64,000 bases of DNA, from contig QIAN01000015.1 in NCBI GenBank assembly GCA_003225005.1, positions 1-64,000 of the forward strand, read 5' to 3'. This DNA is from Acidobacteriota bacterium. GTDB taxonomy: Bacteria > Acidobacteriota > Terriglobia > Terriglobales > Acidobacteriaceae. This document shows, in pieces, positions 1 to 64,000 of the stretch. Within the stretch, counting starts at the first letter, position 1. Each line of letters begins with the position of its first letter. The notes beneath the pieces were generated by a model, which made no database searches, was not told the origin of the DNA, and saw only the letters and a list, made by a program, of their open reading frames with translations. The position numbers were made by a program, and so were the translations under genes.

Positions 1-481
1 GGATGCGGTAGAGAATTTCATCGCGGGAATACGTGCTGTCAACACAAAGCGCATCATTTTCTGTCAGACCGGTACGGTGGGTTAGGAGGTCACGGACTAT
101 CAATTCACGGGTCGCGTATGAATCGTAGAGCTGAAATGTTGGAAGGTACTTCAGGACGTGGTCGTCCCACCCAAGCTTGCCCTCATCCACCAGCATGGCC
201 AGCGAGGCTGTTGTAAAACCTTTCGTCACGGAAGCTATGTTGAATATCGTATGCTCATCTACTAGCGCATTATCCCCGAGCTTGCGAACCCCATATCCTT
301 TTGCAAAGACGACAGCGTCATCTTTCACAACCGCAATCGAGAGTCCCGGAATCTCCGCGTCATGCATTGCCCTGACGATGTATTGATCCAGTTCCTGAAA
401 CGAAGGCTGCTGAGCTGCCACAGTTACGCACATAAGCAGCGAGGTCAGACCTGTGATTACAAGAAGAGTCTTTCGTTGCAC
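1..481 (-). CDS. Serine hydrolase, beta-lactamase/DD-peptidase family (C-terminus outside window)
   Basis: Only the first 160 residues or so lie in the window. A hydrophobic leader ending near VAAQQ predicts export to the periplasm. The family nucleophile motif SxxK is visible as S-V-T-K in the segment FNIASVTKGFT, followed by a typical DLLTHRTGL block of class C beta-lactamase-like (PF00144) esterases and peptidases. I chose the GTG start at 481 because GGAGG lies ten bases upstream and no in-frame ATG has a ribosome binding site. The substrate cannot be deduced; family members cleave peptides, esters or beta-lactams. It is transcribed away from the broken DUF262 gene. Confidence 0.8.
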   Translation of the reverse strand, partial: MQRKTLLVITGLTSLLMCVTVAAQQPSFQELDQYIVRAMHDAEIPGLSIAVVKDDAVVFAKGYGVRKLGDNALVDEHTIFNIASVTKGFTTASLAMLVDEGKLGWDDHVLKYLPTFQLYDSYATRELIVRDLLTHRTGLTENDALCVDSTYSRDEILYRI

Positions 482-658
482 CGTTGGTGATCCTCCATTT
501 GCATTTTGCTCGCAGAGACTGATACGAACACCGGAGGTCCAAAGTTCTCACCTTTTCGTGTGGGTGCAAGGAAGGACACAGGCATGTCCGTTGGGGGCAT
601 TATTCGGAGGAAGGTCGCGATTCGGGGCTGTTACAGTTCACGAAATACTGGTGAGCGC

Positions 659-1285
659 CGTGATCTACAAAAACTCCGAATTGCGACCTGATCAAATAGT
701 TACCTACCTCAACGAGGAAAAAATCAATCTTTCTCCGGTATTCCAGCGTGTGGGCGCTGAAGGTTAGGCAGAAACTTGTAAAAAACATTGTCCAAGGGAA
801 GCCGATTCCAGCGATTTTTCTCTACAAGGAACCTGCTGGATCGAAGTATTCATACAACATCCTCGACGGAAAGCAGCGTTTGGAAAGTATTATCCTGTTC
901 GTCGGAAATGAGCGCCCTGACTAGTCAATTCCGGCGTGGAAGAAATACTTTTTCTCTGAAAAGCTACGCAAGGATGTCGGTTTCAAGGTTCAACTCAGTG
1001 GCGGCAAGAGCACATTTGTCGAATTGGACGATGCGGCGATCCGAGAATTGCGCGAGTATTCGATTCCGACGATTGAGATAACGCTAAATGACGAGAGCAC
1101 GCTGGATGACATGATTAGCCTCTTCGTCGATATCAACCAGTATGGAGTGAAGGTCAATCGCTTCGACATTGTTAAAGCAATGGGCAGAAACGATCCATTG
1201 TTGATGGATGTTTTCGCATTAATCGCCGACGAACAGAAGCGCGGCGAAGATATTTTCTACCGTACCAAGCGAACTCCGTTTACGA
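659..1285 (+). pseudogene. Broken DUF262 (GmrSD-type N-terminal domain) gene
   Basis: Three reading-frame pieces add up to a DUF262 protein. The first, up to about 752, ends in NLSPVFQR. After a frame change the next piece reads VWALKVRQKLVKNI and then the diagnostic DGKQRLES motif of DUF262 nucleases. An in-frame TAG near 919 interrupts it, and the rest (ELDDAAIRELREY to QKRGEDIFYRTKRT) follows in the same frame. The coding signal stops near 1285-1300, where a truncated gene on the other strand begins. DUF262 proteins occur in modification-dependent restriction (GmrSD) and related defence systems; this copy cannot make a whole protein. No partner domain such as DUF1524 is visible nearby. Confidence 0.7.
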
Positions 1286-1288
1286 ACA

Positions 1289-1879
1289 TCAGAAATCGCT
1301 GTTGCCGCTCGCGGCCTCGACCACAAGGTTTGGGCGAAACCGTCGAACCTCGAAGCGGCCCTCTGGATATAACGATCGCAGCCTATCGACTATGGCGGTG
1401 GTCAACAGATGTACGACCGCACAGTCGAAGAAAGTGCCTTCGGGCAAACCGAAGTCGGTGACGGTGTCCCGGTGATCGAGCCCTTCGATGTCCGGCCAGT
1501 ACTCCTCAGCGGTGGCCGAGCGCATATCGGGGGCCGCGGATTCAAGCTTCACCTCACGGTGGACGATGTTCGAGACGATCCGATCGATGTCGGGCTGGTC
1601 ACTATGGACAATGGTTCCATCCGGTAAAGTGATGCGAACCGGCGGCACTGCCACCCCGGTTCTTGGAACGTCAGTCAGTGCGGCGCGGCAGTCAAACATC
1701 TGCGGCCACTTCCGCGGATTCTCGGCGCTAGCAACCTTGCCGTCAGCGCTGGCCACGAGCGCGTATGCGGTCAGAGGTTCTCCCATGACGCAGGCAAAAC
1801 TTGGTTCGATCGTTTCTCTCTGCAGATACGGCTGCTCTTCCTCTGCACCTACTACCGCGAGTCGCCGAGGGCCACTCAT
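1289..1879 (-). pseudogene. C-terminally truncated MOSC-domain protein
   Basis: The middle of this 196-residue product matches the MOSC N-terminal barrel and start of the MOSC core (YcbX/MARC type): YALVASADGKVASAENPRKW, and later RRFRPNLVVEA. The family normally continues for another 80-100 residues past RFRPN, including the conserved cysteine that binds the molybdenum cofactor sulfur. Here it stops after SGNSDF, exactly where the broken DUF262 gene ends. The first 35 residues also do not resemble the usual N-terminus. Its ATG overlaps the stop of the upstream DUF427 gene (ATGA-type overlap). I read it as a non-functional fragment left by a rearrangement. Confidence 0.6.
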
Positions 1880-2748
1880 GCCGATTTGCGGCGGGGCAGC
1901 ACTTCGGCGACGGTGAGCTCACGGTCGGCACCGTGTGGAATCACGGCCTGACCTGGCTCAAGGTGAAGCTGTTTGCCATCGAGTTGCACCGAGACAATGT
2001 CAGGCTCGAATGACAAGAAGTTGGAGATGCGACCGACCTCGGGATATGCCTCAGGATACGACCACACCGCTAGAAGTGCGTCACCTACGTTGTAGTAGCT
2101 GCATAGTCCCTTGTAGGGGCAGAAGGTCTGGCGTTCTACCGGAATGAGCGCAGACTCATCAACGTCGGCGCGTGGAACGTACCAGCGCGGCGCGAAGCCG
2201 GACTCATAGAGAACCATGGGCCGCTTGGTCTCCGCAATGGTGCGGTCACGATGGCGGACCACGAGATGACGGGATGTCTGCCGGATATCGATACGGTGGT
2301 AGCTGTCGGCTGCATGGCCCACGATCCGTTCGTCCTCTTCGTAGAAGGCGTCCATAGCCGGCCATGAAAACGCAACTCGTGACCGCAACTGGGTCGCGTA
2401 GGCGGGCAAGTCGATGTGTTGCCATGCTCCTCGGGGCGCGCTCTGCTGGCCCGCCTGAACGACATACCAGGACGTTAGCCCGAGATCGGGATGCCGGGTC
2501 GTATGGTCGGTGCGTTGTAGCGTGTTTGGAGAAACGTCGGTCTCCGGGAAGTAGGCCATCGGATAGTGGCTTGGCTCGAAGAGCAGGAGGACGTTCTCGC
2601 TATCGGCGATCCAGTTTCCGCCGAAGCGCACCCGCATCCGCCGACGCAACGGCTCAACGTACAACAGTCTCTCGGGCAGCGGCTCGGGCACGAGAAATCG
2701 TCCGATCGCTCCTGGTGATAACGGACCTTGCTGCCATGACAGTCCCAT
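1876..2748 (-). CDS. Tandem DUF427-domain protein
   Basis: The 290-residue product contains two DUF427 (NTP_transf_9-like) modules. The second carries the hallmark CPYKGLCSYYNV followed by AVWSYPEAYPEV, and the first has the parallel segments NVLLLFEPSHYPMAYFPE and LGLTSWYVVQAG. The biochemical function of DUF427 is unknown. The start at 2748 is supported by GGAGGAGC seven bases upstream; an upstream extension to 2787 has no such site. It lies just downstream of a MOSC/ferredoxin reductase fusion and overlaps the MOSC fragment, so the three may once have formed one redox-related operon. This is inference from position only. Confidence 0.8.
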   Translation of the reverse strand: MGLSWQQGPLSPGAIGRFLVPEPLPERLLYVEPLRRRMRVRFGGNWIADSENVLLLFEPSHYPMAYFPETDVSPNTLQRTDHTTRHPDLGLTSWYVVQAGQQSAPRGAWQHIDLPAYATQLRSRVAFSWPAMDAFYEEDERIVGHAADSYHRIDIRQTSRHLVVRHRDRTIAETKRPMVLYESGFAPRWYVPRADVDESALIPVERQTFCPYKGLCSYYNVGDALLAVWSYPEAYPEVGRISNFLSFEPDIVSVQLDGKQLHLEPGQAVIPHGADRELTVAEVLPRRKSA

Positions 2749-2783
2749 GATTGCTCCTCCTATAAGGGAATTTCCGAGTTCCG

Positions 2784-4540
2784 TCAAAGATCAAGAGTGA
2801 CATTCGAGTCTGGCTGTGAGCAGCACACCAGCACATTGCCGGGAGTCGGCTTCTCCAGCGGCTCTGGGTCATAACTAATCGATCCGCCAATCAGGCCAGT
2901 CATGCAGGTGTGGCACACTCCAGTCCGACACGACCATCTCACCGGAACGTCGCACGCTTCCGCCAGTTCGAGCAAGCTTTGATATTTAGAATCCCACGCG
3001 GTCGTGATCCCGCTGCGTGCAAAGGACACTGACGGACCAGATCCTGGCGCCCATTCTGGTACATGCGGAGTGTGTTCGACCCGAGCCATACCAGGCGTGA
3101 TCCCCTCAAGAGCACCGAAGACTTCCGTATGCACATTCTCGGTGGGAACACCCCAGTTTCGCAGCCCATCAACCATGTTCTGCAAGAATGCAGATGGGCC
3201 ACACAGATAGAAGTCACTATCCCGTGGCACTTCGATTCTCTCCAGCAAAGCTGTGTCAATGTGCCCAGTAGCATCGAAGTCCATCTCTGGTCTGTCTGTG
3301 GAGGATGACCTGCTGTAGACGATGTAGCTTCGCCCGCGAGAGAGCTGTTTCAGCAGAGAACGAGACTCTTGCGCGAATGGATGTTCACTGCGATTGCGCG
3401 CCGCGTAGATCCACCACACTTGCCGTTCTGATTTGTTGGTAGCAAGCACGTGCAGCATCGACATTACGGGCGTTGCGCCGATGCCTGCGCTGAGCAGAAC
3501 AAGAGGAGTCTCCCCCGAACGTAAAGTGAAGCTTCCTCGCGGTGCACTGACATCTAGCAGATCGCCCTCTCGCACGCGGTTGCACAGAAATGAGCTTCCC
3601 ATCCCATTCGCTTCGCTCTTGACGCTGATGCGGAAGTAATCGACTCCAGGCACGTCAGACAATGAGTAGCTGCGAAGCACCGGCGGCTTGTTCGGATCGA
3701 CGGGCAAACGCAGAACAACAAATTGACCCGGCTGGAAAACAGGAAGAGGTTGTCCGTCGCTCGGAACCAGGACAAAGGAAGTCACGCTATCGCTTTCTCT
3801 CCGGATATGCGCGACTCGCATTTGTTTGAAACCGGGCCATGCTGGAGCTTGCTCCTCATTTGCGAGCCCGGGATTCCCCAAAACGGTTTTTGCACTCGAC
3901 TCTTGTACGAGTATCGTTTGGAAAGAAGACTGCCAACCCTTGCTCAGTGCAGGAATCCGAAGCGCACGTTCCAGTTGTTCGCGAGAGTGTCCTGGCAAAT
4001 ATAGGAAGGCATCTATTTCCGCCACCGTAATCCGTTCAGGACCGTCAGCGATTTTCATGATGTCGTCGTTCGCACCAACTTCTCCCTCCTGCAACACACG
4101 AAAATAAAATCCTGGTCTGTGATGTGCTACGAGCAGGGCGGGCATTCGAGGTTCGTTCATGCGGATGCCGACGCGGTAGCACGTTACTCGCGGTTGTGTC
4201 ACTTCAAACACTGCATTACCAATGCGGTATCGGTCACCGATGCAGACCTCATCATCAGCAAGTCCCTCGACGGTGAAGTTCTCGCCGAACTGTCCGAAAC
4301 CGAAATCACTGCGTCCAAGGAAGTGTTCCAGTAATGGTAGGAATCCATCTGGTAGACGAATACGGCGCGCTGCTCTCCACCGTGGCCGGCGAGATCCGCT
4401 TGCGCATCACCATCAATGTTGAGCTTGCGCACCATGCGCCGCCCCTCGACCGGAGATTTCCAGACCGCGGTTCGCACAGTCTTGCCGTTCCATGTCACAT
4501 CGCGTGGAAGACCGACATTTACTGAAAGCAAGCGGGACAT
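2784..4540 (-). pseudogene. MOSC domain / ferredoxin-NAD reductase / 2Fe-2S fusion, one frameshift
   Basis: Two overlapping frames make one protein of about 585 residues. The N-terminal frame starts at 4540 (MSRLLSVNVGLPRDV) and runs through the YiiM-type MOSC barrel to DSYHYW. The second frame continues with EHFLGRSDFGFGQFGENFTVEGL and the MOSC C-terminal helices. Then follow an FAD-binding barrel with RSYSLSD, an NAD-binding lobe (LLSAGIGATPVMSML, FYLCGPSAFL), and a plant-type 2Fe-2S ferredoxin domain with SCRTGVCHTCM plus a distal cysteine. Adding one G to the GG at 4328-4329 (minus strand) restores TGG-GAA and the full frame, so this is either a single-base deletion or a sequencing error. 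Such fusions are thought to pass electrons from NAD(P)H; the substrate is unknown. Confidence 0.75.
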
Positions 4541-4543
4541 TGG

Positions 4544-4692
4544 CTAAATATCCTTTATTTCTGCTCCATCCATTCGGACAGATGTCCCAGTCATCCATTT
4601 CGCTGCAGGCGATACCATGAATGCGGGCAGGTCGGCGATCTCTTCCGGTCGATCCCTTGGCTTGCTCCGGTAACGATCACAACAGAACTCAC
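4544..4692 (-). pseudogene. Short-chain dehydrogenase with its middle deleted
   Basis: From a GTG start with AGAGGAA upstream, the product begins VSSVVIVTGASQGI, the N-terminal glycine-rich NAD(P)-binding motif of the SDR family. Directly after it, in another frame, comes a typical SDR C-terminus: RPEEIADLPAFMVSPAAKWMTG, then VRMDGAEIKDI and a stop. Only about 50 of some 250 residues remain, and the YxxxK catalytic segment is gone. The gene therefore suffered an internal deletion of roughly 600 bases. It ends four bases before the MOSC/reductase gene. Confidence 0.75.
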
Positions 4693-4715
4693 AAGGTTTC
4701 CTCTTTTGAGTGGGA

Positions 4716-5345
4716 TTAGGCTATGGGACCTGATTTCGTATGTCCTCTGTGCGCATATCGTTCCAGACCCTCTCCCGGAACTTGCGGCCGCAGGTAGATC
4801 AACAGAACGCAGCAGACCAAACCAAAACCGAATAAAGGATGCCAATAGGCTACGCAGGCGGCGGTAATAAAGATCCCTAGCGTGATGAGTGCTCGTACCC
4901 AGGTAAGCCGCCTGGTCTTTGGTGAAACTTCAGTCGTACTCGCTTGAGACAACGCTTCCTGCTGATATCCCAGGAATGCAATATTCACCAGTACGAAAAC
5001 TGCCGCATACACAAGAACCGGGCCTGCGTCGAGTCTTGTGTCTGCAATCCAGGCAGTAGAAAAAGGTATGAGCGATGTCATAAACAGGTGGGCAAAATTC
5101 CACCAGATAAGCCTAGTTGTGGCCTCGTGTGCAAAAAGCAGGAGGCGGTGGTGATTGATCCAAATAATGGCAACAAACAGATAGCTGACGGCGTAACTCA
5201 ATCCAGTGGGCCACAGCGGAAGCAGAGCCGAGAGCTTGGCCTCTGCTGGCGGCTTCAATTCCAGAACCATAATCGTGATAATCACCGCAAAAACCGCATC
5301 CGTGAATGCCACCAGTCGCTCTGTTGAAGTCCGTTCGACGGCCAT
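4716..5345 (-). CDS. TMEM175-like (DUF1211) membrane channel
   Basis: This 209-residue protein begins with RLVAFTDAVFAVIITIMVLEL, the family signature R-x3-F-x-D-x2-F-A in transmembrane helix 1 of TMEM175 proteins. About six hydrophobic helices can be counted, as in bacterial TMEM175, which forms potassium-permeable channels. Residues WINHHRLL in the second helix region are also typical. The ATG at 5345 follows GAGGAGCAGTG. It is intact and sits between a hydrolase gene upstream and a dehydrogenase remnant downstream, all on the same strand. Confidence 0.85.
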   Translation of the reverse strand: MAVERTSTERLVAFTDAVFAVIITIMVLELKPPAEAKLSALLPLWPTGLSYAVSYLFVAIIWINHHRLLLFAHEATTRLIWWNFAHLFMTSLIPFSTAWIADTRLDAGPVLVYAAVFVLVNIAFLGYQQEALSQASTTEVSPKTRRLTWVRALITLGIFITAACVAYWHPLFGFGLVCCVLLIYLRPQVPGEGLERYAHRGHTKSGPIA

Positions 5346-5372
5346 CACTGCTCCTCATTCGCTTTCCTCAGC

Positions 5373-6254
5373 TCAAGCAGCAGAAACCCCACTTGGCACG
5401 GCACTTTGACTGAGAAATTTGCGCATCCGCTCTGCGATGAAACTGTTGAAATCTTCGAGCGCGAAGTGTCCCGTATCAATCAGGTGCAGTTCCGCCTTGG
5501 GAATATCTTTTTGGTAGGCCTTGGCTCCATCAACAGTGAAGAATGGGTCGTTCTTACCCCAAAGAATCAACATCCGCGGTTGCCGCTTGCGAAAATACTC
5601 ATGCCAGCGGTCATAGAGGGTGAGGTTCAACTGATAGTTGTAAAGAAGATCGAGTTGAATCGCGGCGTTCCCCGGACGATCGAGGAAATACTGGTCCAGG
5701 GTGTAAGAATCTGGGCTGATTCGTTCAGGGTCAGCAACACCGTGTGTGTACTGGAAGATCGTCATTTCTTTCGTTAAGAGATTGCGCACAGGCTTCTCCG
5801 TCTCGGAATTGCGATTCGTCCAGAATGGCTTCATGGGGTCGAACGCACCGCCGATTCCTTCCGCGTAGGCATTTCCGTTCTGAACGACAATGCTCTGAAT
5901 GGCGTCTGGATGTTTTGAAGCGATCCGATAGCCGATTGGCGCGCCGTAGTCCTGCACATAGATGCTGAACTGTTTTAAGCCCAGGTTCTTGAACAGTAAA
6001 TCTTCGATATGAGCCGCCAAGTTGTCGAAAGTGTATTCGAAATCGCGCGCGCTCGGGGCGTCGCTGTAACCAAAACCTACGTAGTCGGGAGCAATGATGT
6101 GGAACTTGTCCGCCAATTGTGGGATTAGGCCACGGAACATGTGTGAGGAACTGGGAAACCCGTGGAGAAGTACAACAGTCGGCGAGTCTTTGGAACCGGC
6201 TTCTCGGTAGAAGAGCTTTTGTCCCCTAACGCTGGCGTGATGATAGGCTGTCAT
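5373..6254 (-). CDS. Alpha/beta hydrolase, haloalkane dehalogenase/epoxide hydrolase type
   Basis: The 293-residue protein has the oxyanion segment LLHGFPSSSHMF, the nucleophile elbow VQDYGAPIG with Asp as nucleophile, and the terminal GHFAL histidine. Asp rather than Ser in the elbow points to dehalogenase or epoxide-hydrolase chemistry, through a covalent ester intermediate. No signal peptide is seen, so it is cytoplasmic. GGAGGAATC precedes the ATG at 6254. The substrate cannot be read from sequence. It is one of the few intact genes in this decaying region. Confidence 0.85.
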   Translation of the reverse strand: MTAYHHASVRGQKLFYREAGSKDSPTVVLLHGFPSSSHMFRGLIPQLADKFHIIAPDYVGFGYSDAPSARDFEYTFDNLAAHIEDLLFKNLGLKQFSIYVQDYGAPIGYRIASKHPDAIQSIVVQNGNAYAEGIGGAFDPMKPFWTNRNSETEKPVRNLLTKEMTIFQYTHGVADPERISPDSYTLDQYFLDRPGNAAIQLDLLYNYQLNLTLYDRWHEYFRKRQPRMLILWGKNDPFFTVDGAKAYQKDIPKAELHLIDTGHFALEDFNSFIAERMRKFLSQSAVPSGVSAA

Positions 6255-6265
6255 GATTCCTCCGT

Positions 6266-7554
6266 TCAGTTGTTCAGTGATTTATGCTGCGATGAATGTA
6301 GAGATCGATACTGATCGAGGGACCAGGGAGTTGGACCAATCAGCACGAGCGCGATAAGTTCTTTCCCAGTCCCAGTCTCGCCCAGCACCAGCACGCTAGA
6401 GTCCGTAGGTGCCACCACGCATACAAGATCCAACGCGGCTTTCAAGGCAGGACTGTCTTCGACGATCTCCCCAAACTCGGCGCGAATTTCCTCCTCAAGA
6501 TAGAGTCTTTGTTTCGTCTCTTTATCCTTATCCTTTATCGCCTCCTCGTAGGCTAATGCGTTCTCGACCGCAATCGCCACCTGGGCAGCAACCTGTTCTA
6601 GGAAGGCAACATCATCTTTGGAAAAAGCCCTCTCCGATCTTTTTAGCGCTGCTAAAACGCCTACCACGCCGCTTCTGCCCGTAAGTGGTATATCGCATCC
6701 AGATACCAGACCTTCCGCCATAACGCGTTGATAGAAGGGCCGACCTACCTTGTTGCCAAAACTTTCCGGGTCGTCGCGTACCTCCTCAAAGTGGTTAAAG
6801 TGTTGAGTCTTTCCCGTCCAGAAAGCCTTCCCACAGATCGAACCGTGGATGGGTATGATTGTCCCGTCGGACAAGGAACCGCGTGCCTCAGGGTTGTACA
6901 AAGTGGTGATTCGCAACTCCCCACTATCAGCATCCGGCAAAAGCAAAGCGCAGAAATCACATCGCGTTACGCTCAGTAGGTCCGTAGAAAGCACCTCCAC
7001 CAAACGCGGAAGATCAAGCTTTGAGGTCATGCTGTTTGTAATTTCGAGCAGCAACGCAGTCGGTCACGTTCATGTCTCAATTCGGCTTGAAGACGTTCGC
7101 GTTCGCGCTCGTCTTCGCGTAACTTTTGTTCGGTTTTCTTCAGAGCGTCGATATCCGTGGCAGTTCCGAACCACCTAACGACCCGTCCCGACTCGTCTAA
7201 AAGCGGATCGATCCTACAGAGAAACCAATGGAATACTCCATCGTGGCGGCGAAGCCGCGTCTCAAACTCGCCCGCCTTTCTCGCCTCAACCATCTCTAGC
7301 CAAGTCTCCATCAGCTTCGGCAGGTCCTCAGGATGCACGGCAGCTTGCCAGCCCCAGCCTCGTGCTCCTTCTGAACTGATACCTGTGTAGTCTTGCCACC
7401 GTTGGTTCGAGAAGTCGTTCGGACCATCCGCCAGATTGCTCCAGACTAAAGCCGGAATCGTATCGACGACCTGCCGAAGTGTGGCTTCAGATTTGCGAAT
7501 CTCCTCAAAGTCGGAGCCAAGTGCTTCCTGGGCGACTGCCGAATCTGATTTCAT
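6266..7554 (-). pseudogene. PAS-GAF-sigma54 activator, frameshifted and truncated
   Basis: From the ATG at 7554 (AGGAGG six bases upstream) the product has a PAS domain (VDTIPALVWSN to RVVRWFGTATDIDALKK) and a coiled stretch ending RDRLR. One missing base near 7054 shifts the frame; the other frame continues LLLEITNSMTSKLDLPRLVE with a GAF domain to about 6560. A linker and the AAA+ Walker A motif GETGTGKE follow. Twenty-odd residues later the protein stops, so the GAFTGA loop, Walker B and the helix-turn-helix are absent. Intact homologues (FhlA-like) activate sigma-54 promoters. This copy cannot, and the 3' deletion makes a pure sequencing error unlikely. Confidence 0.75.
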
Positions 7555-7876
7555 CTCGAACCTCCTGCCGGAGCAAACTCTTGCTGAGCGGGGACAACTC
7601 CGGATTGGCCGCCTCCGGACGGCATGACTTTGATGAAGGCGCCGGAAAGTAAGCCGATCACTACGGATCGATTTCAATCGATTCCAGTTTGGAGATCTGC
7701 TCACGCCATTTCGATGTTTCCGTGTCGCATGAGACTCAAGGAGATCAACATTGATTTCAGAGTTGCCATACAGTAATTACCCGAGGCGCCTCCAAGATCG
7801 GCGACTCGCCGTCCACCTGATCCTGTCGAAGTCGCCAATATAATATGAATTCAGTCACGATTGCGTAGCGGGTTCA
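7555..7876. other. Intergenic, no gene recognised
   Basis: About 320 bases upstream of the PAS gene. It should contain the promoter of that minus-strand gene, but I see no convincing -35/-10 pair, hairpin or conserved reading frame. Confidence 0.4.
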
Positions 7877-8077
7877 TCGCATGGGGACAAACCGGGCCTA
7901 CTGGTGGAGGATGCCCAACGGCGATTCGACTTCCAGAATCTTCGCCATGGTCTGGCTGCGTTCCTGGCTCACAGTACTAGAAGAGATCCGAAGACCGTTC
8001 AGATTCTTCTCCGCCACTGTGATGTCAAATTGACGGTCCAGTTTTACAGCCAGTCAAGGTCGCATGGCGGCAGATGA
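7877..8077 (+). pseudogene. Tyrosine recombinase (phage integrase) C-terminal remnant
   Basis: In one frame ending at the TGA at 8075-8077, the sequence reads RFDFQNLRHGLAAFLA, then PKTVQILLRHCDVKLTVQFY and SQS. This matches the catalytic end of tyrosine recombinases: the box II arginine in NLRH (the usual preceding His is Gln here), the LLRH histidine, and the final tyrosine. No N-terminal or core-binding part precedes it, so only about 65 residues remain. It marks former integration activity in this accessory block. It is convergent with the Nramp gene. Confidence 0.7.
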
Positions 8078-8120
8078 GAAATGCTGACTACAATTCTATT
8101 AGAGTTCAGACTGTGAGGGG

Positions 8121-9449
8121 CTATCTCCAGGTCAGAAATACGCCGGCACCCACGCAAAACATGACGGCCGTCGCAATCCATCCCACGGACCTGAGATAGC
8201 GCGGAATTGCTAACTTACCCATCACTCTTCGGCTGGAAGCGATAATCATGATTACCGCCATCAGGGGCGCCGAAACCAGCCCATTCACTACGGCGGCCCA
8301 GAAAAGAGCCTTCACCGGGTCGATGTGCAGGAAGTTCAGCGACAGCCCTAGGATGGTGGCCGCGCAGATGACGGCGTAGAATGGCACCGCCTGTTTTGGT
8401 GTCCGCTCCAGGCTTACGTTCCACCGGCAGGCTTCTCCAACACCATAGGCGGCCGAAGCTGCTAAGACGGGAACGGCAAGGAGTCCGGTTCCCACGATAC
8501 CGCAAGCAAAGAGAGCGAATGCAAATCGGCCCGCCAAAGGCTTCAAAGCAGTCGCGGCTTCGGCTGACGTCGAAATCTGTGTAATTCCATGCGCGTGGAG
8601 TGTTGACGCCGCGGTCAGAATTATGAATAAGGCCACCAAGTTCGAGAAGGCCATTCCAAGATAGGTATCCACCCGTATGCGCCCCAGTTGGGCAGCCGCC
8701 TGCTCGGGTGCGTGCTTCAGCGCCTTCTCGCCCCGGTTGTTTCTGACCTCCTCCACTTCCTGGGAGGCTTGCCAGAAAAAAAGATACGGACTGATCGTGG
8801 TGCCGAGCACCGCCGCCAACGCAGTCAGATATTCCTTCGTGAGCTGAAAATGAGGGATCAGGGTCGCGCGTGCCACGTTGCCCCAGGAAACATGGACGAA
8901 GAGGATTACTCCGACATATGCAAAAAGAGAAAGGGTCAGCCACTTCAGATATTTCACATAGGTTGAGTACGGAATAAACAAAATGGCGATTAGGGACGCC
9001 GCTCCGAAACCCACGACAAAGATGCTGGCCCTTCCGGGAACGAGCAAGTGCAGCGCGTCTCCCATTGCGCCGAGGTCAGCGCCCAGGTTGAAGACATTTG
9101 CCACTGCCACCGCGACTAGTACGGCATAGAGCAACGGTTTGGGATAGCTTTTGCGGAGATTCGCCGCTATGCCACCCCCCGTGACGCGTCCGATGCGTGC
9201 GCTGATCTCTTGAATGGCCGCCATCAGCGGGTACGAAATGAGCATGGTCCAGAGGAGACCATAGCCAAACTGAGCGCCGACCTGCGAATAAGTCCCGATC
9301 CCGCTCGGATCGTCGTCGGAAGCACCGGTCACGAGTCCCGGCCCGAGCATTCTCAGCAATCGATTCGCGCCGCCAGCGCGGCGCTTTGCCTGTCCGGCCC
9401 GAAACGGACCGACGTCTTCGCCCTCCGGTTTCTCGACTTCAGTGGTCAT
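8121..9449 (-). CDS. Nramp-family divalent metal transporter with altered site motif
   Basis: The 442-residue protein has about eleven hydrophobic helices and Nramp landmarks such as GPGLVTGASDDDPSG and the EISARIGRVTGGG helix after it. Classical Nramp transporters have DPGN in helix 1 and MPH in helix 6. Here residues 45-50 read DDDPSG and the helix 6 region (217-231) reads TTISPYLFFWQASQE, lacking the Met of MPH. Nramp-related proteins with such changes include Mg2+ carriers (NRMT) and others of unknown specificity. The inner-membrane location is clear; the transported ion is not. The gene is monocistronic as far as can be seen. Confidence 0.85.
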   Translation of the reverse strand: MTTEVEKPEGEDVGPFRAGQAKRRAGGANRLLRMLGPGLVTGASDDDPSGIGTYSQVGAQFGYGLLWTMLISYPLMAAIQEISARIGRVTGGGIAANLRKSYPKPLLYAVLVAVAVANVFNLGADLGAMGDALHLLVPGRASIFVVGFGAASLIAILFIPYSTYVKYLKWLTLSLFAYVGVILFVHVSWGNVARATLIPHFQLTKEYLTALAAVLGTTISPYLFFWQASQEVEEVRNNRGEKALKHAPEQAAAQLGRIRVDTYLGMAFSNLVALFIILTAASTLHAHGITQISTSAEAATALKPLAGRFAFALFACGIVGTGLLAVPVLAASAAYGVGEACRWNVSLERTPKQAVPFYAVICAATILGLSLNFLHIDPVKALFWAAVVNGLVSAPLMAVIMIIASSRRVMGKLAIPRYLRSVGWIATAVMFCVGAGVFLTWR

Positions 9450-9621
9450 CGGGGTCGCCTTCGGTAGCGCTGATTGACACGACGGCCTTTCCGGTGTGAA
9501 TTTAGCGATCGAAACACGAACAGCAACCCCGCAAAGAGCAGGCTCCGGGGACGCATCTAAGCTCCGAACGAGATAAGGGTCAAGAAGTCGTGGCGCGAGT
9601 TCGCCCAGCAGCGCAGCACGT

Positions 9622-9882
9622 TTACGCCCGCGCTCGTCCGCCTCTCACGGCGTGATACACGACCAAGACCAGCACAGCCCCAATCACAGCAACAATAAGG
9701 CTATACAGGTTTACGCCCGTGACGCCGTGTGCTCCGAACATGCTGAACACCCAGCCCCCGACTACCGCGCCAACGATTCCCAGCACGATATCCAGGAATA
9801 CCCCTTCGCCAGTCTTGTTCACTAGCTTGCTGCCTATGAACCCAGCAATCAATCCCAACACGATCCAGGCCAAAATCGACAT
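9622..9882 (-). CDS. GlsB/YeaQ/YmgE-type stress membrane protein
   Basis: This 86-residue protein has three hydrophobic segments with glycine-rich spacing (GLIAGFIGSKLV, DIVLGIVGAVVGGWVF, LIVAVIGAVLVLVVYH), the pattern of the transglycosylase-associated/GlsB family. Such proteins are small inner-membrane proteins induced by envelope or general stress. AAGGAGACGG precedes the ATG at 9882. It begins a minus-strand group of stress-associated genes up to 13.0 kb. Confidence 0.85.
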   Translation of the reverse strand: MSILAWIVLGLIAGFIGSKLVNKTGEGVFLDIVLGIVGAVVGGWVFSMFGAHGVTGVNLYSLIVAVIGAVLVLVVYHAVRGGRARA

Positions 9883-10001
9883 AATCCGTCTCCTTAGTAT
9901 TTAGTTATTTGCTACTTTGGTTGCATCGAAGGCAATTTCAAGACTCGGCGCGGACCGGGGGCGCCCCCTTTGTCGAAGGCAATCCCCGTCATACGTGACT
10001 C

Positions 10002-10258
10002 TCAAGCAGCCTTGCTGTATGCATCTGAGCCGTGCTGTTTAACCATTTTGTTGTAGACGCCCATTAATAGAAATGCCGCCGGCCACTGTCCACAAACAAC
10101 GCCCAGTCATCCTTGCCTACGATCTTTAGAATGGCTGAAGCTGTGATGGCACCAAATGCTGCCGCCAAATAGCCGGAACTTGGAATCTTGGACGTTTGGG
10201 ACTCAATGGCACCCGTGAAACGATCTTCTGAAACCCCACCGCGAACTTTGTCTTCCAT
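10002..10258 (-). pseudogene. Small conserved membrane protein, one frameshift
   Basis: From the ATG at 10258 (AAGGAG upstream) the product reads SQTSKIPSSGYLAAAFGAIT, then ILKIVGKDDWALFV. One missing base at 10090-10091 shifts the frame. The other frame continues GQWPAAFLLMGVYNKMVKQH and ends GSDAYSKAA with a stop at 10002. The joined 86-residue protein has two likely membrane segments and looks like a conserved acidobacterial family of unknown function. The single-base lesion lies at a GG that would be GGG in the intact frame, so a sequencing or assembly error is a real alternative to mutation. Confidence 0.6.
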
Positions 10259-10320
10259 GAACACTCCTTTTCATTGACTCGTTGTGTTTCGTCGGAAATG
10301 GATCGCCGTAGTCGCGTTGA

Positions 10321-10872
10321 TTAAGCGGCGCGCTTTTGCGTCTTCTTTCCTGCCGGGGATGAGTCCTGTTGGTTGTCAGAACCCTCTTCGTTGGCTTTCG
10401 TGTTGATATCTGTAGCGAGCTCGGCGAGTTTTTCGTCGGTTTGCTTTTCTTCCGCTAGAGTCTTTTCGAGCAACGATGCGTGCTTCGTTTGTCCGAGTAC
10501 CTCAGCGAACTCGCAGACGGCGCTATACGCTGCCATCTCGTAGTGCTCCACCCGCCGCGCCGCACCGATTAATCCTGCGTCCAATACGGCGTCTTCAAAG
10601 CCTTCTTCCATCACCTCAGAGCCTTCTTTGACCAGCCCCTGCATGCCGACGCACTTCTTGCCCTTCGGGCTCTCGTCCAGCGATTGGAAGATCTCTTCAA
10701 GACGTTGAACGTGGACCTTCGTTTGTTCCAGGTGCTCTTCGAAGCCAGTTCGTAGTTCGTCTGAAGACGCTGCTTTTGCCATCTTTGGCAGCGCTTTGAG
10801 CAGTTGAGTCTCTGCGCTAAACAGGTCTTTCAATTCGTCCACGTACAGTTTTTTCAAATTCTCGTTTGGCAT
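10321..10872 (-). CDS. DUF892 (YciE/YciF) ferritin-like stress protein
   Basis: The 183-residue protein opens with LKKLYVDELKDLFSAETQLLKALPKMAKAA, the start of DUF892. It contains the helical four-helix-bundle pattern with candidate iron ligands (E in AEEQ-like positions, EHYEMAAYSAV, KTLAEEKQTD). YciE/YciF proteins are cytoplasmic ferritin-like proteins linked to osmotic and general stress. The lysine-rich C-terminal tail (AGKKTQKRAA) is outside the domain. The gene belongs to the same-strand stress group. Confidence 0.85.
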   Translation of the reverse strand: MPNENLKKLYVDELKDLFSAETQLLKALPKMAKAASSDELRTGFEEHLEQTKVHVQRLEEIFQSLDESPKGKKCVGMQGLVKEGSEVMEEGFEDAVLDAGLIGAARRVEHYEMAAYSAVCEFAEVLGQTKHASLLEKTLAEEKQTDEKLAELATDINTKANEEGSDNQQDSSPAGKKTQKRAA

Positions 10873-10998
10873 TTTCCCTCCAGGAAATGAGTTCGTTCAG
10901 TGGGCGAGGCAAAGGCGACACTCCCACCATCGTTTAGAAATACGGGGCGGCGAACCAATATCCGTAATCGCGAGGATTCAGTTCGCTGCCCCCGTGGC

Positions 10999-11559
10999 TC
11001 AGGCTACTTCGCGGAAGCGAGCCGTATCGTCGTTGTCGGCTGTGGTTTCGCCGGTGGAGGACACATCCTGTGCGCCCGTGCGCTCCAAGATTTCCTTTGC
11101 TTTCTTGGTCCAAGAAGAATCGTCAGAATGAACGGACAGAAGAATCCCGCCATCCTTAACGCGGCCTTCGTACCGCTTGGCTTCGTACTCGGGGATTCCC
11201 ATGCCGATCAGAGCACCCGTAAGCCCACCTACCGCTCCACCAACTCCTGCTCCAGCAAGGGCGGCCATAATCGGCCCGGCGGCGATGAACGGCCCCAGTC
11301 CAGGAATGGCGAGGGCACCGATACCGAGTAACCATCCCAAACCACCACCTAGCACCGCGCCGGTTCCGGCACCTGTTGTGGCACCTTCAGGCGCCTTCGT
11401 GTTCTTCTCATGAGCAAAATCCTTCGTGCCAGCACCCTCGGGAAGAAGTACTGAAATGTCTGAGTTCCGAAAATTGGCGGTTTTCAATGCGTCCACCGCA
11501 TTCTCGGCGCTCATTCGATCCGGATAAATGCCAAATACTGCCGTATTCTTACCTGCCAT
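10999..11559 (-). CDS. YflT-like general stress protein with glycine-zipper segment
   Basis: The N-terminus (AVFGIYPDRMSAENAVDALK, then NSDISVLLPE) matches the YflT/general stress protein 17M domain. The middle, about residues 62-120, is a long Gly/Ala-rich hydrophobic stretch (GTGAVLGGGLGWLLGIGALA, AGAGVGGAVGGLTGALIGMG) that could insert in a membrane as a glycine zipper. The C-terminus has the repeated-domain motif YEGRVKDGGILLSVHSDD. Function in cells is unknown. It lies between the DUF892 and BON genes. Confidence 0.75.
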   Translation of the reverse strand: MAGKNTAVFGIYPDRMSAENAVDALKTANFRNSDISVLLPEGAGTKDFAHEKNTKAPEGATTGAGTGAVLGGGLGWLLGIGALAIPGLGPFIAAGPIMAALAGAGVGGAVGGLTGALIGMGIPEYEAKRYEGRVKDGGILLSVHSDDSSWTKKAKEILERTGAQDVSSTGETTADNDDTARFREVA

Positions 11560-11585
11560 GTTTGTTTCTCCTTTTGTCTCTTAAG

Positions 11586-11990
11586 TTATTGTTGCGATTT
11601 GATGTTCAGCTCGCTGGTGACCTTGTGTTCACCGGCAACTTCAGTCGCCTTGGCCTCGATCGCTCTCTTCTCGTCCTCTGATCGCACCGGCCCCTTGAGC
11701 GTTACCTGACCGCCCTGCGTAACGATCTTGATGTTGTGTGCATATGTGGAGAGCGACTTGTCTTTCATGATGGATTGACGAATCTGCTGCGTGATGTCGC
11801 GATCAGAACGATCGTCCTTTTGCTGATCTGCGGCGGGCTCGCTCTGATTCCGATCCCGTTCGTTGACCTTGGTGTTGTCGGGAGCAGTTGGCTGAGTTGT
11901 GGGTTCTTGCGCAAGTGCGAACGCTCCACTGCCGAGCAGCAGACCGGTGCACAGAAGATTACGAACAGCAGTTCTATAAAGAGCTTTCAT
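11586..11990 (-). CDS. Periplasmic BON-domain protein
   Basis: The 134-residue protein has a signal peptide (LLCTGLLLGSGAFALAQ), a charged Gln/Asp-rich linker, and one BON domain (residues about 68-131) with the core VTQGGQVTLKGPVRSEDEKR. BON domains, as in OsmY, bind phospholipid or support envelope integrity under osmotic stress. The neighbouring SYLF-BON gene upstream on the same strand suggests joint expression, perhaps modulated by the hairpin between them. Confidence 0.85.
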   Translation of the reverse strand: MKALYRTAVRNLLCTGLLLGSGAFALAQEPTTQPTAPDNTKVNERDRNQSEPAADQQKDDRSDRDITQQIRQSIMKDKSLSTYAHNIKIVTQGGQVTLKGPVRSEDEKRAIEAKATEVAGEHKVTSELNIKSQQ

Positions 11991-12024
11991 GGTTATTTCC
12001 TCCTGAATGAAAATCTCGAGCGAT

Positions 12025-12056
12025 CCAAAGCGTTCGATTGCTCTCGAACGCTTTGG
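12025..12056. terminator. 13-bp perfect hairpin between SYLF-BON and BON genes
   Basis: CCAAAGCGTTCGA, a six-base loop and TCGAACGCTTTGG form an uninterrupted 13-bp stem, 14 bases past the SYLF-BON stop and 35 bases before the BON start. On the minus strand no T-run follows at once (GATCGCTCGAGATTTTC), so it may be a weak terminator, an attenuator or an mRNA-stabilising structure that sets the expression ratio. Confidence 0.7.
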
Positions 12057-12069
12057 GAAGGGGAAGCGT

Positions 12070-13035
12070 TTAGGGAGTCTGGATGGTCAAACGGTCCTGG
12101 ACTTCCCGATCACCGGCATACGATCTGGCGATTCGAACTGCCTTGTCACGGTCATCCGCGCTGACCACGGATCCTGACAGTTTCACCGCATCGGCCGACA
12201 TAGTCACCTGGATGTCCTTGCTTTCCAGACCGGGCTCGCTCCTGAGTTTCTCCTCAATTGCGCCCTTTGCTTCCCTGGAACTCAAGGCCTCATTCTGTCT
12301 GCCGGTTTTCTGCGCTTCCGTGCGGCGGCCCGACGCTTCGGCAACATTTGCCTCAGTGCCATACTTTTTCACTGTAGCCATGAATTTGTGCGAACCTTCG
12401 GGAGCTTTCACCTGCCCCTTCAGGATCTGGGCTGACGGGATCATCCGCCCGTACAGAATGCGGGTTCCGTCTTTGTCTTGCGTGATGGAGGCGCCATTCA
12501 CAGTAACGCCGGCAAAAGCTCCACGCGCACGAGAGTACGTAAGGACTTCGGCGAGCATCTTCCAATCTGTCTCTCCCTGCACATGCCGTCCGACGGGCCC
12601 TGCAGCAGCGGAAGCGTCAGCACCGATCTTGAACTTGCTGGAAAGCATTTTTTCCATTCCGTTGTCATTCATGACCAGCATGACCACGTCGATCGCTTCG
12701 CCGCCAATCTGCAATCCCCAACTACCCCCAGTGACAGAGAAAGGGGCGGGAGCGCTCCATCCGGAACTAGTGCGGCAGGTGGCGACTCCTCTACCGTGCC
12801 GGCCCCCAAAGACAAAACCTATTTTGATCATCGAGGGTATGACTACCACGCACTTCGCGGAGTCAAGAAGTTCCTCCGGAATCCCCTTGTCGGGTGTTCC
12901 CATGATTTCGTCTAACACGGTTGCAGCGGCATCCATGCGTTTAGCCTGCTCCGACGGTTCTTCCGCCGCGGTCGCCATTGTGCTCGCCAAGAAAGTTGCT
13001 GCGAGCACCGTAAGAATTCCTAATTTGAATCTCAT
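12070..13035 (-). CDS. Exported SYLF-domain plus BON-domain protein
   Basis: The 321-residue protein starts at 13035 (AAGAGGTG upstream) with a signal peptide (MRFKLGILTVLAATFLASTM). A SYLF (Ysc84) lipid-binding domain spans about 30-220, with CVVVIPSMIKIGFVFGGRHG, GGSWGLQIGGEAIDVVMLVM and YSRARGAFAGVTVNG. A charged linker leads to a C-terminal BON domain (about 245-320, IQVTMSADAVKLSGSVVSAD). SYLF domains bind phosphoinositides or other lipids in eukaryotes; bacterial versions are periplasmic and poorly studied. Fusion to BON, with a separate BON protein next door, suggests a role at the envelope. Confidence 0.85.
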   Translation of the reverse strand: MRFKLGILTVLAATFLASTMATAAEEPSEQAKRMDAAATVLDEIMGTPDKGIPEELLDSAKCVVVIPSMIKIGFVFGGRHGRGVATCRTSSGWSAPAPFSVTGGSWGLQIGGEAIDVVMLVMNDNGMEKMLSSKFKIGADASAAAGPVGRHVQGETDWKMLAEVLTYSRARGAFAGVTVNGASITQDKDGTRILYGRMIPSAQILKGQVKAPEGSHKFMATVKKYGTEANVAEASGRRTEAQKTGRQNEALSSREAKGAIEEKLRSEPGLESKDIQVTMSADAVKLSGSVVSADDRDKAVRIARSYAGDREVQDRLTIQTP

Positions 13036-13448
13036 CAAAAAACACCTCTTGCGCGAATCCGCGCGATTCTTATGTAACCGACTACACACTCCCGGTCACT
13101 TGTATTGGATTGGAGAATTGCGGGTCGCCAACCGACATCAGTGTCGATTCCCGCCCAGTGACCAGGAATGATAAGGAAGCTGTGTTTGACGATATCGGGA
13201 AGAGCGAACTGGCACTATCCCCCTCGCGCTGTACAAATCCAGACGACGTCCTGTAGGGTGCGGCCGGGGGCGTGAAGTCGCAGCGACGCTTCGCTGCATA
13301 CGTCCTCCTACGCATACTGGCTACGGGTGCTGGCTAGGCCACCTAGGCTGCCGAATCGCAGCGCTGGCCCGCTTTTTCACTCGTACAGTCTGCAGGGTAT
13401 TCCCCCCTCACACTAAAAGGAAGATGGTGTGACGGGGTCGCGTTTAAA
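13036..13448. other. Intergenic between divergent genes, no gene recognised
   Basis: About 410 bases between the divergent SYLF-BON and receiver genes. It must hold both promoters, but I cannot pick out a convincing promoter, operator or conserved reading frame. Confidence 0.4.
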
Positions 13449-13844
13449 GTGGCAAGTCTCGTGATGATTGTCGATGATCACGCGGTGATCAGGCGCATGG
13501 TGCGCGAAGTGTTCGAAGCTGAAGACTTAAACGTCTTTGACGCGGCGAACGGTGCTGAGGGCGTCCAGAAGGCGCAGGAGGTAAAACCCAGCCTCATAAT
13601 TCTCGATCTGTCTATGCCGGTGATGAATGGATTGGATGCAGCACGGGAATTGAAGGTGTTGATGCCGCACGTCCCGTTGTTAATGTTCACGAATAACCCC
13701 GGATGGATTGTGGAGAAAGAGGCTCGCTCTGCGGGCATCTCTGCGGTCATTTCTAAGTCTGACTCTAACGGCTTGAAGCAACTGCTCGCCCGAGCGAAAG
13801 CACTTCTTGGCCGGGACGAAACGAGTGCTCAACGCGCTTCTTGA
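13449..13844 (+). CDS. Single-domain response regulator (receiver only)
   Basis: The 131-residue protein is one CheY-like receiver: the acidic pocket VDDH near the N-terminus, the phosphoryl-accepting Asp in IILDLSMPVMNG, and the conserved Lys in ISKSD. No output domain follows. It uses a GTG start. It is convergent with a PAS-containing histidine kinase 300 bases away, a plausible but unproven partner. Receivers without output act as phosphate relays or by binding other proteins. Confidence 0.85.
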   Translation: MASLVMIVDDHAVIRRMVREVFEAEDLNVFDAANGAEGVQKAQEVKPSLIILDLSMPVMNGLDAARELKVLMPHVPLLMFTNNPGWIVEKEARSAGISAVISKSDSNGLKQLLARAKALLGRDETSAQRAS

Positions 13845-14141
13845 CAAGAACATTTATGCCCGACTGCGAAAGACGTTAATCTGGCGATGCTAAGGCTGGC
13901 AAAGAAGCCAATTGCCGGATTGAATCCCAGGGACTTTTTCGGCGATAGGATGCTTAGCTGGTCAGGCACTCGCATGAAATTTGCGACTGCGTTGACAGCT
14001 CAGAGGCTGTTCAAGCTACCTCTTGCTGAGTCTTGCTCTGGTCACTTGTGTGTCGTGCGTTCAATGATACGCACAACGCCATAGCTTTTGCATCCACCGT
14101 TGTAGGTTGTAGCTTTCGACATCGGGCAATCGCACCTGAGA

Positions 14142-16034
14142 CTATGCAGCAGAAATGCTGCGGACTGACTCGCCATTTTCTTGAGAATCAGTGGATGCCA
14201 GTTCGGTTAAAGGAATGCAAATGATGATCGTCGTTCCGGCATCGTCGGACTTGATTTCCATTGATCCGCCCAAGTCTCGCACTCGCTCCCGCATACCCTC
14301 TAGTCCTACCCCCGTTCCAGAGCCAGATTCGCGCACACGTTGTAGCCGATCTTTTGGTATTCCTTTACCGTTGTCACTTACATCAAGCTGAATGTGTTTG
14401 GTGTCAACAAAAAGACGGATGTCCACTTCCGAAGCACTAGAGTGTCGATGAACATTCGTGAGAGCTTCTTGCACGACACGAAACAGAGCAGTTTCTATGT
14501 CTGTATCGAGCCGACCTAGCTCGGCTGGCAAATCAAGCTTTACCTGAATGTCGCTGCGTTGAGCGAAGCCTTCCACATACCACTGAAGGGCCGACCTCAA
14601 ACCAGCTTCGTCCAACAATGGTGGGTGAAGCAGATGGGAGATGGTGCGTGTTTCAGTCAGACACTTGTCCACGATCTCCGAGCACTCCGAAGCAACTGCG
14701 GCTTGCCTGCCCTCCATGGTTGAGAGGAGATCGAGACTCATCTTTATGGCCGTCAAGTACTGCCCTAGACTGTCGTGCAATCCTCTAGCAATCCTGCGGC
14801 GTTCCTCGTCCTGCAAGCTGAGGATTCTCGCACTAAGGTGCCTGGCGGCTTCTTCAGCCCGCTTGCGGGCAGTAATGTCGGTATTGATTTCAAGCCAACC
14901 CGCTGGTTTCCCCTCGTTGTCCCGCAATGTCGTCCAGCGGCTGGTAACCACGATCTGACTCCCGTCTCGTTTGATTTGCCGAAGTTCTCCTTTCCATTTG
15001 TCGGTACTTTTAATCTCTTCCACAGAGACGGGAAACTCCGTGCGGAGAACTTCGTGAGTTGACCTGCCCACAGCCTCGGCGCTTGTCCACCCATACAGCC
15101 GTTCGGCTCCTTCATTCCAATAAGAAATTTTGTCTTCGGCACACCGAACAAAAATTGCATCGTTCACCAAGTCAAGCAGAGTTGCTTTCTGCAATAGCTC
15201 GGATGCCTTTTGCTCAAGCTCGGCGGTTCGTTCGCTCACTCGAATTTCAAGTTCTTGACGAGCCTCGATCAGAGATTGTTGCAACTTCCGCTGTTCGTGG
15301 ATGTTTGTGTTGGTTCCGAACCAGCGGACGATGTTGCCCTCGCTATTGCGGACTGGTCTGATGCGGGTCAGGAACCAGCGGAAAACGCCGTCAGCACCAC
15401 GCAGGGGAAATTCCATCTCAAAAGTCCGTCCCGTCGCCAACGACGCTTTCCATTGTTCCAGTACGGAGGGCAAAATTTCCGGGTCATGCACCGATTGCCA
15501 GCCCCACCCTTCCATTTGTTCAGGTGTAGTGCCCGTGTACTCGTACCATCGTGCGTTGTACCAGAAGATGTGACCGTCGCCGCGTGCCATCCAGCATAGC
15601 TCTGGGATGGAGTCTGCCAGCAAGTGGAATTCGCTTTCCTTCTCTTGAACTGCGTCCTCGACCGAGCGTCTCTTATGGTGCGACCTGCGGTTGGCCTCGC
15701 CAAGAGCGATGATGAAACCAGAAAGCAGTCCAAACCCAGCCAGCGTACCAATTTGAGTTTTGGGGTCTTCTACGCGGAAGGAATGCACGGGCGGAAGAAA
15801 CCAGTACCAGACCCCAAGAGCATTTATCAGGGTCGTGACAATAGATGGCCAAAGACCGCAGTACCAAGCCGAGAAAACGACCGCAGCCCAGACAGTAAAG
15901 TAAGGGCTGTTCGCCCCAAGCAAAGGCGAAAGCGCCTGTCGGAGCAGCAGTGCGAGAACCGCAGCGAGCACCGCGACAGTGTACCGTCCGGCAGTTGATT
16001 GCTTGTCAACGGTTGAGTTGAGAGAAGTCTCCAT
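14142..16034 (-). CDS. Membrane PAS-PAS histidine kinase, HisKA_3 (NarL-partner) type
   Basis: The start at 16034 follows GAGGG. The N-terminus holds several helices of DUF4118 type (about residues 17-110, GANSPYFTVWAAVVFSAWYC). Two PAS domains follow (about 135-250 and 285-400). The dimerisation and phosphotransfer segment is DEERRRIARGLHDSLGQYLT, with H in RGLHD, which is the HisKA_3 type usually paired with NarL/FixJ regulators. The ATPase domain has DNGKGIP and GTGVGLEGMRERV. No NarL-type regulator lies nearby; the only candidate is the receiver at 13.4 kb. PAS similarity to the broken PAS gene at 7.2 kb is notable (GWGWQ...VHPE/VHDPE, FRWFLTRI). Confidence 0.88.
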   Translation of the reverse strand: METSLNSTVDKQSTAGRYTVAVLAAVLALLLRQALSPLLGANSPYFTVWAAVVFSAWYCGLWPSIVTTLINALGVWYWFLPPVHSFRVEDPKTQIGTLAGFGLLSGFIIALGEANRRSHHKRRSVEDAVQEKESEFHLLADSIPELCWMARGDGHIFWYNARWYEYTGTTPEQMEGWGWQSVHDPEILPSVLEQWKASLATGRTFEMEFPLRGADGVFRWFLTRIRPVRNSEGNIVRWFGTNTNIHEQRKLQQSLIEARQELEIRVSERTAELEQKASELLQKATLLDLVNDAIFVRCAEDKISYWNEGAERLYGWTSAEAVGRSTHEVLRTEFPVSVEEIKSTDKWKGELRQIKRDGSQIVVTSRWTTLRDNEGKPAGWLEINTDITARKRAEEAARHLSARILSLQDEERRRIARGLHDSLGQYLTAIKMSLDLLSTMEGRQAAVASECSEIVDKCLTETRTISHLLHPPLLDEAGLRSALQWYVEGFAQRSDIQVKLDLPAELGRLDTDIETALFRVVQEALTNVHRHSSASEVDIRLFVDTKHIQLDVSDNGKGIPKDRLQRVRESGSGTGVGLEGMRERVRDLGGSMEIKSDDAGTTIIICIPLTELASTDSQENGESVRSISAA

Positions 16035-16168
16035 GTTCAACCCTCACCCTACAGAGCGAAATAGAGATTTACAAACTGCCTTCGTCCAAGGCGAGAACCT
16101 TACCGCAAATGATATAGCGCGTCTGTTCGTCACCGACAGATCAAAACAACGCCACTCAACGATGCTGC

Positions 16169-16450
16169 CTACTGGGTTTGGTTCCAGACGTACAGGTAAT
16201 TGGCGTCCGTAGCGGTCGCAACGTTACGACCCCCTTTACGGGTTGCGCGATTCAACGCTGCACGAACCCTTTCCTTGCCTTCCGCCAGTTCAGCCAAGGG
16301 CACCTTGAGTGCAACGCCCTCTTTTAGTTGATCGAGATCAGCGAGAACTTTGGTGACGATCTGTTTGTGCTTTCCATTTCGACCTTGCGGGACATCCTTT
16401 TGCGACATCGTGTGGAAATTCATCGGTTCTTTCTGGGATCGCGGGCTCAT
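16169..16450 (-). CDS. Conserved hypothetical protein, 93 residues
   Basis: AAGGAGTCAATC precedes the ATG at 16450. The product is basic at both ends, with a conserved-looking core KVLADLDQLKEGVALKVPLA, then RVRAALNRATRKGGRNVATA and a C-terminal YLYVWNQ. No signal or membrane segment is present. The alternating basic helix and the ATATD...LYVW end would suit a small nucleic-acid-binding protein, but no named family is recognised. It is divergent from the small genes at 16.7 kb. Confidence 0.6.
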   Translation of the reverse strand: MSPRSQKEPMNFHTMSQKDVPQGRNGKHKQIVTKVLADLDQLKEGVALKVPLAELAEGKERVRAALNRATRKGGRNVATATDANYLYVWNQTQ

Positions 16451-16475
16451 GATTGACTCCTTGCGTTAGACCCAC

Positions 16476-16485
16476 ACGTTAACGT
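16476..16485. promoter_or_regulatory. Palindrome ACGTTAACGT upstream of small conserved gene
   Basis: A perfect 10-bp palindrome followed at once by another AACGT lies 26 bases upstream of the ATG at 16450. Its position in the promoter area of a divergent gene pair makes it an operator candidate. No regulator can be named. Confidence 0.3.
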
Positions 16486-16709
16486 AACGTCGCGTAAGAG
16501 TAATCGCACAATTGCGGTTCGTCAAGAGAAATTAAACGCAGCCACGACAGTCTGACCGATACGAACACTTCCCCTAAAACCGATCCGCGCCCAAATCCTG
16601 TTATTTCAATGGGTTAACCAAGACTGAATGAAATTCCGTTTCCGTAACAATATGACCCGTACGACCTCCCGCCTGCTACTGTTGAGACGATCAGAAGGGA
16701 GTAATCGCA

Positions 16710-16970
16710 ATGCAGAAGTCCAAGACACATTTCCAGCAGATTCCGGTAGAGCTTGTGAAGAAGATTGCCAAAGAGCACGCTTCAGACGACAACGATGAAA
16801 AAGACGGTGCGGAGACAACAATTGGAACCAGCAAGTTGAGGCCGCATCGTTTGCCTTCGCTGGGGAAAACCCAAAGAGAGTCTAACCATGGAATTCTCAA
16901 ACGAAACGAACACGGACGAAGGTATTCCGTACGCAGAATGGCGAGAGCCCTACCAACAAGCTCTGCTTGA
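16710..16970 (+). CDS. Small hypothetical protein
   Basis: GAAGGGAG seven bases before the ATG gives a strong start, and the first 22 residues (MQKSKTHFQQIPVELVKKIA) look like a conserved acidobacterial small protein. The rest is polar and basic and overlaps the next gene by 83 bases, which is unusual. The true C-terminus may therefore be lost to a frame change around 16.8 kb. No domain is recognised. Confidence 0.45.
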   Translation: MQKSKTHFQQIPVELVKKIAKEHASDDNDEKDGAETTIGTSKLRPHRLPSLGKTQRESNHGILKRNEHGRRYSVRRMARALPTSSA

Positions 16971-17130
16971 ACTCGACCAGAAAAAATTGATTGAGCGAAT
17001 CGCCGCTGCGGAAACGGCAATTTCCAATCGGCTGCGAGCCATTGCTGGAGATTCTAACCATCACGCTGAGCGACAGGCTATTGAGGATGCTCTTTCATCA
17101 CTGCGCGTACTCAAGCGCAACAGCCTTTGA
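16888..17130 (+). CDS. Conserved hypothetical protein, 80 residues
   Basis: AAAGAGAG lies upstream of the ATG. The product has a conserved-looking core: YQQALLELDQKKLIERIAAA, then HAERQAIEDALSSLRVLKR. It is predicted to be an all-helical cytoplasmic protein with heptad-like spacing. Similar small proteins are common in Acidobacteria, but I know no function. Confidence 0.65.
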   Translation: MEFSNETNTDEGIPYAEWREPYQQALLELDQKKLIERIAAAETAISNRLRAIAGDSNHHAERQAIEDALSSLRVLKRNSL

Positions 17131-17185
17131 GCGGAATGGCACGATCCTAGCGCCCTGAAACAACGGGGCAGAGTCAGGAGGCTTT

Positions 17186-17724
17186 GTGGAAGAGCCTACG
17201 AAATCACAAATGAAATGCTCAATCTGCAATCAGCCCGTTGCTCTTGAAATCGCCAAAACGGATGATTTCGGGCAGGCCGTGCACGAGGAATGCTATGTCC
17301 TCAAACTTGGTGTCGAGTCCAGCCGAGCTGCCGTCCAACACGCAGAACAAACGCAGACCCTCAATATTCACCACAGTCTCAGTGACAAGACCAGATTTAT
17401 TGAAAATTCCTTGCCGCTGATTGCGAGCAGTGGGAATGGCGATTTGAAACGTGCCCTCGCAGAACTGGTTCAGATGGCTGCGGAATCGGCACATTCCAAG
17501 TTCGGGTCGTTCTACGTAGTTGACCCGGCAGAGAACGTCTTGAAACCCCTAGTGACGTACGGAGGACGGTTTCAGACATGCTAAGCGATCCACTGTTTGA
17601 ATCACCAAGAGAGGCAGCGGTGAAATCTCCCATCCGCGCCGGTTTCTCCGTTCCCGTCATTGACCAGAACGGCAATTGCCTACCCCTGAAGAGATTGTCC
17701 GCAATCAGACTTGGGCGCAAATGA
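17186..17724 (+). pseudogene. Zinc-ribbon/GAF protein with internal deletion
   Basis: From a GTG start with AGGAGG upstream, the N-terminus has CSICNQPVALEIAKTDDFG followed by HEECY, a probable metal-binding knuckle. Then comes the start of a GAF domain (ALAELVQMAAESAHSKFGSF). Near 17565 the frame changes, and the other frame continues SDMLSDPLFESPREAAVKSP and FSVPVIDQNGNCL, the middle of a GAF domain. About 25 residues between these parts are missing, and the domain ends prematurely at 17724. The protein is therefore decayed. Confidence 0.6.
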
Positions 17725-17841
17725 TCGCTCACACGATCTCCGTTTACAAGGAGTCTTCCCAACCTGCTTGACGGGGTCGATAAGAGCACAAGGTAAGCCT
17801 ATAGACTGTGATTCGTCAAAAAGGTCTCTGCCTGTCGGTGT

Positions 17842-18019
17842 TCAGACGACTTGCAGGGCTCGGATATACTTACGCCTCGGCAATGACGTCATGTACTCGA
17901 CAACTTCGCTCTGTTCCTGGGCTGTAAGCCCCCAGGCTAAAGCAAGAGTCGTAGTGCGTCACAACGTCGGCCAGTGTCGCAAATCGACCATCGTGATAAA
18001 AACCACCCTTAGTGTGGGT
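17842..18019 (-). pseudogene. C-terminal remnant of a di-haem cytochrome c peroxidase-like protein
   Basis: Translated on the minus strand, it reads THTKGGFYHDGRFATLADVV, then HYDSCFSLG. After a frame change in a run of five G (17929-17933) come LTAQEQSEVVEYMTSLPRR and a stop at 17842. The pattern H-DGRF-TL-EVV-HYD-...LT..E...LVEYL-SL is typical of the C-terminus of MauG/CcpA-type di-haem proteins. No haem-binding CxxCH part is present, so only some 60 residues survive. Confidence 0.6.
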
Positions 18020-18046
18020 CGACGTTAGGTTACATCTGGAAGATTT

Positions 18047-18102
18047 TGGGGGGAGCGACGGGGCTCGAACCCACGGCCTCCTGCGTGACAGGGCAGCGTT
18101 CC
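18047..18102 (-). tRNA. tRNA-Asp (GTC) fragment, 3' part only
   Basis: The minus strand carries an anticodon arm CTGCCCTGTCACGCAG with anticodon GTC, a variable loop, the T arm GTGGGTTCGAGCCCCGT, and the acceptor 3' strand CGCTCCC followed by C and CCA. Upstream of GAAC, at the 3' side of the D stem, the match stops. No D loop or 5' acceptor strand (expected GGGAGCG) is present, so it cannot fold into a whole tRNA. Such 3'-only copies are typical of element attachment sites; a simple 5' deletion is also possible. Confidence 0.75.
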
Positions 18103-18452
18103 GCCGACAGGAAGTCAGATTTTCTCGTCAACAAGTTCCTCAGACAGGGCCTTGTTCTCCGCCGATCCAGACGCGACACACATCTAATCGCGTTAAGTCT
18201 GTCCAAAGCACTCGCGCAGCCGCTAGCATTAACTTTTCCCGATACATCATTATTTATTAAGGTGGTTAGAAGCTTAGAGCGCAAAATCGATGAAAGGCTG
18301 CGCTCTTCGACGCGTCGCATAGCAGCAAATCGATGACACTCAATGAGATGAAACTCAGGTGTCCTTCGCCGAGTGCGTTGTTTCCACCCACGATAGAGGG
18401 CTTGTTTGCTGTCGAGCGGGCTTTAGGAATTTCGCCTAACTCATTGAAAAGA
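18103..18452. other. Sequence between tRNA-Asp fragment and tRNA-Phe, no gene recognised
   Basis: This 350-base stretch has no recognisable gene. Open frames that run into the tRNA fragment give translations of tRNA sequence and are spurious. It may be foreign DNA left at the tRNA-Asp break. Confidence 0.4.
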
Positions 18453-18528
18453 TGGTGGCCAGGGACGGAGTTGAACCGCCGACGCCAGCCTTTTCAGGGC
18501 TGCGCTCTACCACCTGAGCTACCTGGCC
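18453..18528 (-). tRNA. tRNA-Phe (GAA)
   Basis: A full cloverleaf can be drawn on the minus strand: acceptor GGCCAGG/CCTGGCC, D arm GCTC...GAGC, anticodon arm CAGCC-CTGAAAA-GGCTG with anticodon GAA, T arm GGCGG-TTCAACT-CCGTC, discriminator A and an encoded CCA (18453-18455). It lies upstream of the tRNA-Asp fragment on the same strand. Confidence 0.95.
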
Positions 18529-18801
18529 ACGCTTAAGCCCGCGCTCGATCTGCGCGCGGACTGTCCGCTTCACGCTGATTTTGGCGGGATTGCTAACCGA
18601 ACGAAACCACTCCAGTGCCGGAAGCGTGCGGAACGCAGTTGATTATAGCAATGCTGAAGCATTCGCTCAACGCGAAGACCCGAACCAAGAAACGGAAATA
18701 TGATCCTTAAGGACTGTTGTACCTCTCCGCCGACAATCTGGAGTGCGCAGCATAGCTTCGGTCGGTGGTTGGGTTGCACTGCTCCTTAGTGACAAAAGCT
18801 A

Positions 18802-18829
18802 AGGACGCTGGAGCGGAATCCAGCGTCCT
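18802..18829 (-). terminator. Rho-independent terminator after M1 aminopeptidase
   Basis: AGGACGCTGGA, loop GCGGAA and TCCAGCGTCCT form an 11-bp stem, about 30 bases past the peptidase stop. On the minus strand it is followed by TTAGCTTTTG, enough of a T-rich tail for intrinsic termination. Confidence 0.75.
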
Positions 18830-18859
18830 GAATTCGCAACTGGAACACGGCTTTACTTG

Positions 18860-21484
18860 CTACTTTCCTCCTGCGGCGCCGTGCCCTCCAAGCCATGAGG
18901 CCAACTGAGACTCCTGCTGCGACTTCAAACTGACACAGTTGTTGATGCGCTCGATCGATTGCTTGTACGTACGTTCTGCCGCTTCAACCTTGTGGGCGGC
19001 GAAAAAGTCTGCCACCTGATCCCGCATCCCTGAGTCGCAGAAGCTGCTGGTCGCATTTACGACCTGGGCACTGGCGAAGGGTCCTCCTGATTTCTGGATC
19101 GCATCCCAGTGCGACTGGATGAAATCCCAAGCCAGCTTTTCGCCTGCCCAGTTCTGCAACACTCCGGTCACAAGTTGCAAGGCGTCCTGCGAACGCACGT
19201 CAGGTGATATGGCGAACTCCAGCGTCCGTTGCAGCAGTTTTGGATCGCTGAATTGCGGTAGCGTGAAGAAGTACATGTAGTACTCCTCGGGTGACTTTGG
19301 ATTCTTCAATGCCGCCATCACGCGGTCGTAAAATGCCCGGTCGCCGTTCAACGCAGCTAGTGCGAGACCGCTGCTGGCAAGGTCGCGATCGACAGACGCG
19401 GAATCTTCCAGAGTCTTATCCGCAATCTTTCGCGCCTCAGCCAGAGTCTCCGGATCGCGGGCGTCGTAGCCCAGTCCATGGAACAGACGAGTTCGCAGCG
19501 CCTTTTGCTCGTCACTCTCGCCCGGCTTCGGTTCCCATCCCACATCCTTCATGATCGGAGTCAGATACTGGCGGAGCCATGCGCGGTAGGAATCGCGGTC
19601 ACCATCGTTCACGAGATATTGACCGATGTAGTTGAGCCGCACCAGCACGTCTTCCAACACCGCGCGGTTGCGATCTGTTTCGAGACCTTGCGCGAATGCC
19701 AGGTAGTCTCCAACGGGTTCGCTTCCGACACGCACCGACGCCCAGATGTCCGACTGCAGAGCAATGCGCTCCGCGGGAGACAGCTTGCTCTCGGCATCTT
19801 TGGCCAGAGCCCGCACGGCATCGGGTTGGTACGCGACGCGATAGTAACCAGTAGCCCCGGCATTTGCCAGAACCCAGGTCGAGCATCCCGGCAGGGTAAA
19901 GGATTCCTCTTTCTTGGTGAGCAGCTCACATTTCTCGGTCCCTTGACCATTCGCAGATCCCTTCAGGCAGAGCGGGATCTCCCACGCCTCAGCGTTGGCT
20001 GCCTCGAACTTGGCTCGGTCGTAGAAATAACGTTGCTGCGCCAGTGTGACTCTCGTGGAACTCCCCGAACATTGTGCCTTAACGTTGATGATGGGTACGC
20101 CCGGCTGTTTCACAAAGGTTGGCATGATGTGGTCGACGGGCTTCCTGGAGACTTTCGCTTGCGCGTCCCAGAAGTCGCCGGCCGTTGCATTGCCGTACTC
20201 ATGCTGCTTCAGATAGGCGTTCACCCCCTGCCGGAAAGTTTCCTCGCCGAGATAAGCTTCCAGCATGTGCAGCACCGCCGCCGCCTTGCCGTATGCGATT
20301 CCATCAAATAGTTCCTGAATCTGTGCCGGGGTATCCGCGGCCTGGTGAATGGGACGGGTATTGGCCAGCGAGTCTACGTTCATAGTTCCGGCGGCCTGGC
20401 TTACATCGTCGAGATTAAAATTCCATTCTGGCTTCCACGCCTCGACCGGTTTGCTCGACATCCACGTGGCGAAGCCCTCGTTCAGCCAGATATCGTCCCA
20501 CCACTTCATCGTGACCAGATCGCCAAACCACTGGTGCGCCATCTCATGTGCAATCACCGAGGCGATAGTTTTCTTCAGTTCGATAGAGCCTTGCTTCTCA
20601 TCGATCAGCAGAATTACTTCGCGGAAGGTGATGCAACCTGTGTTCTCCATCGCGCCCGCGGAGAAGTCAGGCAGGCCGATCAGGTCCAGCTTGCCGTAAG
20701 GATATTTAACACCGAAATACTTGTCGTAGTAGCTGAGAACGTGTTCCGCCGACTCCAGCGCGAACTTGCCCATCTCCTTCTTTCCCGGAGTGCCGTAAAC
20801 ACGAATTGGGATACCATCGGCAGACCCTTCGATGTATTCAAAATCACCGATCACCAGCGCGGCCAGGTATGACGACATTTTCGGCGTCGTGGCGAAACGC
20901 ATGGTGTGCTGGTTTTCACCCGGACCCGGCGTGTCGGAAATTATCTTCGAATTGGAAATCGCCACATGTCCCTTGTGGGCTACGGCGGTAATGTCAAAAG
21001 TGGCTTTGTAGTCCGGCTCATCAAATGATGGATACGCACGCCGCGCGTCTGTGGCTTCGAATTGAGAGGCCGCATACTTGCGCCCTTGATCGTCTTTGCC
21101 AAGGTAAAGGCCGCGCATCTGACTGTTGAGGATGCCGTTGTATTTGATGTGGATGGTCGCCGATCCCGCCGCCAACGGTTTCTCAACCGACAGCGTAACC
21201 ATTTCCTTTTCTTTGTCGGGTGTGACTTTAGCTTTCTGCGTCGCGCCGCCGCTAGTCATGGACACGTCCTCGAAGTCAATGTCAATCGCGTTCAGCGTGA
21301 TCTCGGAGGTGGGCTGGAAAACTCGAATCGCGATGATCTCGTCGCCCGCAAACGTCGCTTTGTCCAGATCGGGGGTGAATGTCAGCTTGTAATTTTCTGG
21401 CCGGGCCACCGCCGGCAGCCGCTGCGCCAATGCCAGCGAAGCTACTACGAGTGCGAACGCACATAGGGCAAAAACTCGCTTCAT
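18860..21484 (-). CDS. Secreted M1-family aminopeptidase
   Basis: The 874-residue protein has a signal peptide (ALCAFALVVASLALAQ) and the M1 architecture: an N-terminal beta domain, the substrate motif GAMENTG, the zinc motif HEMAHQWFGD with the third ligand Glu in NEGFATW, and an ERAP1-like C-terminal helical domain. It removes N-terminal residues from peptides in the periplasm or outside the cell. CGAGGAAAATAT precedes the ATG. The length is normal for the family. It follows the hut genes on the same strand after 118 bases and ends in a good terminator. Confidence 0.93.
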   Translation of the reverse strand: MKRVFALCAFALVVASLALAQRLPAVARPENYKLTFTPDLDKATFAGDEIIAIRVFQPTSEITLNAIDIDFEDVSMTSGGATQKAKVTPDKEKEMVTLSVEKPLAAGSATIHIKYNGILNSQMRGLYLGKDDQGRKYAASQFEATDARRAYPSFDEPDYKATFDITAVAHKGHVAISNSKIISDTPGPGENQHTMRFATTPKMSSYLAALVIGDFEYIEGSADGIPIRVYGTPGKKEMGKFALESAEHVLSYYDKYFGVKYPYGKLDLIGLPDFSAGAMENTGCITFREVILLIDEKQGSIELKKTIASVIAHEMAHQWFGDLVTMKWWDDIWLNEGFATWMSSKPVEAWKPEWNFNLDDVSQAAGTMNVDSLANTRPIHQAADTPAQIQELFDGIAYGKAAAVLHMLEAYLGEETFRQGVNAYLKQHEYGNATAGDFWDAQAKVSRKPVDHIMPTFVKQPGVPIINVKAQCSGSSTRVTLAQQRYFYDRAKFEAANAEAWEIPLCLKGSANGQGTEKCELLTKKEESFTLPGCSTWVLANAGATGYYRVAYQPDAVRALAKDAESKLSPAERIALQSDIWASVRVGSEPVGDYLAFAQGLETDRNRAVLEDVLVRLNYIGQYLVNDGDRDSYRAWLRQYLTPIMKDVGWEPKPGESDEQKALRTRLFHGLGYDARDPETLAEARKIADKTLEDSASVDRDLASSGLALAALNGDRAFYDRVMAALKNPKSPEEYYMYFFTLPQFSDPKLLQRTLEFAISPDVRSQDALQLVTGVLQNWAGEKLAWDFIQSHWDAIQKSGGPFASAQVVNATSSFCDSGMRDQVADFFAAHKVEAAERTYKQSIERINNCVSLKSQQESQLASWLGGHGAAGGK

Positions 21485-21602
21485 ATATTTTCCTCGGGGG
21501 GTGTCTGTTGACTCTAACTATGACGCTCGTCTTCGAAAGCACCGCAAATAGGGACGCTACCAAGACCGCTGTCACATTGTACGGAAACTGCAATCGCAAA
21601 GT

Positions 21603-22925
21603 TCACCGCGTACGAACTAGGCTAACATTGGACATCACGGTCCCGTTCAGGATCGTTTTGCTGCAACGGTTGACCCCAAACCAATAAGGGATTTCCCGAT
21701 AGTCTGCCACGGCAAACACCGCCAAGTCGGCATCTTTCCCCGGCTCAATGCTTCCCTTCCGATGGCCCAGTCGCAGCGCCCAGGCACCGTTAATTGTACC
21801 TGCGGCAATCACTTCCGCCGGAGACATCTTCATATGCGTCGAGGCCAGAGACATTGCCATCGGCATGCTCAGGGTCGGAGACGTGCCGGGGTTATAGTCC
21901 GTGGCCAAGGCAACGGGCACTCCGGCATCAATCAACTTGCGCGCCGGCGGATACTCATCCAGCCCGAGAAAATAGTTGGCCCCCGGCACCAGCGTCGCTA
22001 CGGTGTCTCGCTTGGCCAACTGCGGGATGTCATCCTGGTTCACGTGGTCCATGTGATCGAACGACGCCGGATCAAAGCGCAAGAACGGCCAAAGCACTGT
22101 CTCTGTGAGTTGACACATGTGCGCCCGAACTGACAGCCCATGGCGTTCGGCGGCTGCAAAGATCTTTTCGGTATCTTCGACAGTGAAAGCCCCTCGGTCG
22201 CAGAAAACGTCCACGAACTGCGCGAGCTTCTGCCTCGCTGCTCGGGGGATCATCTCTTTACAGACGATTTCAACGTAATTTAGTGAGCGGCCCTGAAATT
22301 CTCTTGGGACGACATGAGCCCCTAAGAGGGTTGGAACCACCGTTCCCGGCCAGCGGGCAGCGGCTTCTCGGATCGCCTGCAAAGATTTCATCTCGGACTC
22401 GACCGTCAGTCCGTAGCCCGATTTCGCCTCGACCGTGGTCGTCCCGTGGATCGCCATGTCGTGCAGCGCTGAAAACACTCTTGCTGCCAGGGCGCTCTTC
22501 CCTGCCCTGCGCACACCGTCGACGCTGGCGCGGATGCCACCGCCGGCCTGAGCCATCTCCTGGTAGGACGCACCCTCGATTCGCTTCTCAAAATCCACCA
22601 GCCGCGGGCTGACGAAAACCGGATGGGTGTGCGAATCAACAAAGCCGGGCGTGACAACTTCTCCGGCGCAATCGATTTCGGTAACGTTCTTACGATTCTT
22701 TTTCAGCCAGGGGTCGCGTAGGGCGTCTTTGGTCGTGCCTACAGAAACAATCTTGCCGCCAACACACAGCACGGCGCCGTCTTCGATGATTCCGAGTTCC
22801 CTGAGCTCCTGCCCACGACGCGGGCCAGATTTGTGAGAAACCGAGTGTAGCGCGAGAAGCTGGCCGATGTTGATCAGTAACAACGCTGGCTTCGTCTGGG
22901 ATTTGCTCTTCCGGTTTAGACTCAA
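21603..22925 (-). CDS. hutI: Imidazolonepropionase
   Basis: HutI hydrolyses 4-imidazolone-5-propanoate to N-formimino-L-glutamate in histidine breakdown. The metal-binding HxH appears in FVDSHTHPVFVSPR. Other family blocks are EAKSGYGLT, LLGAHVVPREF, and ATDYNPGTSP near the C-terminus. The 440-residue length fits, with about 25 extra residues at the N-terminus. The start given is a TTG without a good ribosome binding site, so the true start may lie slightly downstream. hutU lies 97 bases upstream on the same strand; hutH and the last-step enzyme are not in the window. Confidence 0.9.
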   Translation of the reverse strand: MSLNRKSKSQTKPALLLINIGQLLALHSVSHKSGPRRGQELRELGIIEDGAVLCVGGKIVSVGTTKDALRDPWLKKNRKNVTEIDCAGEVVTPGFVDSHTHPVFVSPRLVDFEKRIEGASYQEMAQAGGGIRASVDGVRRAGKSALAARVFSALHDMAIHGTTTVEAKSGYGLTVESEMKSLQAIREAAARWPGTVVPTLLGAHVVPREFQGRSLNYVEIVCKEMIPRAARQKLAQFVDVFCDRGAFTVEDTEKIFAAAERHGLSVRAHMCQLTETVLWPFLRFDPASFDHMDHVNQDDIPQLAKRDTVATLVPGANYFLGLDEYPPARKLIDAGVPVALATDYNPGTSPTLSMPMAMSLASTHMKMSPAEVIAAGTINGAWALRLGHRKGSIEPGKDADLAVFAVADYREIPYWFGVNRCSKTILNGTVMSNVSLVRTR

Positions 22926-23022
22926 GCAGCAGATAGTTTAGCAGGCAGATCGGTCCGCTTCGGGATCGTAGTTTCGCTTGGCTGAGATGGACGACCCGCA
23001 TTCCGGCGGATCTTTGAAGCCT

Positions 23023-24699
23023 CTAGCTCCCCATCGGCACCTTCACGCCCGTCTTCGTCGCGAACGCCTTCGCCTCGTCATACCCCGCATCCACATGGCG
23101 AATCACCCCCATGCCTGGGTCCGTGGTTAGCACGCGCTCGATACGCTTCGCCATCATCTCCGTTCCGTCGGCCACCGTCACCTGTCCCGCATGAAGCGAA
23201 TAGCCAATGCCCACGCCGCCGCCGTTGTGGATGGAAACCCACGACGCGCCGGCTGCGGTGTTCAACAGAGCGTTGAGCAGTGGCCAGTCGGCCACCGCGT
23301 CACTGCCGTCTTTCATGCTCTCGGTCTCGCGAAAGGGAGACGCGACCGAACCGCAGTCCAGATGATCGCGTCCAATTACGATCGGAGCTTTGATCGTTCC
23401 CTTTTTCACCAAATCGTTCATCGCGACGCCGAACTGGGCGCGTTCACCGTATCCCAGCCAGCAGATGCGAGCCGGCAGTCCCTGGAACTTGATGCGCTTG
23501 CGGGCCAAATCAATCCAGCGCCGCAGAGTGCGGTTCTCGGGAAAAAGTTCCAGCACAAGGTCATCGGTGACGTGGATGTCGGACGGCTCACCCGATAGCG
23601 CCACCCAACGAAACGGTCCGCGTCCTTCGCAAAACAGCGGACGGATGTAAGCTGGCACGAATCCCGGAAAGTCATAAGCATTGTTCACTCCGCGTTGAAA
23701 GGCAAATGTACGGATATTGTTGCCGTAGTCGAATGTAACCGCGCCCATTTTCTGCAACTGCAGCATTGCTTCCACATGGCGAGCAATGGCGTCGAGGGAT
23801 CGCTCCTGGTAAGCCTGCGGATCACGACCGCGCAGTTCAATCGCCTCGGCGAGCGTCATGCCGTTGGGCACGTAACCGTTCAGCGGATCGTGCGCCGAAG
23901 TCTGGTCGGTCAAAATGTCAGGGACGACGCCACGCTCAGCCAATTGGGGAATGATATCGGCGCAATTGCCGACCAGCCCGACCGAAACGTTTTCTTTCTT
24001 GCGCACTGCATTCTTCAAAATTCGCAGAGCTTCATCGAGCGTGCTGACCATGAAGTCGCAGTAGCCCGTCTTCAGCCGCTTCTTGATGCGCTGCGGATCG
24101 ACGTCGATACCCAAGAATGTCGCGCCGGTCATGGTCGCAGCCAGGGGCTGAGCTCCCCCCATGCCTCCCATGCCGCCGCTCACGATCAGTTTGCCGGCAA
24201 GATCGCCACCAAAGTGTTGGTCTCCGGCGGCGGAGAAAGTCTCAAAGGTCCCCTGCACAATTCCCTGCGAGCCGATGTAAATCCACGAGCCCGCCGTCAT
24301 TTGCCCGTACATCATCAGCCCGGCACGTTCCAATTCGTTGAACTTCTCCCAGTTCGACCAATGTCCCACCAGGTTTGAGTTGGCGATGAGTACGCGCGGC
24401 GCCTGCTCGTGGGTTTTGAAAACGCCTACAGGCTTGCCTGATTGCACCAACAAGGTTTCGTCATTTTCCAGATTCTTCAGTGCCTTGACGATCGCGTGAT
24501 ACGCCTCCCAACTGCGCGCCGCCCGTCCGGTTCCGCCGTATACGACCAAGTCCTTGGGACGCTCAGCGACTTCCTCGTCGAGGTTGTTCATGAGCATGCG
24601 CATTGCGGCTTCCTGCTGCCAGCTCTTACAAGTAATGGAATTCCCCCGCGGTGCACGGATGGAAGTTGGGGCCTGTGAGATTTCCGTTTCGACCGGCAT
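23023..24699 (-). CDS. hutU: Urocanate hydratase
   Basis: HutU converts urocanate to imidazolonepropionate using tightly bound NAD+. The protein has the full family length (558 residues) and conserved blocks: [20 protein letters not shown], the NAD-binding [34 protein letters not shown] with the catalytic-region DQTSAHDP, and [18 protein letters not shown]. It is cytoplasmic. It forms a two-gene hut unit with hutI downstream. The pilin genes upstream are on the same strand but functionally unrelated. Confidence 0.95.
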
Positions 24700-24831
24700 G
24701 GTTAGATGGTATTGCTTCCTATGGCGGTGTGCAATTCACCGAGCGCGGTACCACCAGGAACACAACTCACGCGACCACCATACAGGTGGCGCGTCAGAAA
24801 GATCGGAAGCTCAACAATGCAAGGTGATTAC

Positions 24832-25347
24832 TCACCAGCTGCTGTAGGCCGTGCCGTCGCTGGCGTTCAAATTGGAGGCTGAATGCACGTCACTGATGCC
24901 GGGATCCTGCTGGTCCACGGCCAACAGCACATCTTCCTGCACCACCTCCCAGTTCGCCTGCCCGGTCAGTGGATCATTCGGAATCTGACGAAGGTACCCA
25001 GCCTGAATGATGTCATCAAGGCTCTGGGGCGCTTTCTGCTTGTCGAGGGTATATTGCGAAATCACCGAGCGCAAAGTAAAGAGGTCTTGCCGCAGTACAG
25101 CCTCCCGTGACCGCACGATAGATTGGTTGTAGATGGGCACCGCGACCGCAACCAGGATCATAATAATGCTGATGACGATCATCAGCTCCAGCAAGGTGAA
25201 GCCGCGAACGGTTCGAAGCAGCTTAGGCCGGGTGGGAGAGCTTGTGACAGGTCGACCGGATGGACTCAGCTGACAGGTCCCCCCGAACTCGACTCCAAGC
25301 GCGCCGGCCTCCGTGCGTTGCTCCGAACTAGTGCAGCCTCTCGCCAT
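24832..25347 (-). CDS. Type II secretion/type IV pilin-like protein with long leader
   Basis: The class III prepilin signal is clear: VRGFTLLELMIVISIIMILV, with cleavage after Gly and Glu at mature position 5. The mature part is GspG-like, with DLFTLRSVISQYTLDKQKAP and YLRQIPNDPLTG. The ATG at 25345-25347 follows the previous gene's TAA directly, and AAGGA lies nine bases upstream, so translation is probably coupled. This gives a leader of nearly 50 residues before the cleavage site, against the usual 6-25. It would assemble with the secretin encoded upstream. Confidence 0.85.
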   Translation of the reverse strand: MARGCTSSEQRTEAGALGVEFGGTCQLSPSGRPVTSSPTRPKLLRTVRGFTLLELMIVISIIMILVAVAVPIYNQSIVRSREAVLRQDLFTLRSVISQYTLDKQKAPQSLDDIIQAGYLRQIPNDPLTGQANWEVVQEDVLLAVDQQDPGISDVHSASNLNASDGTAYSSW

Positions 25348-25827
25348 TTACCAATCCTTGTACTTGCTGCCGTCTAACCCTGTGCCCTGAGACTTGGTAT
25401 AGACGTCGAATACGTTTTGTCCACCCCAGGAATCAGAATCGGGATCGTCCTGCATCGAGCGCATTCCCCACTCGCTGCTGTTCGTCATCGGATCCACCGG
25501 GATTTTGCGCAGGAAGCGAATCTTCTTTCCCTGGACTTCTTCGCCCTTGACCAGCGTTTCCAGGTCGGGAGGATAATTTTGGGTTCCCACCTTAGTCTGG
25601 AACGCGTTCCGCTCAGCCGCGTCTTTGTAACGGTCGATGGCATCGCGCATTTCCCACAAGTCCCGGCGCAGTTCGCGTTCCTTCTCTCTTTTGATCGTGA
25701 CCCGCGCCAACGGGACCGCCATCGAGGTGAGAATGAGCAGGATCATTGTGGCGATGATCAACTCGAGCAGCGTGAAACCATGCTGGAGGCCGATGCTTCG
25801 ACCCCGATGGAATGTGGACAGCTTCAT
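25348..25827 (-). CDS. Pseudopilin (GspG-like)
   Basis: The prepilin motif HGFTLLELIIATMILLILTS lies 16 residues from the start, with Glu5 present. The rest fits a type II secretion major pseudopilin: REKERELRRDLWEMRDAIDR, FLRKIPVDPMTNSSEWG and a C-terminal GSKYKDW. It is processed by a prepilin peptidase and forms the periplasmic pseudopilus. It sits 49 bases downstream of the secretin and touches the second pilin gene (TAAATG). Confidence 0.88.
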   Translation of the reverse strand: MKLSTFHRGRSIGLQHGFTLLELIIATMILLILTSMAVPLARVTIKREKERELRRDLWEMRDAIDRYKDAAERNAFQTKVGTQNYPPDLETLVKGEEVQGKKIRFLRKIPVDPMTNSSEWGMRSMQDDPDSDSWGGQNVFDVYTKSQGTGLDGSKYKDW

Positions 25828-25876
25828 CGTTCCGTCGTTTTCAAACTTTCCGGTTGCGCGGCGCCTACCGAAGCTC

Positions 25877-28201
25877 CTATTGGATGGTCACAGAAGCCTG
25901 CGCGCCGTTCACGGTGATGGCTTGCATGCCGGGATCGCGCGCTCCGCCACGAGTAATGGTCAAGGGCGTCTGCCCGTTCGACTTCGCCTGAAAAGTCATG
26001 GTTACCACCGCGCCCTGGCCCGAAACTCCGCCCGCTCCCGGTGGCCGTGTGGCCGTGATCTGCAGCGTGCCGCTGGTTTCGTCTTCGCGGTGCACGAGCG
26101 CCACAGCTTGGCCATCCTGCGAGAGGAAGCCGCCGTTGGAGACATTCACCAACTGCATCCGCGCCGGATCGTAGTTCAGTTGCACGGGCACCGAATAAAC
26201 GTTTTGCGCCCCGGAGAGGAGCAGGTTCACGACAAACGTGCCACCCTTGGTTGCGGTGATGGTTGCCGGATCAAACATAAAGCTTGCGCCGCTTGCCGAA
26301 GGAGCAGGCGATGCGGGATTCGCCGGAGCCGCATTTCCCGGAGCCGGATTTGTGGGGACTTGATTCGGGGCTTGACCTGGCGCGGGCTGCGCCGCTGGAG
26401 TTGAGGCTGCGGGAGCCGCCGCGGCCCGGTTCAAATGACGCAACTCAATCGTAGTCGAGGTACCGATATCGATTGCGCGCTGATTCATTTCATTTATATC
26501 AGCGCCGCGAATAATATGCGGGATGATGGCAAAAACAATCTCGTTTTCGCGATTATCGGAGGTGGTCTGGCTGAACAAATACTTGAGAATCGGAATCTGA
26601 GCCAGTCCAGGAATGCCGCTGAGAGATTTCGTCTGCTGGTTTTCCAGAATTCCGCCCAGAAGGTTCACTTCCCCATCTTTGAGGCGAATCTCATGCTCCA
26701 CCTTGCGCTGCCCGATGATGGGCTGAGTAATTCCGCCAATGTCCTGCGAGCCGGTGACGGCTGAGATATCCATTGAAATCTTGAGTGAAACCTCGCGTCC
26801 CGCGTGCACGTGGGGCGTAATATCAATATTGACGCCCACATCCAGATATTGAAACTGCGTGTTCACCAGCGGGTTAATTCCCACACCCCCGATGCCAGGC
26901 TGGAACGAACCGGTAGCGACAGGTACGCGGTCACCTATCTTGAGGCTAGCTTTCTGGCCGTCCAGCGCACGAATCTGCGGGTTCTGCAATAGCTTAGTAT
27001 CACTGTCACTCATCAGCGCCGACAGATTTGCTGCGGGAATGCTGACTGTGAAATCAGTAGCATTCAGGTTCCCTAACTGGTTGAGATTGAGCTGGTTGGA
27101 AGAATTGGAGGTCGGCGCAACCGTCGTCGTCCCATTCGTGGCGGTCGTAGTGGGGGTAGTGGGGGTAGTGGTATTGATATTGTTCTGTAGAGTCACTGTG
27201 GCGCTGGTCGGCGGGTTGATGCCGTAGGTATGCTTCTTGTCTTTACTCACCTGCATCACCGCGATCTCAATCATCACTTCTGGACGCGCCTTATCGAGGT
27301 CGTCCACTAACTTCTGGGCCAGCGCAATCTGATCGGGCGTTCCCCGCACCACCAGCGCATTCTGCGACAGCAGTTGTTGCACGCGCTGCACATCCAGCAC
27401 GGCGCGGATGGCGTTCACCACATCCTGCAGCTCGGTGGGCTGGGAAAGGTTCGACAGGTAGAAGGTTTTGAGAACGCTTTGCTCAAGCTCTTTGCGCTTC
27501 GCTGGGTTATCTTGGGCAACGAAAATCGTATTCGGAGTAACCGGACGCCAAAAGGTCTTCGACTCCAGCGCCGTGATCTCGAGCGCGTCCTCCAGGGTCA
27601 CGCCGTTCAACTCGACTTTGATGCGCCGCGAGGTGTAGTCAGGATCAAATAGCACATTGATGCCGGCTAACTGCCCGATAGTCTGATAAATCACCTTGGA
27701 ATCTTCCGTAAGCTTGACCGTAATGGGGACGTTCGAGATGGGAGCGAGTTCGACCGGACCTTGTGCTTCCTTCACCCTACGTTCCAGGCTGTTTGGCGGG
27801 CCGGCAGCCTGCGGCGGAGGATTCCGGGCGTCGTTAATGATCTTCAGCGTGCGATTCAGTTCCTGCTTCGCGATGAAAAGCGAGGGGTCGATGTCCAGGG
27901 CCTTGCGAAACTCAGCGACGGCCTCGTCCATGTTTCCGTCGTCACGCAGTTTCTGTCCCCGGTGTACATGCGAAGAAGCAGCCAGAAATCGCGAACGCTC
28001 GAAAGCGGCCCGGTAGCGCAAGTCCTTGGGTTTTAGGTCGTAGGCCTGCTTGTAGAAGTCGTACGCACTTTCGTAGTTTTGCCGAGCTTCGGCGTCCTGG
28101 CCCTGGTTGTACAGGCCCTTGGCTTTATCGGCGGCAGCGCCGACCAGGCTCATCATCGCTACCAGCAGCAGCAAGACCGCCGGCCGCTTCAGGCGTCTCA
28201 T
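25877..28201 (-). CDS. TPR-secretin with C-terminal cohesin domain
   Basis: The 774-residue protein starts at 28201 (GAGGAATCACGA-ATG) with a signal peptide. In order it has TPR repeats (about 30-130), an STN domain (PITVKLTEDSKVIYQTIGQL), an N1/NolW-like domain (LVVRGTPDQIALAQKLVDDL), a Thr/Asn-rich loop, the secretin pore (LLQNPQIRALDGQKASLKIG to LKYLFSQTTSDNRENEIVFA), an Ala/Pro-rich linker, and a terminal cohesin-like domain (FMFDPATITATKGGTFVVNL). Secretins form the outer-membrane ring for type II secretion or type IV pili. The cohesin end would project outward or into the periplasm and may bind a dockerin-like partner. Two pseudopilin genes follow. Confidence 0.9.
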   Translation of the reverse strand: MRRLKRPAVLLLLVAMMSLVGAAADKAKGLYNQGQDAEARQNYESAYDFYKQAYDLKPKDLRYRAAFERSRFLAASSHVHRGQKLRDDGNMDEAVAEFRKALDIDPSLFIAKQELNRTLKIINDARNPPPQAAGPPNSLERRVKEAQGPVELAPISNVPITVKLTEDSKVIYQTIGQLAGINVLFDPDYTSRRIKVELNGVTLEDALEITALESKTFWRPVTPNTIFVAQDNPAKRKELEQSVLKTFYLSNLSQPTELQDVVNAIRAVLDVQRVQQLLSQNALVVRGTPDQIALAQKLVDDLDKARPEVMIEIAVMQVSKDKKHTYGINPPTSATVTLQNNINTTTPTTPTTTATNGTTTVAPTSNSSNQLNLNQLGNLNATDFTVSIPAANLSALMSDSDTKLLQNPQIRALDGQKASLKIGDRVPVATGSFQPGIGGVGINPLVNTQFQYLDVGVNIDITPHVHAGREVSLKISMDISAVTGSQDIGGITQPIIGQRKVEHEIRLKDGEVNLLGGILENQQTKSLSGIPGLAQIPILKYLFSQTTSDNRENEIVFAIIPHIIRGADINEMNQRAIDIGTSTTIELRHLNRAAAAPAASTPAAQPAPGQAPNQVPTNPAPGNAAPANPASPAPSASGASFMFDPATITATKGGTFVVNLLLSGAQNVYSVPVQLNYDPARMQLVNVSNGGFLSQDGQAVALVHREDETSGTLQITATRPPGAGGVSGQGAVVTMTFQAKSNGQTPLTITRGGARDPGMQAITVNGAQASVTIQ

Positions 28202-28428
28202 TCGTGATTCCTCATTCGCCAGTTCTCCGGAGGATAAGCAGTTTTTCCCTACGGCCGGGCCAAAAATCTGCCTTCTGAGCCAAGGGATCATTCTCGAAGC
28301 AGAAACCGAAGTTATGGTCGCGATTATAGCATCGTGATTCCATCCTTCGAAGTGCTTGTGCATAGGCTATTTACACTCTTTGGTCTTAGGCCTCCGAGCG
28401 TCGGAACCGTGGTCTCAGCCTTCGGGCT

Positions 28429-28671
28429 TCACGCTCGGGGCCGCCGACCCGTTTCTCGAGGCTTAACCTTCTTCCCTGCAACCGGGTCGGCGACACACAT
28501 CTGCCGACAGGGCGGCTTTATCATGGGATTAGTCGGACAGGCCAGTTGTTTGTGGTACCCCTCCGAACACGTGCCCTGCGCCGAGAGTTGACAACCCTGC
28601 ACGCCAAAATAAGTAAGCGCTTGACACGCCGGCGGGCCTTCGGCCCCAAAGCCGAGCCAAACGCAGCTCAA
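28429..28671 (-). CDS. Candidate small cysteine-rich protein
   Basis: An 80-residue frame from a TTG start in a 640-base gap holds seven cysteines, with CQALTYFGVQGC, GTCSEGYHKQLACP and MIKPPCRQMCVADP, then a basic tail. The cysteine spacing and the GYHK-x-ACP-NP-MI block resemble conserved secreted or metal-binding knuckles, but there is no signal peptide, and the ribosome binding site is poor. I cannot name a family. It could be a chance frame. Confidence 0.35.
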   Translation of the reverse strand: MSCVWLGFGAEGPPACQALTYFGVQGCQLSAQGTCSEGYHKQLACPTNPMIKPPCRQMCVADPVAGKKVKPRETGRRPRA

Positions 28672-28840
28672 TTAAGACCAACAGATTCTTATGCATAGCA
28701 GATAGCTGCTGGCATTTAGTAAGGCCGATATCAAGCCCAACAGCGGCCGTTTTAGACCTAACGTCGAAGCCGATTGACTCTCCTGTGACGCCCAAAGCCC
28801 GTCTCCGACGTCATTGCGCTAAGATAACTATTCGGTCACC

Positions 28841-29368
28841 ATGCCCCGCCAATCTGCACACCCAACCAAGCCCAGCGCGGAGAAGAATCCGCGTCGAGAC
28901 CCTACATCCTCGGGACAACGCGACGCCGCCGTTAACAGGATCGCTTCACATAACTATTTCTTGCTGGAAAAATTTGAATGTGGACTGGTTCTTACCGGAA
29001 CTGAGGTGAAATCGGTCCGGGCTGGCCACTCCAACCTCAAGGATGCATACGGCCTGGTCAAAGACGGCGAGATCTGGCTGCTCAACGCCCATATCGGCCC
29101 CTACGAGCACGGCAACATCTTCAATCACGCTCCGCTGCGTACCCGCAAGCTGCTCATGCACAAGGAAGAGATCCGAAAGTTGATCGGCAAGACGCAACAA
29201 AAAGGACAGACCCTCATTCCCACCCGGATGTACTTCAAGAATGGCAAAGTTAAGGTGGAACTCGCGCTAGCCAAGGGCAAGCAACTCTGGGACAAACGCG
29301 AAACGGAACGCCGCAGGACGGCCGACAAGGAAGCACGGGAAGCAATTAGCCGAAGCCGGAAGACCTAA
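28841..29368 (+). CDS. smpB: SsrA (tmRNA)-binding protein
   Basis: SmpB binds tmRNA and brings it to stalled ribosomes for trans-translation. Family blocks are present: NYFLLEKFECGLVLTGTEVK, SVRAGHSNLKDAYGLVKDGE, RTRKLLMHKEEIRKL, GQTLIPTRMYFKNGKVKVEL and the C-terminal KGKQLWDKRETERRR helix that enters the mRNA channel. The N-terminus is extended by about 30 basic and Ser/Pro-rich residues, so an internal start near the conserved part is possible. No tmRNA gene is seen nearby. Confidence 0.93.
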   Translation: MPRQSAHPTKPSAEKNPRRDPTSSGQRDAAVNRIASHNYFLLEKFECGLVLTGTEVKSVRAGHSNLKDAYGLVKDGEIWLLNAHIGPYEHGNIFNHAPLRTRKLLMHKEEIRKLIGKTQQKGQTLIPTRMYFKNGKVKVELALAKGKQLWDKRETERRRTADKEAREAISRSRKT

Positions 29369-29484
29369 GCGACAAGAACAATGTGGGGACAGCTGCCCCT
29401 CGGCTGTCCAGCCCGGCCATTTGCGGGACTCGGCCCACCTTGCAACCGCGAGCGATGATGGGTTGGTGATGTAAGGCGGTTAAA

Positions 29485-30047
29485 ATGGGTTGTCATTCCG
29501 AGGTTACGCCGGCGAGCGGCAGCGCGACGTCGACACTCGCCTTGACGGCCTCCGCCGGCGCAAACACCGGCAATGCCCCGGTTACCGTGACAGGAATCTC
29601 CGGAGCGCTCACTCACAGCACGACCATCGCCTTGACGGTAAAATTCGTCCGTGGGATTGCAGACGGCGGTTTACGCTCCACACTCAAAGCGCCAAAGTGC
29701 TTGAATGCAGGGTCGGGTTGTGACTCCGGTCGGTCGCTGCTGCTCGGACGCGACACGATGTCCGGAGGAGCCGAGCCGAATCAACCCAATACCATCAACA
29801 ACTCGTGCGCTAAGGGCACCTCGGGAACATTCCACTTCTCGTACTGGCCCCTACGACGGGCAGGAGGCGCGCAGGTTCAGAACAGCTCCGGCGCCACGCT
29901 GGCACAGATCATGAAGGTCGCGTCAAACGCTCAAGTATGGACACAGGTGACGTACGATCTGACGACTTGCAAGGGACGATCATCAAGACGGGTATGGGGG
30001 GACTGACTTACATATATCTGGATGATGTCAGCGTAACCGTGCAATAG
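29485..30047 (+). pseudogene. Remnant of an Ig-like repeat surface protein
   Basis: Pieces in different frames recall large acidobacterial exported proteins with Ig-like (BACON/putative Ig) repeats. The first frame gives STLALTASAGANTGNAPVTV and the Ig-like end GALTHSTTIALTVKF. Later pieces read SGTFHFSYWP, AQVQNSSGATLAQIMKVASN and QVWTQVTYDLTT. A further frame ends LQGTIIKTGMGGLTYIYLDD, then VSVTVQ and a stop at 30047, a typical C-terminal carbohydrate-binding-like sandwich. At least two frame changes and missing segments show that it is dead. No signal peptide remains. Confidence 0.55.
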
Positions 30048-30086
30048 CGTTCTGGTTTTGCTCACAGCTTATGCGGCGTCGTTTTT

Positions 30087-30539
30087 TTGCACGGGACAGC
30101 CTGGGGTGCGGTCGGTTTCTCTCATCACAACGGGCGTACCATAGACAGCCAGAGACCATTCGCATGGCAAGACTCCGCGCGCTCCAGCCAAATTGAGGTC
30201 CTCATTAAAACCGTTAACCTCAAGACCGACATGCCGCTGGTTCATGAAGCTCTGCAACGCCTGGATCGCGAACTTGCGCTGGCCCGCCAGCAAAGATGCA
30301 CAGTTCTGAAACTGATCCACGGATATGGCTCGACTGGTGCCGGAGGCGACATTCGCATCGCGGTACAAAAGCGCTTGTACGAGATGGCACAGAATGGCCA
30401 GATTCGCGCCTGCATCTACGGGGAGAACTGGTCGAAGTCGAATGAAGAAGCTTGGAAGTTGCTGCAAGAGCACTCGGATCTGAAGACTGACGCCGATGTT
30501 GGACGAGCAAACCGCGGAATCACGATTGTCCTGCTTTGA
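30087..30539 (+). CDS. Smr-domain-like protein
   Basis: The conserved part lies after residue 40: TVNLKTDMPLVHEALQRLDR, then VLKLIHGYGSTGAGGDIRIA, which matches the Smr (MutS2 C-terminal-type) nuclease fold with its HGxG motif. The usual LDxH motif is replaced by VNLKTD. The C-terminal half (RACIYGENWSKSNEEAWKLL) is outside the minimal domain. Smr domains cleave RNA or branched DNA; activity of this form is uncertain. The start (TTG at 30087) has no clear ribosome binding site and may be wrong. Confidence 0.65.
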   Translation: MHGTAWGAVGFSHHNGRTIDSQRPFAWQDSARSSQIEVLIKTVNLKTDMPLVHEALQRLDRELALARQQRCTVLKLIHGYGSTGAGGDIRIAVQKRLYEMAQNGQIRACIYGENWSKSNEEAWKLLQEHSDLKTDADVGRANRGITIVLL

Positions 30540-30671
30540 ACCCTGCGGGATGGAAGCAATTCCCGGTGGGCAAGCACTATCCTGCGATGTATCAGGACTA
30601 AGGGATTCGACCGGCGGCGTCTGCAGCAAACACCTCATTGACCGCCGCCGCTTCCCTGCTCTAATGGTCAA

Positions 30672-32342
30672 GTGGCCGTTTCCGCACGAACTCCACCTGA
30701 AGGTTCCAAGCCCGCCCACTCCCAGCTCAAGATCGTTCGCCGCGGCCGCCCATCCCGGAGATGGCGCTGGATCTTAGGAATTCTGTTATTGCTTCTGATT
30801 CTCGTGGCGCTGTGTGTGCGCCTTGTGATTGCCCGCGCCGAACCCATTCTTCGGACTCGCGTCATTGAGACCCTGTCCACGCGCTTCAAGAGCCGAGTCG
30901 AACTGGCTGGCATTCGCGTCTCGATCATCAACGGATTGGAAGTATCCGGCGAAGGGCTGCGGGTTTACGGCGCCACAGACCCCAACCCCTACGAGCCGGG
31001 CGTGCAATCGTTGCTCGGCGTCCAGGAATTCCGTTTTCATACCGGGCTGCGCAATCTGTTTCGCGAGCCGATGCACGTCGAGACAGTTTATGTAAAAGGA
31101 TTAGTCCTCAACATTCCGCCCAGAGAAAATCGTCAGGAAATGCGTGCCATGCGGTCGCGCACCGGAAAAATGAGTATCGCGGTCGATCAATTCGTGTGCA
31201 AGGAAGCGAAGCTGCTCATCAACACCTTGAAGCCCGGCAGGCCACCGCTCGAATTCGACATCAGCGACTTAACCCTCAAGGACATTGGGCCGCACCAACC
31301 GTTTCACTTTGATGCGACCCTGGTGAATCCGAAGCCGGTCGGAAATATTCAGTCGACAGGGCTGTTCGGGCCGTTGCTCGAATACAGTCCCCGCAACACG
31401 GCCGTTCAGGGACAATATTCCTTCAGAGCAGCGGATCTCAGCACGCTCAAGGGCATCAAGGGAATTCTCTCGTCAACTGGTGCGTACTCAGGAACGCTGG
31501 GCCGGATCGTGGTCGAAGGCAAAACCGATACTCCCGATTTTCGCGTCGCGGTAAGTGGCCATCGGGTTGCCCTTCACACTGATTTCCATGCCATCGTCGA
31601 TGGAACGAGCGGAGATACATATCTCGAACCGGTCAAAGCGGCGTTCCTGCATTCTTCTTTCACCGCCACGGGCAAGGTGATTCGACTGATTGGGAACGTC
31701 GGTCATGACATTGAACTAAATGTCGTCTTGACGGGGGCGCGGATTGAAGACCTGCTGCAGTTAGGGGTACGCACTGATCCGCCTGTCATGAATGGCGCAG
31801 TGGAAATGCAAACGAAAATGAGCCTTTTGCCCGGGCCCGACGACGTAGCCAACCGCTTGCAACTTCGCGGCAATTTCCACGTTCCCGACGCATCTTTCGC
31901 CAACGAAAAGCTGCAAGGGCGAATCGACGACCTCAGCCTGCTGAGTCGGGGCAAACCGAAGCTGGCTCGAGAGCACCTCCAGCAAGATGTCTCCTCAGAC
32001 TTGCGCGGCGTCTTTCGCCTACGCGACGGCGTGCTGGATTTCTCTTTTCTCCATTTTCAGATACCCGGAACTCACGCCGATATGACCGGCCAGTACACTC
32101 TCGACGGCAGCATATTCGATTTCCACGGAAACTTGCGGCTGGACGCGAAGCTCTCGCAGATGACAACTGGCTGGAAATCAATCCTGCTGAAACCTGTCGA
32201 TCCGTTTTTCAGCAAGAACCGCGCGGGCACTCAAGTGCCTTTCAAAGTCACCGGCACTCGGTCTGAGCCTCACTTCGGCCTCGACTTTCACCATAAAGCC
32301 GAAAGCCGCAACGATCGCAGCGAAACGGCGCCCGACCACTAG
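30672..32342 (+). CDS. AsmA-like membrane-anchored protein
   Basis: The 556-residue protein has a basic N-terminus and one membrane segment (WILGILLLLLILVALCVRLV), then a long periplasmic part rich in beta strands, with repeated AsmA-like blocks such as FKSRVELAGIRVSIINGLEV and LRGVFRLRDGVLDFSFLHFQ. It ends in PFKVTGTRSEPHFGLDFHHK, a pattern shared by AsmA/DUF748 proteins. These form hydrophobic-groove bridges thought to carry phospholipids to the outer membrane. The start is GTG with a weak site. It is convergent with a membrane protein gene. Confidence 0.75.
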   Translation: MAVSARTPPEGSKPAHSQLKIVRRGRPSRRWRWILGILLLLLILVALCVRLVIARAEPILRTRVIETLSTRFKSRVELAGIRVSIINGLEVSGEGLRVYGATDPNPYEPGVQSLLGVQEFRFHTGLRNLFREPMHVETVYVKGLVLNIPPRENRQEMRAMRSRTGKMSIAVDQFVCKEAKLLINTLKPGRPPLEFDISDLTLKDIGPHQPFHFDATLVNPKPVGNIQSTGLFGPLLEYSPRNTAVQGQYSFRAADLSTLKGIKGILSSTGAYSGTLGRIVVEGKTDTPDFRVAVSGHRVALHTDFHAIVDGTSGDTYLEPVKAAFLHSSFTATGKVIRLIGNVGHDIELNVVLTGARIEDLLQLGVRTDPPVMNGAVEMQTKMSLLPGPDDVANRLQLRGNFHVPDASFANEKLQGRIDDLSLLSRGKPKLAREHLQQDVSSDLRGVFRLRDGVLDFSFLHFQIPGTHADMTGQYTLDGSIFDFHGNLRLDAKLSQMTTGWKSILLKPVDPFFSKNRAGTQVPFKVTGTRSEPHFGLDFHHKAESRNDRSETAPDH

Positions 32343-32370
32343 ACTCGTTTAACGCTAAAAACGACCCGAG

Positions 32371-32420
32371 CTTCATCGCAGCGTTCTCTGCGGCTGTGGT
32401 TCGCGCTCTCTGCGATTGAG
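32371..32420. repeat. Copy of the CGCAGAGAACGC-type dispersed repeat
   Basis: Short alternations of CTCTGCG/CGCAGAG type (CATCGCAGCGTTCTCTGCGG, then CGCGCTCTCTGCGATTGAG) fill the convergent gap after the AsmA-like gene. The same theme recurs at 37.5, 38.56, 42.2, 43.7 and 44.8 kb. Confidence 0.6.
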
Positions 32421-32445
32421 ACTTCACCTGGCGGACCGCTATGAC

Positions 32446-33480
32446 CTACGATTCTTGCGGCGCAATCGGCGTAGGCGGAATCAGAGGAGGCACCAAGGGC
32501 TCGGGCACAACAGCAACCGGTGGAGGCTCGGGGATGATCGGCTGCAGCGCGACCACCGGCACCATGTTCTCCTCGTAATAGGCAACGGCGACAGCGCGCT
32601 GCCAGAATCGGGGGATCAGCAATAGCAGCAGTGTCGCCTGACCGGCGAGAAATGCCTTGAAGACGCTTTCTGTCGGCACGAACCGCAGCCAAACCCAAAG
32701 CCCCGCGAACAGCACCAGACCAGCCACAACAGAAATTACAAAATAACTCATGAACAAGCGAAACAGGCCGCGCCACGTGTGCCGAAAGCCTGCAGCAATG
32801 GACTTGCGAACGGCGCCCTGATCGCTCAAGACTACATCCGTCTGCGCCAGATCAAACCAAATGCGGATTACGGTCATAACCAGAAGGATCACGAACAAGG
32901 TTGCCATGGAAACTGAAAATGGCAGCACCTCAATCGTGCTCTCCGTGGCCTTCTTCAGCAGCGCAGCCCGGGCCGCGAACAAGAGTCCCGACACGATGCC
33001 GGCGACGATGGCAAAGATGATCAGCAGCCGGAGGAAGCGCCACAAGTTGCGGCCGCAGGAACGGAAAAATTCATCCCGTGACAGCCGGGTTTCCAACGTG
33101 TATCTGTCGAAGACGCCGGAGGTAAAGGCGCCCTCGCGCGCCAGCCCGTATGGCGACGCATATCCTTGCAGCACGCCGGGCAAAAACAGCGCGGTCGCCA
33201 GAAAGAACGCAACCGAGAAAAGTAAAGCCGACAACCCGGAAGATACCGTTGGCCCAAACTCCGGCCGCGCAAACATTTCTCCGAAGACAGCCAGGTCGAA
33301 ACCATGCAGCAGCCGATCGGCATACAGACTGTGGTCGAGCACGGTCCGGGCCTGCGTGACGAAGCTGACGGTGCCGAACAATCCAAGCAATAGGTTGAGC
33401 AGATAGAACCAGACGATGTAGCGTTTGTTGCGCGTCACCATGCCGGCGCCACTGCCGAGCAGGCTTTTGTTTTCTGCCAT
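32446..33480 (-). CDS. Hypothetical multi-pass membrane protein
   Basis: The 344-residue protein has six or more hydrophobic helices, e.g. IVWFYLLNLLLGLFGTVSFV, SGLSALLFSVAFFLATALFL, LRLLIIFAIVAGIVSGLLFA and FVISVVAGLVLFAGLWVWLR, and a proline-rich C-terminal tail (PEPPPVAVVPEPLVPPLIPP). GGAGAAGAAA precedes the ATG. No family name is certain; the layout recalls uncharacterised DUF-type bacterial membrane proteins. The M1 peptidase gene upstream ends 40 bases before its start region, so the two are probably co-transcribed. Confidence 0.75.
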   Translation of the reverse strand: MAENKSLLGSGAGMVTRNKRYIVWFYLLNLLLGLFGTVSFVTQARTVLDHSLYADRLLHGFDLAVFGEMFARPEFGPTVSSGLSALLFSVAFFLATALFLPGVLQGYASPYGLAREGAFTSGVFDRYTLETRLSRDEFFRSCGRNLWRFLRLLIIFAIVAGIVSGLLFAARAALLKKATESTIEVLPFSVSMATLFVILLVMTVIRIWFDLAQTDVVLSDQGAVRKSIAAGFRHTWRGLFRLFMSYFVISVVAGLVLFAGLWVWLRFVPTESVFKAFLAGQATLLLLLIPRFWQRAVAVAYYEENMVPVVALQPIIPEPPPVAVVPEPLVPPLIPPTPIAPQES

Positions 33481-33519
33481 TTTCTTCTCCGTGCTGGTTC
33501 GATCCTTCTCGCCTATTGG

Positions 33520-35616
33520 TTAAATTGCCCACCATGTCAGGAACTGGCTCAGCCATTGGGTCAGAAAGAGCCAGTAGTTCCCGACTTTGTGCGCCGGCTT
33601 CGCGTTGGCTTCCATGGTGTGGCTGTTGTTGAAATTGTTGCGGTCGAGTTGAATCTTGTGATCAGGATCAATCTCAGCTGACATGATCTTGGCTTTCTTC
33701 TCGTACGCGAATCTCGTCCAGCGGCCCTGCCCGTCCCAGTGTTCGCGAACCATATCTCCGTTGTCGAACTTGACTTCCAGTTCTACCGGCATTACGAAAT
33801 CTTCCTTGCGGTGCAGCGAGACATAGGACTGGTACACCAGATTCTTGTCGTCTTCTTTCTTCTTTCCTTTTCTCTCTTGGTACCAGTCCACGGGATCGGA
33901 GGCGATCTTGAGCACTTCATAGTCCAGAACCGGGGATCCATAAATCGCCTGGTTGAAGTACCAGCGCAAGTCTTTGCCCGAAACTTCCTCAATCGTCTTC
34001 AGGAAATCTTCCTTAGTCGGGTGCGTGAATCGGTAACGCATGAAGTATGTGTGCAGCGCCTTTTGTATCGTGTCTTCGCCGATGATGCCTTCAAGCGTAA
34101 GCAACCCACACGCCGTTTTGCCGTATGTGATCCCGCCGTACGAATTGAAACTGTAATACTCGTAGGCCTTCTGCGCGATGGGATCCATGCCAGCCACCGA
34201 AGCGTAGGAAAGATTTTGAAGCTCACGCTCTCCAGCCGACAGACCCCACTGGTTGAGCACGGAAGTGTTTGGGCCGAAAATCGAATCCTCAACCTTAACC
34301 TGCGTGTACTCGTTGATGCCTTCGTCCATCCAAGCATCTTCAAATTCGTTGGTCGCCACCATGCCGTACCAGTATTGGTGCCCGAATTCGTGCTCGATGA
34401 CTTCTTCCGGTTCGAGCAGCAAGCCTTTCGGCGCAAACCAGCTCGTGCCGGCGGTGATGAACGTGGGATACTCCATCCCGCCCGCCGCCGAATCGGGCTC
34501 AGGATCCACCAGGGTCAAAGTCTTGTAGGGATATGGCCCGTACCAGCGCTCGAAGTGGTCCAAAGTTTCTTTTAAGATTTTCTCGTGCCGCTCAACCTGG
34601 CTCCAGTGCGCGGGCTGCATCAGGATTTGCAACTTCACTGGCCCCATCTGTCCCTGGAACACGCCATCGTCTTTGACTTTGTAGCGCGGACTGGCAGTCC
34701 AGGCGAAATCGTGGATGTCATCGCCGTGGTAAGTCACAGTCTTAGTCTTGTCGGGATTGACGACACTGCTGACTTCGACGCCGCTCGCGCCCACGACTTC
34801 ATATTGTGGCACGGTCAGCTTGACGTCATAGACGCCAAAGTCAGCGAAGAATTCCGTCATGGCATGGTACTGATGGCAATTCCACGCGTCATGCCACCAC
34901 ACGCCGACTTTGGGAAACCATTGTCCGCCCAGGACGAAATCGCGCTTCCAACCCGAGCGTGCCTGCGTCTCAGGCATTTGGTCGTGGAATGCAATTTTGA
35001 ACTGCACGTACGCCCCGGGAGCGATGGCCTTGGGTAGGTGCGCGTCGACGACAGTCTCGTCATCCTTGTTGCCATCGTCGGGCTGGATGAACTGTAGTTG
35101 CGACGTCAAATCTCCTTGCCCCACCACTTCGAAGCTCTTAATTTCTTCCGCGCCATACTGCTTGTCTTCCCACTTGTCGTAGGTAGTGTCGCGACTGCCG
35201 TCGCGCTTCGACTCGCGTACCCACGTGGATTTCGGCTGAAACGCATTCAGATAAAGGTGGAACGGAAAGTGATCGAGCGGCTGTCCGGTCAAGTTGTGAT
35301 AGGTAAGCACCTCGGTGGCGTCGATCGTATGCCTGGCGGCATCGTAGCGGGCATCCATCTCGTAATGCACAATCCGCTGCGACAGTGGTTGAGTCGAATT
35401 CATGGCCAAGGTTGTGTCAGGAATCGAAAGAGCCCCGGCGCTCCCTCGGACGGAACTTGCTTGGTTTCCTGTCTTTGCCACTTTCGCTTCGGACGCGGCT
35501 GGCGCCGGCTTCATCCCCTGAGCAGCTGACGCGGCAGTTGGGTGTCCGGTTGACAAAAATGACAGTGCCAGAACAACGCCAGCGAGCGAAGAAACATAGA
35601 CCCAGCGCATGGGCAT
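33520..35616 (-). CDS. Exported M1-family metallopeptidase
   Basis: The ATG at 35616 is preceded by GAGG and gives a signal peptide (RWVYVSSLAGVVLALSFLS). The zinc site is VIEHEFGHQYWYGMVATNEF with the distal Glu in DAWMDEGINEYT. The exopeptidase motif is replaced by AGGMEYPTF, as in M1 members of the non-classical bacterial subfamily. It differs clearly from the M1 enzyme at 18.9 kb and has a different C-terminus, ending in a hydrophobic tryptophan-rich stretch (WLFLTQWLSQFLTWW). It is expected to act in the periplasm or outside the cell on peptides. Confidence 0.88.
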   Translation of the reverse strand: MPMRWVYVSSLAGVVLALSFLSTGHPTAASAAQGMKPAPAASEAKVAKTGNQASSVRGSAGALSIPDTTLAMNSTQPLSQRIVHYEMDARYDAARHTIDATEVLTYHNLTGQPLDHFPFHLYLNAFQPKSTWVRESKRDGSRDTTYDKWEDKQYGAEEIKSFEVVGQGDLTSQLQFIQPDDGNKDDETVVDAHLPKAIAPGAYVQFKIAFHDQMPETQARSGWKRDFVLGGQWFPKVGVWWHDAWNCHQYHAMTEFFADFGVYDVKLTVPQYEVVGASGVEVSSVVNPDKTKTVTYHGDDIHDFAWTASPRYKVKDDGVFQGQMGPVKLQILMQPAHWSQVERHEKILKETLDHFERWYGPYPYKTLTLVDPEPDSAAGGMEYPTFITAGTSWFAPKGLLLEPEEVIEHEFGHQYWYGMVATNEFEDAWMDEGINEYTQVKVEDSIFGPNTSVLNQWGLSAGERELQNLSYASVAGMDPIAQKAYEYYSFNSYGGITYGKTACGLLTLEGIIGEDTIQKALHTYFMRYRFTHPTKEDFLKTIEEVSGKDLRWYFNQAIYGSPVLDYEVLKIASDPVDWYQERKGKKKEDDKNLVYQSYVSLHRKEDFVMPVELEVKFDNGDMVREHWDGQGRWTRFAYEKKAKIMSAEIDPDHKIQLDRNNFNNSHTMEANAKPAHKVGNYWLFLTQWLSQFLTWWAI

Positions 35617-35869
35617 ATCAAGAACCTCGGCTACTCTGTTGCGGATACGAATCATACGCCAGAGATGGAAATGCCGTCACTCCGCCCAAAAGAACTATGG
35701 TGCCGCTCTGGTTGGCCGAAACTCTCGACACCATTTCTTGACCTGCCAATCATTTCACGCCACTCGGCACCAACCGCGGTTTACGAAGGACTTTTGGCTC
35801 GTCTCCTCCGGTCGGCTCCTTGCGGTAAATCGTCTCATGAGTCTCCCCCGTTGCAAGTGATCCGACCTG

Positions 35870-35907
35870 GCCTGTGACGCGCCTGTGACCGCCTGTGAGC
35901 CTGTGAC
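35870..35907. repeat. Four copies of GCCTGTGA
   Basis: GCCTGTGA occurs four times with spacers of a few bases, just upstream of pepA. It may be a slippage product; a regulatory role is unsupported. Confidence 0.6.
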
Positions 35908-35976
35908 TTGGCCTCTTGCCTAATTCCCCGTTCGCCGACGATACTAGAGTGTTTCCTGACACCTTCACACATACTT

Positions 35977-37494
35977 ATGAAAACCACGCTCTCGTCTGCT
36001 GCGCCCGCCGAACTCGCAACCGAAGCCCTAGTCGCGGTTGTGCTGGACTACTGCGATTCCTCGCAAACCGCCAAGAGCAAAAGCTCGCAAGAAAAGCAGC
36101 AACTGAAAGTTGAAACCAGTGACGCCGCCGTGCAGGCCGCAGCTGCGGATTTGCTGTCCAGTGGTGAAGTCACTTGCAAGCCGTTTGAAATCAACCTGCT
36201 GCATAAGCCCGCTCAACTAAAAGCCAAGCGCCTTTTGCTGGTTAGCGGCGGCGTGGCCAAAAAGTTCACGAGCTACGATCTGCGACGTGTTGCCGGGGCT
36301 GCGGCACGGGCGCTGAAAGCGCGCGGCGTGCGCAGCTTTGCTTTCGTCGCCCCGTCCGGAATCGGCGGCGAGGAAGCAGTGAAGGCGATTGTTGAGGGAA
36401 CATGCGTCGGCAACTTCGATCCTGACTATTACAAAAGCGACCGCAAGGATCAGAAGATTGAAGCCGTTACGGTCATTGCCTCGGGTGACAAATCCTCGTT
36501 GCAGAAGGCCCTGGACGAAGCTCAAATTATCGGCGAGTCGCAGAATTTCACACGCGACCTGGTAAACGAACCTTCGAATCGCATGACACCTACCATGCTG
36601 GGCGAACGCGCCAAGACAATGGCACAGGAAGTAGGTTTGAAATGTGAAGTTTACGGCGCAGACAAGATCAAAGAATTGAAGATGGGGGCCTTCTGGAGCG
36701 TCGCGCAAGGTTCCGATGAGCCGCCTGCCCTCATCGTGATGAAATACGAACCAGCCGGTGCGCCAGAAAAACCTGTGCTTGGCCTCGTGGGCAAAGGCAT
36801 CACGTTCGACACCGGCGGCATTTCGATCAAGCCAGCCGACGGCATGGAGAAGATGAAGTACGACATGGCCGGCGGCGCCACCATGATCGGGGCCATGCGC
36901 GCCATCGCAATGCTTAAACCAAAGGTTAAAGTCACAGCCATTATCTGCGCTACGGAAAACATGCCATCCGGCAAAGCACAAAAGCCGGGCGACGTTCAGA
37001 TTGCCATGTCTGGCAAGTCCATCGAGATCATTAATACCGATGCTGAAGGGCGCCTGGTGCTGGCTGACGGACTCTGCTACGCGCGGCAACTCGGCTGCAC
37101 GCATCTGGTCGACGCGGCCACGCTAACCGGCGCGGTGGTGGTGGCACTGGGCTACGCGAATGCTGGCGTTTTTGCCAACGATGACGCCATGTACGAGCGC
37201 CTCGAAAAAGCGCAGGCGAAAGCCGGGGAAAAAATGTGGCGGCTTCCGCTTGATGACGAATATAAGGAGAACATTCGCTCTAATATCGCGGACATGGTCA
37301 ACTCCGGGGGGCGCTGGGGCGGCGCCATTAACGCAGCCATGTTCCTGAAGGAGTTTGCCGAAGATACTCCGTGGATCCATCTCGACATCGCGGGTACGGC
37401 CTGGATGGAAGAGCAGAAACCTTGGATCGCGAAAGGGCCGTCGGGAATTGCTCTGCGGAGTTTGGTGGAGTTTGTGAAGAGCTTCGCGAGCTAG
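35977..37494 (+). CDS. pepA: Leucyl aminopeptidase (M17)
   Basis: The cytosolic M17 aminopeptidase releases N-terminal leucine and other residues. The signature NTDAEGRLVLADGL is present, with the metal ligands in GKGITFDTGGISIKP and DMAGGATMIG. I chose the ATG at 35977 (MKTTLSSAAPAEL); an upstream extension has no support. The 505-residue length is normal. It is the third peptidase in the window, which suggests peptide use as a nutrient. Some PepA proteins also bind DNA; this cannot be judged here. Confidence 0.93.
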   Translation: MKTTLSSAAPAELATEALVAVVLDYCDSSQTAKSKSSQEKQQLKVETSDAAVQAAAADLLSSGEVTCKPFEINLLHKPAQLKAKRLLLVSGGVAKKFTSYDLRRVAGAAARALKARGVRSFAFVAPSGIGGEEAVKAIVEGTCVGNFDPDYYKSDRKDQKIEAVTVIASGDKSSLQKALDEAQIIGESQNFTRDLVNEPSNRMTPTMLGERAKTMAQEVGLKCEVYGADKIKELKMGAFWSVAQGSDEPPALIVMKYEPAGAPEKPVLGLVGKGITFDTGGISIKPADGMEKMKYDMAGGATMIGAMRAIAMLKPKVKVTAIICATENMPSGKAQKPGDVQIAMSGKSIEIINTDAEGRLVLADGLCYARQLGCTHLVDAATLTGAVVVALGYANAGVFANDDAMYERLEKAQAKAGEKMWRLPLDDEYKENIRSNIADMVNSGGRWGGAINAAMFLKEFAEDTPWIHLDIAGTAWMEEQKPWIAKGPSGIALRSLVEFVKSFAS

Positions 37495-37508
37495 GTGTTG
37501 GAAAAAAC

Positions 37509-37541
37509 TTAATCGCAGAGAACGCGAAGGAAATCGCGTGG
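37509..37541. repeat. Copy of the CGCAGAGAACGC-type dispersed repeat
   Basis: AATCGCAGAGAACGCGAAGG lies in the 48-base convergent gap between pepA and the prenyl synthase. It is the cleanest intergenic match to the theme. Confidence 0.6.
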
Positions 37542-37542
37542 C

Positions 37543-38532
37543 TCATTTCTCACGTGCCACGACAAAGTCAGGAGCCCACAACAGCGCCCGCTTGTTCTCC
37601 GAGTCCGGGAAATGGCAGATCGCCCTTCGGGCAGCCTCGGCATACTGGGTCGCGTGGTTGGTGGCTGCCTCCAGCGATCCGTATCGCTGGAGGATATCGA
37701 GTATTTGCGCGTGGGTTACGCCGTTGAATCCGCGGTCGCGGAGAATCGTCTCAATCTTTCCGCGCTCCTGAGGCGTGCAACGCTCGAGCGCGTGGATGAC
37801 CGCCATGGTCACTTTTCCCTCACGCAGATCGCTGGCCACGGGCTTTCCGAGAATGCCTTCCGACGCTGTCAGATCGAGCACATCGTCGACGATCTGGAAT
37901 GCCATGCCGAGATCGCGTCCATATCGCCCAAGCGCGTCTTCCTGTTCCGGCGTTGCCCCGCCAAGAATCGCGCCCATCCGCATGCAGACGGAAAACAAAC
38001 ACGCGGTCTTGCGGTAGATGAGATCGAAGTGCTCGTCGAGTGTGATGAGCTTGCCCAGCTTCTCCATTTGCAGGAGCTCGCCCTCGACCATCTGCTGCGT
38101 GAGCTCGATCAGGGTGTCGAGGATCCTGAAATTCCGCTCCTGCACCGCGACCTTGAATGCCTGCATGTAGAGCCAGTCGCCCGCCAGCACACACTTCGAA
38201 TTGCCCCACTGGGTGTTGGCTGCGGGCCGGCCGCGTCGAGTGCGCGCCTCGTCAATGATGTCGTCATGAACCAGCGTCGCAGTGTGGATGATCTCTACCA
38301 CCGCCCCCAAGCGCACCGCACCTCGCCCCTGATAGTCGAACAGTTTGGCCGAAAGCAGCAGTAATGCGGGACGAATTCGCTTGCCCCCGCCTGCACGCAG
38401 ATACTCGCCGATTTCAGTAATGGCCTGGACGTTCGAGACGGTATCGCGCCCAAACTCGCGCTCGATCGCTGCGAGATCATCACGCAGCAACTCGAAAACT
38501 TCTTTACCGTGAATGGTGGCTGGAGCGCTCAA
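37543..38532 (-). CDS. Long-chain polyprenyl diphosphate synthase
   Basis: The two aspartate-rich motifs of trans-prenyltransferases are present: LVHDDIIDEARTRRG (DDxxD, first) and FQIVDDVLDLTASE (second), with GGGKRIRPALLLLSA upstream. It condenses isopentenyl diphosphate onto allylic substrates to make the quinone side chain (octaprenyl or similar). Chain length cannot be read with certainty. The start given is a TTG with a weak site. It is convergent with pepA. Confidence 0.88.
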   Translation of the reverse strand: MSAPATIHGKEVFELLRDDLAAIEREFGRDTVSNVQAITEIGEYLRAGGGKRIRPALLLLSAKLFDYQGRGAVRLGAVVEIIHTATLVHDDIIDEARTRRGRPAANTQWGNSKCVLAGDWLYMQAFKVAVQERNFRILDTLIELTQQMVEGELLQMEKLGKLITLDEHFDLIYRKTACLFSVCMRMGAILGGATPEQEDALGRYGRDLGMAFQIVDDVLDLTASEGILGKPVASDLREGKVTMAVIHALERCTPQERGKIETILRDRGFNGVTHAQILDILQRYGSLEAATNHATQYAEAARRAICHFPDSENKRALLWAPDFVVAREK

Positions 38533-38557
38533 TCCGGTCTCAGGTTGCCGTATGTTG

Positions 38558-38595
38558 TTTTCTGCGACATTTCTCTGCGTACTCTGCGATCTAAG
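38558..38595. repeat. Copy of the CGCAGAGAACGC-type dispersed repeat (reverse)
   Basis: TTTTCTGCGACATTTCTCTG followed by CGTACTCTGCGATC sits between yajQ and the prenyl synthase gene, in the opposite orientation to the copy at 37.5 kb. Confidence 0.55.
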
Positions 38596-38601
38596 ATTTT
38601 G

Positions 38602-39099
38602 TCAGTTCGTTCTGTAATTGGTGAATTCGAAGTCAATCCCAAAGTCTTGCTGCTTCAGCAAGGCAATGACTTCCTGCAGCGTGTCGCGATCTTTGCCGCT
38701 GATCCGCACCAGATCGCCCTGGATCGAAGCCTGCGCCTTTTTCTTAGAATCTTTCACCAGTTTCACGATGGCGCGCGCCTTCTCGATCGGGATGCCTTGC
38801 TGCAGCGTGATCTTCTGCTTGGCGGTCGCCCCGGCCGCCGACTCTATGGGACCGTAGGTCAATCCCTTGAGCGACACTCCGCGCTTCACCAGCTTCTGCT
38901 GGAGTACGTCATTCACCGCCTTCAGCTTGTACTCGTCCGCCGAATGCAGAATAATGGCGTCCTTGCCTTCGAGTTCGATCGATGACTTTGAGTCCTTCAA
39001 GTCGAAGCGCGTGTGGATCTCCTTCAGCGCCTGCTGGATCGCATTCGACGCCTCCGCCAAGTCGATCTTGCTTACGATGTCGAAACTGTTGTCGGGCAT
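38602..39099 (-). CDS. yajQ: YajQ-family nucleotide-binding protein
   Basis: The 165-residue protein has the full family pattern: SFDIVSKIDLAEASNAIQQA, TRFDLKDSKSSIELEGKDAI, ILHSADEYKL, GVSLKGLTYGPIESAAGATA, and the C-terminal QGDLVRISGKDRDTLQEVIA and DFGIDFEFTNYR. YajQ proteins bind c-di-GMP in Xanthomonas and act as transcription co-factors; in other bacteria they bind nucleic acid. It is cytoplasmic. It lies upstream of the prenyl synthase on the same strand. Confidence 0.93.
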   Translation of the reverse strand: MPDNSFDIVSKIDLAEASNAIQQALKEIHTRFDLKDSKSSIELEGKDAIILHSADEYKLKAVNDVLQQKLVKRGVSLKGLTYGPIESAAGATAKQKITLQQGIPIEKARAIVKLVKDSKKKAQASIQGDLVRISGKDRDTLQEVIALLKQQDFGIDFEFTNYRTN

Positions 39100-39189
39100 A
39101 GCCTGCGAATCTTTCTGAAGATGAAACCTAGATATATTGGATGAAATATAACCATTGAGGGTATCAGAAGAAACAGCCCGGCGGCAGGA

Positions 39190-40014
39190 TTAGCGCCCTT
39201 GAATTTTGTTTTCAACCGTTTCGGAGATTTTGAAGAAATTGTAGAAATTCCTTGAGGTCTGCTCGCCCATCTTTTCCATGCTCAGCCCGAGCAATTCGCC
39301 GAGTTTGCGCGCTGTTTCCTTGACGAACGCCGGCTCGTTCCGCTTCCCACGATTGGGCACGGGTGCGAGAAATGGGGAATCGGTCTCGATCAGCATGCGA
39401 TCCAGTGGGACCTCGAGGGCAGCGTCGCGAATCTGCTGTGCCTTGGGAAACGTGACATTGCCCGCGAAAGAAATCATGAATCCCATGTCGAGAGCACGCT
39501 TTGCTTGTGGCCCGACTCCCGTAAAGCAATGCAGGATTCCGCCCAAGCCGCTGCTCGCCCAGTGCTGCTGGATCAGGTCGAGACAATCTTCCCACCCGTT
39601 GTCGCTGCCTTCCGAGGGTCTGCAATGGATTACGACAGGCAGCTTGGCGGCACGCGCCAGTTCCATCTGCTTCATGAAGACTTGCTTCTGAATTTCGCGC
39701 GGCGAATGGTCGTAGTAGTAGTCGAGCCCGATTTCGCCCCAGGCAATTACCTTGGGATGCTTGGCGAGTTGTTCTAACTGCACGAAATCCGTATCGCCGG
39801 CCAACTTCGCTTCGTGAGGATGAATGCCGATGGTCGCGTGGATGAACTCATATTTGTCGGCCAACTGAATCCCGCAGTCGAGCGAACCTGGACCCGTACC
39901 GCTACCGATCGCGACAATAGTCTGGATGCCAGCTTCCCGCGCCCGGGCGATTACTTGTTCGCGGTCGGCATCAAACTGCTCCATCTCGAGATGTGCGTGG
40001 GAATCTACAAACAT
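39190..40014 (-). CDS. TatD-family metal-dependent hydrolase
   Basis: The ATG at 40014 gives the usual N-terminus FVDSHAHLEM with the first metal-binding HxH. Other family blocks are ATIGIHPHEAK, IAWGEIGLDYYYDHSP, PVVIHCRP, LGGILHCFTG and RMLIETDSPFLAPVPNRGKR. TatD enzymes are DNases, often called YcfH-like, and may also act on D-aminoacyl-tRNA or in DNA repair. An upstream TTG at 40056 has no ribosome binding site. The gene follows metG, as is common in many bacteria. Confidence 0.92.
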   Translation of the reverse strand: MFVDSHAHLEMEQFDADREQVIARAREAGIQTIVAIGSGTGPGSLDCGIQLADKYEFIHATIGIHPHEAKLAGDTDFVQLEQLAKHPKVIAWGEIGLDYYYDHSPREIQKQVFMKQMELARAAKLPVVIHCRPSEGSDNGWEDCLDLIQQHWASSGLGGILHCFTGVGPQAKRALDMGFMISFAGNVTFPKAQQIRDAALEVPLDRMLIETDSPFLAPVPNRGKRNEPAFVKETARKLGELLGLSMEKMGEQTSRNFYNFFKISETVENKIQGR

Positions 40015-40077
40015 GGAGTCGGTCGTTGGTCGGAAGTTTTTCTCGCCACGGATCAACCGCCGCCGGTGTCACATGGT

Positions 40078-42120
40078 CTACTTCAGCCTCGTCCCCACCG
40101 GCACATCCTCCAAGAAGCCGGCAAGAATAGCTTTTCCCCCTTCCGGAGATGCGGCCACGATCATCCCATTGGATTCCAGCCCGCGCAATTTGCGCGGCGC
40201 AAGATTGGCGACGATCACCACTTTGCGTCCAATCAAACTCTCAGGCGTATACGATTCTGCGATGCCGGCCACGACCTGCCGCACCTCCGTACCGAGATCA
40301 ACTTCGAGACGTAACAGTTTGTCTGCCTTCGGCACTCTCTCGGCGATCTTCACCTGGCCCACGCGCAGCTCTACCTTGGCAAAATCATCGATGGAAATCT
40401 TGCCGTCCGCAGCCATAGAAGACGGCGCAGGAACAGCCAATGTTGAGGGTTGCGCCGTCGTTTGCGGCTGCAACACCTCCCGCTGCACCGCCTGGGTTGC
40501 CACGGGTTCCTTGGCCACCAGCGTCGGTGCGCTTCGCTGCTGCTCTTCCATCTTCTGCATCCTTTCAATCGCGCTCTTATCCGCGCGCGGGAAAACCGGT
40601 TGCACTTCGCCCAGCTTCGTACCTAAACGCAGTTGTCCCCAAGCCAACTCATGGAGCGCCACTTTCTTAATGTCGCCCAGCCCAAGCTGCGCCCAAATTT
40701 TCGTTGTCGCATCGGGAATCACGGGATGCGCCAGAGCGGTCACGATACGCAAGGCCTCCGCAGCGGTATAGAGCACCGTCGCTAATCGCGCTCTGCTTCC
40801 GTCATCCTGCTTCTCGCCCAGCGACCAGGGCTCGTTCTCCACAATGTACTTGTCCACGGCTCCTGCTAATCCCCACGCCGTTTCCAGCGCCCGCGAGAAC
40901 TGAAATTGGTCAAACAGTGCCCCGAATTCCACGATCGTCTTACGGGCTGTGGCGACGACGGCGTCATCAGCCCCGGTACGCCACGCCGCATGCGAGGGAT
41001 AAGGCACCTCGCCTTTGAAATAGCGCGTGATCATGGTCAGCGTGCGGCTGGCCAGATTGCCCAATCCGTTCGCCAGGTCGGAGTTGTAACGCTGCACCAG
41101 CGCGTCGAACGAGAACGATCCGTCCTGCCCGAAAACAATCTCGCGCAGCAGGAAGTAGCGCAGCGCATCCGCGCCCAACACGTCCAGAATGGTCTCGGTG
41201 CGCACGATGTTGCCGCGCGACTTCGACATCTTGTCTTCTTCAAACAAGAGCCAGCCGTGGGCTACGATCCCCTTAGGCACAGCGAGGCCGGCAGCCAGAA
41301 GAAACGCTGGCCAGTACACGCAATGGAAGCGGACGATCTCTTTGCCGATCATCTGCACGTCTGCGGGCCAGTATTTCTCGAAGGCCTCCTGCGCGCCCTG
41401 GTGGGACGAGCCAAATCCGATGGCCGTGATGTAATTAGCTAGCGCGTCCAGCCACACGTAGATCACATGCTTGGGATCGTCAGGTACCGGAATACCCCAC
41501 GAAAAAGTCGATCGGCTGATAGAGAGATCGCGCAATCCGCTACGCACAAACGAAATCACCTCATTGCGCCGCGTTTCAGGACGGATGAACTCTGGGTTCG
41601 CATAAAGTTTGAGCAGTTGATCTTGAAACGCCGACAGCTTGAAGAAATAATTCTCTTCCTGTACGGTCTCGGTCGGCCGTCCGCAGTTCGGACAGGGAGC
41701 GCCCGGCTCCCCACTATCGACATAGAGCTCGTCGGACACGCAATACTGTCCGGTGTAAGTGCCTTTGTAGATATGACCGTTGTCGCGAATGCGGCGAAAC
41801 AATTCCTGCACGCGCTTCTTATGCCGGTCTTCTGTGGTGCGGATGAAGTCGTCGTACGAGATACCCATCCGCTGCCACAATTTACGGAATTCCGCGGAGA
41901 TCTCGTCCGCATACTGCTGTGGAGTTTTGCCGGCGGCCTGTGCCGCCCGCTCGATCTTCTGCCCGTGTTCGTCTGTGCCGGTGAGAAAAAACGTATCCGC
42001 GCCCAACATACGCTGCCGCCGCGCAATGGTGTCACAGGCAATCGTTGTGTAGGCATGTCCTATGTGCGGACGAGCGTTCACGTAGTAAATCGGCGTCGTA
42101 ATGTAGAACTTCCTGCTCAT
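40078..42120 (-). CDS. metG: Methionyl-tRNA synthetase with C-terminal tRNA-binding domain
   Basis: AAGGAACAG precedes the ATG at 42120. The class I signature is YYVNARPHIGHAYTT (HIGH), the zinc knob has one CPNC pair, and KMSKSRGN is present. After the anticodon-binding helices, an Ala/Pro/Thr-rich linker leads to a Trbp111-type OB domain (DDFAKVELRVGQVKIAERVP, LRGLESNGMIVAAS). The 680-residue length fits the fused form. It charges both initiator and elongator tRNA-Met. It forms a pair with the tatD gene downstream. Confidence 0.95.
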   Translation of the reverse strand: MSRKFYITTPIYYVNARPHIGHAYTTIACDTIARRQRMLGADTFFLTGTDEHGQKIERAAQAAGKTPQQYADEISAEFRKLWQRMGISYDDFIRTTEDRHKKRVQELFRRIRDNGHIYKGTYTGQYCVSDELYVDSGEPGAPCPNCGRPTETVQEENYFFKLSAFQDQLLKLYANPEFIRPETRRNEVISFVRSGLRDLSISRSTFSWGIPVPDDPKHVIYVWLDALANYITAIGFGSSHQGAQEAFEKYWPADVQMIGKEIVRFHCVYWPAFLLAAGLAVPKGIVAHGWLLFEEDKMSKSRGNIVRTETILDVLGADALRYFLLREIVFGQDGSFSFDALVQRYNSDLANGLGNLASRTLTMITRYFKGEVPYPSHAAWRTGADDAVVATARKTIVEFGALFDQFQFSRALETAWGLAGAVDKYIVENEPWSLGEKQDDGSRARLATVLYTAAEALRIVTALAHPVIPDATTKIWAQLGLGDIKKVALHELAWGQLRLGTKLGEVQPVFPRADKSAIERMQKMEEQQRSAPTLVAKEPVATQAVQREVLQPQTTAQPSTLAVPAPSSMAADGKISIDDFAKVELRVGQVKIAERVPKADKLLRLEVDLGTEVRQVVAGIAESYTPESLIGRKVVIVANLAPRKLRGLESNGMIVAASPEGGKAILAGFLEDVPVGTRLK

Positions 42121-42174
42121 TCTGTTCCTTCCGCGCAGCTCACTCCCGTTCCAACTATTCCACAATAAGCTTTC

Positions 42175-42215
42175 TCCGCGGCCCTCGCTGGCCTTCTCAG
42201 AGTACTTTGCGATTC
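42175..42215. repeat. Degenerate copy of the dispersed CTCTGCG-type repeat
   Basis: TTCTCCGCGGCCCTCGCTGG, then CCTTCTCAGAGTACTTTGCG, lies between metG and larC. It is more eroded than the others. Confidence 0.4.
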
Positions 42216-42243
42216 CAGATTCTTGTCGCCGATCTGTCTGAGA

Positions 42244-43665
42244 TTAGCCACGGGATCGTTTCCAGTACGCCTCAACCGCCTCGCGCATCACTTCCTTCAA
42301 AGGCACCCGATGCTCGACTGCAATTCGACGGCAGTCCTCGTATTCCGGAGCGTAATTGGTGACCGTCCCATTCATGCTCGCGATCTTGATCCGCACTTCG
42401 CCCCAGGTTGTGTTCACGCTCTGCCACTTCCGCGCCAGCGTCTGTCGCCGCTCATCTCGCCGCCTGACGCCCAGCGTGGTTGTTTCGGTGAAGATTATTT
42501 GGGTCAATCGTGCAGCGTCCTCAGGCTTGGCGAGAACCGTCAACAGCGCCCCGGGGCGGTTTTTTTTCATGTGCACCGGCACGCCGAAGACGTCGAGCGC
42601 GCCTTCTTCGAGCAGCCGATCCATCACGTACCCGAAGACCTGCGGATTCATGTCGTCAAGATTCGCTTCCAAAACCGTAACTGTGTCTGAAGCCGTATTA
42701 GTCGCCAGCACCGAGGATGCAGTCTCGCCGATCGTCAGGCGCACCACATTGGGATGTCCGGGAAAATCGCGTGTGCCCGCACCGTACGCACTTTTCTCAA
42801 TCCTCATCTCGGGAAACGCGGCAAAGCGAGTGACCAACGTCTTCACAATCGCCGCTCCCGTCGGGGTGACCAGCTCCGCCTGCAATCCCGACGAATATAC
42901 TGGCGCGTCTTTCAATAACTCCAACGTAGCCGGCGCAGGCACCGGAAGAGTTCCGTGTGCGCATTTCACCGTACCCCCACCAACGTTCAACGGCGAGGAC
43001 ACGATCTCATCCACCCCTAGGACTTCAACTCCCACGGCAGCACAGACAATATCCACCATGGCGTCAACCGCGCCCACTTCATGAAACTGTACGGCGTCGA
43101 GCGAAGTACTGTGAATCTTCGCTTCCGCCGCGCTCAGCGCCTCGAAAATCGCGACCGCCGTCTTCTTTGCATTCTCGCTGATCGCAGCCTTGCCAATGAT
43201 CTCGCGAATCTCTTTCAGCCCACGGCCATGTTCATCAGCATGTTCATGAATGTGCTCGTGCGAGTGCCCATGCACGTGCGGCGCGGCCGCCCCCGCCCGC
43301 GGAGTGTCCGCAACGTGCGAATGCTCGTGGCCATGACCGCCGTGCTGCTCACGCGCGATGTGCTTATGGTCTTCATCATGAGGAGGATGCTGGTTACGGT
43401 GGTTCACCGCTTCGGGTTGAGACCCCGCGGTCTGGCTCCCCCAGAACTCCTCCCGAGGCATATCCTTCTCGCCGTCAAGGTAGACGTCCACCTTGGTGGC
43501 CGAAATCCCGCTGCGCACGACTCGCGATATTTCGAGGTGCGCCGCCAGATTCAGGGCCGCTATCGTCTCTTCAAATAGGCGCTGCGGAACTCCGGCGTCC
43601 ACCAGCGCGCCCATAAACATGTCGCCGCTGACGCCGGAAAAACATTCAAGGTAGGCTATGCGCAT
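42244..43665 (-). CDS. larC: Nickel-pincer cofactor metallochelatase LarC
   Basis: LarC inserts nickel into the pincer cofactor of lactate racemase and related enzymes. The N-terminus AYLECFSGVSGDMFMGALVD is diagnostic. A long His-rich linker (about residues 85-150, many HxH pairs) can bind metal. Further blocks are DAVQFHEVGAVDAMVDIVCA, ELVTPTGAAIVK, EANLDDMNPQVFGY and ETTTLGVRR. It is one continuous 473-residue frame, unlike the split larC1/larC2 read by frameshifting in lactobacilli. No larA, larB or larE is in the window, but a lactate permease gene lies 3.3 kb away. Confidence 0.92.
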   Translation of the reverse strand: MRIAYLECFSGVSGDMFMGALVDAGVPQRLFEETIAALNLAAHLEISRVVRSGISATKVDVYLDGEKDMPREEFWGSQTAGSQPEAVNHRNQHPPHDEDHKHIAREQHGGHGHEHSHVADTPRAGAAAPHVHGHSHEHIHEHADEHGRGLKEIREIIGKAAISENAKKTAVAIFEALSAAEAKIHSTSLDAVQFHEVGAVDAMVDIVCAAVGVEVLGVDEIVSSPLNVGGGTVKCAHGTLPVPAPATLELLKDAPVYSSGLQAELVTPTGAAIVKTLVTRFAAFPEMRIEKSAYGAGTRDFPGHPNVVRLTIGETASSVLATNTASDTVTVLEANLDDMNPQVFGYVMDRLLEEGALDVFGVPVHMKKNRPGALLTVLAKPEDAARLTQIIFTETTTLGVRRRDERRQTLARKWQSVNTTWGEVRIKIASMNGTVTNYAPEYEDCRRIAVEHRVPLKEVMREAVEAYWKRSRG

Positions 43666-43679
43666 ATATCAATTTCTAA

Positions 43680-43775
43680 CCACAGAGGGCCCAGAGGATC
43701 ACAGAAGACCTCGGCAGAAAGGCACCTGGATTCCTCCGTGGCCCTCTGTGTCCTCTGGGATTGGCGGTTGCACTC
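43680..43775. repeat. Inverted pair of CAGAGG-type repeat units
   Basis: ACCACAGAGGGCCCAGAGG and, 50 bases on, GTGGCCCTCTGTGTCCTCTG form an imperfect inverted repeat in the divergent larC-argS gap. It belongs to the same sequence theme as the other CGCAGAG copies and could form a hairpin. Confidence 0.55.
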
Positions 43776-43885
43776 GGCCTCATGTCGAATTTTCATCATA
43801 GGGAACGTTTTCCCTTTGCGTCAAACCTTCCCCGTCTTCCTCTCTGCTAGAATCACTTTTTTCTTCAAGAGTTTAGAGGGAATCC

Positions 43886-45892
43886 TTGTATCGCTATCTG
43901 CAGCGTCGTTTGGCCGGCGCGGTGCGCGAATTTCTGCGCCGCAATTATAGCCTTGAGCTCGAAACCGTCGTTATTGAGCAGCCCCCCAAAGTGGAGTTGG
44001 GCGAGTACGCGTTGCCTCTCGCATTCGATTTAGCCAAGAAATTGCGCAGGGCTCCGCGCAAGATCGCAGATGAAGTTGTCGCCGGACTGGGTCCCGTCGA
44101 AGGCTTTGAGAAATTCGAGGTCGCAGGCGCCGGCTACATTAACGCCCGCGTCGATCGGGCGGCGGTGGCGGTGGCGCTCGCCTCCGACGAAAAACCCAAA
44201 CATGACGTTCCCGACGGCAAGATTCTGGTCGAGCACTCCAGCATCAATCCCAACAAGGCTGCGCACATTGGACATCTGCGCAACGCCATCCTCGGCGACA
44301 CTTTCGTGCGCCTGCTCGAATATGCGGGCCGCGAAGTAGATGTGCAAAACTACATCGACAACACCGGCGTGCAAGTAGCTGACGTGGTTGTTGGCTTCAC
44401 CCACATCGAGAAAACATCAGGGGCCGAAATCGAACAACTGTCACGCCAACCGCGCTTTGATTACTACTGCTGGGACCTCTACGCCCGCGTCTCGCAGTGG
44501 TACGAGCAGGACAAGCAGAATCTGCAAGTTCGCGCCCAGACTTTGCATGCCATTGAAGATGCAGCCGGTGAAACTGCGGCCATTGCTGATCTGATTTCTG
44601 TGGCTGTTCTTCGCCGTCATCTCGAGACGATGGATCGTCTCGAGATCGAATATGACTTCCTGCCGCGGGAGAGTGAAATATTGCATCTTCACTTCTGGGA
44701 TGCCGCATTCGCCAAACTGAAAGAGGCGGGCGTTCTGTTGTTTGAGACCCAGGGCAAGAACAAGGGCTGCTGGGTGATGCGGCGGGCGGGGACATCAAAA
44801 TCTGAAATCGCAGAGGGCGCTGAGGCTGGCGCAGAGAGCGCTGAAAAAGACGAGATCTCAGAGGACGATCAAAAAGTCATTGTCCGATCGAACGGCACCG
44901 TCGGATACGTCGGCAAAGACATCGCTTATCACATGTGGAAGTTCGGGCTGCTCGGGCGGGACTTCGGCTACCGCAATTTCTACCGCTATCCCAACGGACA
45001 CGATTGCTGGATTTCCGCGACCGAAGGCGAGAAGAATCATCCCCACTTCGGTGATGTGGCTGAAATCTACAACGTGATTGACGCTCGCCAGTCGGAAGCG
45101 CAAAACACCGTGATCGAAGCTTTGCGCGGCTTGGGGCACGGTGAAGCAGCCGAGCACTACACTCATTTCTCTTACGAGATGGTCGCGCTGACTCCGCGCT
45201 GTGCCGCCGAACTCGGCTACACCCTCAGCGAGGAAGACAAGGCTCGTTCGTACATCGAAGTTAGCGGACGCAGAGGATTCGGCGTGAAAGCCGATGACCT
45301 GATCGACGCGCTGATCACATCCGCAAAGAAAGAAGTTGATTCTCGACATCCACAACTCGGCGATAGTGAACGGCGCACCATCGCCACGCAAATCGCGATC
45401 GGCGCGTTGCGCTACTTCATGCTTAAGTACACCAAGCAGTCAGTGATCGCTTTCGACTTCAAGGAAGCGCTCAGCTTCGAAGGCGAAACTGGCCCTTACG
45501 CCCAATACGCCGTCGTGCGCGCCACCAGCATCTTCCGCAAAGCGGGCATTGATCCCGAACCATTCTGTAAAGACGTTGCCGGCAACCTCTCCTCCGCGTT
45601 CGCCCAGCATTTGACTGGCGAAGCCGCCAACGAAATCTGGGGGCTTTGGCTGACGGCCGCCAAAACTTCGTACATCGTAGACCAATCGATCGCTACCACA
45701 GAGCCGGCCTACCTGGCCAAGCACGCGTTCCAACTGGCACAATTTTTTAATACCTTCTACCACCGCCATCCCATCCTCAGCGAGCCGGACGAAACCCGCA
45801 AGCAGTTCCTACTGTCCACGGTCGCGGTGGTGCGCCGCGAATTGATTCGTACACTGGCCGTAATGGGAATCACCGTGCCGCCTGTGATGTAG
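43886..45892 (+). CDS. argS: Arginyl-tRNA synthetase
   Basis: The class I enzyme has an N-terminal additional domain, the HIGH-type motif in EHSSINPNKAAHIGHLRNAI, YIDNTGVQVADVV, the TEGEKNHPHF region and a DALR anticodon-binding domain at the end. The start is a TTG with GAGGG upstream. At 668 residues it is longer than usual. An extra acidic segment of about 25 residues (SEIAEGAEAGAESAEKDEIS, encoded at about 44806-44870) lies between CWVMRR and VIVRSNGTVGYVGKD. Its DNA resembles the dispersed intergenic repeat, which suggests an in-frame insertion. Arginyl-tRNA synthetase is essential, so the insertion must be tolerated. Confidence 0.93.
   Translation: MYRYLQRRLAGAVREFLRRNYSLELETVVIEQPPKVELGEYALPLAFDLAKKLRRAPRKIADEVVAGLGPVEGFEKFEVAGAGYINARVDRAAVAVALASDEKPKHDVPDGKILVEHSSINPNKAAHIGHLRNAILGDTFVRLLEYAGREVDVQNYIDNTGVQVADVVVGFTHIEKTSGAEIEQLSRQPRFDYYCWDLYARVSQWYEQDKQNLQVRAQTLHAIEDAAGETAAIADLISVAVLRRHLETMDRLEIEYDFLPRESEILHLHFWDAAFAKLKEAGVLLFETQGKNKGCWVMRRAGTSKSEIAEGAEAGAESAEKDEISEDDQKVIVRSNGTVGYVGKDIAYHMWKFGLLGRDFGYRNFYRYPNGHDCWISATEGEKNHPHFGDVAEIYNVIDARQSEAQNTVIEALRGLGHGEAAEHYTHFSYEMVALTPRCAAELGYTLSEEDKARSYIEVSGRRGFGVKADDLIDALITSAKKEVDSRHPQLGDSERRTIATQIAIGALRYFMLKYTKQSVIAFDFKEALSFEGETGPYAQYAVVRATSIFRKAGIDPEPFCKDVAGNLSSAFAQHLTGEAANEIWGLWLTAAKTSYIVDQSIATTEPAYLAKHAFQLAQFFNTFYHRHPILSEPDETRKQFLLSTVAVVRRELIRTLAVMGITVPPVM
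44806..44870 (+). repeat. Intergenic-type repeat embedded in argS
   Basis: AAATCGCAGAGGGCGCTGAG, then GCTGGCGCAGAGAGCGCTGA, matches the CGCAGAG...GCGC theme of the intergenic copies but lies in frame inside argS and encodes an Ala/Glu-rich insertion. Confidence 0.55.
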
Positions 45893-46792
45893 CCTGGTGC
45901 GCTTAAAACGGCGGATGGTGACGTCAGGCAATTGCCCCGCCTTGGTAGGCCTACTGAAGTAGACCGCGGAAGCAATGATCATCGCTCCGCCGAGGATTGC
46001 CCTTAATCCCCAGCGTCTCGTGCAACACGAATACTCCAAGCAGTGCTCCGGTCAGCGGCTCCAGGTTGAGAAAGACTCCCGCGCGGGAAGCTGGCACTCG
46101 AGCCAATCCCCAATTCCAAAGCAGGTAGGCCCCAGCGGTTGCAAATAGCCCCTGAGCTGCCAATGCTGTCCATGTTTCCGGCGAGAAGCGAAATCGCCAG
46201 GGCTGTGACAACATCACCCACGACACCAGAAAGATCGTGCCCAGAACAATCATCGACGCAGTAATCTGAAGCGAATCATATCTCTCCATCAGCCGTTTCG
46301 TGATCAGGATCGACACTACCGCCGCCAACATTGAGATAAAGACCAACAGGTCTCCTCTTGATGTTGGCTGTGGACCGGTGATGACATTTGTCTTTGACAA
46401 AGCAATGAGAAGCGCGCCAAGTCCGGACCCCAGCAGAGCCCCGGATTCCACAACCTTGAGCCGCTCGTGCAAAAACAGGGCTGAACTGAGGGCGAGCAAC
46501 ATGGGCATGGTGCCTACAATCAGCGAGGCATGAGAAACGGTGGTCAACCGGAGTCCCGCAAATTGCACTAAAGCGGATTCCCTTCCGCAACAAACAAGGC
46601 CAAAGCACGATCGAACCACAAAGAAAACGGAAAGCGACATTGTCCGAAACGGTTGTCTCTCGCAGCGCAATCTTGCCGAAGAGAAATCCAGTACCCCACA
46701 AGCATCCGGCAAGGGCCAACGATGCCATCGGTAACCAAGACTTTACTCCGCGCTCTCGCTCTGCGTTCGGTGTCAGTTCGTGTGATTTCATC
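45893..46792 (-). pseudogene. EamA/DMT-family exporter, frameshifted
   Basis: From the ATG at 46792 one frame encodes LALAGCLWGTGFLFGKIALR and SDNVAFRFLCGSIVLWPCLL, the first half of an EamA repeat. Near 46580 about 20 residues are missing and the frame changes; the next frame runs ALVQFAGLRLTTVSHASLIV to RVPASRAGVFLNLEPLTGAL and VFVLHETLG. A second single-base change near 46016 shifts it again (RAILGGAMIIASAVYF), after which it runs into argS. The gene is a broken drug/metabolite transporter. It is convergent with argS. Confidence 0.7.
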
Positions 46793-46938
46793 GCACGGGC
46801 TTTCGATTTTCGCAATTTTCCCCTTCGCCCGCGGCGACGAGCCAGGGAAATACTGATTAAATTGTGTCGGAAAAAGATGCTGCGAACAAATCAGCGACCG
46901 TCAACTTCGGTGTGGTCGGCGGGGGCTTATCGAGATCA

Positions 46939-48705
<1,767 letters not shown>

Positions 48706-48905
48706 ACGTTCTCCCTTCGGAGAGGACCGAAGCATGTAGCCAGAAACAAGATCGTCAATTCAGGTAAGGCGTCCGCGACCGCCGAAAAGTCTGCTCTACT
48801 GTCTAAATCGCGGGTAATGGTACCACCTAACAAAAAATCACAAAACGGGGAATGACCTCAGGTAGCATGTGCTCGAATACAATCAAACTGGAGGCTGGCG
48901 GGCGA

Positions 48906-50294
48906 GTGAACAAAATGAACGAAGTTGGGAAACAGTGGGAAGGCCAGATCGTGAATGGAGAATTCCTCCTGCAACGTTATTTGGGTGCGTCGAACCGCAG
49001 CGTTGTATTTCTCACCGAACTCGGTGGTATGAAATCGCGGAGGGCGGCGATCAAATTAATTCCGGCTGACTGGGAAGGGGCAGAAATACAACTCGCCCGG
49101 TTAAAGGCCGCCGCGAAATTATCCCACCCCCATTTGCTGAAGATTCATCAGACTGGATCGTGCGAGCTGCGCGAAACGAAGCTGTTCTATATCGTTTTAG
49201 AGTATGCCGACGAAGATTTGTCGCAAGTGCTCCCGATGCGTGCCTTGACGCAAGCCGAAGGTCTCGACATGCTTCCGCCCGTTTTGGACGCGCTTTCGTA
49301 CCTTCATCGCCAGGGCTTCATCCACAGTCGGGTGAGACCGCGAAACATTGTGGCTGTCGAAGAGCGACTGAAGCTTTCGAGCGACAGCATCCGCGAAGAG
49401 GGTGGGGCGATTCCGGGCTCAGCCAAACCGAGTGCCTACGACGCACCCGAGGTCGCTCGCGGACTAGTCTCTCCGGCTGGAGATGTTTGGTCGCTGGGCG
49501 TGACGCTGGTCGAGGCATTGACGCAACGTCTTCCCGTGTGGGACGGAGCGGGATCAGGCGATCCGGTATTACCCGCGACATTGCCAGAGCCGTTTCGTGA
49601 TATTGCATTTCATTGCCTGCGCCGAGAACCGAACCAGCGTTGGACTCTTGCTGACATCGCGGCCCGGCTTAAGTCCGGTGCGTCGAGTTCCGCAAAGCAA
49701 GCGCCCATGGTGGCGCCAAAGGCGCCCTCAAAATCGCGTTTCACTACACCGATGACGGCGATCGGGCTCACCCTGGTATTGGTGCTGGCCATCTGGGGTC
49801 TGTTCCGTCATCGCGGCGAGACTCCACCGAATGGTCCCGCCGCGGCAGAACAGAGAGAGACGAAGCCCAAGCCGGAGCCGGGAACACCCATCGAAAGCAG
49901 CACGCCTAACCCGGAAGGCGGCACGGCAAGAAATTCGAGAGTCAAGTCCTCAGCCACAACTGCTGAGCTGGCAGCGCCTGCGGGTGCGGTTGCACAGGAT
50001 GAAGTGCTCCAGCAAGTTTTGCCGGACGTCTCGACAACGGCCAGGAACACCATCCAGGGGACGGTGAGGGTAACAGTGCGAGTCACGGTAGATTCGTCGG
50101 GCAACGTGACAAACGCCACGTTCGAATCTCCTGGACCAAGCAAATATTTTGCCCGCAAGGCTATGGAAGCCGCGCAGCAATGGAAATTCAAACCAGTGCA
50201 GACAGATGGCCAACCTGTTTCGAGGGAATGGATCCTGCAATTCCAGTTCAAGAACTCCGGCACCAATATTATTCCCTCACCAGCAGCCCATTAA
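48906..50294 (+). CDS. Pseudokinase fused to a TonB-type C-terminal domain
   Basis: The 462-residue protein starts with a protein-kinase fold. From the GTG at 48906 the Gly-loop is degenerate (YLGASNRSVVF), the beta-3 lysine is kept (AAIKLI, K50), but the HRD motif reads HSRVRPRN (140-147), with no catalytic Asp, and the DFG region reads KLSSDSI. APE and DVWSLG (subdomain IX) remain. After a linker comes one membrane helix (AIGLTLVLVLAIWGLF), a Pro/Glu/Thr-rich periplasmic stretch, and a TonB C-terminal domain (VRVTVDSSGNVTNATFESPG, AMEAAQQWKFKP). The kinase part is cytoplasmic and the TonB part periplasmic. It is probably a sensor or scaffold, not an active kinase. The start could also be ATG 48852 or 48915. 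Confidence 0.85.
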   Translation: MNKMNEVGKQWEGQIVNGEFLLQRYLGASNRSVVFLTELGGMKSRRAAIKLIPADWEGAEIQLARLKAAAKLSHPHLLKIHQTGSCELRETKLFYIVLEYADEDLSQVLPMRALTQAEGLDMLPPVLDALSYLHRQGFIHSRVRPRNIVAVEERLKLSSDSIREEGGAIPGSAKPSAYDAPEVARGLVSPAGDVWSLGVTLVEALTQRLPVWDGAGSGDPVLPATLPEPFRDIAFHCLRREPNQRWTLADIAARLKSGASSSAKQAPMVAPKAPSKSRFTTPMTAIGLTLVLVLAIWGLFRHRGETPPNGPAAAEQRETKPKPEPGTPIESSTPNPEGGTARNSRVKSSATTAELAAPAGAVAQDEVLQQVLPDVSTTARNTIQGTVRVTVRVTVDSSGNVTNATFESPGPSKYFARKAMEAAQQWKFKPVQTDGQPVSREWILQFQFKNSGTNIIPSPAAH

Positions 50295-50451
50295 CGACTT
50301 CCGAACGTTGAAGGAACCCATAGGACACAACGGAGTTCGCAAGGTCGATTTATTTGGGCATCCGCCAGAATCATTTCCCATCCGAAGACCGCATTCGTTG
50401 CTAGACTATTGCGTCGTTGAAACGCTCTCAGCGCAAAACAGGAGCGAAGTA

Positions 50452-51255
50452 ATGAATGCCAAGCCCGGCCTGGCCGCGGAAGTGCTGTCCGAGTTCCTCG
50501 GAACCTTTGTCCTGATTCTGTTTGGTACCGGCGTCGTTGCCATGGTTGTGCTGTTTCCCTCGAGCTCAGGTGGAGGAATTGTTCACGGTGGCTACACCAA
50601 CATCACACTGGGCTGGGGGCTTGCCGTAACCATGGGCATCTATGTTGCCGGCAAAATTTCAGGGGCGCACTTGAACCCGGCCGTAACCTTGACCCTCGCC
50701 GTATTTCGAGGCTTTTCGTGGAGCAAGGTTCTGCCTTACTCCATCGCTCAAACCGCAGGAGCTTTCACCGCTGCGGCGCTGGTGTATCGGAATTATTTGC
50801 CGGCTTTTCGCCAGGTAGATCCGCAGCTGGAAAAAACCGCTGGAGTCTTTACGACCTTCCCTGCCTTTCCGGGATTGCTCCAGGCTGGGTTCCTCGATCA
50901 AGTGATTGGTACCGCTTTGCTTCTCCTTCTTGTATTGGCCATCACGGACGAATTCAATTCGCCTCCGGGCGCGAACCTGGCGCCCTTGATGATCGGACTC
51001 GTGGTCGTGGCGATCGGCATGAGCTTCGGCGGGATGCATGGGTACCCGATCAATCCGGCTCGGGATCTAGGGCCGCGCCTGTTCACGGTGGTCGCGGGTT
51101 TTCGCAACAACGGCATCACCGATGGCAGCCGGGTGTGGTGGGTGCCAGTCGTGGCACCTTTGGTGGGCGGGCTGGTGGGCGCCGCGGTTTATGATTTCGG
51201 CATTCGGCGCTTCGTTAAGCGCTTAGCAACTCACAACGGAATTGAAGAGAAATAG
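50452..51255 (+). CDS. glpF: Glycerol facilitator, aquaglyceroporin
   Basis: GGAGCGAAGTA precedes the ATG at 50452. Six helices and both half-helix signatures are present: [14 protein letters not shown] and [13 protein letters not shown]; the Asp after the second NPA-Arg is typical of glycerol-conducting members. The protein lets glycerol cross the inner membrane. The glpK gene starts 11 bases after its stop, so the two form an operon for glycerol uptake and trapping. No glpR or glpD is in the window. Confidence 0.93.
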
Positions 51256-51265
51256 AGGAGTCTCG

Positions 51266-52765
51266 TTGCCATACATACTGGCGCTGGATCAGGGCACCAC
51301 CAGTTCGCGAGCAATATTGTTCGATCATGAAGGTGCGATCAAGTCGGTAGCGCAGCGTGAATTCGAACAACTTTTTCCGCAACCGGGATGGGTCGAACAC
51401 GATCCGGAGGAAATCTGGGCATCGCAAATCAGCGTTGCGGTAGAAGCTTTAAGCCGGGCGGAGGCTCGGCCGCGCGACGTTGCCGCCATCGGTATTACTA
51501 ACCAACGCGAGACCACGATCGTATGGAATCGGGAGACTGGAAGGCCGCTGTCGAATGCCATTGTCTGGCAGGATCGTCGCACCGCCGGCTTTTGCGATCA
51601 GCTCAAGGCCGAAGGTCATGAAACTCTGATCCAGCAGCGTACGGGGCTCATGATCGACTCGTATTTCTCCGCCAGCAAGATCGCATGGATCCTGGACAAC
51701 GTTCCGCACGCCCGCGAATTGGCGGAAGGCGGGCAACTCGCCTTCGGAACGGTTGACAGTTGGCTGGTTTGGAAGTTGACCAGCGGCCGCGTGCATGCGA
51801 CTGATGCTACTAACGCCTCGCGAACTATGCTCTTTAACATTCACACGGGCGGTTGGGACGACGATCTCTTGCGCCTGTTCCGCATCCCCGTGGCTTTGAT
51901 GCCTGAAGTCCGTTCTTCTAGCGAGGTTTATGCGGAGGTCACGACTACTTTAGGGCTGGGCAGTGTCGCCATTGCTGGTATCGCAGGCGATCAGCAGGCA
52001 TCCTTACTAGGTCAAAGGTGCACCACGCCCGGCCTGACAAAGAATACCTACGGAACCGGATGCTTCATGTTGCAAAACACCGGGACTCGCGCCGCTCCCT
52101 CTCGAAATCGCCTGGTGACAACGGTGGCCTGGAAAATCGGCGACACAGTCGAGTATGCGCTGGAAGGCAGCGTCTTCATTGGGGGCGCGGTCATTCAATG
52201 GTTACGAGACGGTTTGGGTTTGATTCGTGCCTCGGCTGATGTCGAGCCCCTGGCGGCATCCGTTGCCGACAACGGAGGTGTCTATTTCGTTCCTGCCTTC
52301 GTAGGACTGGGCGCTCCACATTGGGACCAGTACGCCAGAGGTTCGATATTCGGGCTGACCCGCGGTAGCAACGCGGGGCACATTGCGCGCGCCGCGCTTG
52401 AGAGTATTGCCTACCAGGTGGCGGATCTGTTCGACGCCGTACGGCGCGACGCTGGAACTCCGCTGCTCGAGTTGCGCGTCGATGGTGGCGCATCGGCAAA
52501 CGACGCTCTTATGCAGTTCCAGTCTGACATTTTGGGCATACCCGTAGCGCGTCCCGCGGTCACCGAGACCACTGCCCTCGGAGCTGCATATTTGGCCGGA
52601 ATCGCGGTTGGGTTCTGGCGGTCCTTAGAGCAGATTGTTGAACTCCCCTGCCAGGCGGTTAAGTTTGAGCCGAGGATTCCGCGCTCTAAAGCGGAAGCGT
52701 TGCGTGGGAGATGGAATGAGGCTCTATCCCGCGCAAAGGCATGGGATGACCCCAAGTTGGGATGA
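51266..52765 (+). CDS. glpK: Glycerol kinase
   Basis: GlpK phosphorylates glycerol to glycerol 3-phosphate. FGGY-family blocks are clear: [47 protein letters not shown], the [10 protein letters not shown] segment and [20 protein letters not shown]. The start is a TTG with AGAGGAG upstream, directly behind glpF. The last codons lie in a perfect 16-bp tandem duplication that creates the TGA; with one copy the frame would run on for about ten more codons. Confidence 0.95.
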
Positions 52766-52773
52766 CCCCAAGT
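52742..52773. repeat. Perfect 16-bp tandem duplication at the glpK stop
   Basis: TGGGATGACCCCAAGT occurs twice without a gap (52742-52757 and 52758-52773). The glpK stop codon lies in the second copy. Confidence 0.9.
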
Positions 52774-53351
52774 ATAGTTTGCTTCGAGCCGGCAATCAGT
52801 AGTCGAATCCTCCCCCATCCAGCCAGACCAGGGGCATCAGCGCCCGACCCGCCTATTTGTTTTTGGGGTATGCGGATTTGCGAAAGCCTGGGAACCAGGG
52901 AAAAAGATGGATAGAAAAAATGCATCGTGTGCGTGCGCCCAAGCTGCGCGAGATGGGTGCATGGTTCCAGCTGCACGCGCTGTCCTCGGTTAGCTTCCAT
53001 GGAAGGAACATGCGCGGGCCATCGTCTCAAGACTGTGAGAAATCGCTTGCGCGTAGCCGAATTCCATCGGTCCATTGGCTGTCGAAGAAACGCGCTGGAG
53101 CTCCTCTTGTCCAGATCTTAGCGCTATCCTCTACGGCGACAGCGGGGGCGTAGCCGGGACGTTCCTGCGGGTCTGTGAGATCACGGCAGCCATAAGTGGT
53201 CAGGCCCGCCGCAAGTGCCAAACCAATCGGAGCAACGATTTCTTCCGCAGGACCGTCCCCGCAATCCGCTACCCTGCCGCCACGAATCCGATTTGTAAAA
53301 AAATTGTCAAAGCTCTGTCATCGCAGTGTCAATCAGGCTATTTGGTGCGGG
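52774..53351. other. Intergenic between glpK and the OmpR-type regulator
   Basis: About 580 bases with no gene I can support. A minus-strand frame at 53027-53221 looks partly protein-like but has no ribosome binding site or known relative. The promoter of the regulator gene should be near its 3' end. Confidence 0.4.
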
Positions 53352-53379
53352 TTGAGGGTTACAATTTGAGGGTTACAAT
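53352..53379. repeat. Perfect 14-bp tandem repeat upstream of a response regulator
   Basis: TTGAGGGTTACAAT occurs twice in direct contact, about 60 bases before the regulator's ATG. OmpR-family regulators bind direct repeats, so an autoregulatory site is possible, though the 14-bp period differs from the usual 10-11. Confidence 0.5.
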
Positions 53380-53440
53380 GGATTCGGTTGGGTGTGCCCG
53401 CAAGCTGGAAGCCCCCCTCCGACGCCCAAGGACGGTTTTC

Positions 53441-54184
53441 ATGGGTAACCTAGCTATGCCACTGGGCACGACCAGATTTCCTGATCCGGCGAACGGGACA
53501 AGGCCGATAGGCCGACTCCTTGTCGTGGAGGACGATCCTGCAGTTCAAAAAGCTTTGAAGCGGTTATTCGAGACGGAAGGATTCACCGTCGAAGTCCAAT
53601 CGAATGGCCAGTCAGCCTTGGAGAGTTTCCAGGCGGCCGCTCCTTTGGCCATCATTTTGGATTTGCGCCTGCCCAAGCTTTCAGGCAGAGACCTTTGCAA
53701 AGAGATTAAAGCTCAGGCGCCCGCGTTGCCCATCGTAGTGCTCAGCGCGGCCAGTGATGTTTCCGACAAAGTATTGCTGCTTGAACTAGGTGCCGACGAT
53801 TATGTAACCAAGCCCTTTAGCCCCAGGGAACTGCTGGCGCGAGTGCGCGCTGCGCTTCGCCACACCGTCCAGACGCCAAACGTCAACGTGATCACCTTTG
53901 ACGGTATTTCGGCGGATTTTAAGAAAATGGAAGTCACGCGCGATGGCAAGCCCGTGCTTCTGACCGCTCAGGAATTCAAGACATTCCAATTCCTGGTGCA
54001 GAATGCCGACCGGGTTCTCGGCCGGGACGAGTTGCTGAACGAAGTGTGGGGCTATCAAAACTACCCTTCCACCCGTACGGTTGACAATCACATCCTGAAG
54101 CTTCGCCAGAAACTGGAAAAAGACCCAGCCAGTCCCGTACACTTCCGCACGGTACACGGAATGGGCTATAAGTTCGTACGCTAA
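53441..54184 (+). CDS. OmpR/PhoB-family response regulator
   Basis: The product has a receiver domain (LLVVEDDPAVQKALKRLFET, phospho-Asp in IILDLRLPKLSGRD, Lys in YVTKPFSPREL) and a winged-helix DNA-binding domain (LLTAQEFKTFQFLVQNADRV, TVDNHILKLRQKLEKDP, VHGMGYKFVR). I place the start at 53441; a second ATG 15 bases later is possible. Its cognate kinase gene starts seven bases after the stop. Porin and cupredoxin genes follow, and may be its targets or simply part of the same unit. Confidence 0.9.
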   Translation: MGNLAMPLGTTRFPDPANGTRPIGRLLVVEDDPAVQKALKRLFETEGFTVEVQSNGQSALESFQAAAPLAIILDLRLPKLSGRDLCKEIKAQAPALPIVVLSAASDVSDKVLLLELGADDYVTKPFSPRELLARVRAALRHTVQTPNVNVITFDGISADFKKMEVTRDGKPVLLTAQEFKTFQFLVQNADRVLGRDELLNEVWGYQNYPSTRTVDNHILKLRQKLEKDPASPVHFRTVHGMGYKFVR

Positions 54185-54190
54185 ATTGTC

Positions 54191-56032
54191 TTGAACCTTT
54201 CCACAGAACCCGTGCGGGATGCGCACCAAGCCGGACCTGAAAACGCATTCGTACCCAGGCTTCGATTGCGCACGCGCTTTCTGCTGTCCATGCTGCTCAT
54301 TTCGGCGGGGCTCACAACTACCAGCCTGCTTCTCGTGCAGCGCAGTGTTCAGAGTCACGTCCGAGAAGGCCTCCGCGTAGATCTGCGCAACTCGGTCAGC
54401 ACCTTTGAAAATTTCCAACATGAGCGGGAAAAAATGCTGACTCGCTCGGCAGAACTGCTGGCCGACCTTCCCATTACTCGTGCCCTGATGACCTCGCATG
54501 ACCCGGCAACCATTCAGGATGCATCTGCGGACGTGTGGCAGCTGGCCGGCAGCGATCTTTTTGTGCTGGTCGATCGCAACGGCGCTGTGGTCGGCTTGCA
54601 CACAAAATCGCCAGGCTTCACCCGCGAGACGGCGCAGAAATATTTTCATCAATCGCTCGATGAGGGAGATTCGCGTCACTGGTGGCTCGGAGCCCACCAT
54701 CTCTACCAGGCCTTCGTACAACCCATTTACTTCGGTGCTAAGACCGAAGGCCCGCTTCTCGGTTTTCTCGTCATTGGTTATGAAATCGATGACCGTCTTG
54801 CCCAAGAGGTAAGCAAGGTCTCGGCCAGCCAGGTGGCGTTTTTGTACGGCAACGAAGTAGTCGCCAGCACTCTGGCCGCTGCGCAGAAAGAGAAAGATAG
54901 TCCGGCTCTGCGCGAGCTTGTTCCAGACTCCGCACACGGGGAGCCCCGGGATGTGAAAGTGGGGAACGAGCACTTCCTGGCCACTTCCCTGGATTTGTCA
55001 GGCCAGCAATCCATCCCTGTCCGCCTAAGTGTTCTGGGATCGTATGATGAGGCCACGAGGTTCCTCGGCCAACTCAACCGGCTCCTCCTGCTGCTTGGCC
55101 TGGCAGCCGTCCTGGTCGGAAGCGCATTGGTGTTTTTTATATCCCACACCTTCACGCGGCCTCTGGGAAGCCTGGTGGCGGGCGTTCGCGCCCTGGAACG
55201 CGGCGACTTCCACCATCCGGTGGATCCTTCCGGGGGTGACGAAGTCGCCGAGCTTACCCGTGCCTTCGACCGCATGAGAGCCAGCCTGCTCAAGACCCAG
55301 CACGCTCTGATCGAGTCTGAGCAGCTGGCTACCATCGGCCGAATGGCTAGCTCAATCTCCCACGATCTTCGCCATTCTTTGGCGGCAATCGTCGCCAACT
55401 CCGAGTTCCTCTGCGACAGTCATCTCACTCCGGTACAGCGCGAGGAGTTGTACCAGGAAGTCCGCGGAGGCGTTAATCAGATGACCGACCTTATCGATTC
55501 TCTTCTTGAATTCGCCCGAACGCGGGAGTCCTTGAGCCCGGCTTATGGAGATTTATGTGACACCGTGCAGCGTTCGGTACAAGCAGTGCGTTTGCATCCT
55601 CGTCATCAGGGCACTTCGATCGCGGTAACGTGTAACGGCTCTTCCACCGCATGGTTCGACGCCCGGAAACTGGAGCGTGCTCTCTACAACCTGCTGCTGA
55701 ATGCCTGTGAGGCCGCCCCTTCGGCGAATGGAAGGGTCGAAGTGGTAGTCGATCAACAGGGCGAATCGTCCATTATTACGATAGCGGACAATGGGTCGGG
55801 CATTCCGGAGGCCCTTCGGGACAAGCTCTTTCATCCATTTGTGAGTCACGGTAAGGAAAACGGTACCGGCCTTGGACTGACTGTGGTGCAGAAAATCGTG
55901 CAGGATCACGGCGGCGAGGTTTCAGTCGAACGCACACCAGACGCTAAAACAGTTTTTCGGGTCGTTCTGCCTGGGCGCGTCGCGGAGACTTTCAGCAACG
56001 CAGCGAAAGCCCCCGCGGCGTCCCATCGTTGA
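54191..56032 (+). CDS. Membrane sensor histidine kinase
   Basis: From a TTG start, the 613-residue protein has a transmembrane helix (FLLSMLLISAGLTTTSLLLV), a 230-residue periplasmic sensor, a second helix (LLLLLGLAAVLVGSALVFFI), a HAMP domain, the phosphotransfer motif ISHDLRHSLAAIV, and an ATPase domain with NLLLNACEAA, DNGSGIP and GTGLGLTVVQKI. The sensor contains a Cache-like core (DLFVLVDRNGAVVGLHTKSP). It pairs with the regulator just upstream. The ligand is unknown. Confidence 0.9.
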   Translation: MNLSTEPVRDAHQAGPENAFVPRLRLRTRFLLSMLLISAGLTTTSLLLVQRSVQSHVREGLRVDLRNSVSTFENFQHEREKMLTRSAELLADLPITRALMTSHDPATIQDASADVWQLAGSDLFVLVDRNGAVVGLHTKSPGFTRETAQKYFHQSLDEGDSRHWWLGAHHLYQAFVQPIYFGAKTEGPLLGFLVIGYEIDDRLAQEVSKVSASQVAFLYGNEVVASTLAAAQKEKDSPALRELVPDSAHGEPRDVKVGNEHFLATSLDLSGQQSIPVRLSVLGSYDEATRFLGQLNRLLLLLGLAAVLVGSALVFFISHTFTRPLGSLVAGVRALERGDFHHPVDPSGGDEVAELTRAFDRMRASLLKTQHALIESEQLATIGRMASSISHDLRHSLAAIVANSEFLCDSHLTPVQREELYQEVRGGVNQMTDLIDSLLEFARTRESLSPAYGDLCDTVQRSVQAVRLHPRHQGTSIAVTCNGSSTAWFDARKLERALYNLLLNACEAAPSANGRVEVVVDQQGESSIITIADNGSGIPEALRDKLFHPFVSHGKENGTGLGLTVVQKIVQDHGGEVSVERTPDAKTVFRVVLPGRVAETFSNAAKAPAASHR

Positions 56033-56141
56033 CCCGTGAAGCGGGGAACATGGTGAACGACTCGATTCGACGTCCGGATGTGTAGATCAGCTTCCCTATT
56101 CTTATATTTCGTACGTATCGCGTGTCGGACAGGAGGAAGGT

Positions 56142-57779
56142 GTGAAAAGCCCTGGGACTTTTGCCTTTCGTCGAACAGCCGCGGCGGTGACCGCTCTCAT
56201 CCTGGTGGGGACCCGCGCTCCGGCTCAGGAGTCGGCCTCGGCCCGTCCAGCATCGCCGCAGAATGAAGCGACCGTCACTGCGCTGGAGGATTTGCAGGAA
56301 CAAGTCCGCCAACTGCGGACGTTAGTGGAAGAAGTGCGTACAGAAAACGCCGAGTCGCGCAGCGAAATGCAGGAACTCCGTCAGGAATTGCGCAGCACGC
56401 GCGAGCGATTGATATCCTCAACCGCGGTCAGGCCGAGTGGTGAGCTCTCGGCTGCTGCCGCCGAACCGAAGCAAGCCGCCCGGCCAGAGCCTCAAACAGA
56501 GTCGGCAGGTGCGGGCGACTCTGCCGCCTCCACGCAAAATACTTCCCGACTGGACAGTCGAGTTCAAAAACTGGAAGAAGCAACTCAACTTCTTGGATCA
56601 AAGGTTGACGAACAATATCAAACTAAGGTCGAAACCGCCTCGAAGTATCATGCGCGACTTTCTGGCATCGTGCTGATGAATGCCTTCCGCAATGACGGTG
56701 CTTCCAACAACCTGGATTTTCCCGATTTCGCACAGCCCAACCCTCCCGGCAGTCCAATAAGCAGTTTTGGCGCAACCTTGCGGCAATCGGAAATCGGGCT
56801 GGAAATCTTTGGTCCGACTCTGGCAGGCGCCAAAAGTTCCGCCAATATCCAACTTGATTTCGCGGGAGGATTTCCTTCCACTCCCAACGGAGTCAATTTC
56901 GGAATTGCGCGGCTACAGACCGGCGGTTTCCGACTCGATTGGCAGCACACTTCCGTCGTGGCCGGACAGGATACTTTGTTCGTCTCCCCGCTTTCTCCCA
57001 CTTCATTTGCTTCTCTAGCGACTCCAGCATTTGCCTACGCCGGAAACCTGTGGGGTTGGACTCCACAACTTCGCCTAGAGCATCGTTTCAATTTTTCTGA
57101 CCAGCAAACCCTGACTGTGCAGGCGGGAATCCTCGACAACCTCAGTTGGGAGCCGCCCTACAACCCCTTCAACCGCACCCTCCAAGCTGGTGAACGATCC
57201 GGCCAGCCGGCCTACGGCATTCGAACAAGCTGGTCGCGCCCGGTATTCGACCACCCGCTCAGTATGGGTGTGGCCGGCTACTATGGCCGCCAGAATTGGA
57301 CTTGGGATCGCTATGTAGACTCCTGGGCGGGCATGACTGACTGGCAAATTCCTTTGCTTCGGCGCCTGACGCTCTCGGGCGAATTCTATCGAGGCCGAGG
57401 AATTGGAGGGCTGGGCGCGGGAATCGGCCGCGCTGTTGTTTTCGGCGGTGACCCAGGTTCTGCAATAACGCCTATACGCGGTCTCGATTCCGCCGGAGGA
57501 TGGAGCCAGCTCAAGCTTCAGCTTACCTCGAAGTTGGAGATCAACGGCGTTTTCGCCGAGGACAATGCGTTTGCCAGTGACGTCCGCAGTTTTGCCACCG
57601 ATGAGAATAACTTCATCACGATTCTGGGGCGGAATCGGGGTGGGCTGGGCAACATCATTTATCGTCCCCGATCCGACTTGGTCTTCTCCACTGAATTCAG
57701 ACGGTTGCGCAGTTTCCCCGTCTATAGCAACAGCAGTGTCACGAATCAGGTGAATCTCGCTATGGGAATACTGTTCTGA
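56142..57779 (+). CDS. Outer-membrane porin with coiled-coil N-terminus
   Basis: AGGAGGAAGGT precedes a GTG start. A signal peptide is followed by a coiled coil (LEDLQEQVRQLRTLVEEVRT) and an Ala/Glu-rich spacer, then a beta-barrel region with alternating aromatic strands (FGIARLQTGGFRLDWQHTSV, GGWSQLKLQLTSKLEINGVF) ending in terminal Phe (NLAMGILF), the BAM signal. The N-terminal helix could bind peptidoglycan or trimerise. It precedes a cupredoxin gene by two bases, so the pair is co-translated. The solute is unknown; copper or another substrate sensed by the kinase is a guess from context. Confidence 0.82.
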   Translation: MKSPGTFAFRRTAAAVTALILVGTRAPAQESASARPASPQNEATVTALEDLQEQVRQLRTLVEEVRTENAESRSEMQELRQELRSTRERLISSTAVRPSGELSAAAAEPKQAARPEPQTESAGAGDSAASTQNTSRLDSRVQKLEEATQLLGSKVDEQYQTKVETASKYHARLSGIVLMNAFRNDGASNNLDFPDFAQPNPPGSPISSFGATLRQSEIGLEIFGPTLAGAKSSANIQLDFAGGFPSTPNGVNFGIARLQTGGFRLDWQHTSVVAGQDTLFVSPLSPTSFASLATPAFAYAGNLWGWTPQLRLEHRFNFSDQQTLTVQAGILDNLSWEPPYNPFNRTLQAGERSGQPAYGIRTSWSRPVFDHPLSMGVAGYYGRQNWTWDRYVDSWAGMTDWQIPLLRRLTLSGEFYRGRGIGGLGAGIGRAVVFGGDPGSAITPIRGLDSAGGWSQLKLQLTSKLEINGVFAEDNAFASDVRSFATDENNFITILGRNRGGLGNIIYRPRSDLVFSTEFRRLRSFPVYSNSSVTNQVNLAMGILF

Positions 57780-57781
57780 AC

Positions 57782-58507
57782 ATGATCCGCTCTATCCCAT
57801 GCCGGGTCGTAGTTTGGACAATGCTGTGTGGCTGCTTGTCCGCGTCAGCCCAGCAGGTCACACTCAAAGCCCAACTGCAACTCACGAGAGACGGCCACCG
57901 CGCAAAGGATGCTTCGAAAGCTGTCATCTGGCTCACGCCTTTGGGCACTACTCCGGCACCTCCCGTAGCACCGCAGACGGCATCAGAAGTTCCGCAACTG
58001 GTGCAGACCAATAAGAGTTTCCGGCCGTCGCTTCTGGTAATTCCGGTCGGAGGAAAGGTCGAGTTTCCGAACCACGATCCATTCTTCCACAATGTTTTTT
58101 CGCTGTTTGACGGCAAACGCTTTGATCTCGGATTGTATGAAAGCGGCACCACTCGCTATGTCCAGTTCGACAAACCTGGGATCTCTTATATTTTCTGTAA
58201 TATTCACGCGCAGATGAGCGCAGTGATCATGGCTCTAAACACGCGATACTACGGAATCTCCAACTCACATGGAGATATCAGCATTCCGAATGTGCCGCCG
58301 GGGCGCTACGAACTCCAGATTTTCCACTCCTCCGCTTCGCCGGACGAGCTGCAGGCCTTGACTCGGGAAATCACTATCACTTCCGGTGATTCATTCATCG
58401 GAACCTTTCGCCTCGAGGAATCGAACATCGCGCACGCCCACATGAACAAGTACGGCCGCGATTATGATCGTCCCGACCCGCAGAGCCCTGCCTACGCCAG
58501 ACCCTGA
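57782..58507 (+). CDS. Periplasmic cupredoxin-like protein
   Basis: A signal peptide (WTMLCGCLSASAQQ) precedes a plastocyanin/methylamine-utilisation-type domain. The type 1 copper ligands are visible: His in PNHDPFFHNVFS, then Cys, His and Met in FCNIHAQM. A small carboxypeptidase-regulatory-like module follows (YYGISNSHGDISIPNVPPGR, YELQIFHS). It would carry electrons or bind copper in the periplasm. Its start lies two bases after the porin stop, so it is part of the regulator-kinase-porin unit. Confidence 0.85.
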   Translation: MIRSIPCRVVVWTMLCGCLSASAQQVTLKAQLQLTRDGHRAKDASKAVIWLTPLGTTPAPPVAPQTASEVPQLVQTNKSFRPSLLVIPVGGKVEFPNHDPFFHNVFSLFDGKRFDLGLYESGTTRYVQFDKPGISYIFCNIHAQMSAVIMALNTRYYGISNSHGDISIPNVPPGRYELQIFHSSASPDELQALTREITITSGDSFIGTFRLEESNIAHAHMNKYGRDYDRPDPQSPAYARP

Positions 58508-58574
58508 AGACGCGATTACCTGAATCCGATCACACGTATGATCAGGAAAATCGGGATAGGGGGAGCAGTCACTT

Positions 58575-59170
58575 GCTGGCCCCTCCCACACCACCGTAGG
58601 TGCGGGTCCGCGTACGGCGGTTTGGCGAGTTAAGCCTGCGTCAACGAGGCGCCCGGGTGTTGGGTACAGCTTTCGCCAAGAGCCATGCGGTCCCTGACTG
58701 ACGCTCGAGTTGGGCTTCACCCTTCCCATCCCGCCAGCAGGCCAAAGAGTACTGGTTTTTCTGTCCGCGATCAGTTCCTGAGTCCCCCGACGCATGCACC
58801 ACTCTGTTCCGTTCAGGCCTTCCCCACTAGCGTGGATAGCACGCCCTCTGCTGACTTCTGCCCCGCGTTAGAACGTCTTACGACGCCCCCAGCCCTCAAG
58901 ACAGCAAGGGCAGATCTCCCGAGGTAAGTTCGACCCGCTGGGGCGCAAGCCGGATTTAACCAGTGCGCTTGATGGAAATGAGTTTCGCGATCATGTGCTC
59001 GCTCGCTCCGCACCGTAGGCCTCACTATCCGGTTCTTGTTCATCGGCTCGCGCCTTGCTCCACGCTTCTTTTAGACCCCGCCTCGCGACGACGCCCTTGC
59101 ACTTCGCTATCACTTCACCTCAGGTTGTGAAGAGGACTTGCACCTCCCAGCTGTCGATCATGCTCGGCAC
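58575..59170 (-). mobile_element. Probable group II intron relic without an intact reverse transcriptase
   Basis: On the minus strand the sequence shows the style of the 5' ribozyme part of bacterial group II introns (AAGCGTGGAGCAAGGCGCGA near 59070, GAAGTCAGCAGAGGGCGTGC near 58840). Near 58590-58621 it ends in a domain V-like hairpin (ACCGCCGTA...TACGGTGGT with GCG/CGC inside), followed by GTGTGGGAGGGG. Between them, where a reverse transcriptase should lie, there are only about 250 bases and no RT motif. The assignment rests on remembered sequence style and the hairpin, not on a covariance search. Confidence 0.5.
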
Positions 59171-59176
59171 AGACAA

Positions 59177-59208
59177 GAAGGGGCGTGCCGGTTAGCACGC
59201 CCTTCTTC
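59177..59208 (-). terminator. Hairpin terminator after the FecR-domain gene
   Basis: GAAGGGGCGTGC, loop CGGTTA and GCACGCCCTTC form a strong stem with one bulge, about 90 bases past the stop of the FecR-domain gene. A short T-rich tail (TTCTTGTCTG) follows on the minus strand. Confidence 0.65.
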
Positions 59209-59224
59209 GCCTCTGACCTTCACT

Positions 59225-59256
59225 TCGTTTACATCAACCCTCGTTTACATCAACCC
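59225..59256. repeat. Perfect 16-bp tandem duplication
   Basis: TCGTTTACATCAACCC occurs twice without a gap, between the FecR-domain gene and its terminator. It is the third such duplication within 7 kb. Confidence 0.9.
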
Positions 59257-59296
59257 GTGGCGCTCCTCTTGTTCAGCAGTCAGCCGTAGCTTTGGC

Positions 59297-61903
59297 TTAG
59301 TGATGGCCGCCGTGATTTCCGCCAGAGGGATGACCACCGCCGCCGGAAGAAGGGCTGCCGCCACCGCCGCCTCCAGAAGAGTGTCCGCCACCCCCACCGC
59401 CGCTATAGCCGCCACCGTGACCACCACTGGGTGCACTGTAGCTGCGACCTCCGCCGCCACCGTAACTAGGCGCGCCGTGATAGCCTCCGCCGCTAGGTGG
59501 TGCTGAGTATCCACGACCACCGCCGTGGCTCGCTGGAGCGTAGCTGCCTCGGCTTCCGCCACCGTAACTTGGTGCCGGGCGAGAGCCGCCAGAATATCCG
59601 CCCGAAGAACGCGGTTGCACGATCGGCTGCCGCATATTGAGCGGCGGACGATAGGACGACGATCCGCCTCCGTAGCTACTTCTCGGAGGAACTGAGCCGC
59701 GCGATTCACTTGGGCTCGGCGCAGTCCGGTTCCAATAGCTTCCACCGTTGCTGCGGCTAGGCGGCGCTGCGCTACGCGAGGGCGGGTTGGAAGGTCTGTC
59801 CGCCCCACGGTGTGACCCGCTATTGCTCGGAGACGACATGGGTGGCCGGTTTGCCGAAGGTGCCGCAGCATACGGACGTTCCGCGTTCCCCGGTCGCGTA
59901 TTGCTGTTGCTCGGCGGAGTAAATGGCCGGAACCCTCCACGATTTCCATTCTGCATCGAAGAGGATGAACTCGCGCTTCGGGGGGCCTGCGCATTGCCCG
60001 GGGCCGGGCGCGGATTGCTGTTGTTTGGCGGAGTGAATGGGCGGAATCCGCCACGATTCTGTTCCGCCGTGGACTGGCTGCCCAGGGCTCGAGTCATTGG
60101 CCGGTCAAATCCGCCCGCCGCTGATGGACGGTTAGCGGCCGCCGGACGGTTGCCAGCAGGCGGACGGTTGCCGCCAGCCGGACGGTTGGCCGCACTTCGC
60201 GTCGCCGGATTATTCATCTCTCGGGACGCAGGTGTGCCCGCACTCGGTTTTTGCATCGTGCCTCTGGCCGCAACTGCGGTACTCGCACCTACTTGTCCAC
60301 CAGCATGCACCGGGGTAATGTGGTTCCGCTGCATGGCCTGTTGCAATCGGGCAGTTTGCCGTTCAAACGATGCCGGACGAGACGCAGCACGCCCGTTACC
60401 GAAGAAACGCTGTGCCGTGCCGTGTACCGTGCCCGGCGCCGCCGCGCGCCCGCTGGCTGACAAGCTCGCACGCGTTGGGACTACAGGCAGATTGCCCGTC
60501 ATCATGCGTGCGTTGTGCAATTGATCGCGGTTTGCTGCGACGGCTCGAATTCGACCTGCACCGAAGGCATTTGCGCCTACGGTCGACATCGCGCGGCCCA
60601 CATGCGGATCGTTGATTCGCGCCAGGTTCGAATATCGCAGACCGTTGTGCAGCGGTGCGATGCCGCCGTAGCGATTGATATTCGTTATGTTGATGTTGGT
60701 GATGTTCACCGCTCCAAAGCGGCCACCCCACCCACCCCACCAGGGGAAAAAACTATCGCACGGACCAATCGGCAACCAGCCGAAGCCGCCCCATCCGCCG
60801 AAGCCGACTCCAAAGCCACCTCCGAATCCAAAGAACGACACGTAGGCTGGCGCCCACAGTGGACGGTAGCCGAAGGCTACCGGTCCAGGCCACCATACCC
60901 AGGAACTGTCGTAATTCATCCAGCGGCCATAATGATAAGGCGCCCAGCCCCACGGCTCAGACCCTACCCACGTCCAGCCGTAATCAGGTTCCCAAACCCA
61001 GTTGCCATCACGATACGGTGCCCAGTCCTCGGGCTCAGACGGTTCCCAGACCGAACCGTAGTCCGGCACTTCTCTCCAGCGGCCATTGGCATCAAGATCT
61101 TGCGCTCCAACGTAGTAATGATTGGTGTGATTCCACGATTCTGCACTCTGCATCATGTGGTCACGATCGCTGTTCCAGCGATCCCAGTCGTCACTGTCGG
61201 GCGCGCCCGATATTTTGTACTGCGCATCCGTGGCCGTGCCCCGCACCGTAATCATGTCGCCTCTGCGGATTTCGGTGCTGCCCTGCTGCGTGGTGACTTG
61301 CGCCTCGCCGTTGCGGGCGATGATCACTGTGTCGCCGTCAGGTCGCACCTCAATGCGGAAGCTGCCATCCTGATGGGCGGGATGGATTGAGACGTTCGGC
61401 GTGTCAATCTCAGGCTCTGCCTCGCTATTCTTAAAAACCGCGTACGTAGCGATGCCTTGCCCTAGCTGCACTTGAATCTGATTTTTTGAAAGGCCAGTAA
61501 TATCCGCCTGGGAGTTCGGTCCGAGACGCAGCACATTGGCGTAGTCGAGTTGCAGCTCCGCCCGAGCATTATCTGCGGTCGATACGCGGTCACCGGTCAT
61601 CACCGGCGCGTTCAAAGTCGCTGCCGACCAGTCGCCGGAGTCGCCGCGCTGCGTCGACACATCTCCGCGGATCATGCTGATGCGGGCAACGCCCTGATCC
61701 GTTTGGGTTGCGTTGGGTTGCGTAGCATCTTCGAGCGGTGCCGGTTGAGCGGACTCCTCGGGCTGTCCCATCTCCATCGGCGCGCTCGGTTGGTCCGATG
61801 GTGCCGGACCTTCTTCCGTCGTTTGGGCGCGAGCGCCCATACTGAATGCGCTGGTCAGCGCCAGAGCTATAACTGCGAACTTTGCTATAAATGCATTTTT
61901 CAT
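59297..61903 (-). CDS. Exported FecR-domain protein with Trp-rich and Gly/Ser-rich regions
   Basis: The ATG at 61903 (AAAGAGGC upstream) gives a signal peptide (FAVIALALTSAFSMGARAQ). A FecR domain follows (about 70-210; GDVSTQRGDSGDWSAATLNA, GDRVSTADNARAELQL). Next come tryptophan repeats of DUF6600 type (VWEPSEPEDWAPYRDGNWVW, WTWVGSEPWGWAPYHYGRWM). A low-complexity tail takes the last 500 residues, with two copies of NRGGFRPFTPP and a terminal Gly/Ser/His-rich part. The 868-residue protein is probably at the cell surface or in the periplasm. It has a consensus sigma-54 promoter and lies downstream of an NtrC-type two-component pair on the same strand. Confidence 0.85.
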   Translation of the reverse strand: MKNAFIAKFAVIALALTSAFSMGARAQTTEEGPAPSDQPSAPMEMGQPEESAQPAPLEDATQPNATQTDQGVARISMIRGDVSTQRGDSGDWSAATLNAPVMTGDRVSTADNARAELQLDYANVLRLGPNSQADITGLSKNQIQVQLGQGIATYAVFKNSEAEPEIDTPNVSIHPAHQDGSFRIEVRPDGDTVIIARNGEAQVTTQQGSTEIRRGDMITVRGTATDAQYKISGAPDSDDWDRWNSDRDHMMQSAESWNHTNHYYVGAQDLDANGRWREVPDYGSVWEPSEPEDWAPYRDGNWVWEPDYGWTWVGSEPWGWAPYHYGRWMNYDSSWVWWPGPVAFGYRPLWAPAYVSFFGFGGGFGVGFGGWGGFGWLPIGPCDSFFPWWGGWGGRFGAVNITNINITNINRYGGIAPLHNGLRYSNLARINDPHVGRAMSTVGANAFGAGRIRAVAANRDQLHNARMMTGNLPVVPTRASLSASGRAAAPGTVHGTAQRFFGNGRAASRPASFERQTARLQQAMQRNHITPVHAGGQVGASTAVAARGTMQKPSAGTPASREMNNPATRSAANRPAGGNRPPAGNRPAAANRPSAAGGFDRPMTRALGSQSTAEQNRGGFRPFTPPNNSNPRPAPGNAQAPRSASSSSSMQNGNRGGFRPFTPPSNSNTRPGNAERPYAAAPSANRPPMSSPSNSGSHRGADRPSNPPSRSAAPPSRSNGGSYWNRTAPSPSESRGSVPPRSSYGGGSSSYRPPLNMRQPIVQPRSSGGYSGGSRPAPSYGGGSRGSYAPASHGGGRGYSAPPSGGGYHGAPSYGGGGGRSYSAPSGGHGGGYSGGGGGGHSSGGGGGGSPSSGGGGHPSGGNHGGHH

Positions 61904-61970
61904 AACTTGCCTCTTTCCCATCACCCAAATCCAGCCCCGGCGGGGCAGGATTCCATCACAAAAAGTGGTG

Positions 61971-61986
61971 GCAACTGGCATGCCAA
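61971..61986 (-). promoter_or_regulatory. Sigma-54 (-24/-12) promoter of the FecR-domain gene
   Basis: The minus strand reads TTGGCATGCCAGTTGC. GG and GC are ten bases apart, exactly the sigma-54 spacing, and TGGCA and TTGC match the consensus halves. Transcription would start near 61959, about 56 bases before the ATG. An NtrC-type activator gene lies just upstream. Confidence 0.75.
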
Positions 61987-62095
61987 AGTGAAGGATCCCC
62001 CAGTCACTCAACCCTTGTATTTTCAACGAGAAACGTCGATGGAAGTGGAGAGTTATTGTTGGAAATGAGGATCTCTGGCCGCCCTCAACCAAAAG

Positions 62096-62114
62096 TGGTG
62101 GTTTTCAGCCACCA
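62096..62114. promoter_or_regulatory. Candidate enhancer dyad TGGTGG-N7-CCACCA
   Basis: A perfect 6-bp inverted repeat with a seven-base spacer is centred about 146 bases upstream of the predicted start of the FecR-domain transcript, the normal place for an NtrC-type binding site. A related TGGTG...CCACCA pair lies at 62141-62166. Confidence 0.5.
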
Positions 62115-62173
62115 GGAGCACACAGAGCTGATGCACTGACTGGTGAGGTTGGTAAAGGAGCCACCAAAAACCA

Positions 62174-62200
62174 ACAGCCCTGATACTCACTCGGGGCTGT
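62174..62200 (-). terminator. Terminator after the NtrC-type regulator
   Basis: ACAGCCC and GGGCTGT enclose a 13-base loop, 78 bases past the regulator's stop. On the minus strand the hairpin is followed by TGGTTTTTGG. It separates the kinase-regulator unit from the sigma-54 promoter downstream. Confidence 0.65.
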
Positions 62201-62277
62201 GGAGGAAATCTCGGTAGCAAACGCCATCCCTCGCTTCAACGATAGCGGCTTGCGCAGTGCGAGCCAGCAAGGTCAGG

Positions 62278-63648
62278 CTATGCTTCCTTCTCCCCCTCAT
62301 CCGCAATCCCAATCTTTGACAACCGATAGCGCAACGCATTCCGCGAGAGCCCGAGCAATCGGGCGGCCTGACTCTTGTTTCCACTGGCACGACGCAACGC
62401 TTCTTGAATCATCTCGTCCTCCCAGCGTTCGAGCGTCATGCCTTCAGGCAGGAAGTGATTTTCTGAGGTTTCGTCCCGGACAGGACGAGTATCAAGATGA
62501 ATGTCGGCGGGCTCGATCACATCCCCCTTGGCCAGCGCGCACGCGCGCTCGATGATGTTTTGCAGTTCGCGCACGTTCCCCGGCCAGTGATAATTCACCA
62601 GAATTCGCACCGCCTCGGGCGCAATGCCTTTCACAGGCTTACCGGCACCGCCGCAAAACCGTTCCATGAAAAGACTGGCTAGATCGGGGATGTCTTCCTT
62701 GCGCTCGCGCAAGGGCGCAATGTCGATGGGCACAACGTTTAAGCGGTAGTAAAGGTCCTCGCGGAATGTTCCTTCCTCGAGCGCAGCCCGGAGATCGCGG
62801 TTGGTGGCAGCAATCAGACGTACATCCACTTTGACGGTTCGCGTGCCGCCCAAGCGTTCAAACTCGCGCTCCTGCAAGACGCGAAGCAGTTTGACCTGTA
62901 TGGCCGGTGGCACATCGCCAATTTCATCGAGGAACAAGGTTCCTTTGTCAGCCAGTTCAAATTTCCCCGGCTTGCTGGCGTTCGCTCCCGTGAATGCTCC
63001 TTTTTCGTAACCAAACAGTTCGCTCTCCAGGAGACTCTCAGGAATGGCTGAGCTGTTTATCTTAATGAATGGGCCGCGCGCTCTTCGCGACTTCTCATGA
63101 ATCGCGCGTGCGATCAGGTCTTTGCCAACGCCGCTTTCGCCACCCAAGAGAACTGTTGAGTTCGTCGGTGCCACCCGTTCCACGGTAGCCAGCACTTCCT
63201 GCATCTTCGGGCTGCGTGCCACCACGTTAGGATGCGCATAGCGTTTGCCCAATGCCTCGCGAAGGGATCGATTCTCCTCGCGCAGCTTGTGAACATCCAG
63301 CTCCTTATGAATCACCATCCGCATTTCGGCCAGCGAAAACGGCTTGAGCACGTAATCGCTGGCTCCGGCCTTCATGGCTTCGACCGCCGTCTCCACCGTG
63401 CCGAAGGCCGTCATCACGATCACCGGCAGCGCCGCATTCTGGTGTTTAACCGCCTGCAAGAATTCCAGGCCATTCATACCCGGCAGCTTGAGGTCCGTTA
63501 CCACCAGGTCGACGGAGTTTTCCCTCAGCAATTTCAATCCGCTCTCGGCATCTCCCGCGGATAGGGTGGTGAACCCCTCCTCCCCGAGGTTGAGTTCGAG
63601 CAGCCGCCGCATCTTGGCCTCATCTTCGACAATCAAAATTGCCGGCAT
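62278..63648 (-). CDS. NtrC-family sigma-54 response regulator
   Basis: The 456-residue protein has all three NtrC modules. The receiver (1-120) has VEDE, phospho-Asp in VVTDLKLPGMNG and Lys in YVLKPFS. The AAA+ domain has Walker A GESGVGKD, the sigma-54 contact loop GAFTGA, Walker B LFLDEIGD and the arginine fingers in RLNVVPIDIAPLRERKEDIP. The Fis-type helix-turn-helix is GNKSQAARLLGLSRNALRYR. All key residues are present, so it should be active. Its kinase gene ends 29 bases upstream. The sigma-54 promoter of the FecR-domain gene is 292 bases downstream of its stop and is the likely target. Confidence 0.95.
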   Translation of the reverse strand: MPAILIVEDEAKMRRLLELNLGEEGFTTLSAGDAESGLKLLRENSVDLVVTDLKLPGMNGLEFLQAVKHQNAALPVIVMTAFGTVETAVEAMKAGASDYVLKPFSLAEMRMVIHKELDVHKLREENRSLREALGKRYAHPNVVARSPKMQEVLATVERVAPTNSTVLLGGESGVGKDLIARAIHEKSRRARGPFIKINSSAIPESLLESELFGYEKGAFTGANASKPGKFELADKGTLFLDEIGDVPPAIQVKLLRVLQEREFERLGGTRTVKVDVRLIAATNRDLRAALEEGTFREDLYYRLNVVPIDIAPLRERKEDIPDLASLFMERFCGGAGKPVKGIAPEAVRILVNYHWPGNVRELQNIIERACALAKGDVIEPADIHLDTRPVRDETSENHFLPEGMTLERWEDEMIQEALRRASGNKSQAARLLGLSRNALRYRLSKIGIADEGEKEA

Positions 63649-63677
63649 TTTTCTTCTTCTTGATCAGCGCTGCAAAT

Positions 63678-64000
63678 TCACGAAATCACTAACTCCGATT
63701 CAGGTCTGGAACGGGTGGCCTCAACCGCTAAAGGGAAGAACATCACAAAGCACGCTCCTTGTGACTGCGGGCTATCCGGCGAACGGCCGCTTTCCACCTT
63801 AATCCAGCCCTGATGGCCGTCGATTATTTTTGAAACGATCGACAAGCCCAATCCCACCCCGGTCTTTTTTGTGGTGACAAATGGATTGAATATCTGTTCC
63901 CGCAAGTCCTCGGGAACGCCGGGGCCACTGTCGCATAAACGTACTTCGATCCCATCCCGGCCCAGGGACCGCGAGATTTCAGCGGCAACTCTCAACCTGC
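63678..64000 (-). CDS. Sensor histidine kinase, C-terminal part (start outside window)
   Basis: About 107 residues of the ATPase domain are visible: LRVAAEISRSLGRDGIEVRL, DSGPGVPEDLREQIFNPFVT, TKKTGVGLGLSIVSKIIDGH. These are the G1 and G2 boxes of NtrB-type kinases. The N-terminus lies beyond the window edge. It is encoded 29 bases upstream of the NtrC-type regulator on the same strand and should be its cognate kinase. Confidence 0.9.
   Translation of the reverse strand, partial: RLRVAAEISRSLGRDGIEVRLCDSGPGVPEDLREQIFNPFVTTKKTGVGLGLSIVSKIIDGHQGWIKVESGRSPDSPQSQGACFVMFFPLAVEATRSRPESELVIS

Follow-up and report, generated by a model that had tools for sequence, protein, structure and literature searches.

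A conserved membrane pseudokinase family of Acidobacteriota with alternative TonB_C and SPOR-like periplasmic domains

The stretch of acidobacterial DNA analysed here (the window; 64,000 nucleotides) encodes a protein in which a kinase-like domain is followed by a membrane helix, a linker and a TonB C-terminal domain (TonB_C). This architecture, the conserved loss of catalytic residues, the grouping of the family with SPOR-type sister pseudokinases apart from 15 ordinary kinases, and the unrelatedness of the two kinds of tail were all computed directly. We consider these proteins, carried by soil Acidobacteriota, best explained, with a probability of roughly 0.55, as an ancient non-catalytic, single-pass adaptor of the inner membrane with an exchangeable periplasmic domain, whose conserved job would be to couple a cytoplasmic partner to the envelope and not to carry out TonB-driven energy transfer. 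We infer this adaptor role and the envelope contact; the view of the conserved job follows from finding, within one bacterial family, either a TonB_C or a SPOR-like domain on a homologous pseudokinase and helix.

The longest open reading frame at the locus spans 48852-50294 on the forward strand (480 aa), and alignment with relatives places the start at the ATG at 48915, giving a protein of 459 aa. The preliminary description had begun the gene at 48906, a GTG, and its end at 50294 is retained. On the 480-aa frame, Pfam finds Pkinase (PF00069) at 9e-19 over residues 61-269 and TonB_C at 7.5e-11, both above cut-off; PF00069 matches 55 of 55 aligned family members, and TonB_C 54 of the 55 at E <= 0.01. 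An AlphaFold model of the full protein, built with 55 aligned sequences, has a mean pLDDT of 84, with most of both domains above 90; in this model a helix and a disordered linker connect two confidently modelled domains. Pfam, AlphaFold and the fold matches described below thus agree on the layout of kinase fold, one membrane helix and TonB_C that had been proposed from the letters. Scanning for promoters and terminators near the gene gave no signal exceeding shuffles. Coordinates are collected in Table 1.

Table 1. Features of the pseudokinase gene, its neighbours in the window, and other TonB_C proteins of the same genome.
Feature	Coordinates	Strand	Residues and basis
Whole gene: pseudokinase - membrane helix - linker - TonB_C	48915..50294	+	459 aa; ORF, relatives' alignment, Pfam
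N-terminal segment and cytoplasmic pseudokinase domain	48915..49682	+	residues 1-256; Pfam Pkinase, AlphaFold, VIA-align 2 model range 8..257 to PknB
beta3 lysine Lys47	49053..49055	+	present in 86/87 relatives
HSR replacing HRD	49323..49331	+	residues 137-139; Asp position non-Asp in 86/87
Catalytic-loop Asn144	49344..49346	+	present in 86/87
SDS replacing DFG	49380..49388	+	residues 156-158; DFG Asp gone in 87/87; Phe position acidic (Asp 85, Glu 2)
APE motif	49443..49451	+	residues 177-179
Single transmembrane helix	49749..49805	+	residues 279-297; hydropathy and AlphaFold helix; equivalent hydrophobic stretch in 87/87
Linker	49806..50000	+	disordered in AlphaFold model
Periplasmic TonB_C domain without Tyr-Pro motif	50001..50291	+	residues 363-459; Pfam, PDB profile search, AlphaFold, fold search
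Lactate permease (window neighbour)	46939-48735	-	Pfam
Major intrinsic protein, glycerol-facilitator-like (window neighbour)	50149-51255	+	Pfam
FGGY kinase (window neighbour)	51242-52765	+	Pfam
PilZ - hydrophobic stretch - TonB_C	L256:369-1352	-	own genome
PilZ - hydrophobic stretch - TonB_C	L263:346-1257	-	own genome
GAF - hydrophobic stretch - TonB_C	L226:464-2035	+	own genome
GAF - hydrophobic stretch - TonB_C	L262:299-1768	-	own genome
Receiver-like match far upstream of TonB_C	L276:181-2274	-	own genome; Response_reg below Pfam cut-off
Receiver-like match far upstream of TonB_C	L277:235-2067	-	own genome; Response_reg below Pfam cut-off

The kinase-like part resembles solved Ser/Thr kinases, with PknB as its best PDB sequence match (1.9e-27), and in a fold comparison its AlphaFold model aligns with PknB (1o6y) over 239 positions at a Z score of 24.8 and an rmsd of 2.3. 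The preliminary description had read the ATP lysine and the APE motif as present, HRD as HSR, DFG as SDS and the glycine loop as degenerate; each of these readings is correct, the loop (LGASNRSVVF) containing few glycines. It had also asked whether close homologues keep intact motifs, which would make the losses a local decay. We compared 87 distinct relatives (110 loci minus 23 exact duplicates) that share 38-52% identity with the window protein, and found the HRD Asp absent from 86 and the DFG Asp from all 87. These conserved losses rule out a local decay or a pseudogene. Stops occur in the read-through stretch at five loci (L020, L025, L059, L080 and L081), none of them inside the protein used.

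The replacements are themselves restricted. At the position of the HRD Asp the relatives have Arg (47), His (33), Ala (2), Gly (2), Asn (1), Ser (1) or Asp (1), so that Arg or His stands there in 80 of the 87, and the His of the motif is H in 84. The DFG Asp has given way to Ser (46), Ala (22), Thr (7), Val (4), Cys (3), Ile (2), Gly (2) or Asn (1), and the position directly after it is acidic throughout (Asp157 in the window protein), a shifted acidic residue in place of the lost one. The beta3 Lys and the catalytic-loop Asn are each kept in 86 of the 87. The alphaC Glu is apparently gone too, the column assigned to it by eye (column 62) being Arg in 57 of 87. The single relative with an Asp at the HRD place (HGD; L047:6001-7698) lacks the DFG Asp.

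Because they are conserved across 87 distinct relatives, the catalytic losses are a trait of the family. A pseudokinase, as defined in the available part of one source, is a kinase fold without the beta3 Lys, the HRD Asp or the DFG Asp (PMC12599244), and the window family has both the fold and a conserved loss of at least one of the three. Judged by sequence, the TonB-type pseudokinase domain would lack catalysis, and the absence of phosphotransfer supposed in the preliminary description is what the conserved loss of both Asp residues leads one to expect.

A hydrophobic stretch follows the kinase part in all 87 relatives, five of which have a second one, and the linker behind it has a median length of 50 residues (26-125), with 17% Ala and 17% Pro. 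Mean conservation is 0.62 in the kinase part and 0.62 in TonB_C, against 0.34 in the helix and 0.25 in the linker, as expected for two functional domains on a tether. The charge bias across the helix is mild (Lys plus Arg 2.7 versus 2.1 in 12 residues), and the topology that we favour, with the kinase part inside, therefore follows mainly from the types of domain.

A search of 297 genomes of the phylum (E <= 1e-30) gave matches in 21, and in 17 of these, all of the same family as the window genome, the match was a divergent pseudokinase with a tail other than TonB_C. Pfam assigns SPOR to 13 of 15 aligned tails at E <= 0.1 (best 2.1e-5); of six such proteins scanned singly, two (L115 and L124) scored above the curated cut-off, two scored below it and two had no SPOR match, and against PDB profiles the tail matched weakly (1x60, E 0.9). 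Profiles of the TonB-type and SPOR-type pseudokinases align from the N-terminus through the whole kinase domain (227 columns, probability 100, E 1e-44). The profiles of TonB_C and of the SPOR-like tail do not align, which rules out one diverged domain. Degradation has gone further in the SPOR-type proteins: none of 37 sequences has the beta3 Lys, the HRD Asp or the DFG Asp, the Lys having become Arg in 27 and the HRD Asp His in 26, and the shifted Asp is present in 37/37. The 15 aligned sequences also seem, by eye, to have lost the APE motif and a large part of the activation segment.

Where their function is known, SPOR domains are binders of denuded glycan (PMC6895207); in RlpA a Gln and two Arg do the binding. 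In all 15 SPOR-like tails the place of the RlpA Gln is Arg, Tyr or His and those of the two Arg are Leu and Thr, Val, Ser or Ala, as aligned by eye and not by structure. These key glycan-binding residues thus look absent, and we make no claim of peptidoglycan binding by the SPOR-like tail.

We placed the two types in a tree of 77 kinase domains, comprising 35 of 88 TonB-type domains (5 chosen and 30 random), 27 of 37 SPOR-type domains and 15 others, computed in a quick search mode and rooted on the 15 ordinary kinases. The 62 pseudokinases lie on one side (SH-aLRT 99) and the ordinary kinases on the other, with support of 100 for the SPOR group and 85 for the TonB group. All 15 ordinary kinases keep the catalytic Asp of HxD, and 14 have a recognisable DFG. 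Among the nearest intact relatives found is a kinase (L123:1474-3552) from a genome of another family of the phylum; its HRD and DFG motifs are intact, and a right-handed beta helix is fused to it.

The C-terminal domain of the window protein is a TonB_C by every comparison made: Pfam, PDB profiles and fold search all match, so that the doubt raised in the preliminary description about this assignment is removed. Folded alone by AlphaFold, the tail reaches a pLDDT of 91.8; it aligns with E. coli TonB (1xx3) at Z 10.4 and rmsd 2.1 over 84 positions, and with TonB in the BtuB complex (2gsk) at Z 9.2 and rmsd 2.1 over 79, the best Foldseek match of the tail alone having E 1.8e-3. Its sequence profile matches TonB in 2gsk at 1.3e-6 and E. 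coli TonB at 1.6e-6. Two divergent relatives, L113 (20.5 bits) and L114 (17.2 bits), fall under the Pfam TonB_C cut-off of 24.6.

The preliminary description had suggested that the protein may report or control outer-membrane energy coupling, and a version of this idea deserves weighing: the TonB_C domain could compete with TonB, or sense it, at outer-membrane transporters, while the pseudokinase reports inside, so that the protein controls or reports TonB-dependent transport. The tail does fold as a genuine TonB C-terminal domain, the BtuB-binding part included, and the presence of 28 further TonB_C matches in the genome, several of them on cytoplasmic signalling domains, makes regulated TonB-type proteins plausible. 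In TonB itself a Tyr-Pro motif stands before the first long strand of the C-terminal domain, and it is visible in the E. coli TonB row of the PDB profile alignment. This motif is absent from the TonB_C of all 87 relatives, and of the 28 TonB_C matches elsewhere in the genome, 17 show Tyr-Pro near the domain start by a rough text match. As the preliminary description had noted, there is no exbB nearby: the only two MotA_ExbB matches in the genome lie on contigs C373 and C371, each within ~1.1 kb of another TonB_C match, and none lies on C114, the contig of the window. In the sister proteins, moreover, TonB_C is replaced by a SPOR-like domain, which is unexpected under a TonB-specific role. For these three reasons the specific link to energy coupling lacks support, a TonB energy transducer is unlikely although the TonB fold is intact, and we regard control of TonB-dependent transport as improbable. 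A further motif proved uninformative in this genome. SHLS in the TonB helix is described, in the available part of PMC12204202, as a motor-binding motif, and SxHxLxS is absent from 87/87 relatives; none of the genome's remaining 28 TonB_C ORFs, including the two near exbB, has it either, so the comparison does not discriminate and we dropped it as proof against TonB function.

Other alternatives concern the cytoplasmic end. The kinase-like domain may still be an enzyme or a nucleotide switch: a nucleotide held by Lys47, Asn144 and the shifted Asp157 would then bring about either an unusual reaction or a binding-dependent change of shape. Retention of the Lys and Asn in 86 of 87 TonB-type relatives, and of an acidic residue at 157 in every one, could point to nucleotide binding or unusual catalysis, and one relative (L047) retains the HRD Asp. 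The conserved loss of the HRD Asp (86/87) and the DFG Asp (87/87) makes an enzyme function unlikely, the glycine loop is poor in glycines, and the SPOR-type proteins have lost the beta3 Lys (0/37), which the family as a whole therefore does not need. We give an enzyme or switch a minor share of belief, if a somewhat larger one than the transport reading. Less probable still is a special case of the adaptor, in which the protein regulates an active Ser/Thr kinase through a mixed dimer and the periplasmic tail sets where or when. The genome holds many kinases (102-109 candidates at first look), PknB and PknA are the closest solved relatives by sequence, and dimer interfaces are discussed for the MviN and ActPs3 pseudokinases in the accessible part of PMC12599244; against this, the conserved neighbours include no linked active kinase gene.

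The general form of the adaptor reading is the best fit, EssB/YukC and MviN providing the analogy (PMC12599244 and PMC3989709). In such an adaptor the cytoplasmic pseudokinase domain would serve as a protein-docking, possibly nucleotide-sensing, surface, and the helix and flexible Pro/Ala linker would hold a small domain in the periplasm, in contact with some component of the envelope; a ligand or crowding on one side of the membrane could then be relayed to a partner on the other.

Membrane pseudokinases as such are known. EssB/YukC, a single-pass membrane pseudokinase of type VII secretion in Firmicutes, resembles the window protein in its degraded catalytic motifs and acts as a scaffold across one membrane, but it belongs to a secretion machine, and the accessible portion of the source from which the likeness is drawn describes neither a TonB_C nor a SPOR tail for it (PMC12599244). 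MviN/ActPs3 is likewise an envelope-tied pseudokinase, an adaptor through recruitment of FhaA (PMC12599244 and PMC3989709, in the parts available); in MviN the VAIK motif reads VALT, without the Lys, and a carbohydrate-binding domain is present, whereas the window type keeps the Lys and has a TonB_C tail. GLW pseudokinases have GLW in place of HRD, unlike the HSR of the window protein, and ActPs2 pseudokinases show Arg for the beta3 Lys, Asn for the HRD Asp and usually a deleted DFG (again PMC12599244, in part). The window type differs from ActPs2 in keeping the Lys (86/87), in having Asn for the HRD Asp in only 1/87 and in retaining the DFG place; the SPOR-type proteins share the change of Lys to Arg (27/37), but their HRD Asp has become His (26/37). 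The PASTA Ser/Thr kinases PknB and Stk1 have the same succession of kinase fold, one helix and envelope-facing module; PknB, however, is an active kinase with PASTA repeats, and the window protein lacks the catalytic Asp residues and has no PASTA match in a Pfam scan at E <= 0.001. TonB (PF03544) shares the helix, the Pro-rich linker and a C-terminal domain of the same fold, from which the window protein is set apart by a 256-residue pseudokinase region before the helix, the lack of Tyr-Pro and of a nearby exbB, and its SPOR-type sisters.

The literature searched, most subscription papers being beyond reach, yielded no description of a protein that joins a kinase to TonB_C or to SPOR, and the portion of PMC12599244 available contains no mention of 'TonB', 'SPOR' or 'Acidobacteri'. 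This family, the shifted DFG Asp and the exchange of TonB_C for SPOR were thus not found in that literature. Bacterial pseudokinases have been catalogued mostly without a known function (PMC12599244, in part), and a conserved two-ended family with a natural TonB_C/SPOR swap opens a direct experiment on the role of the periplasmic end.

The TonB-type protein is widespread among close relatives of the window genome. In a search of 61 genomes (E <1e-40, full or partial orthologues), 34 of 37 genomes of the same genus were positive, as was one of another family of the class (G055); the three same-genus genomes without an orthologue (G013, G021 and G028) are 74-85% complete. A scan of a genome collection reported 138 relatives, of which 80 were kept and 78 are labelled Acidobacteriota; the exceptions, labelled Betaproteobacteria (L047) and Xanthobacteraceae (L063), are probably binning errors. 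We then surveyed 282 genomes of the same family that are at least 90% complete, taking a best E of ~1e-60 or better for the TonB-type and E <= 1e-50 for the SPOR-type. The TonB-type occurs in 96 and the SPOR-type in 87, and the pseudokinase family is mostly single-copy. Both types are found, at separate places, in 6 genomes (G507, G508, G511, G535, G560 and G570), where independence would give ~30; since the split largely follows genera, this low co-occurrence is no test of replacement. At these thresholds 105-111 of the 282 have neither type (282 - 96 - 87 + 6 = 105), a number that may include genomes whose divergent members fall below threshold.

In 80 of the 87 SPOR-type genomes the listed match covers the C-terminal domain, and a second match covers the tail in 4 of the other 7; the domain was not seen in G468, G508 and G510. 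Sixteen genomes with only weak A1 matches, when re-examined, yielded mostly ordinary kinases, many with a recognisable DFG, together with a further SPOR-type protein by eye (L228) and a TonB-type fragment (L229). The A3 search over 30 doubtful genomes gave a match in 23.

Neighbouring genes were clustered over 81 neighbourhoods and then 19 more, with rough calling of longest ORFs, and no conserved operon partner was found among these ~100. The commonest neighbour, absent from the window, is a convergently oriented gene that looks by eye like a tRNA/rRNA methyltransferase; it is present in 29 of these neighbourhoods (28 at position +1 on the opposite strand; L031-L110). On the rough ORFs, 7 of 80 neighbourhoods have a gene on the same strand within 60 bases on the upstream side, and 7 of 79 have one as close downstream. 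The lactate permease, major intrinsic protein and FGGY kinase genes that flank the window gene are not conserved beside its relatives.

The window genome has 29 TonB_C matches in all, and no recognisable kinase domain occurs in the 28 ORFs other than the pseudokinase gene. Among them are PilZ and GAF proteins with a hydrophobic stretch before TonB_C (Table 1), the former possibly controlled by c-di-GMP, and two proteins, L276 and L277, whose Response_reg matches (2.1e-4 and 1.3e-3, respectively) are both under Pfam's cut-off. The occurrence of pseudokinase-, PilZ- and GAF-TonB_C proteins in one genome suggests that TonB_C in this phylum is also a signalling module, beyond energy transfer, and the annotation 'energy transducer TonB' may for this reason mislead. 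More speculatively, and with the odds rather against it, Acidobacteriota of this family might use TonB_C as a general periplasmic output for cytoplasmic receivers (pseudokinase, PilZ, GAF and receiver-like), the pseudokinase branch being an inside-out or outside-in relay that swaps TonB_C for SPOR; if true, this would be a class of signalling that belongs neither to the two-component systems nor to the PASTA kinases. Two TonB_C matches of the same genome, at C216:11580-11783 and C432:164515-164685, contain an in-frame stop.
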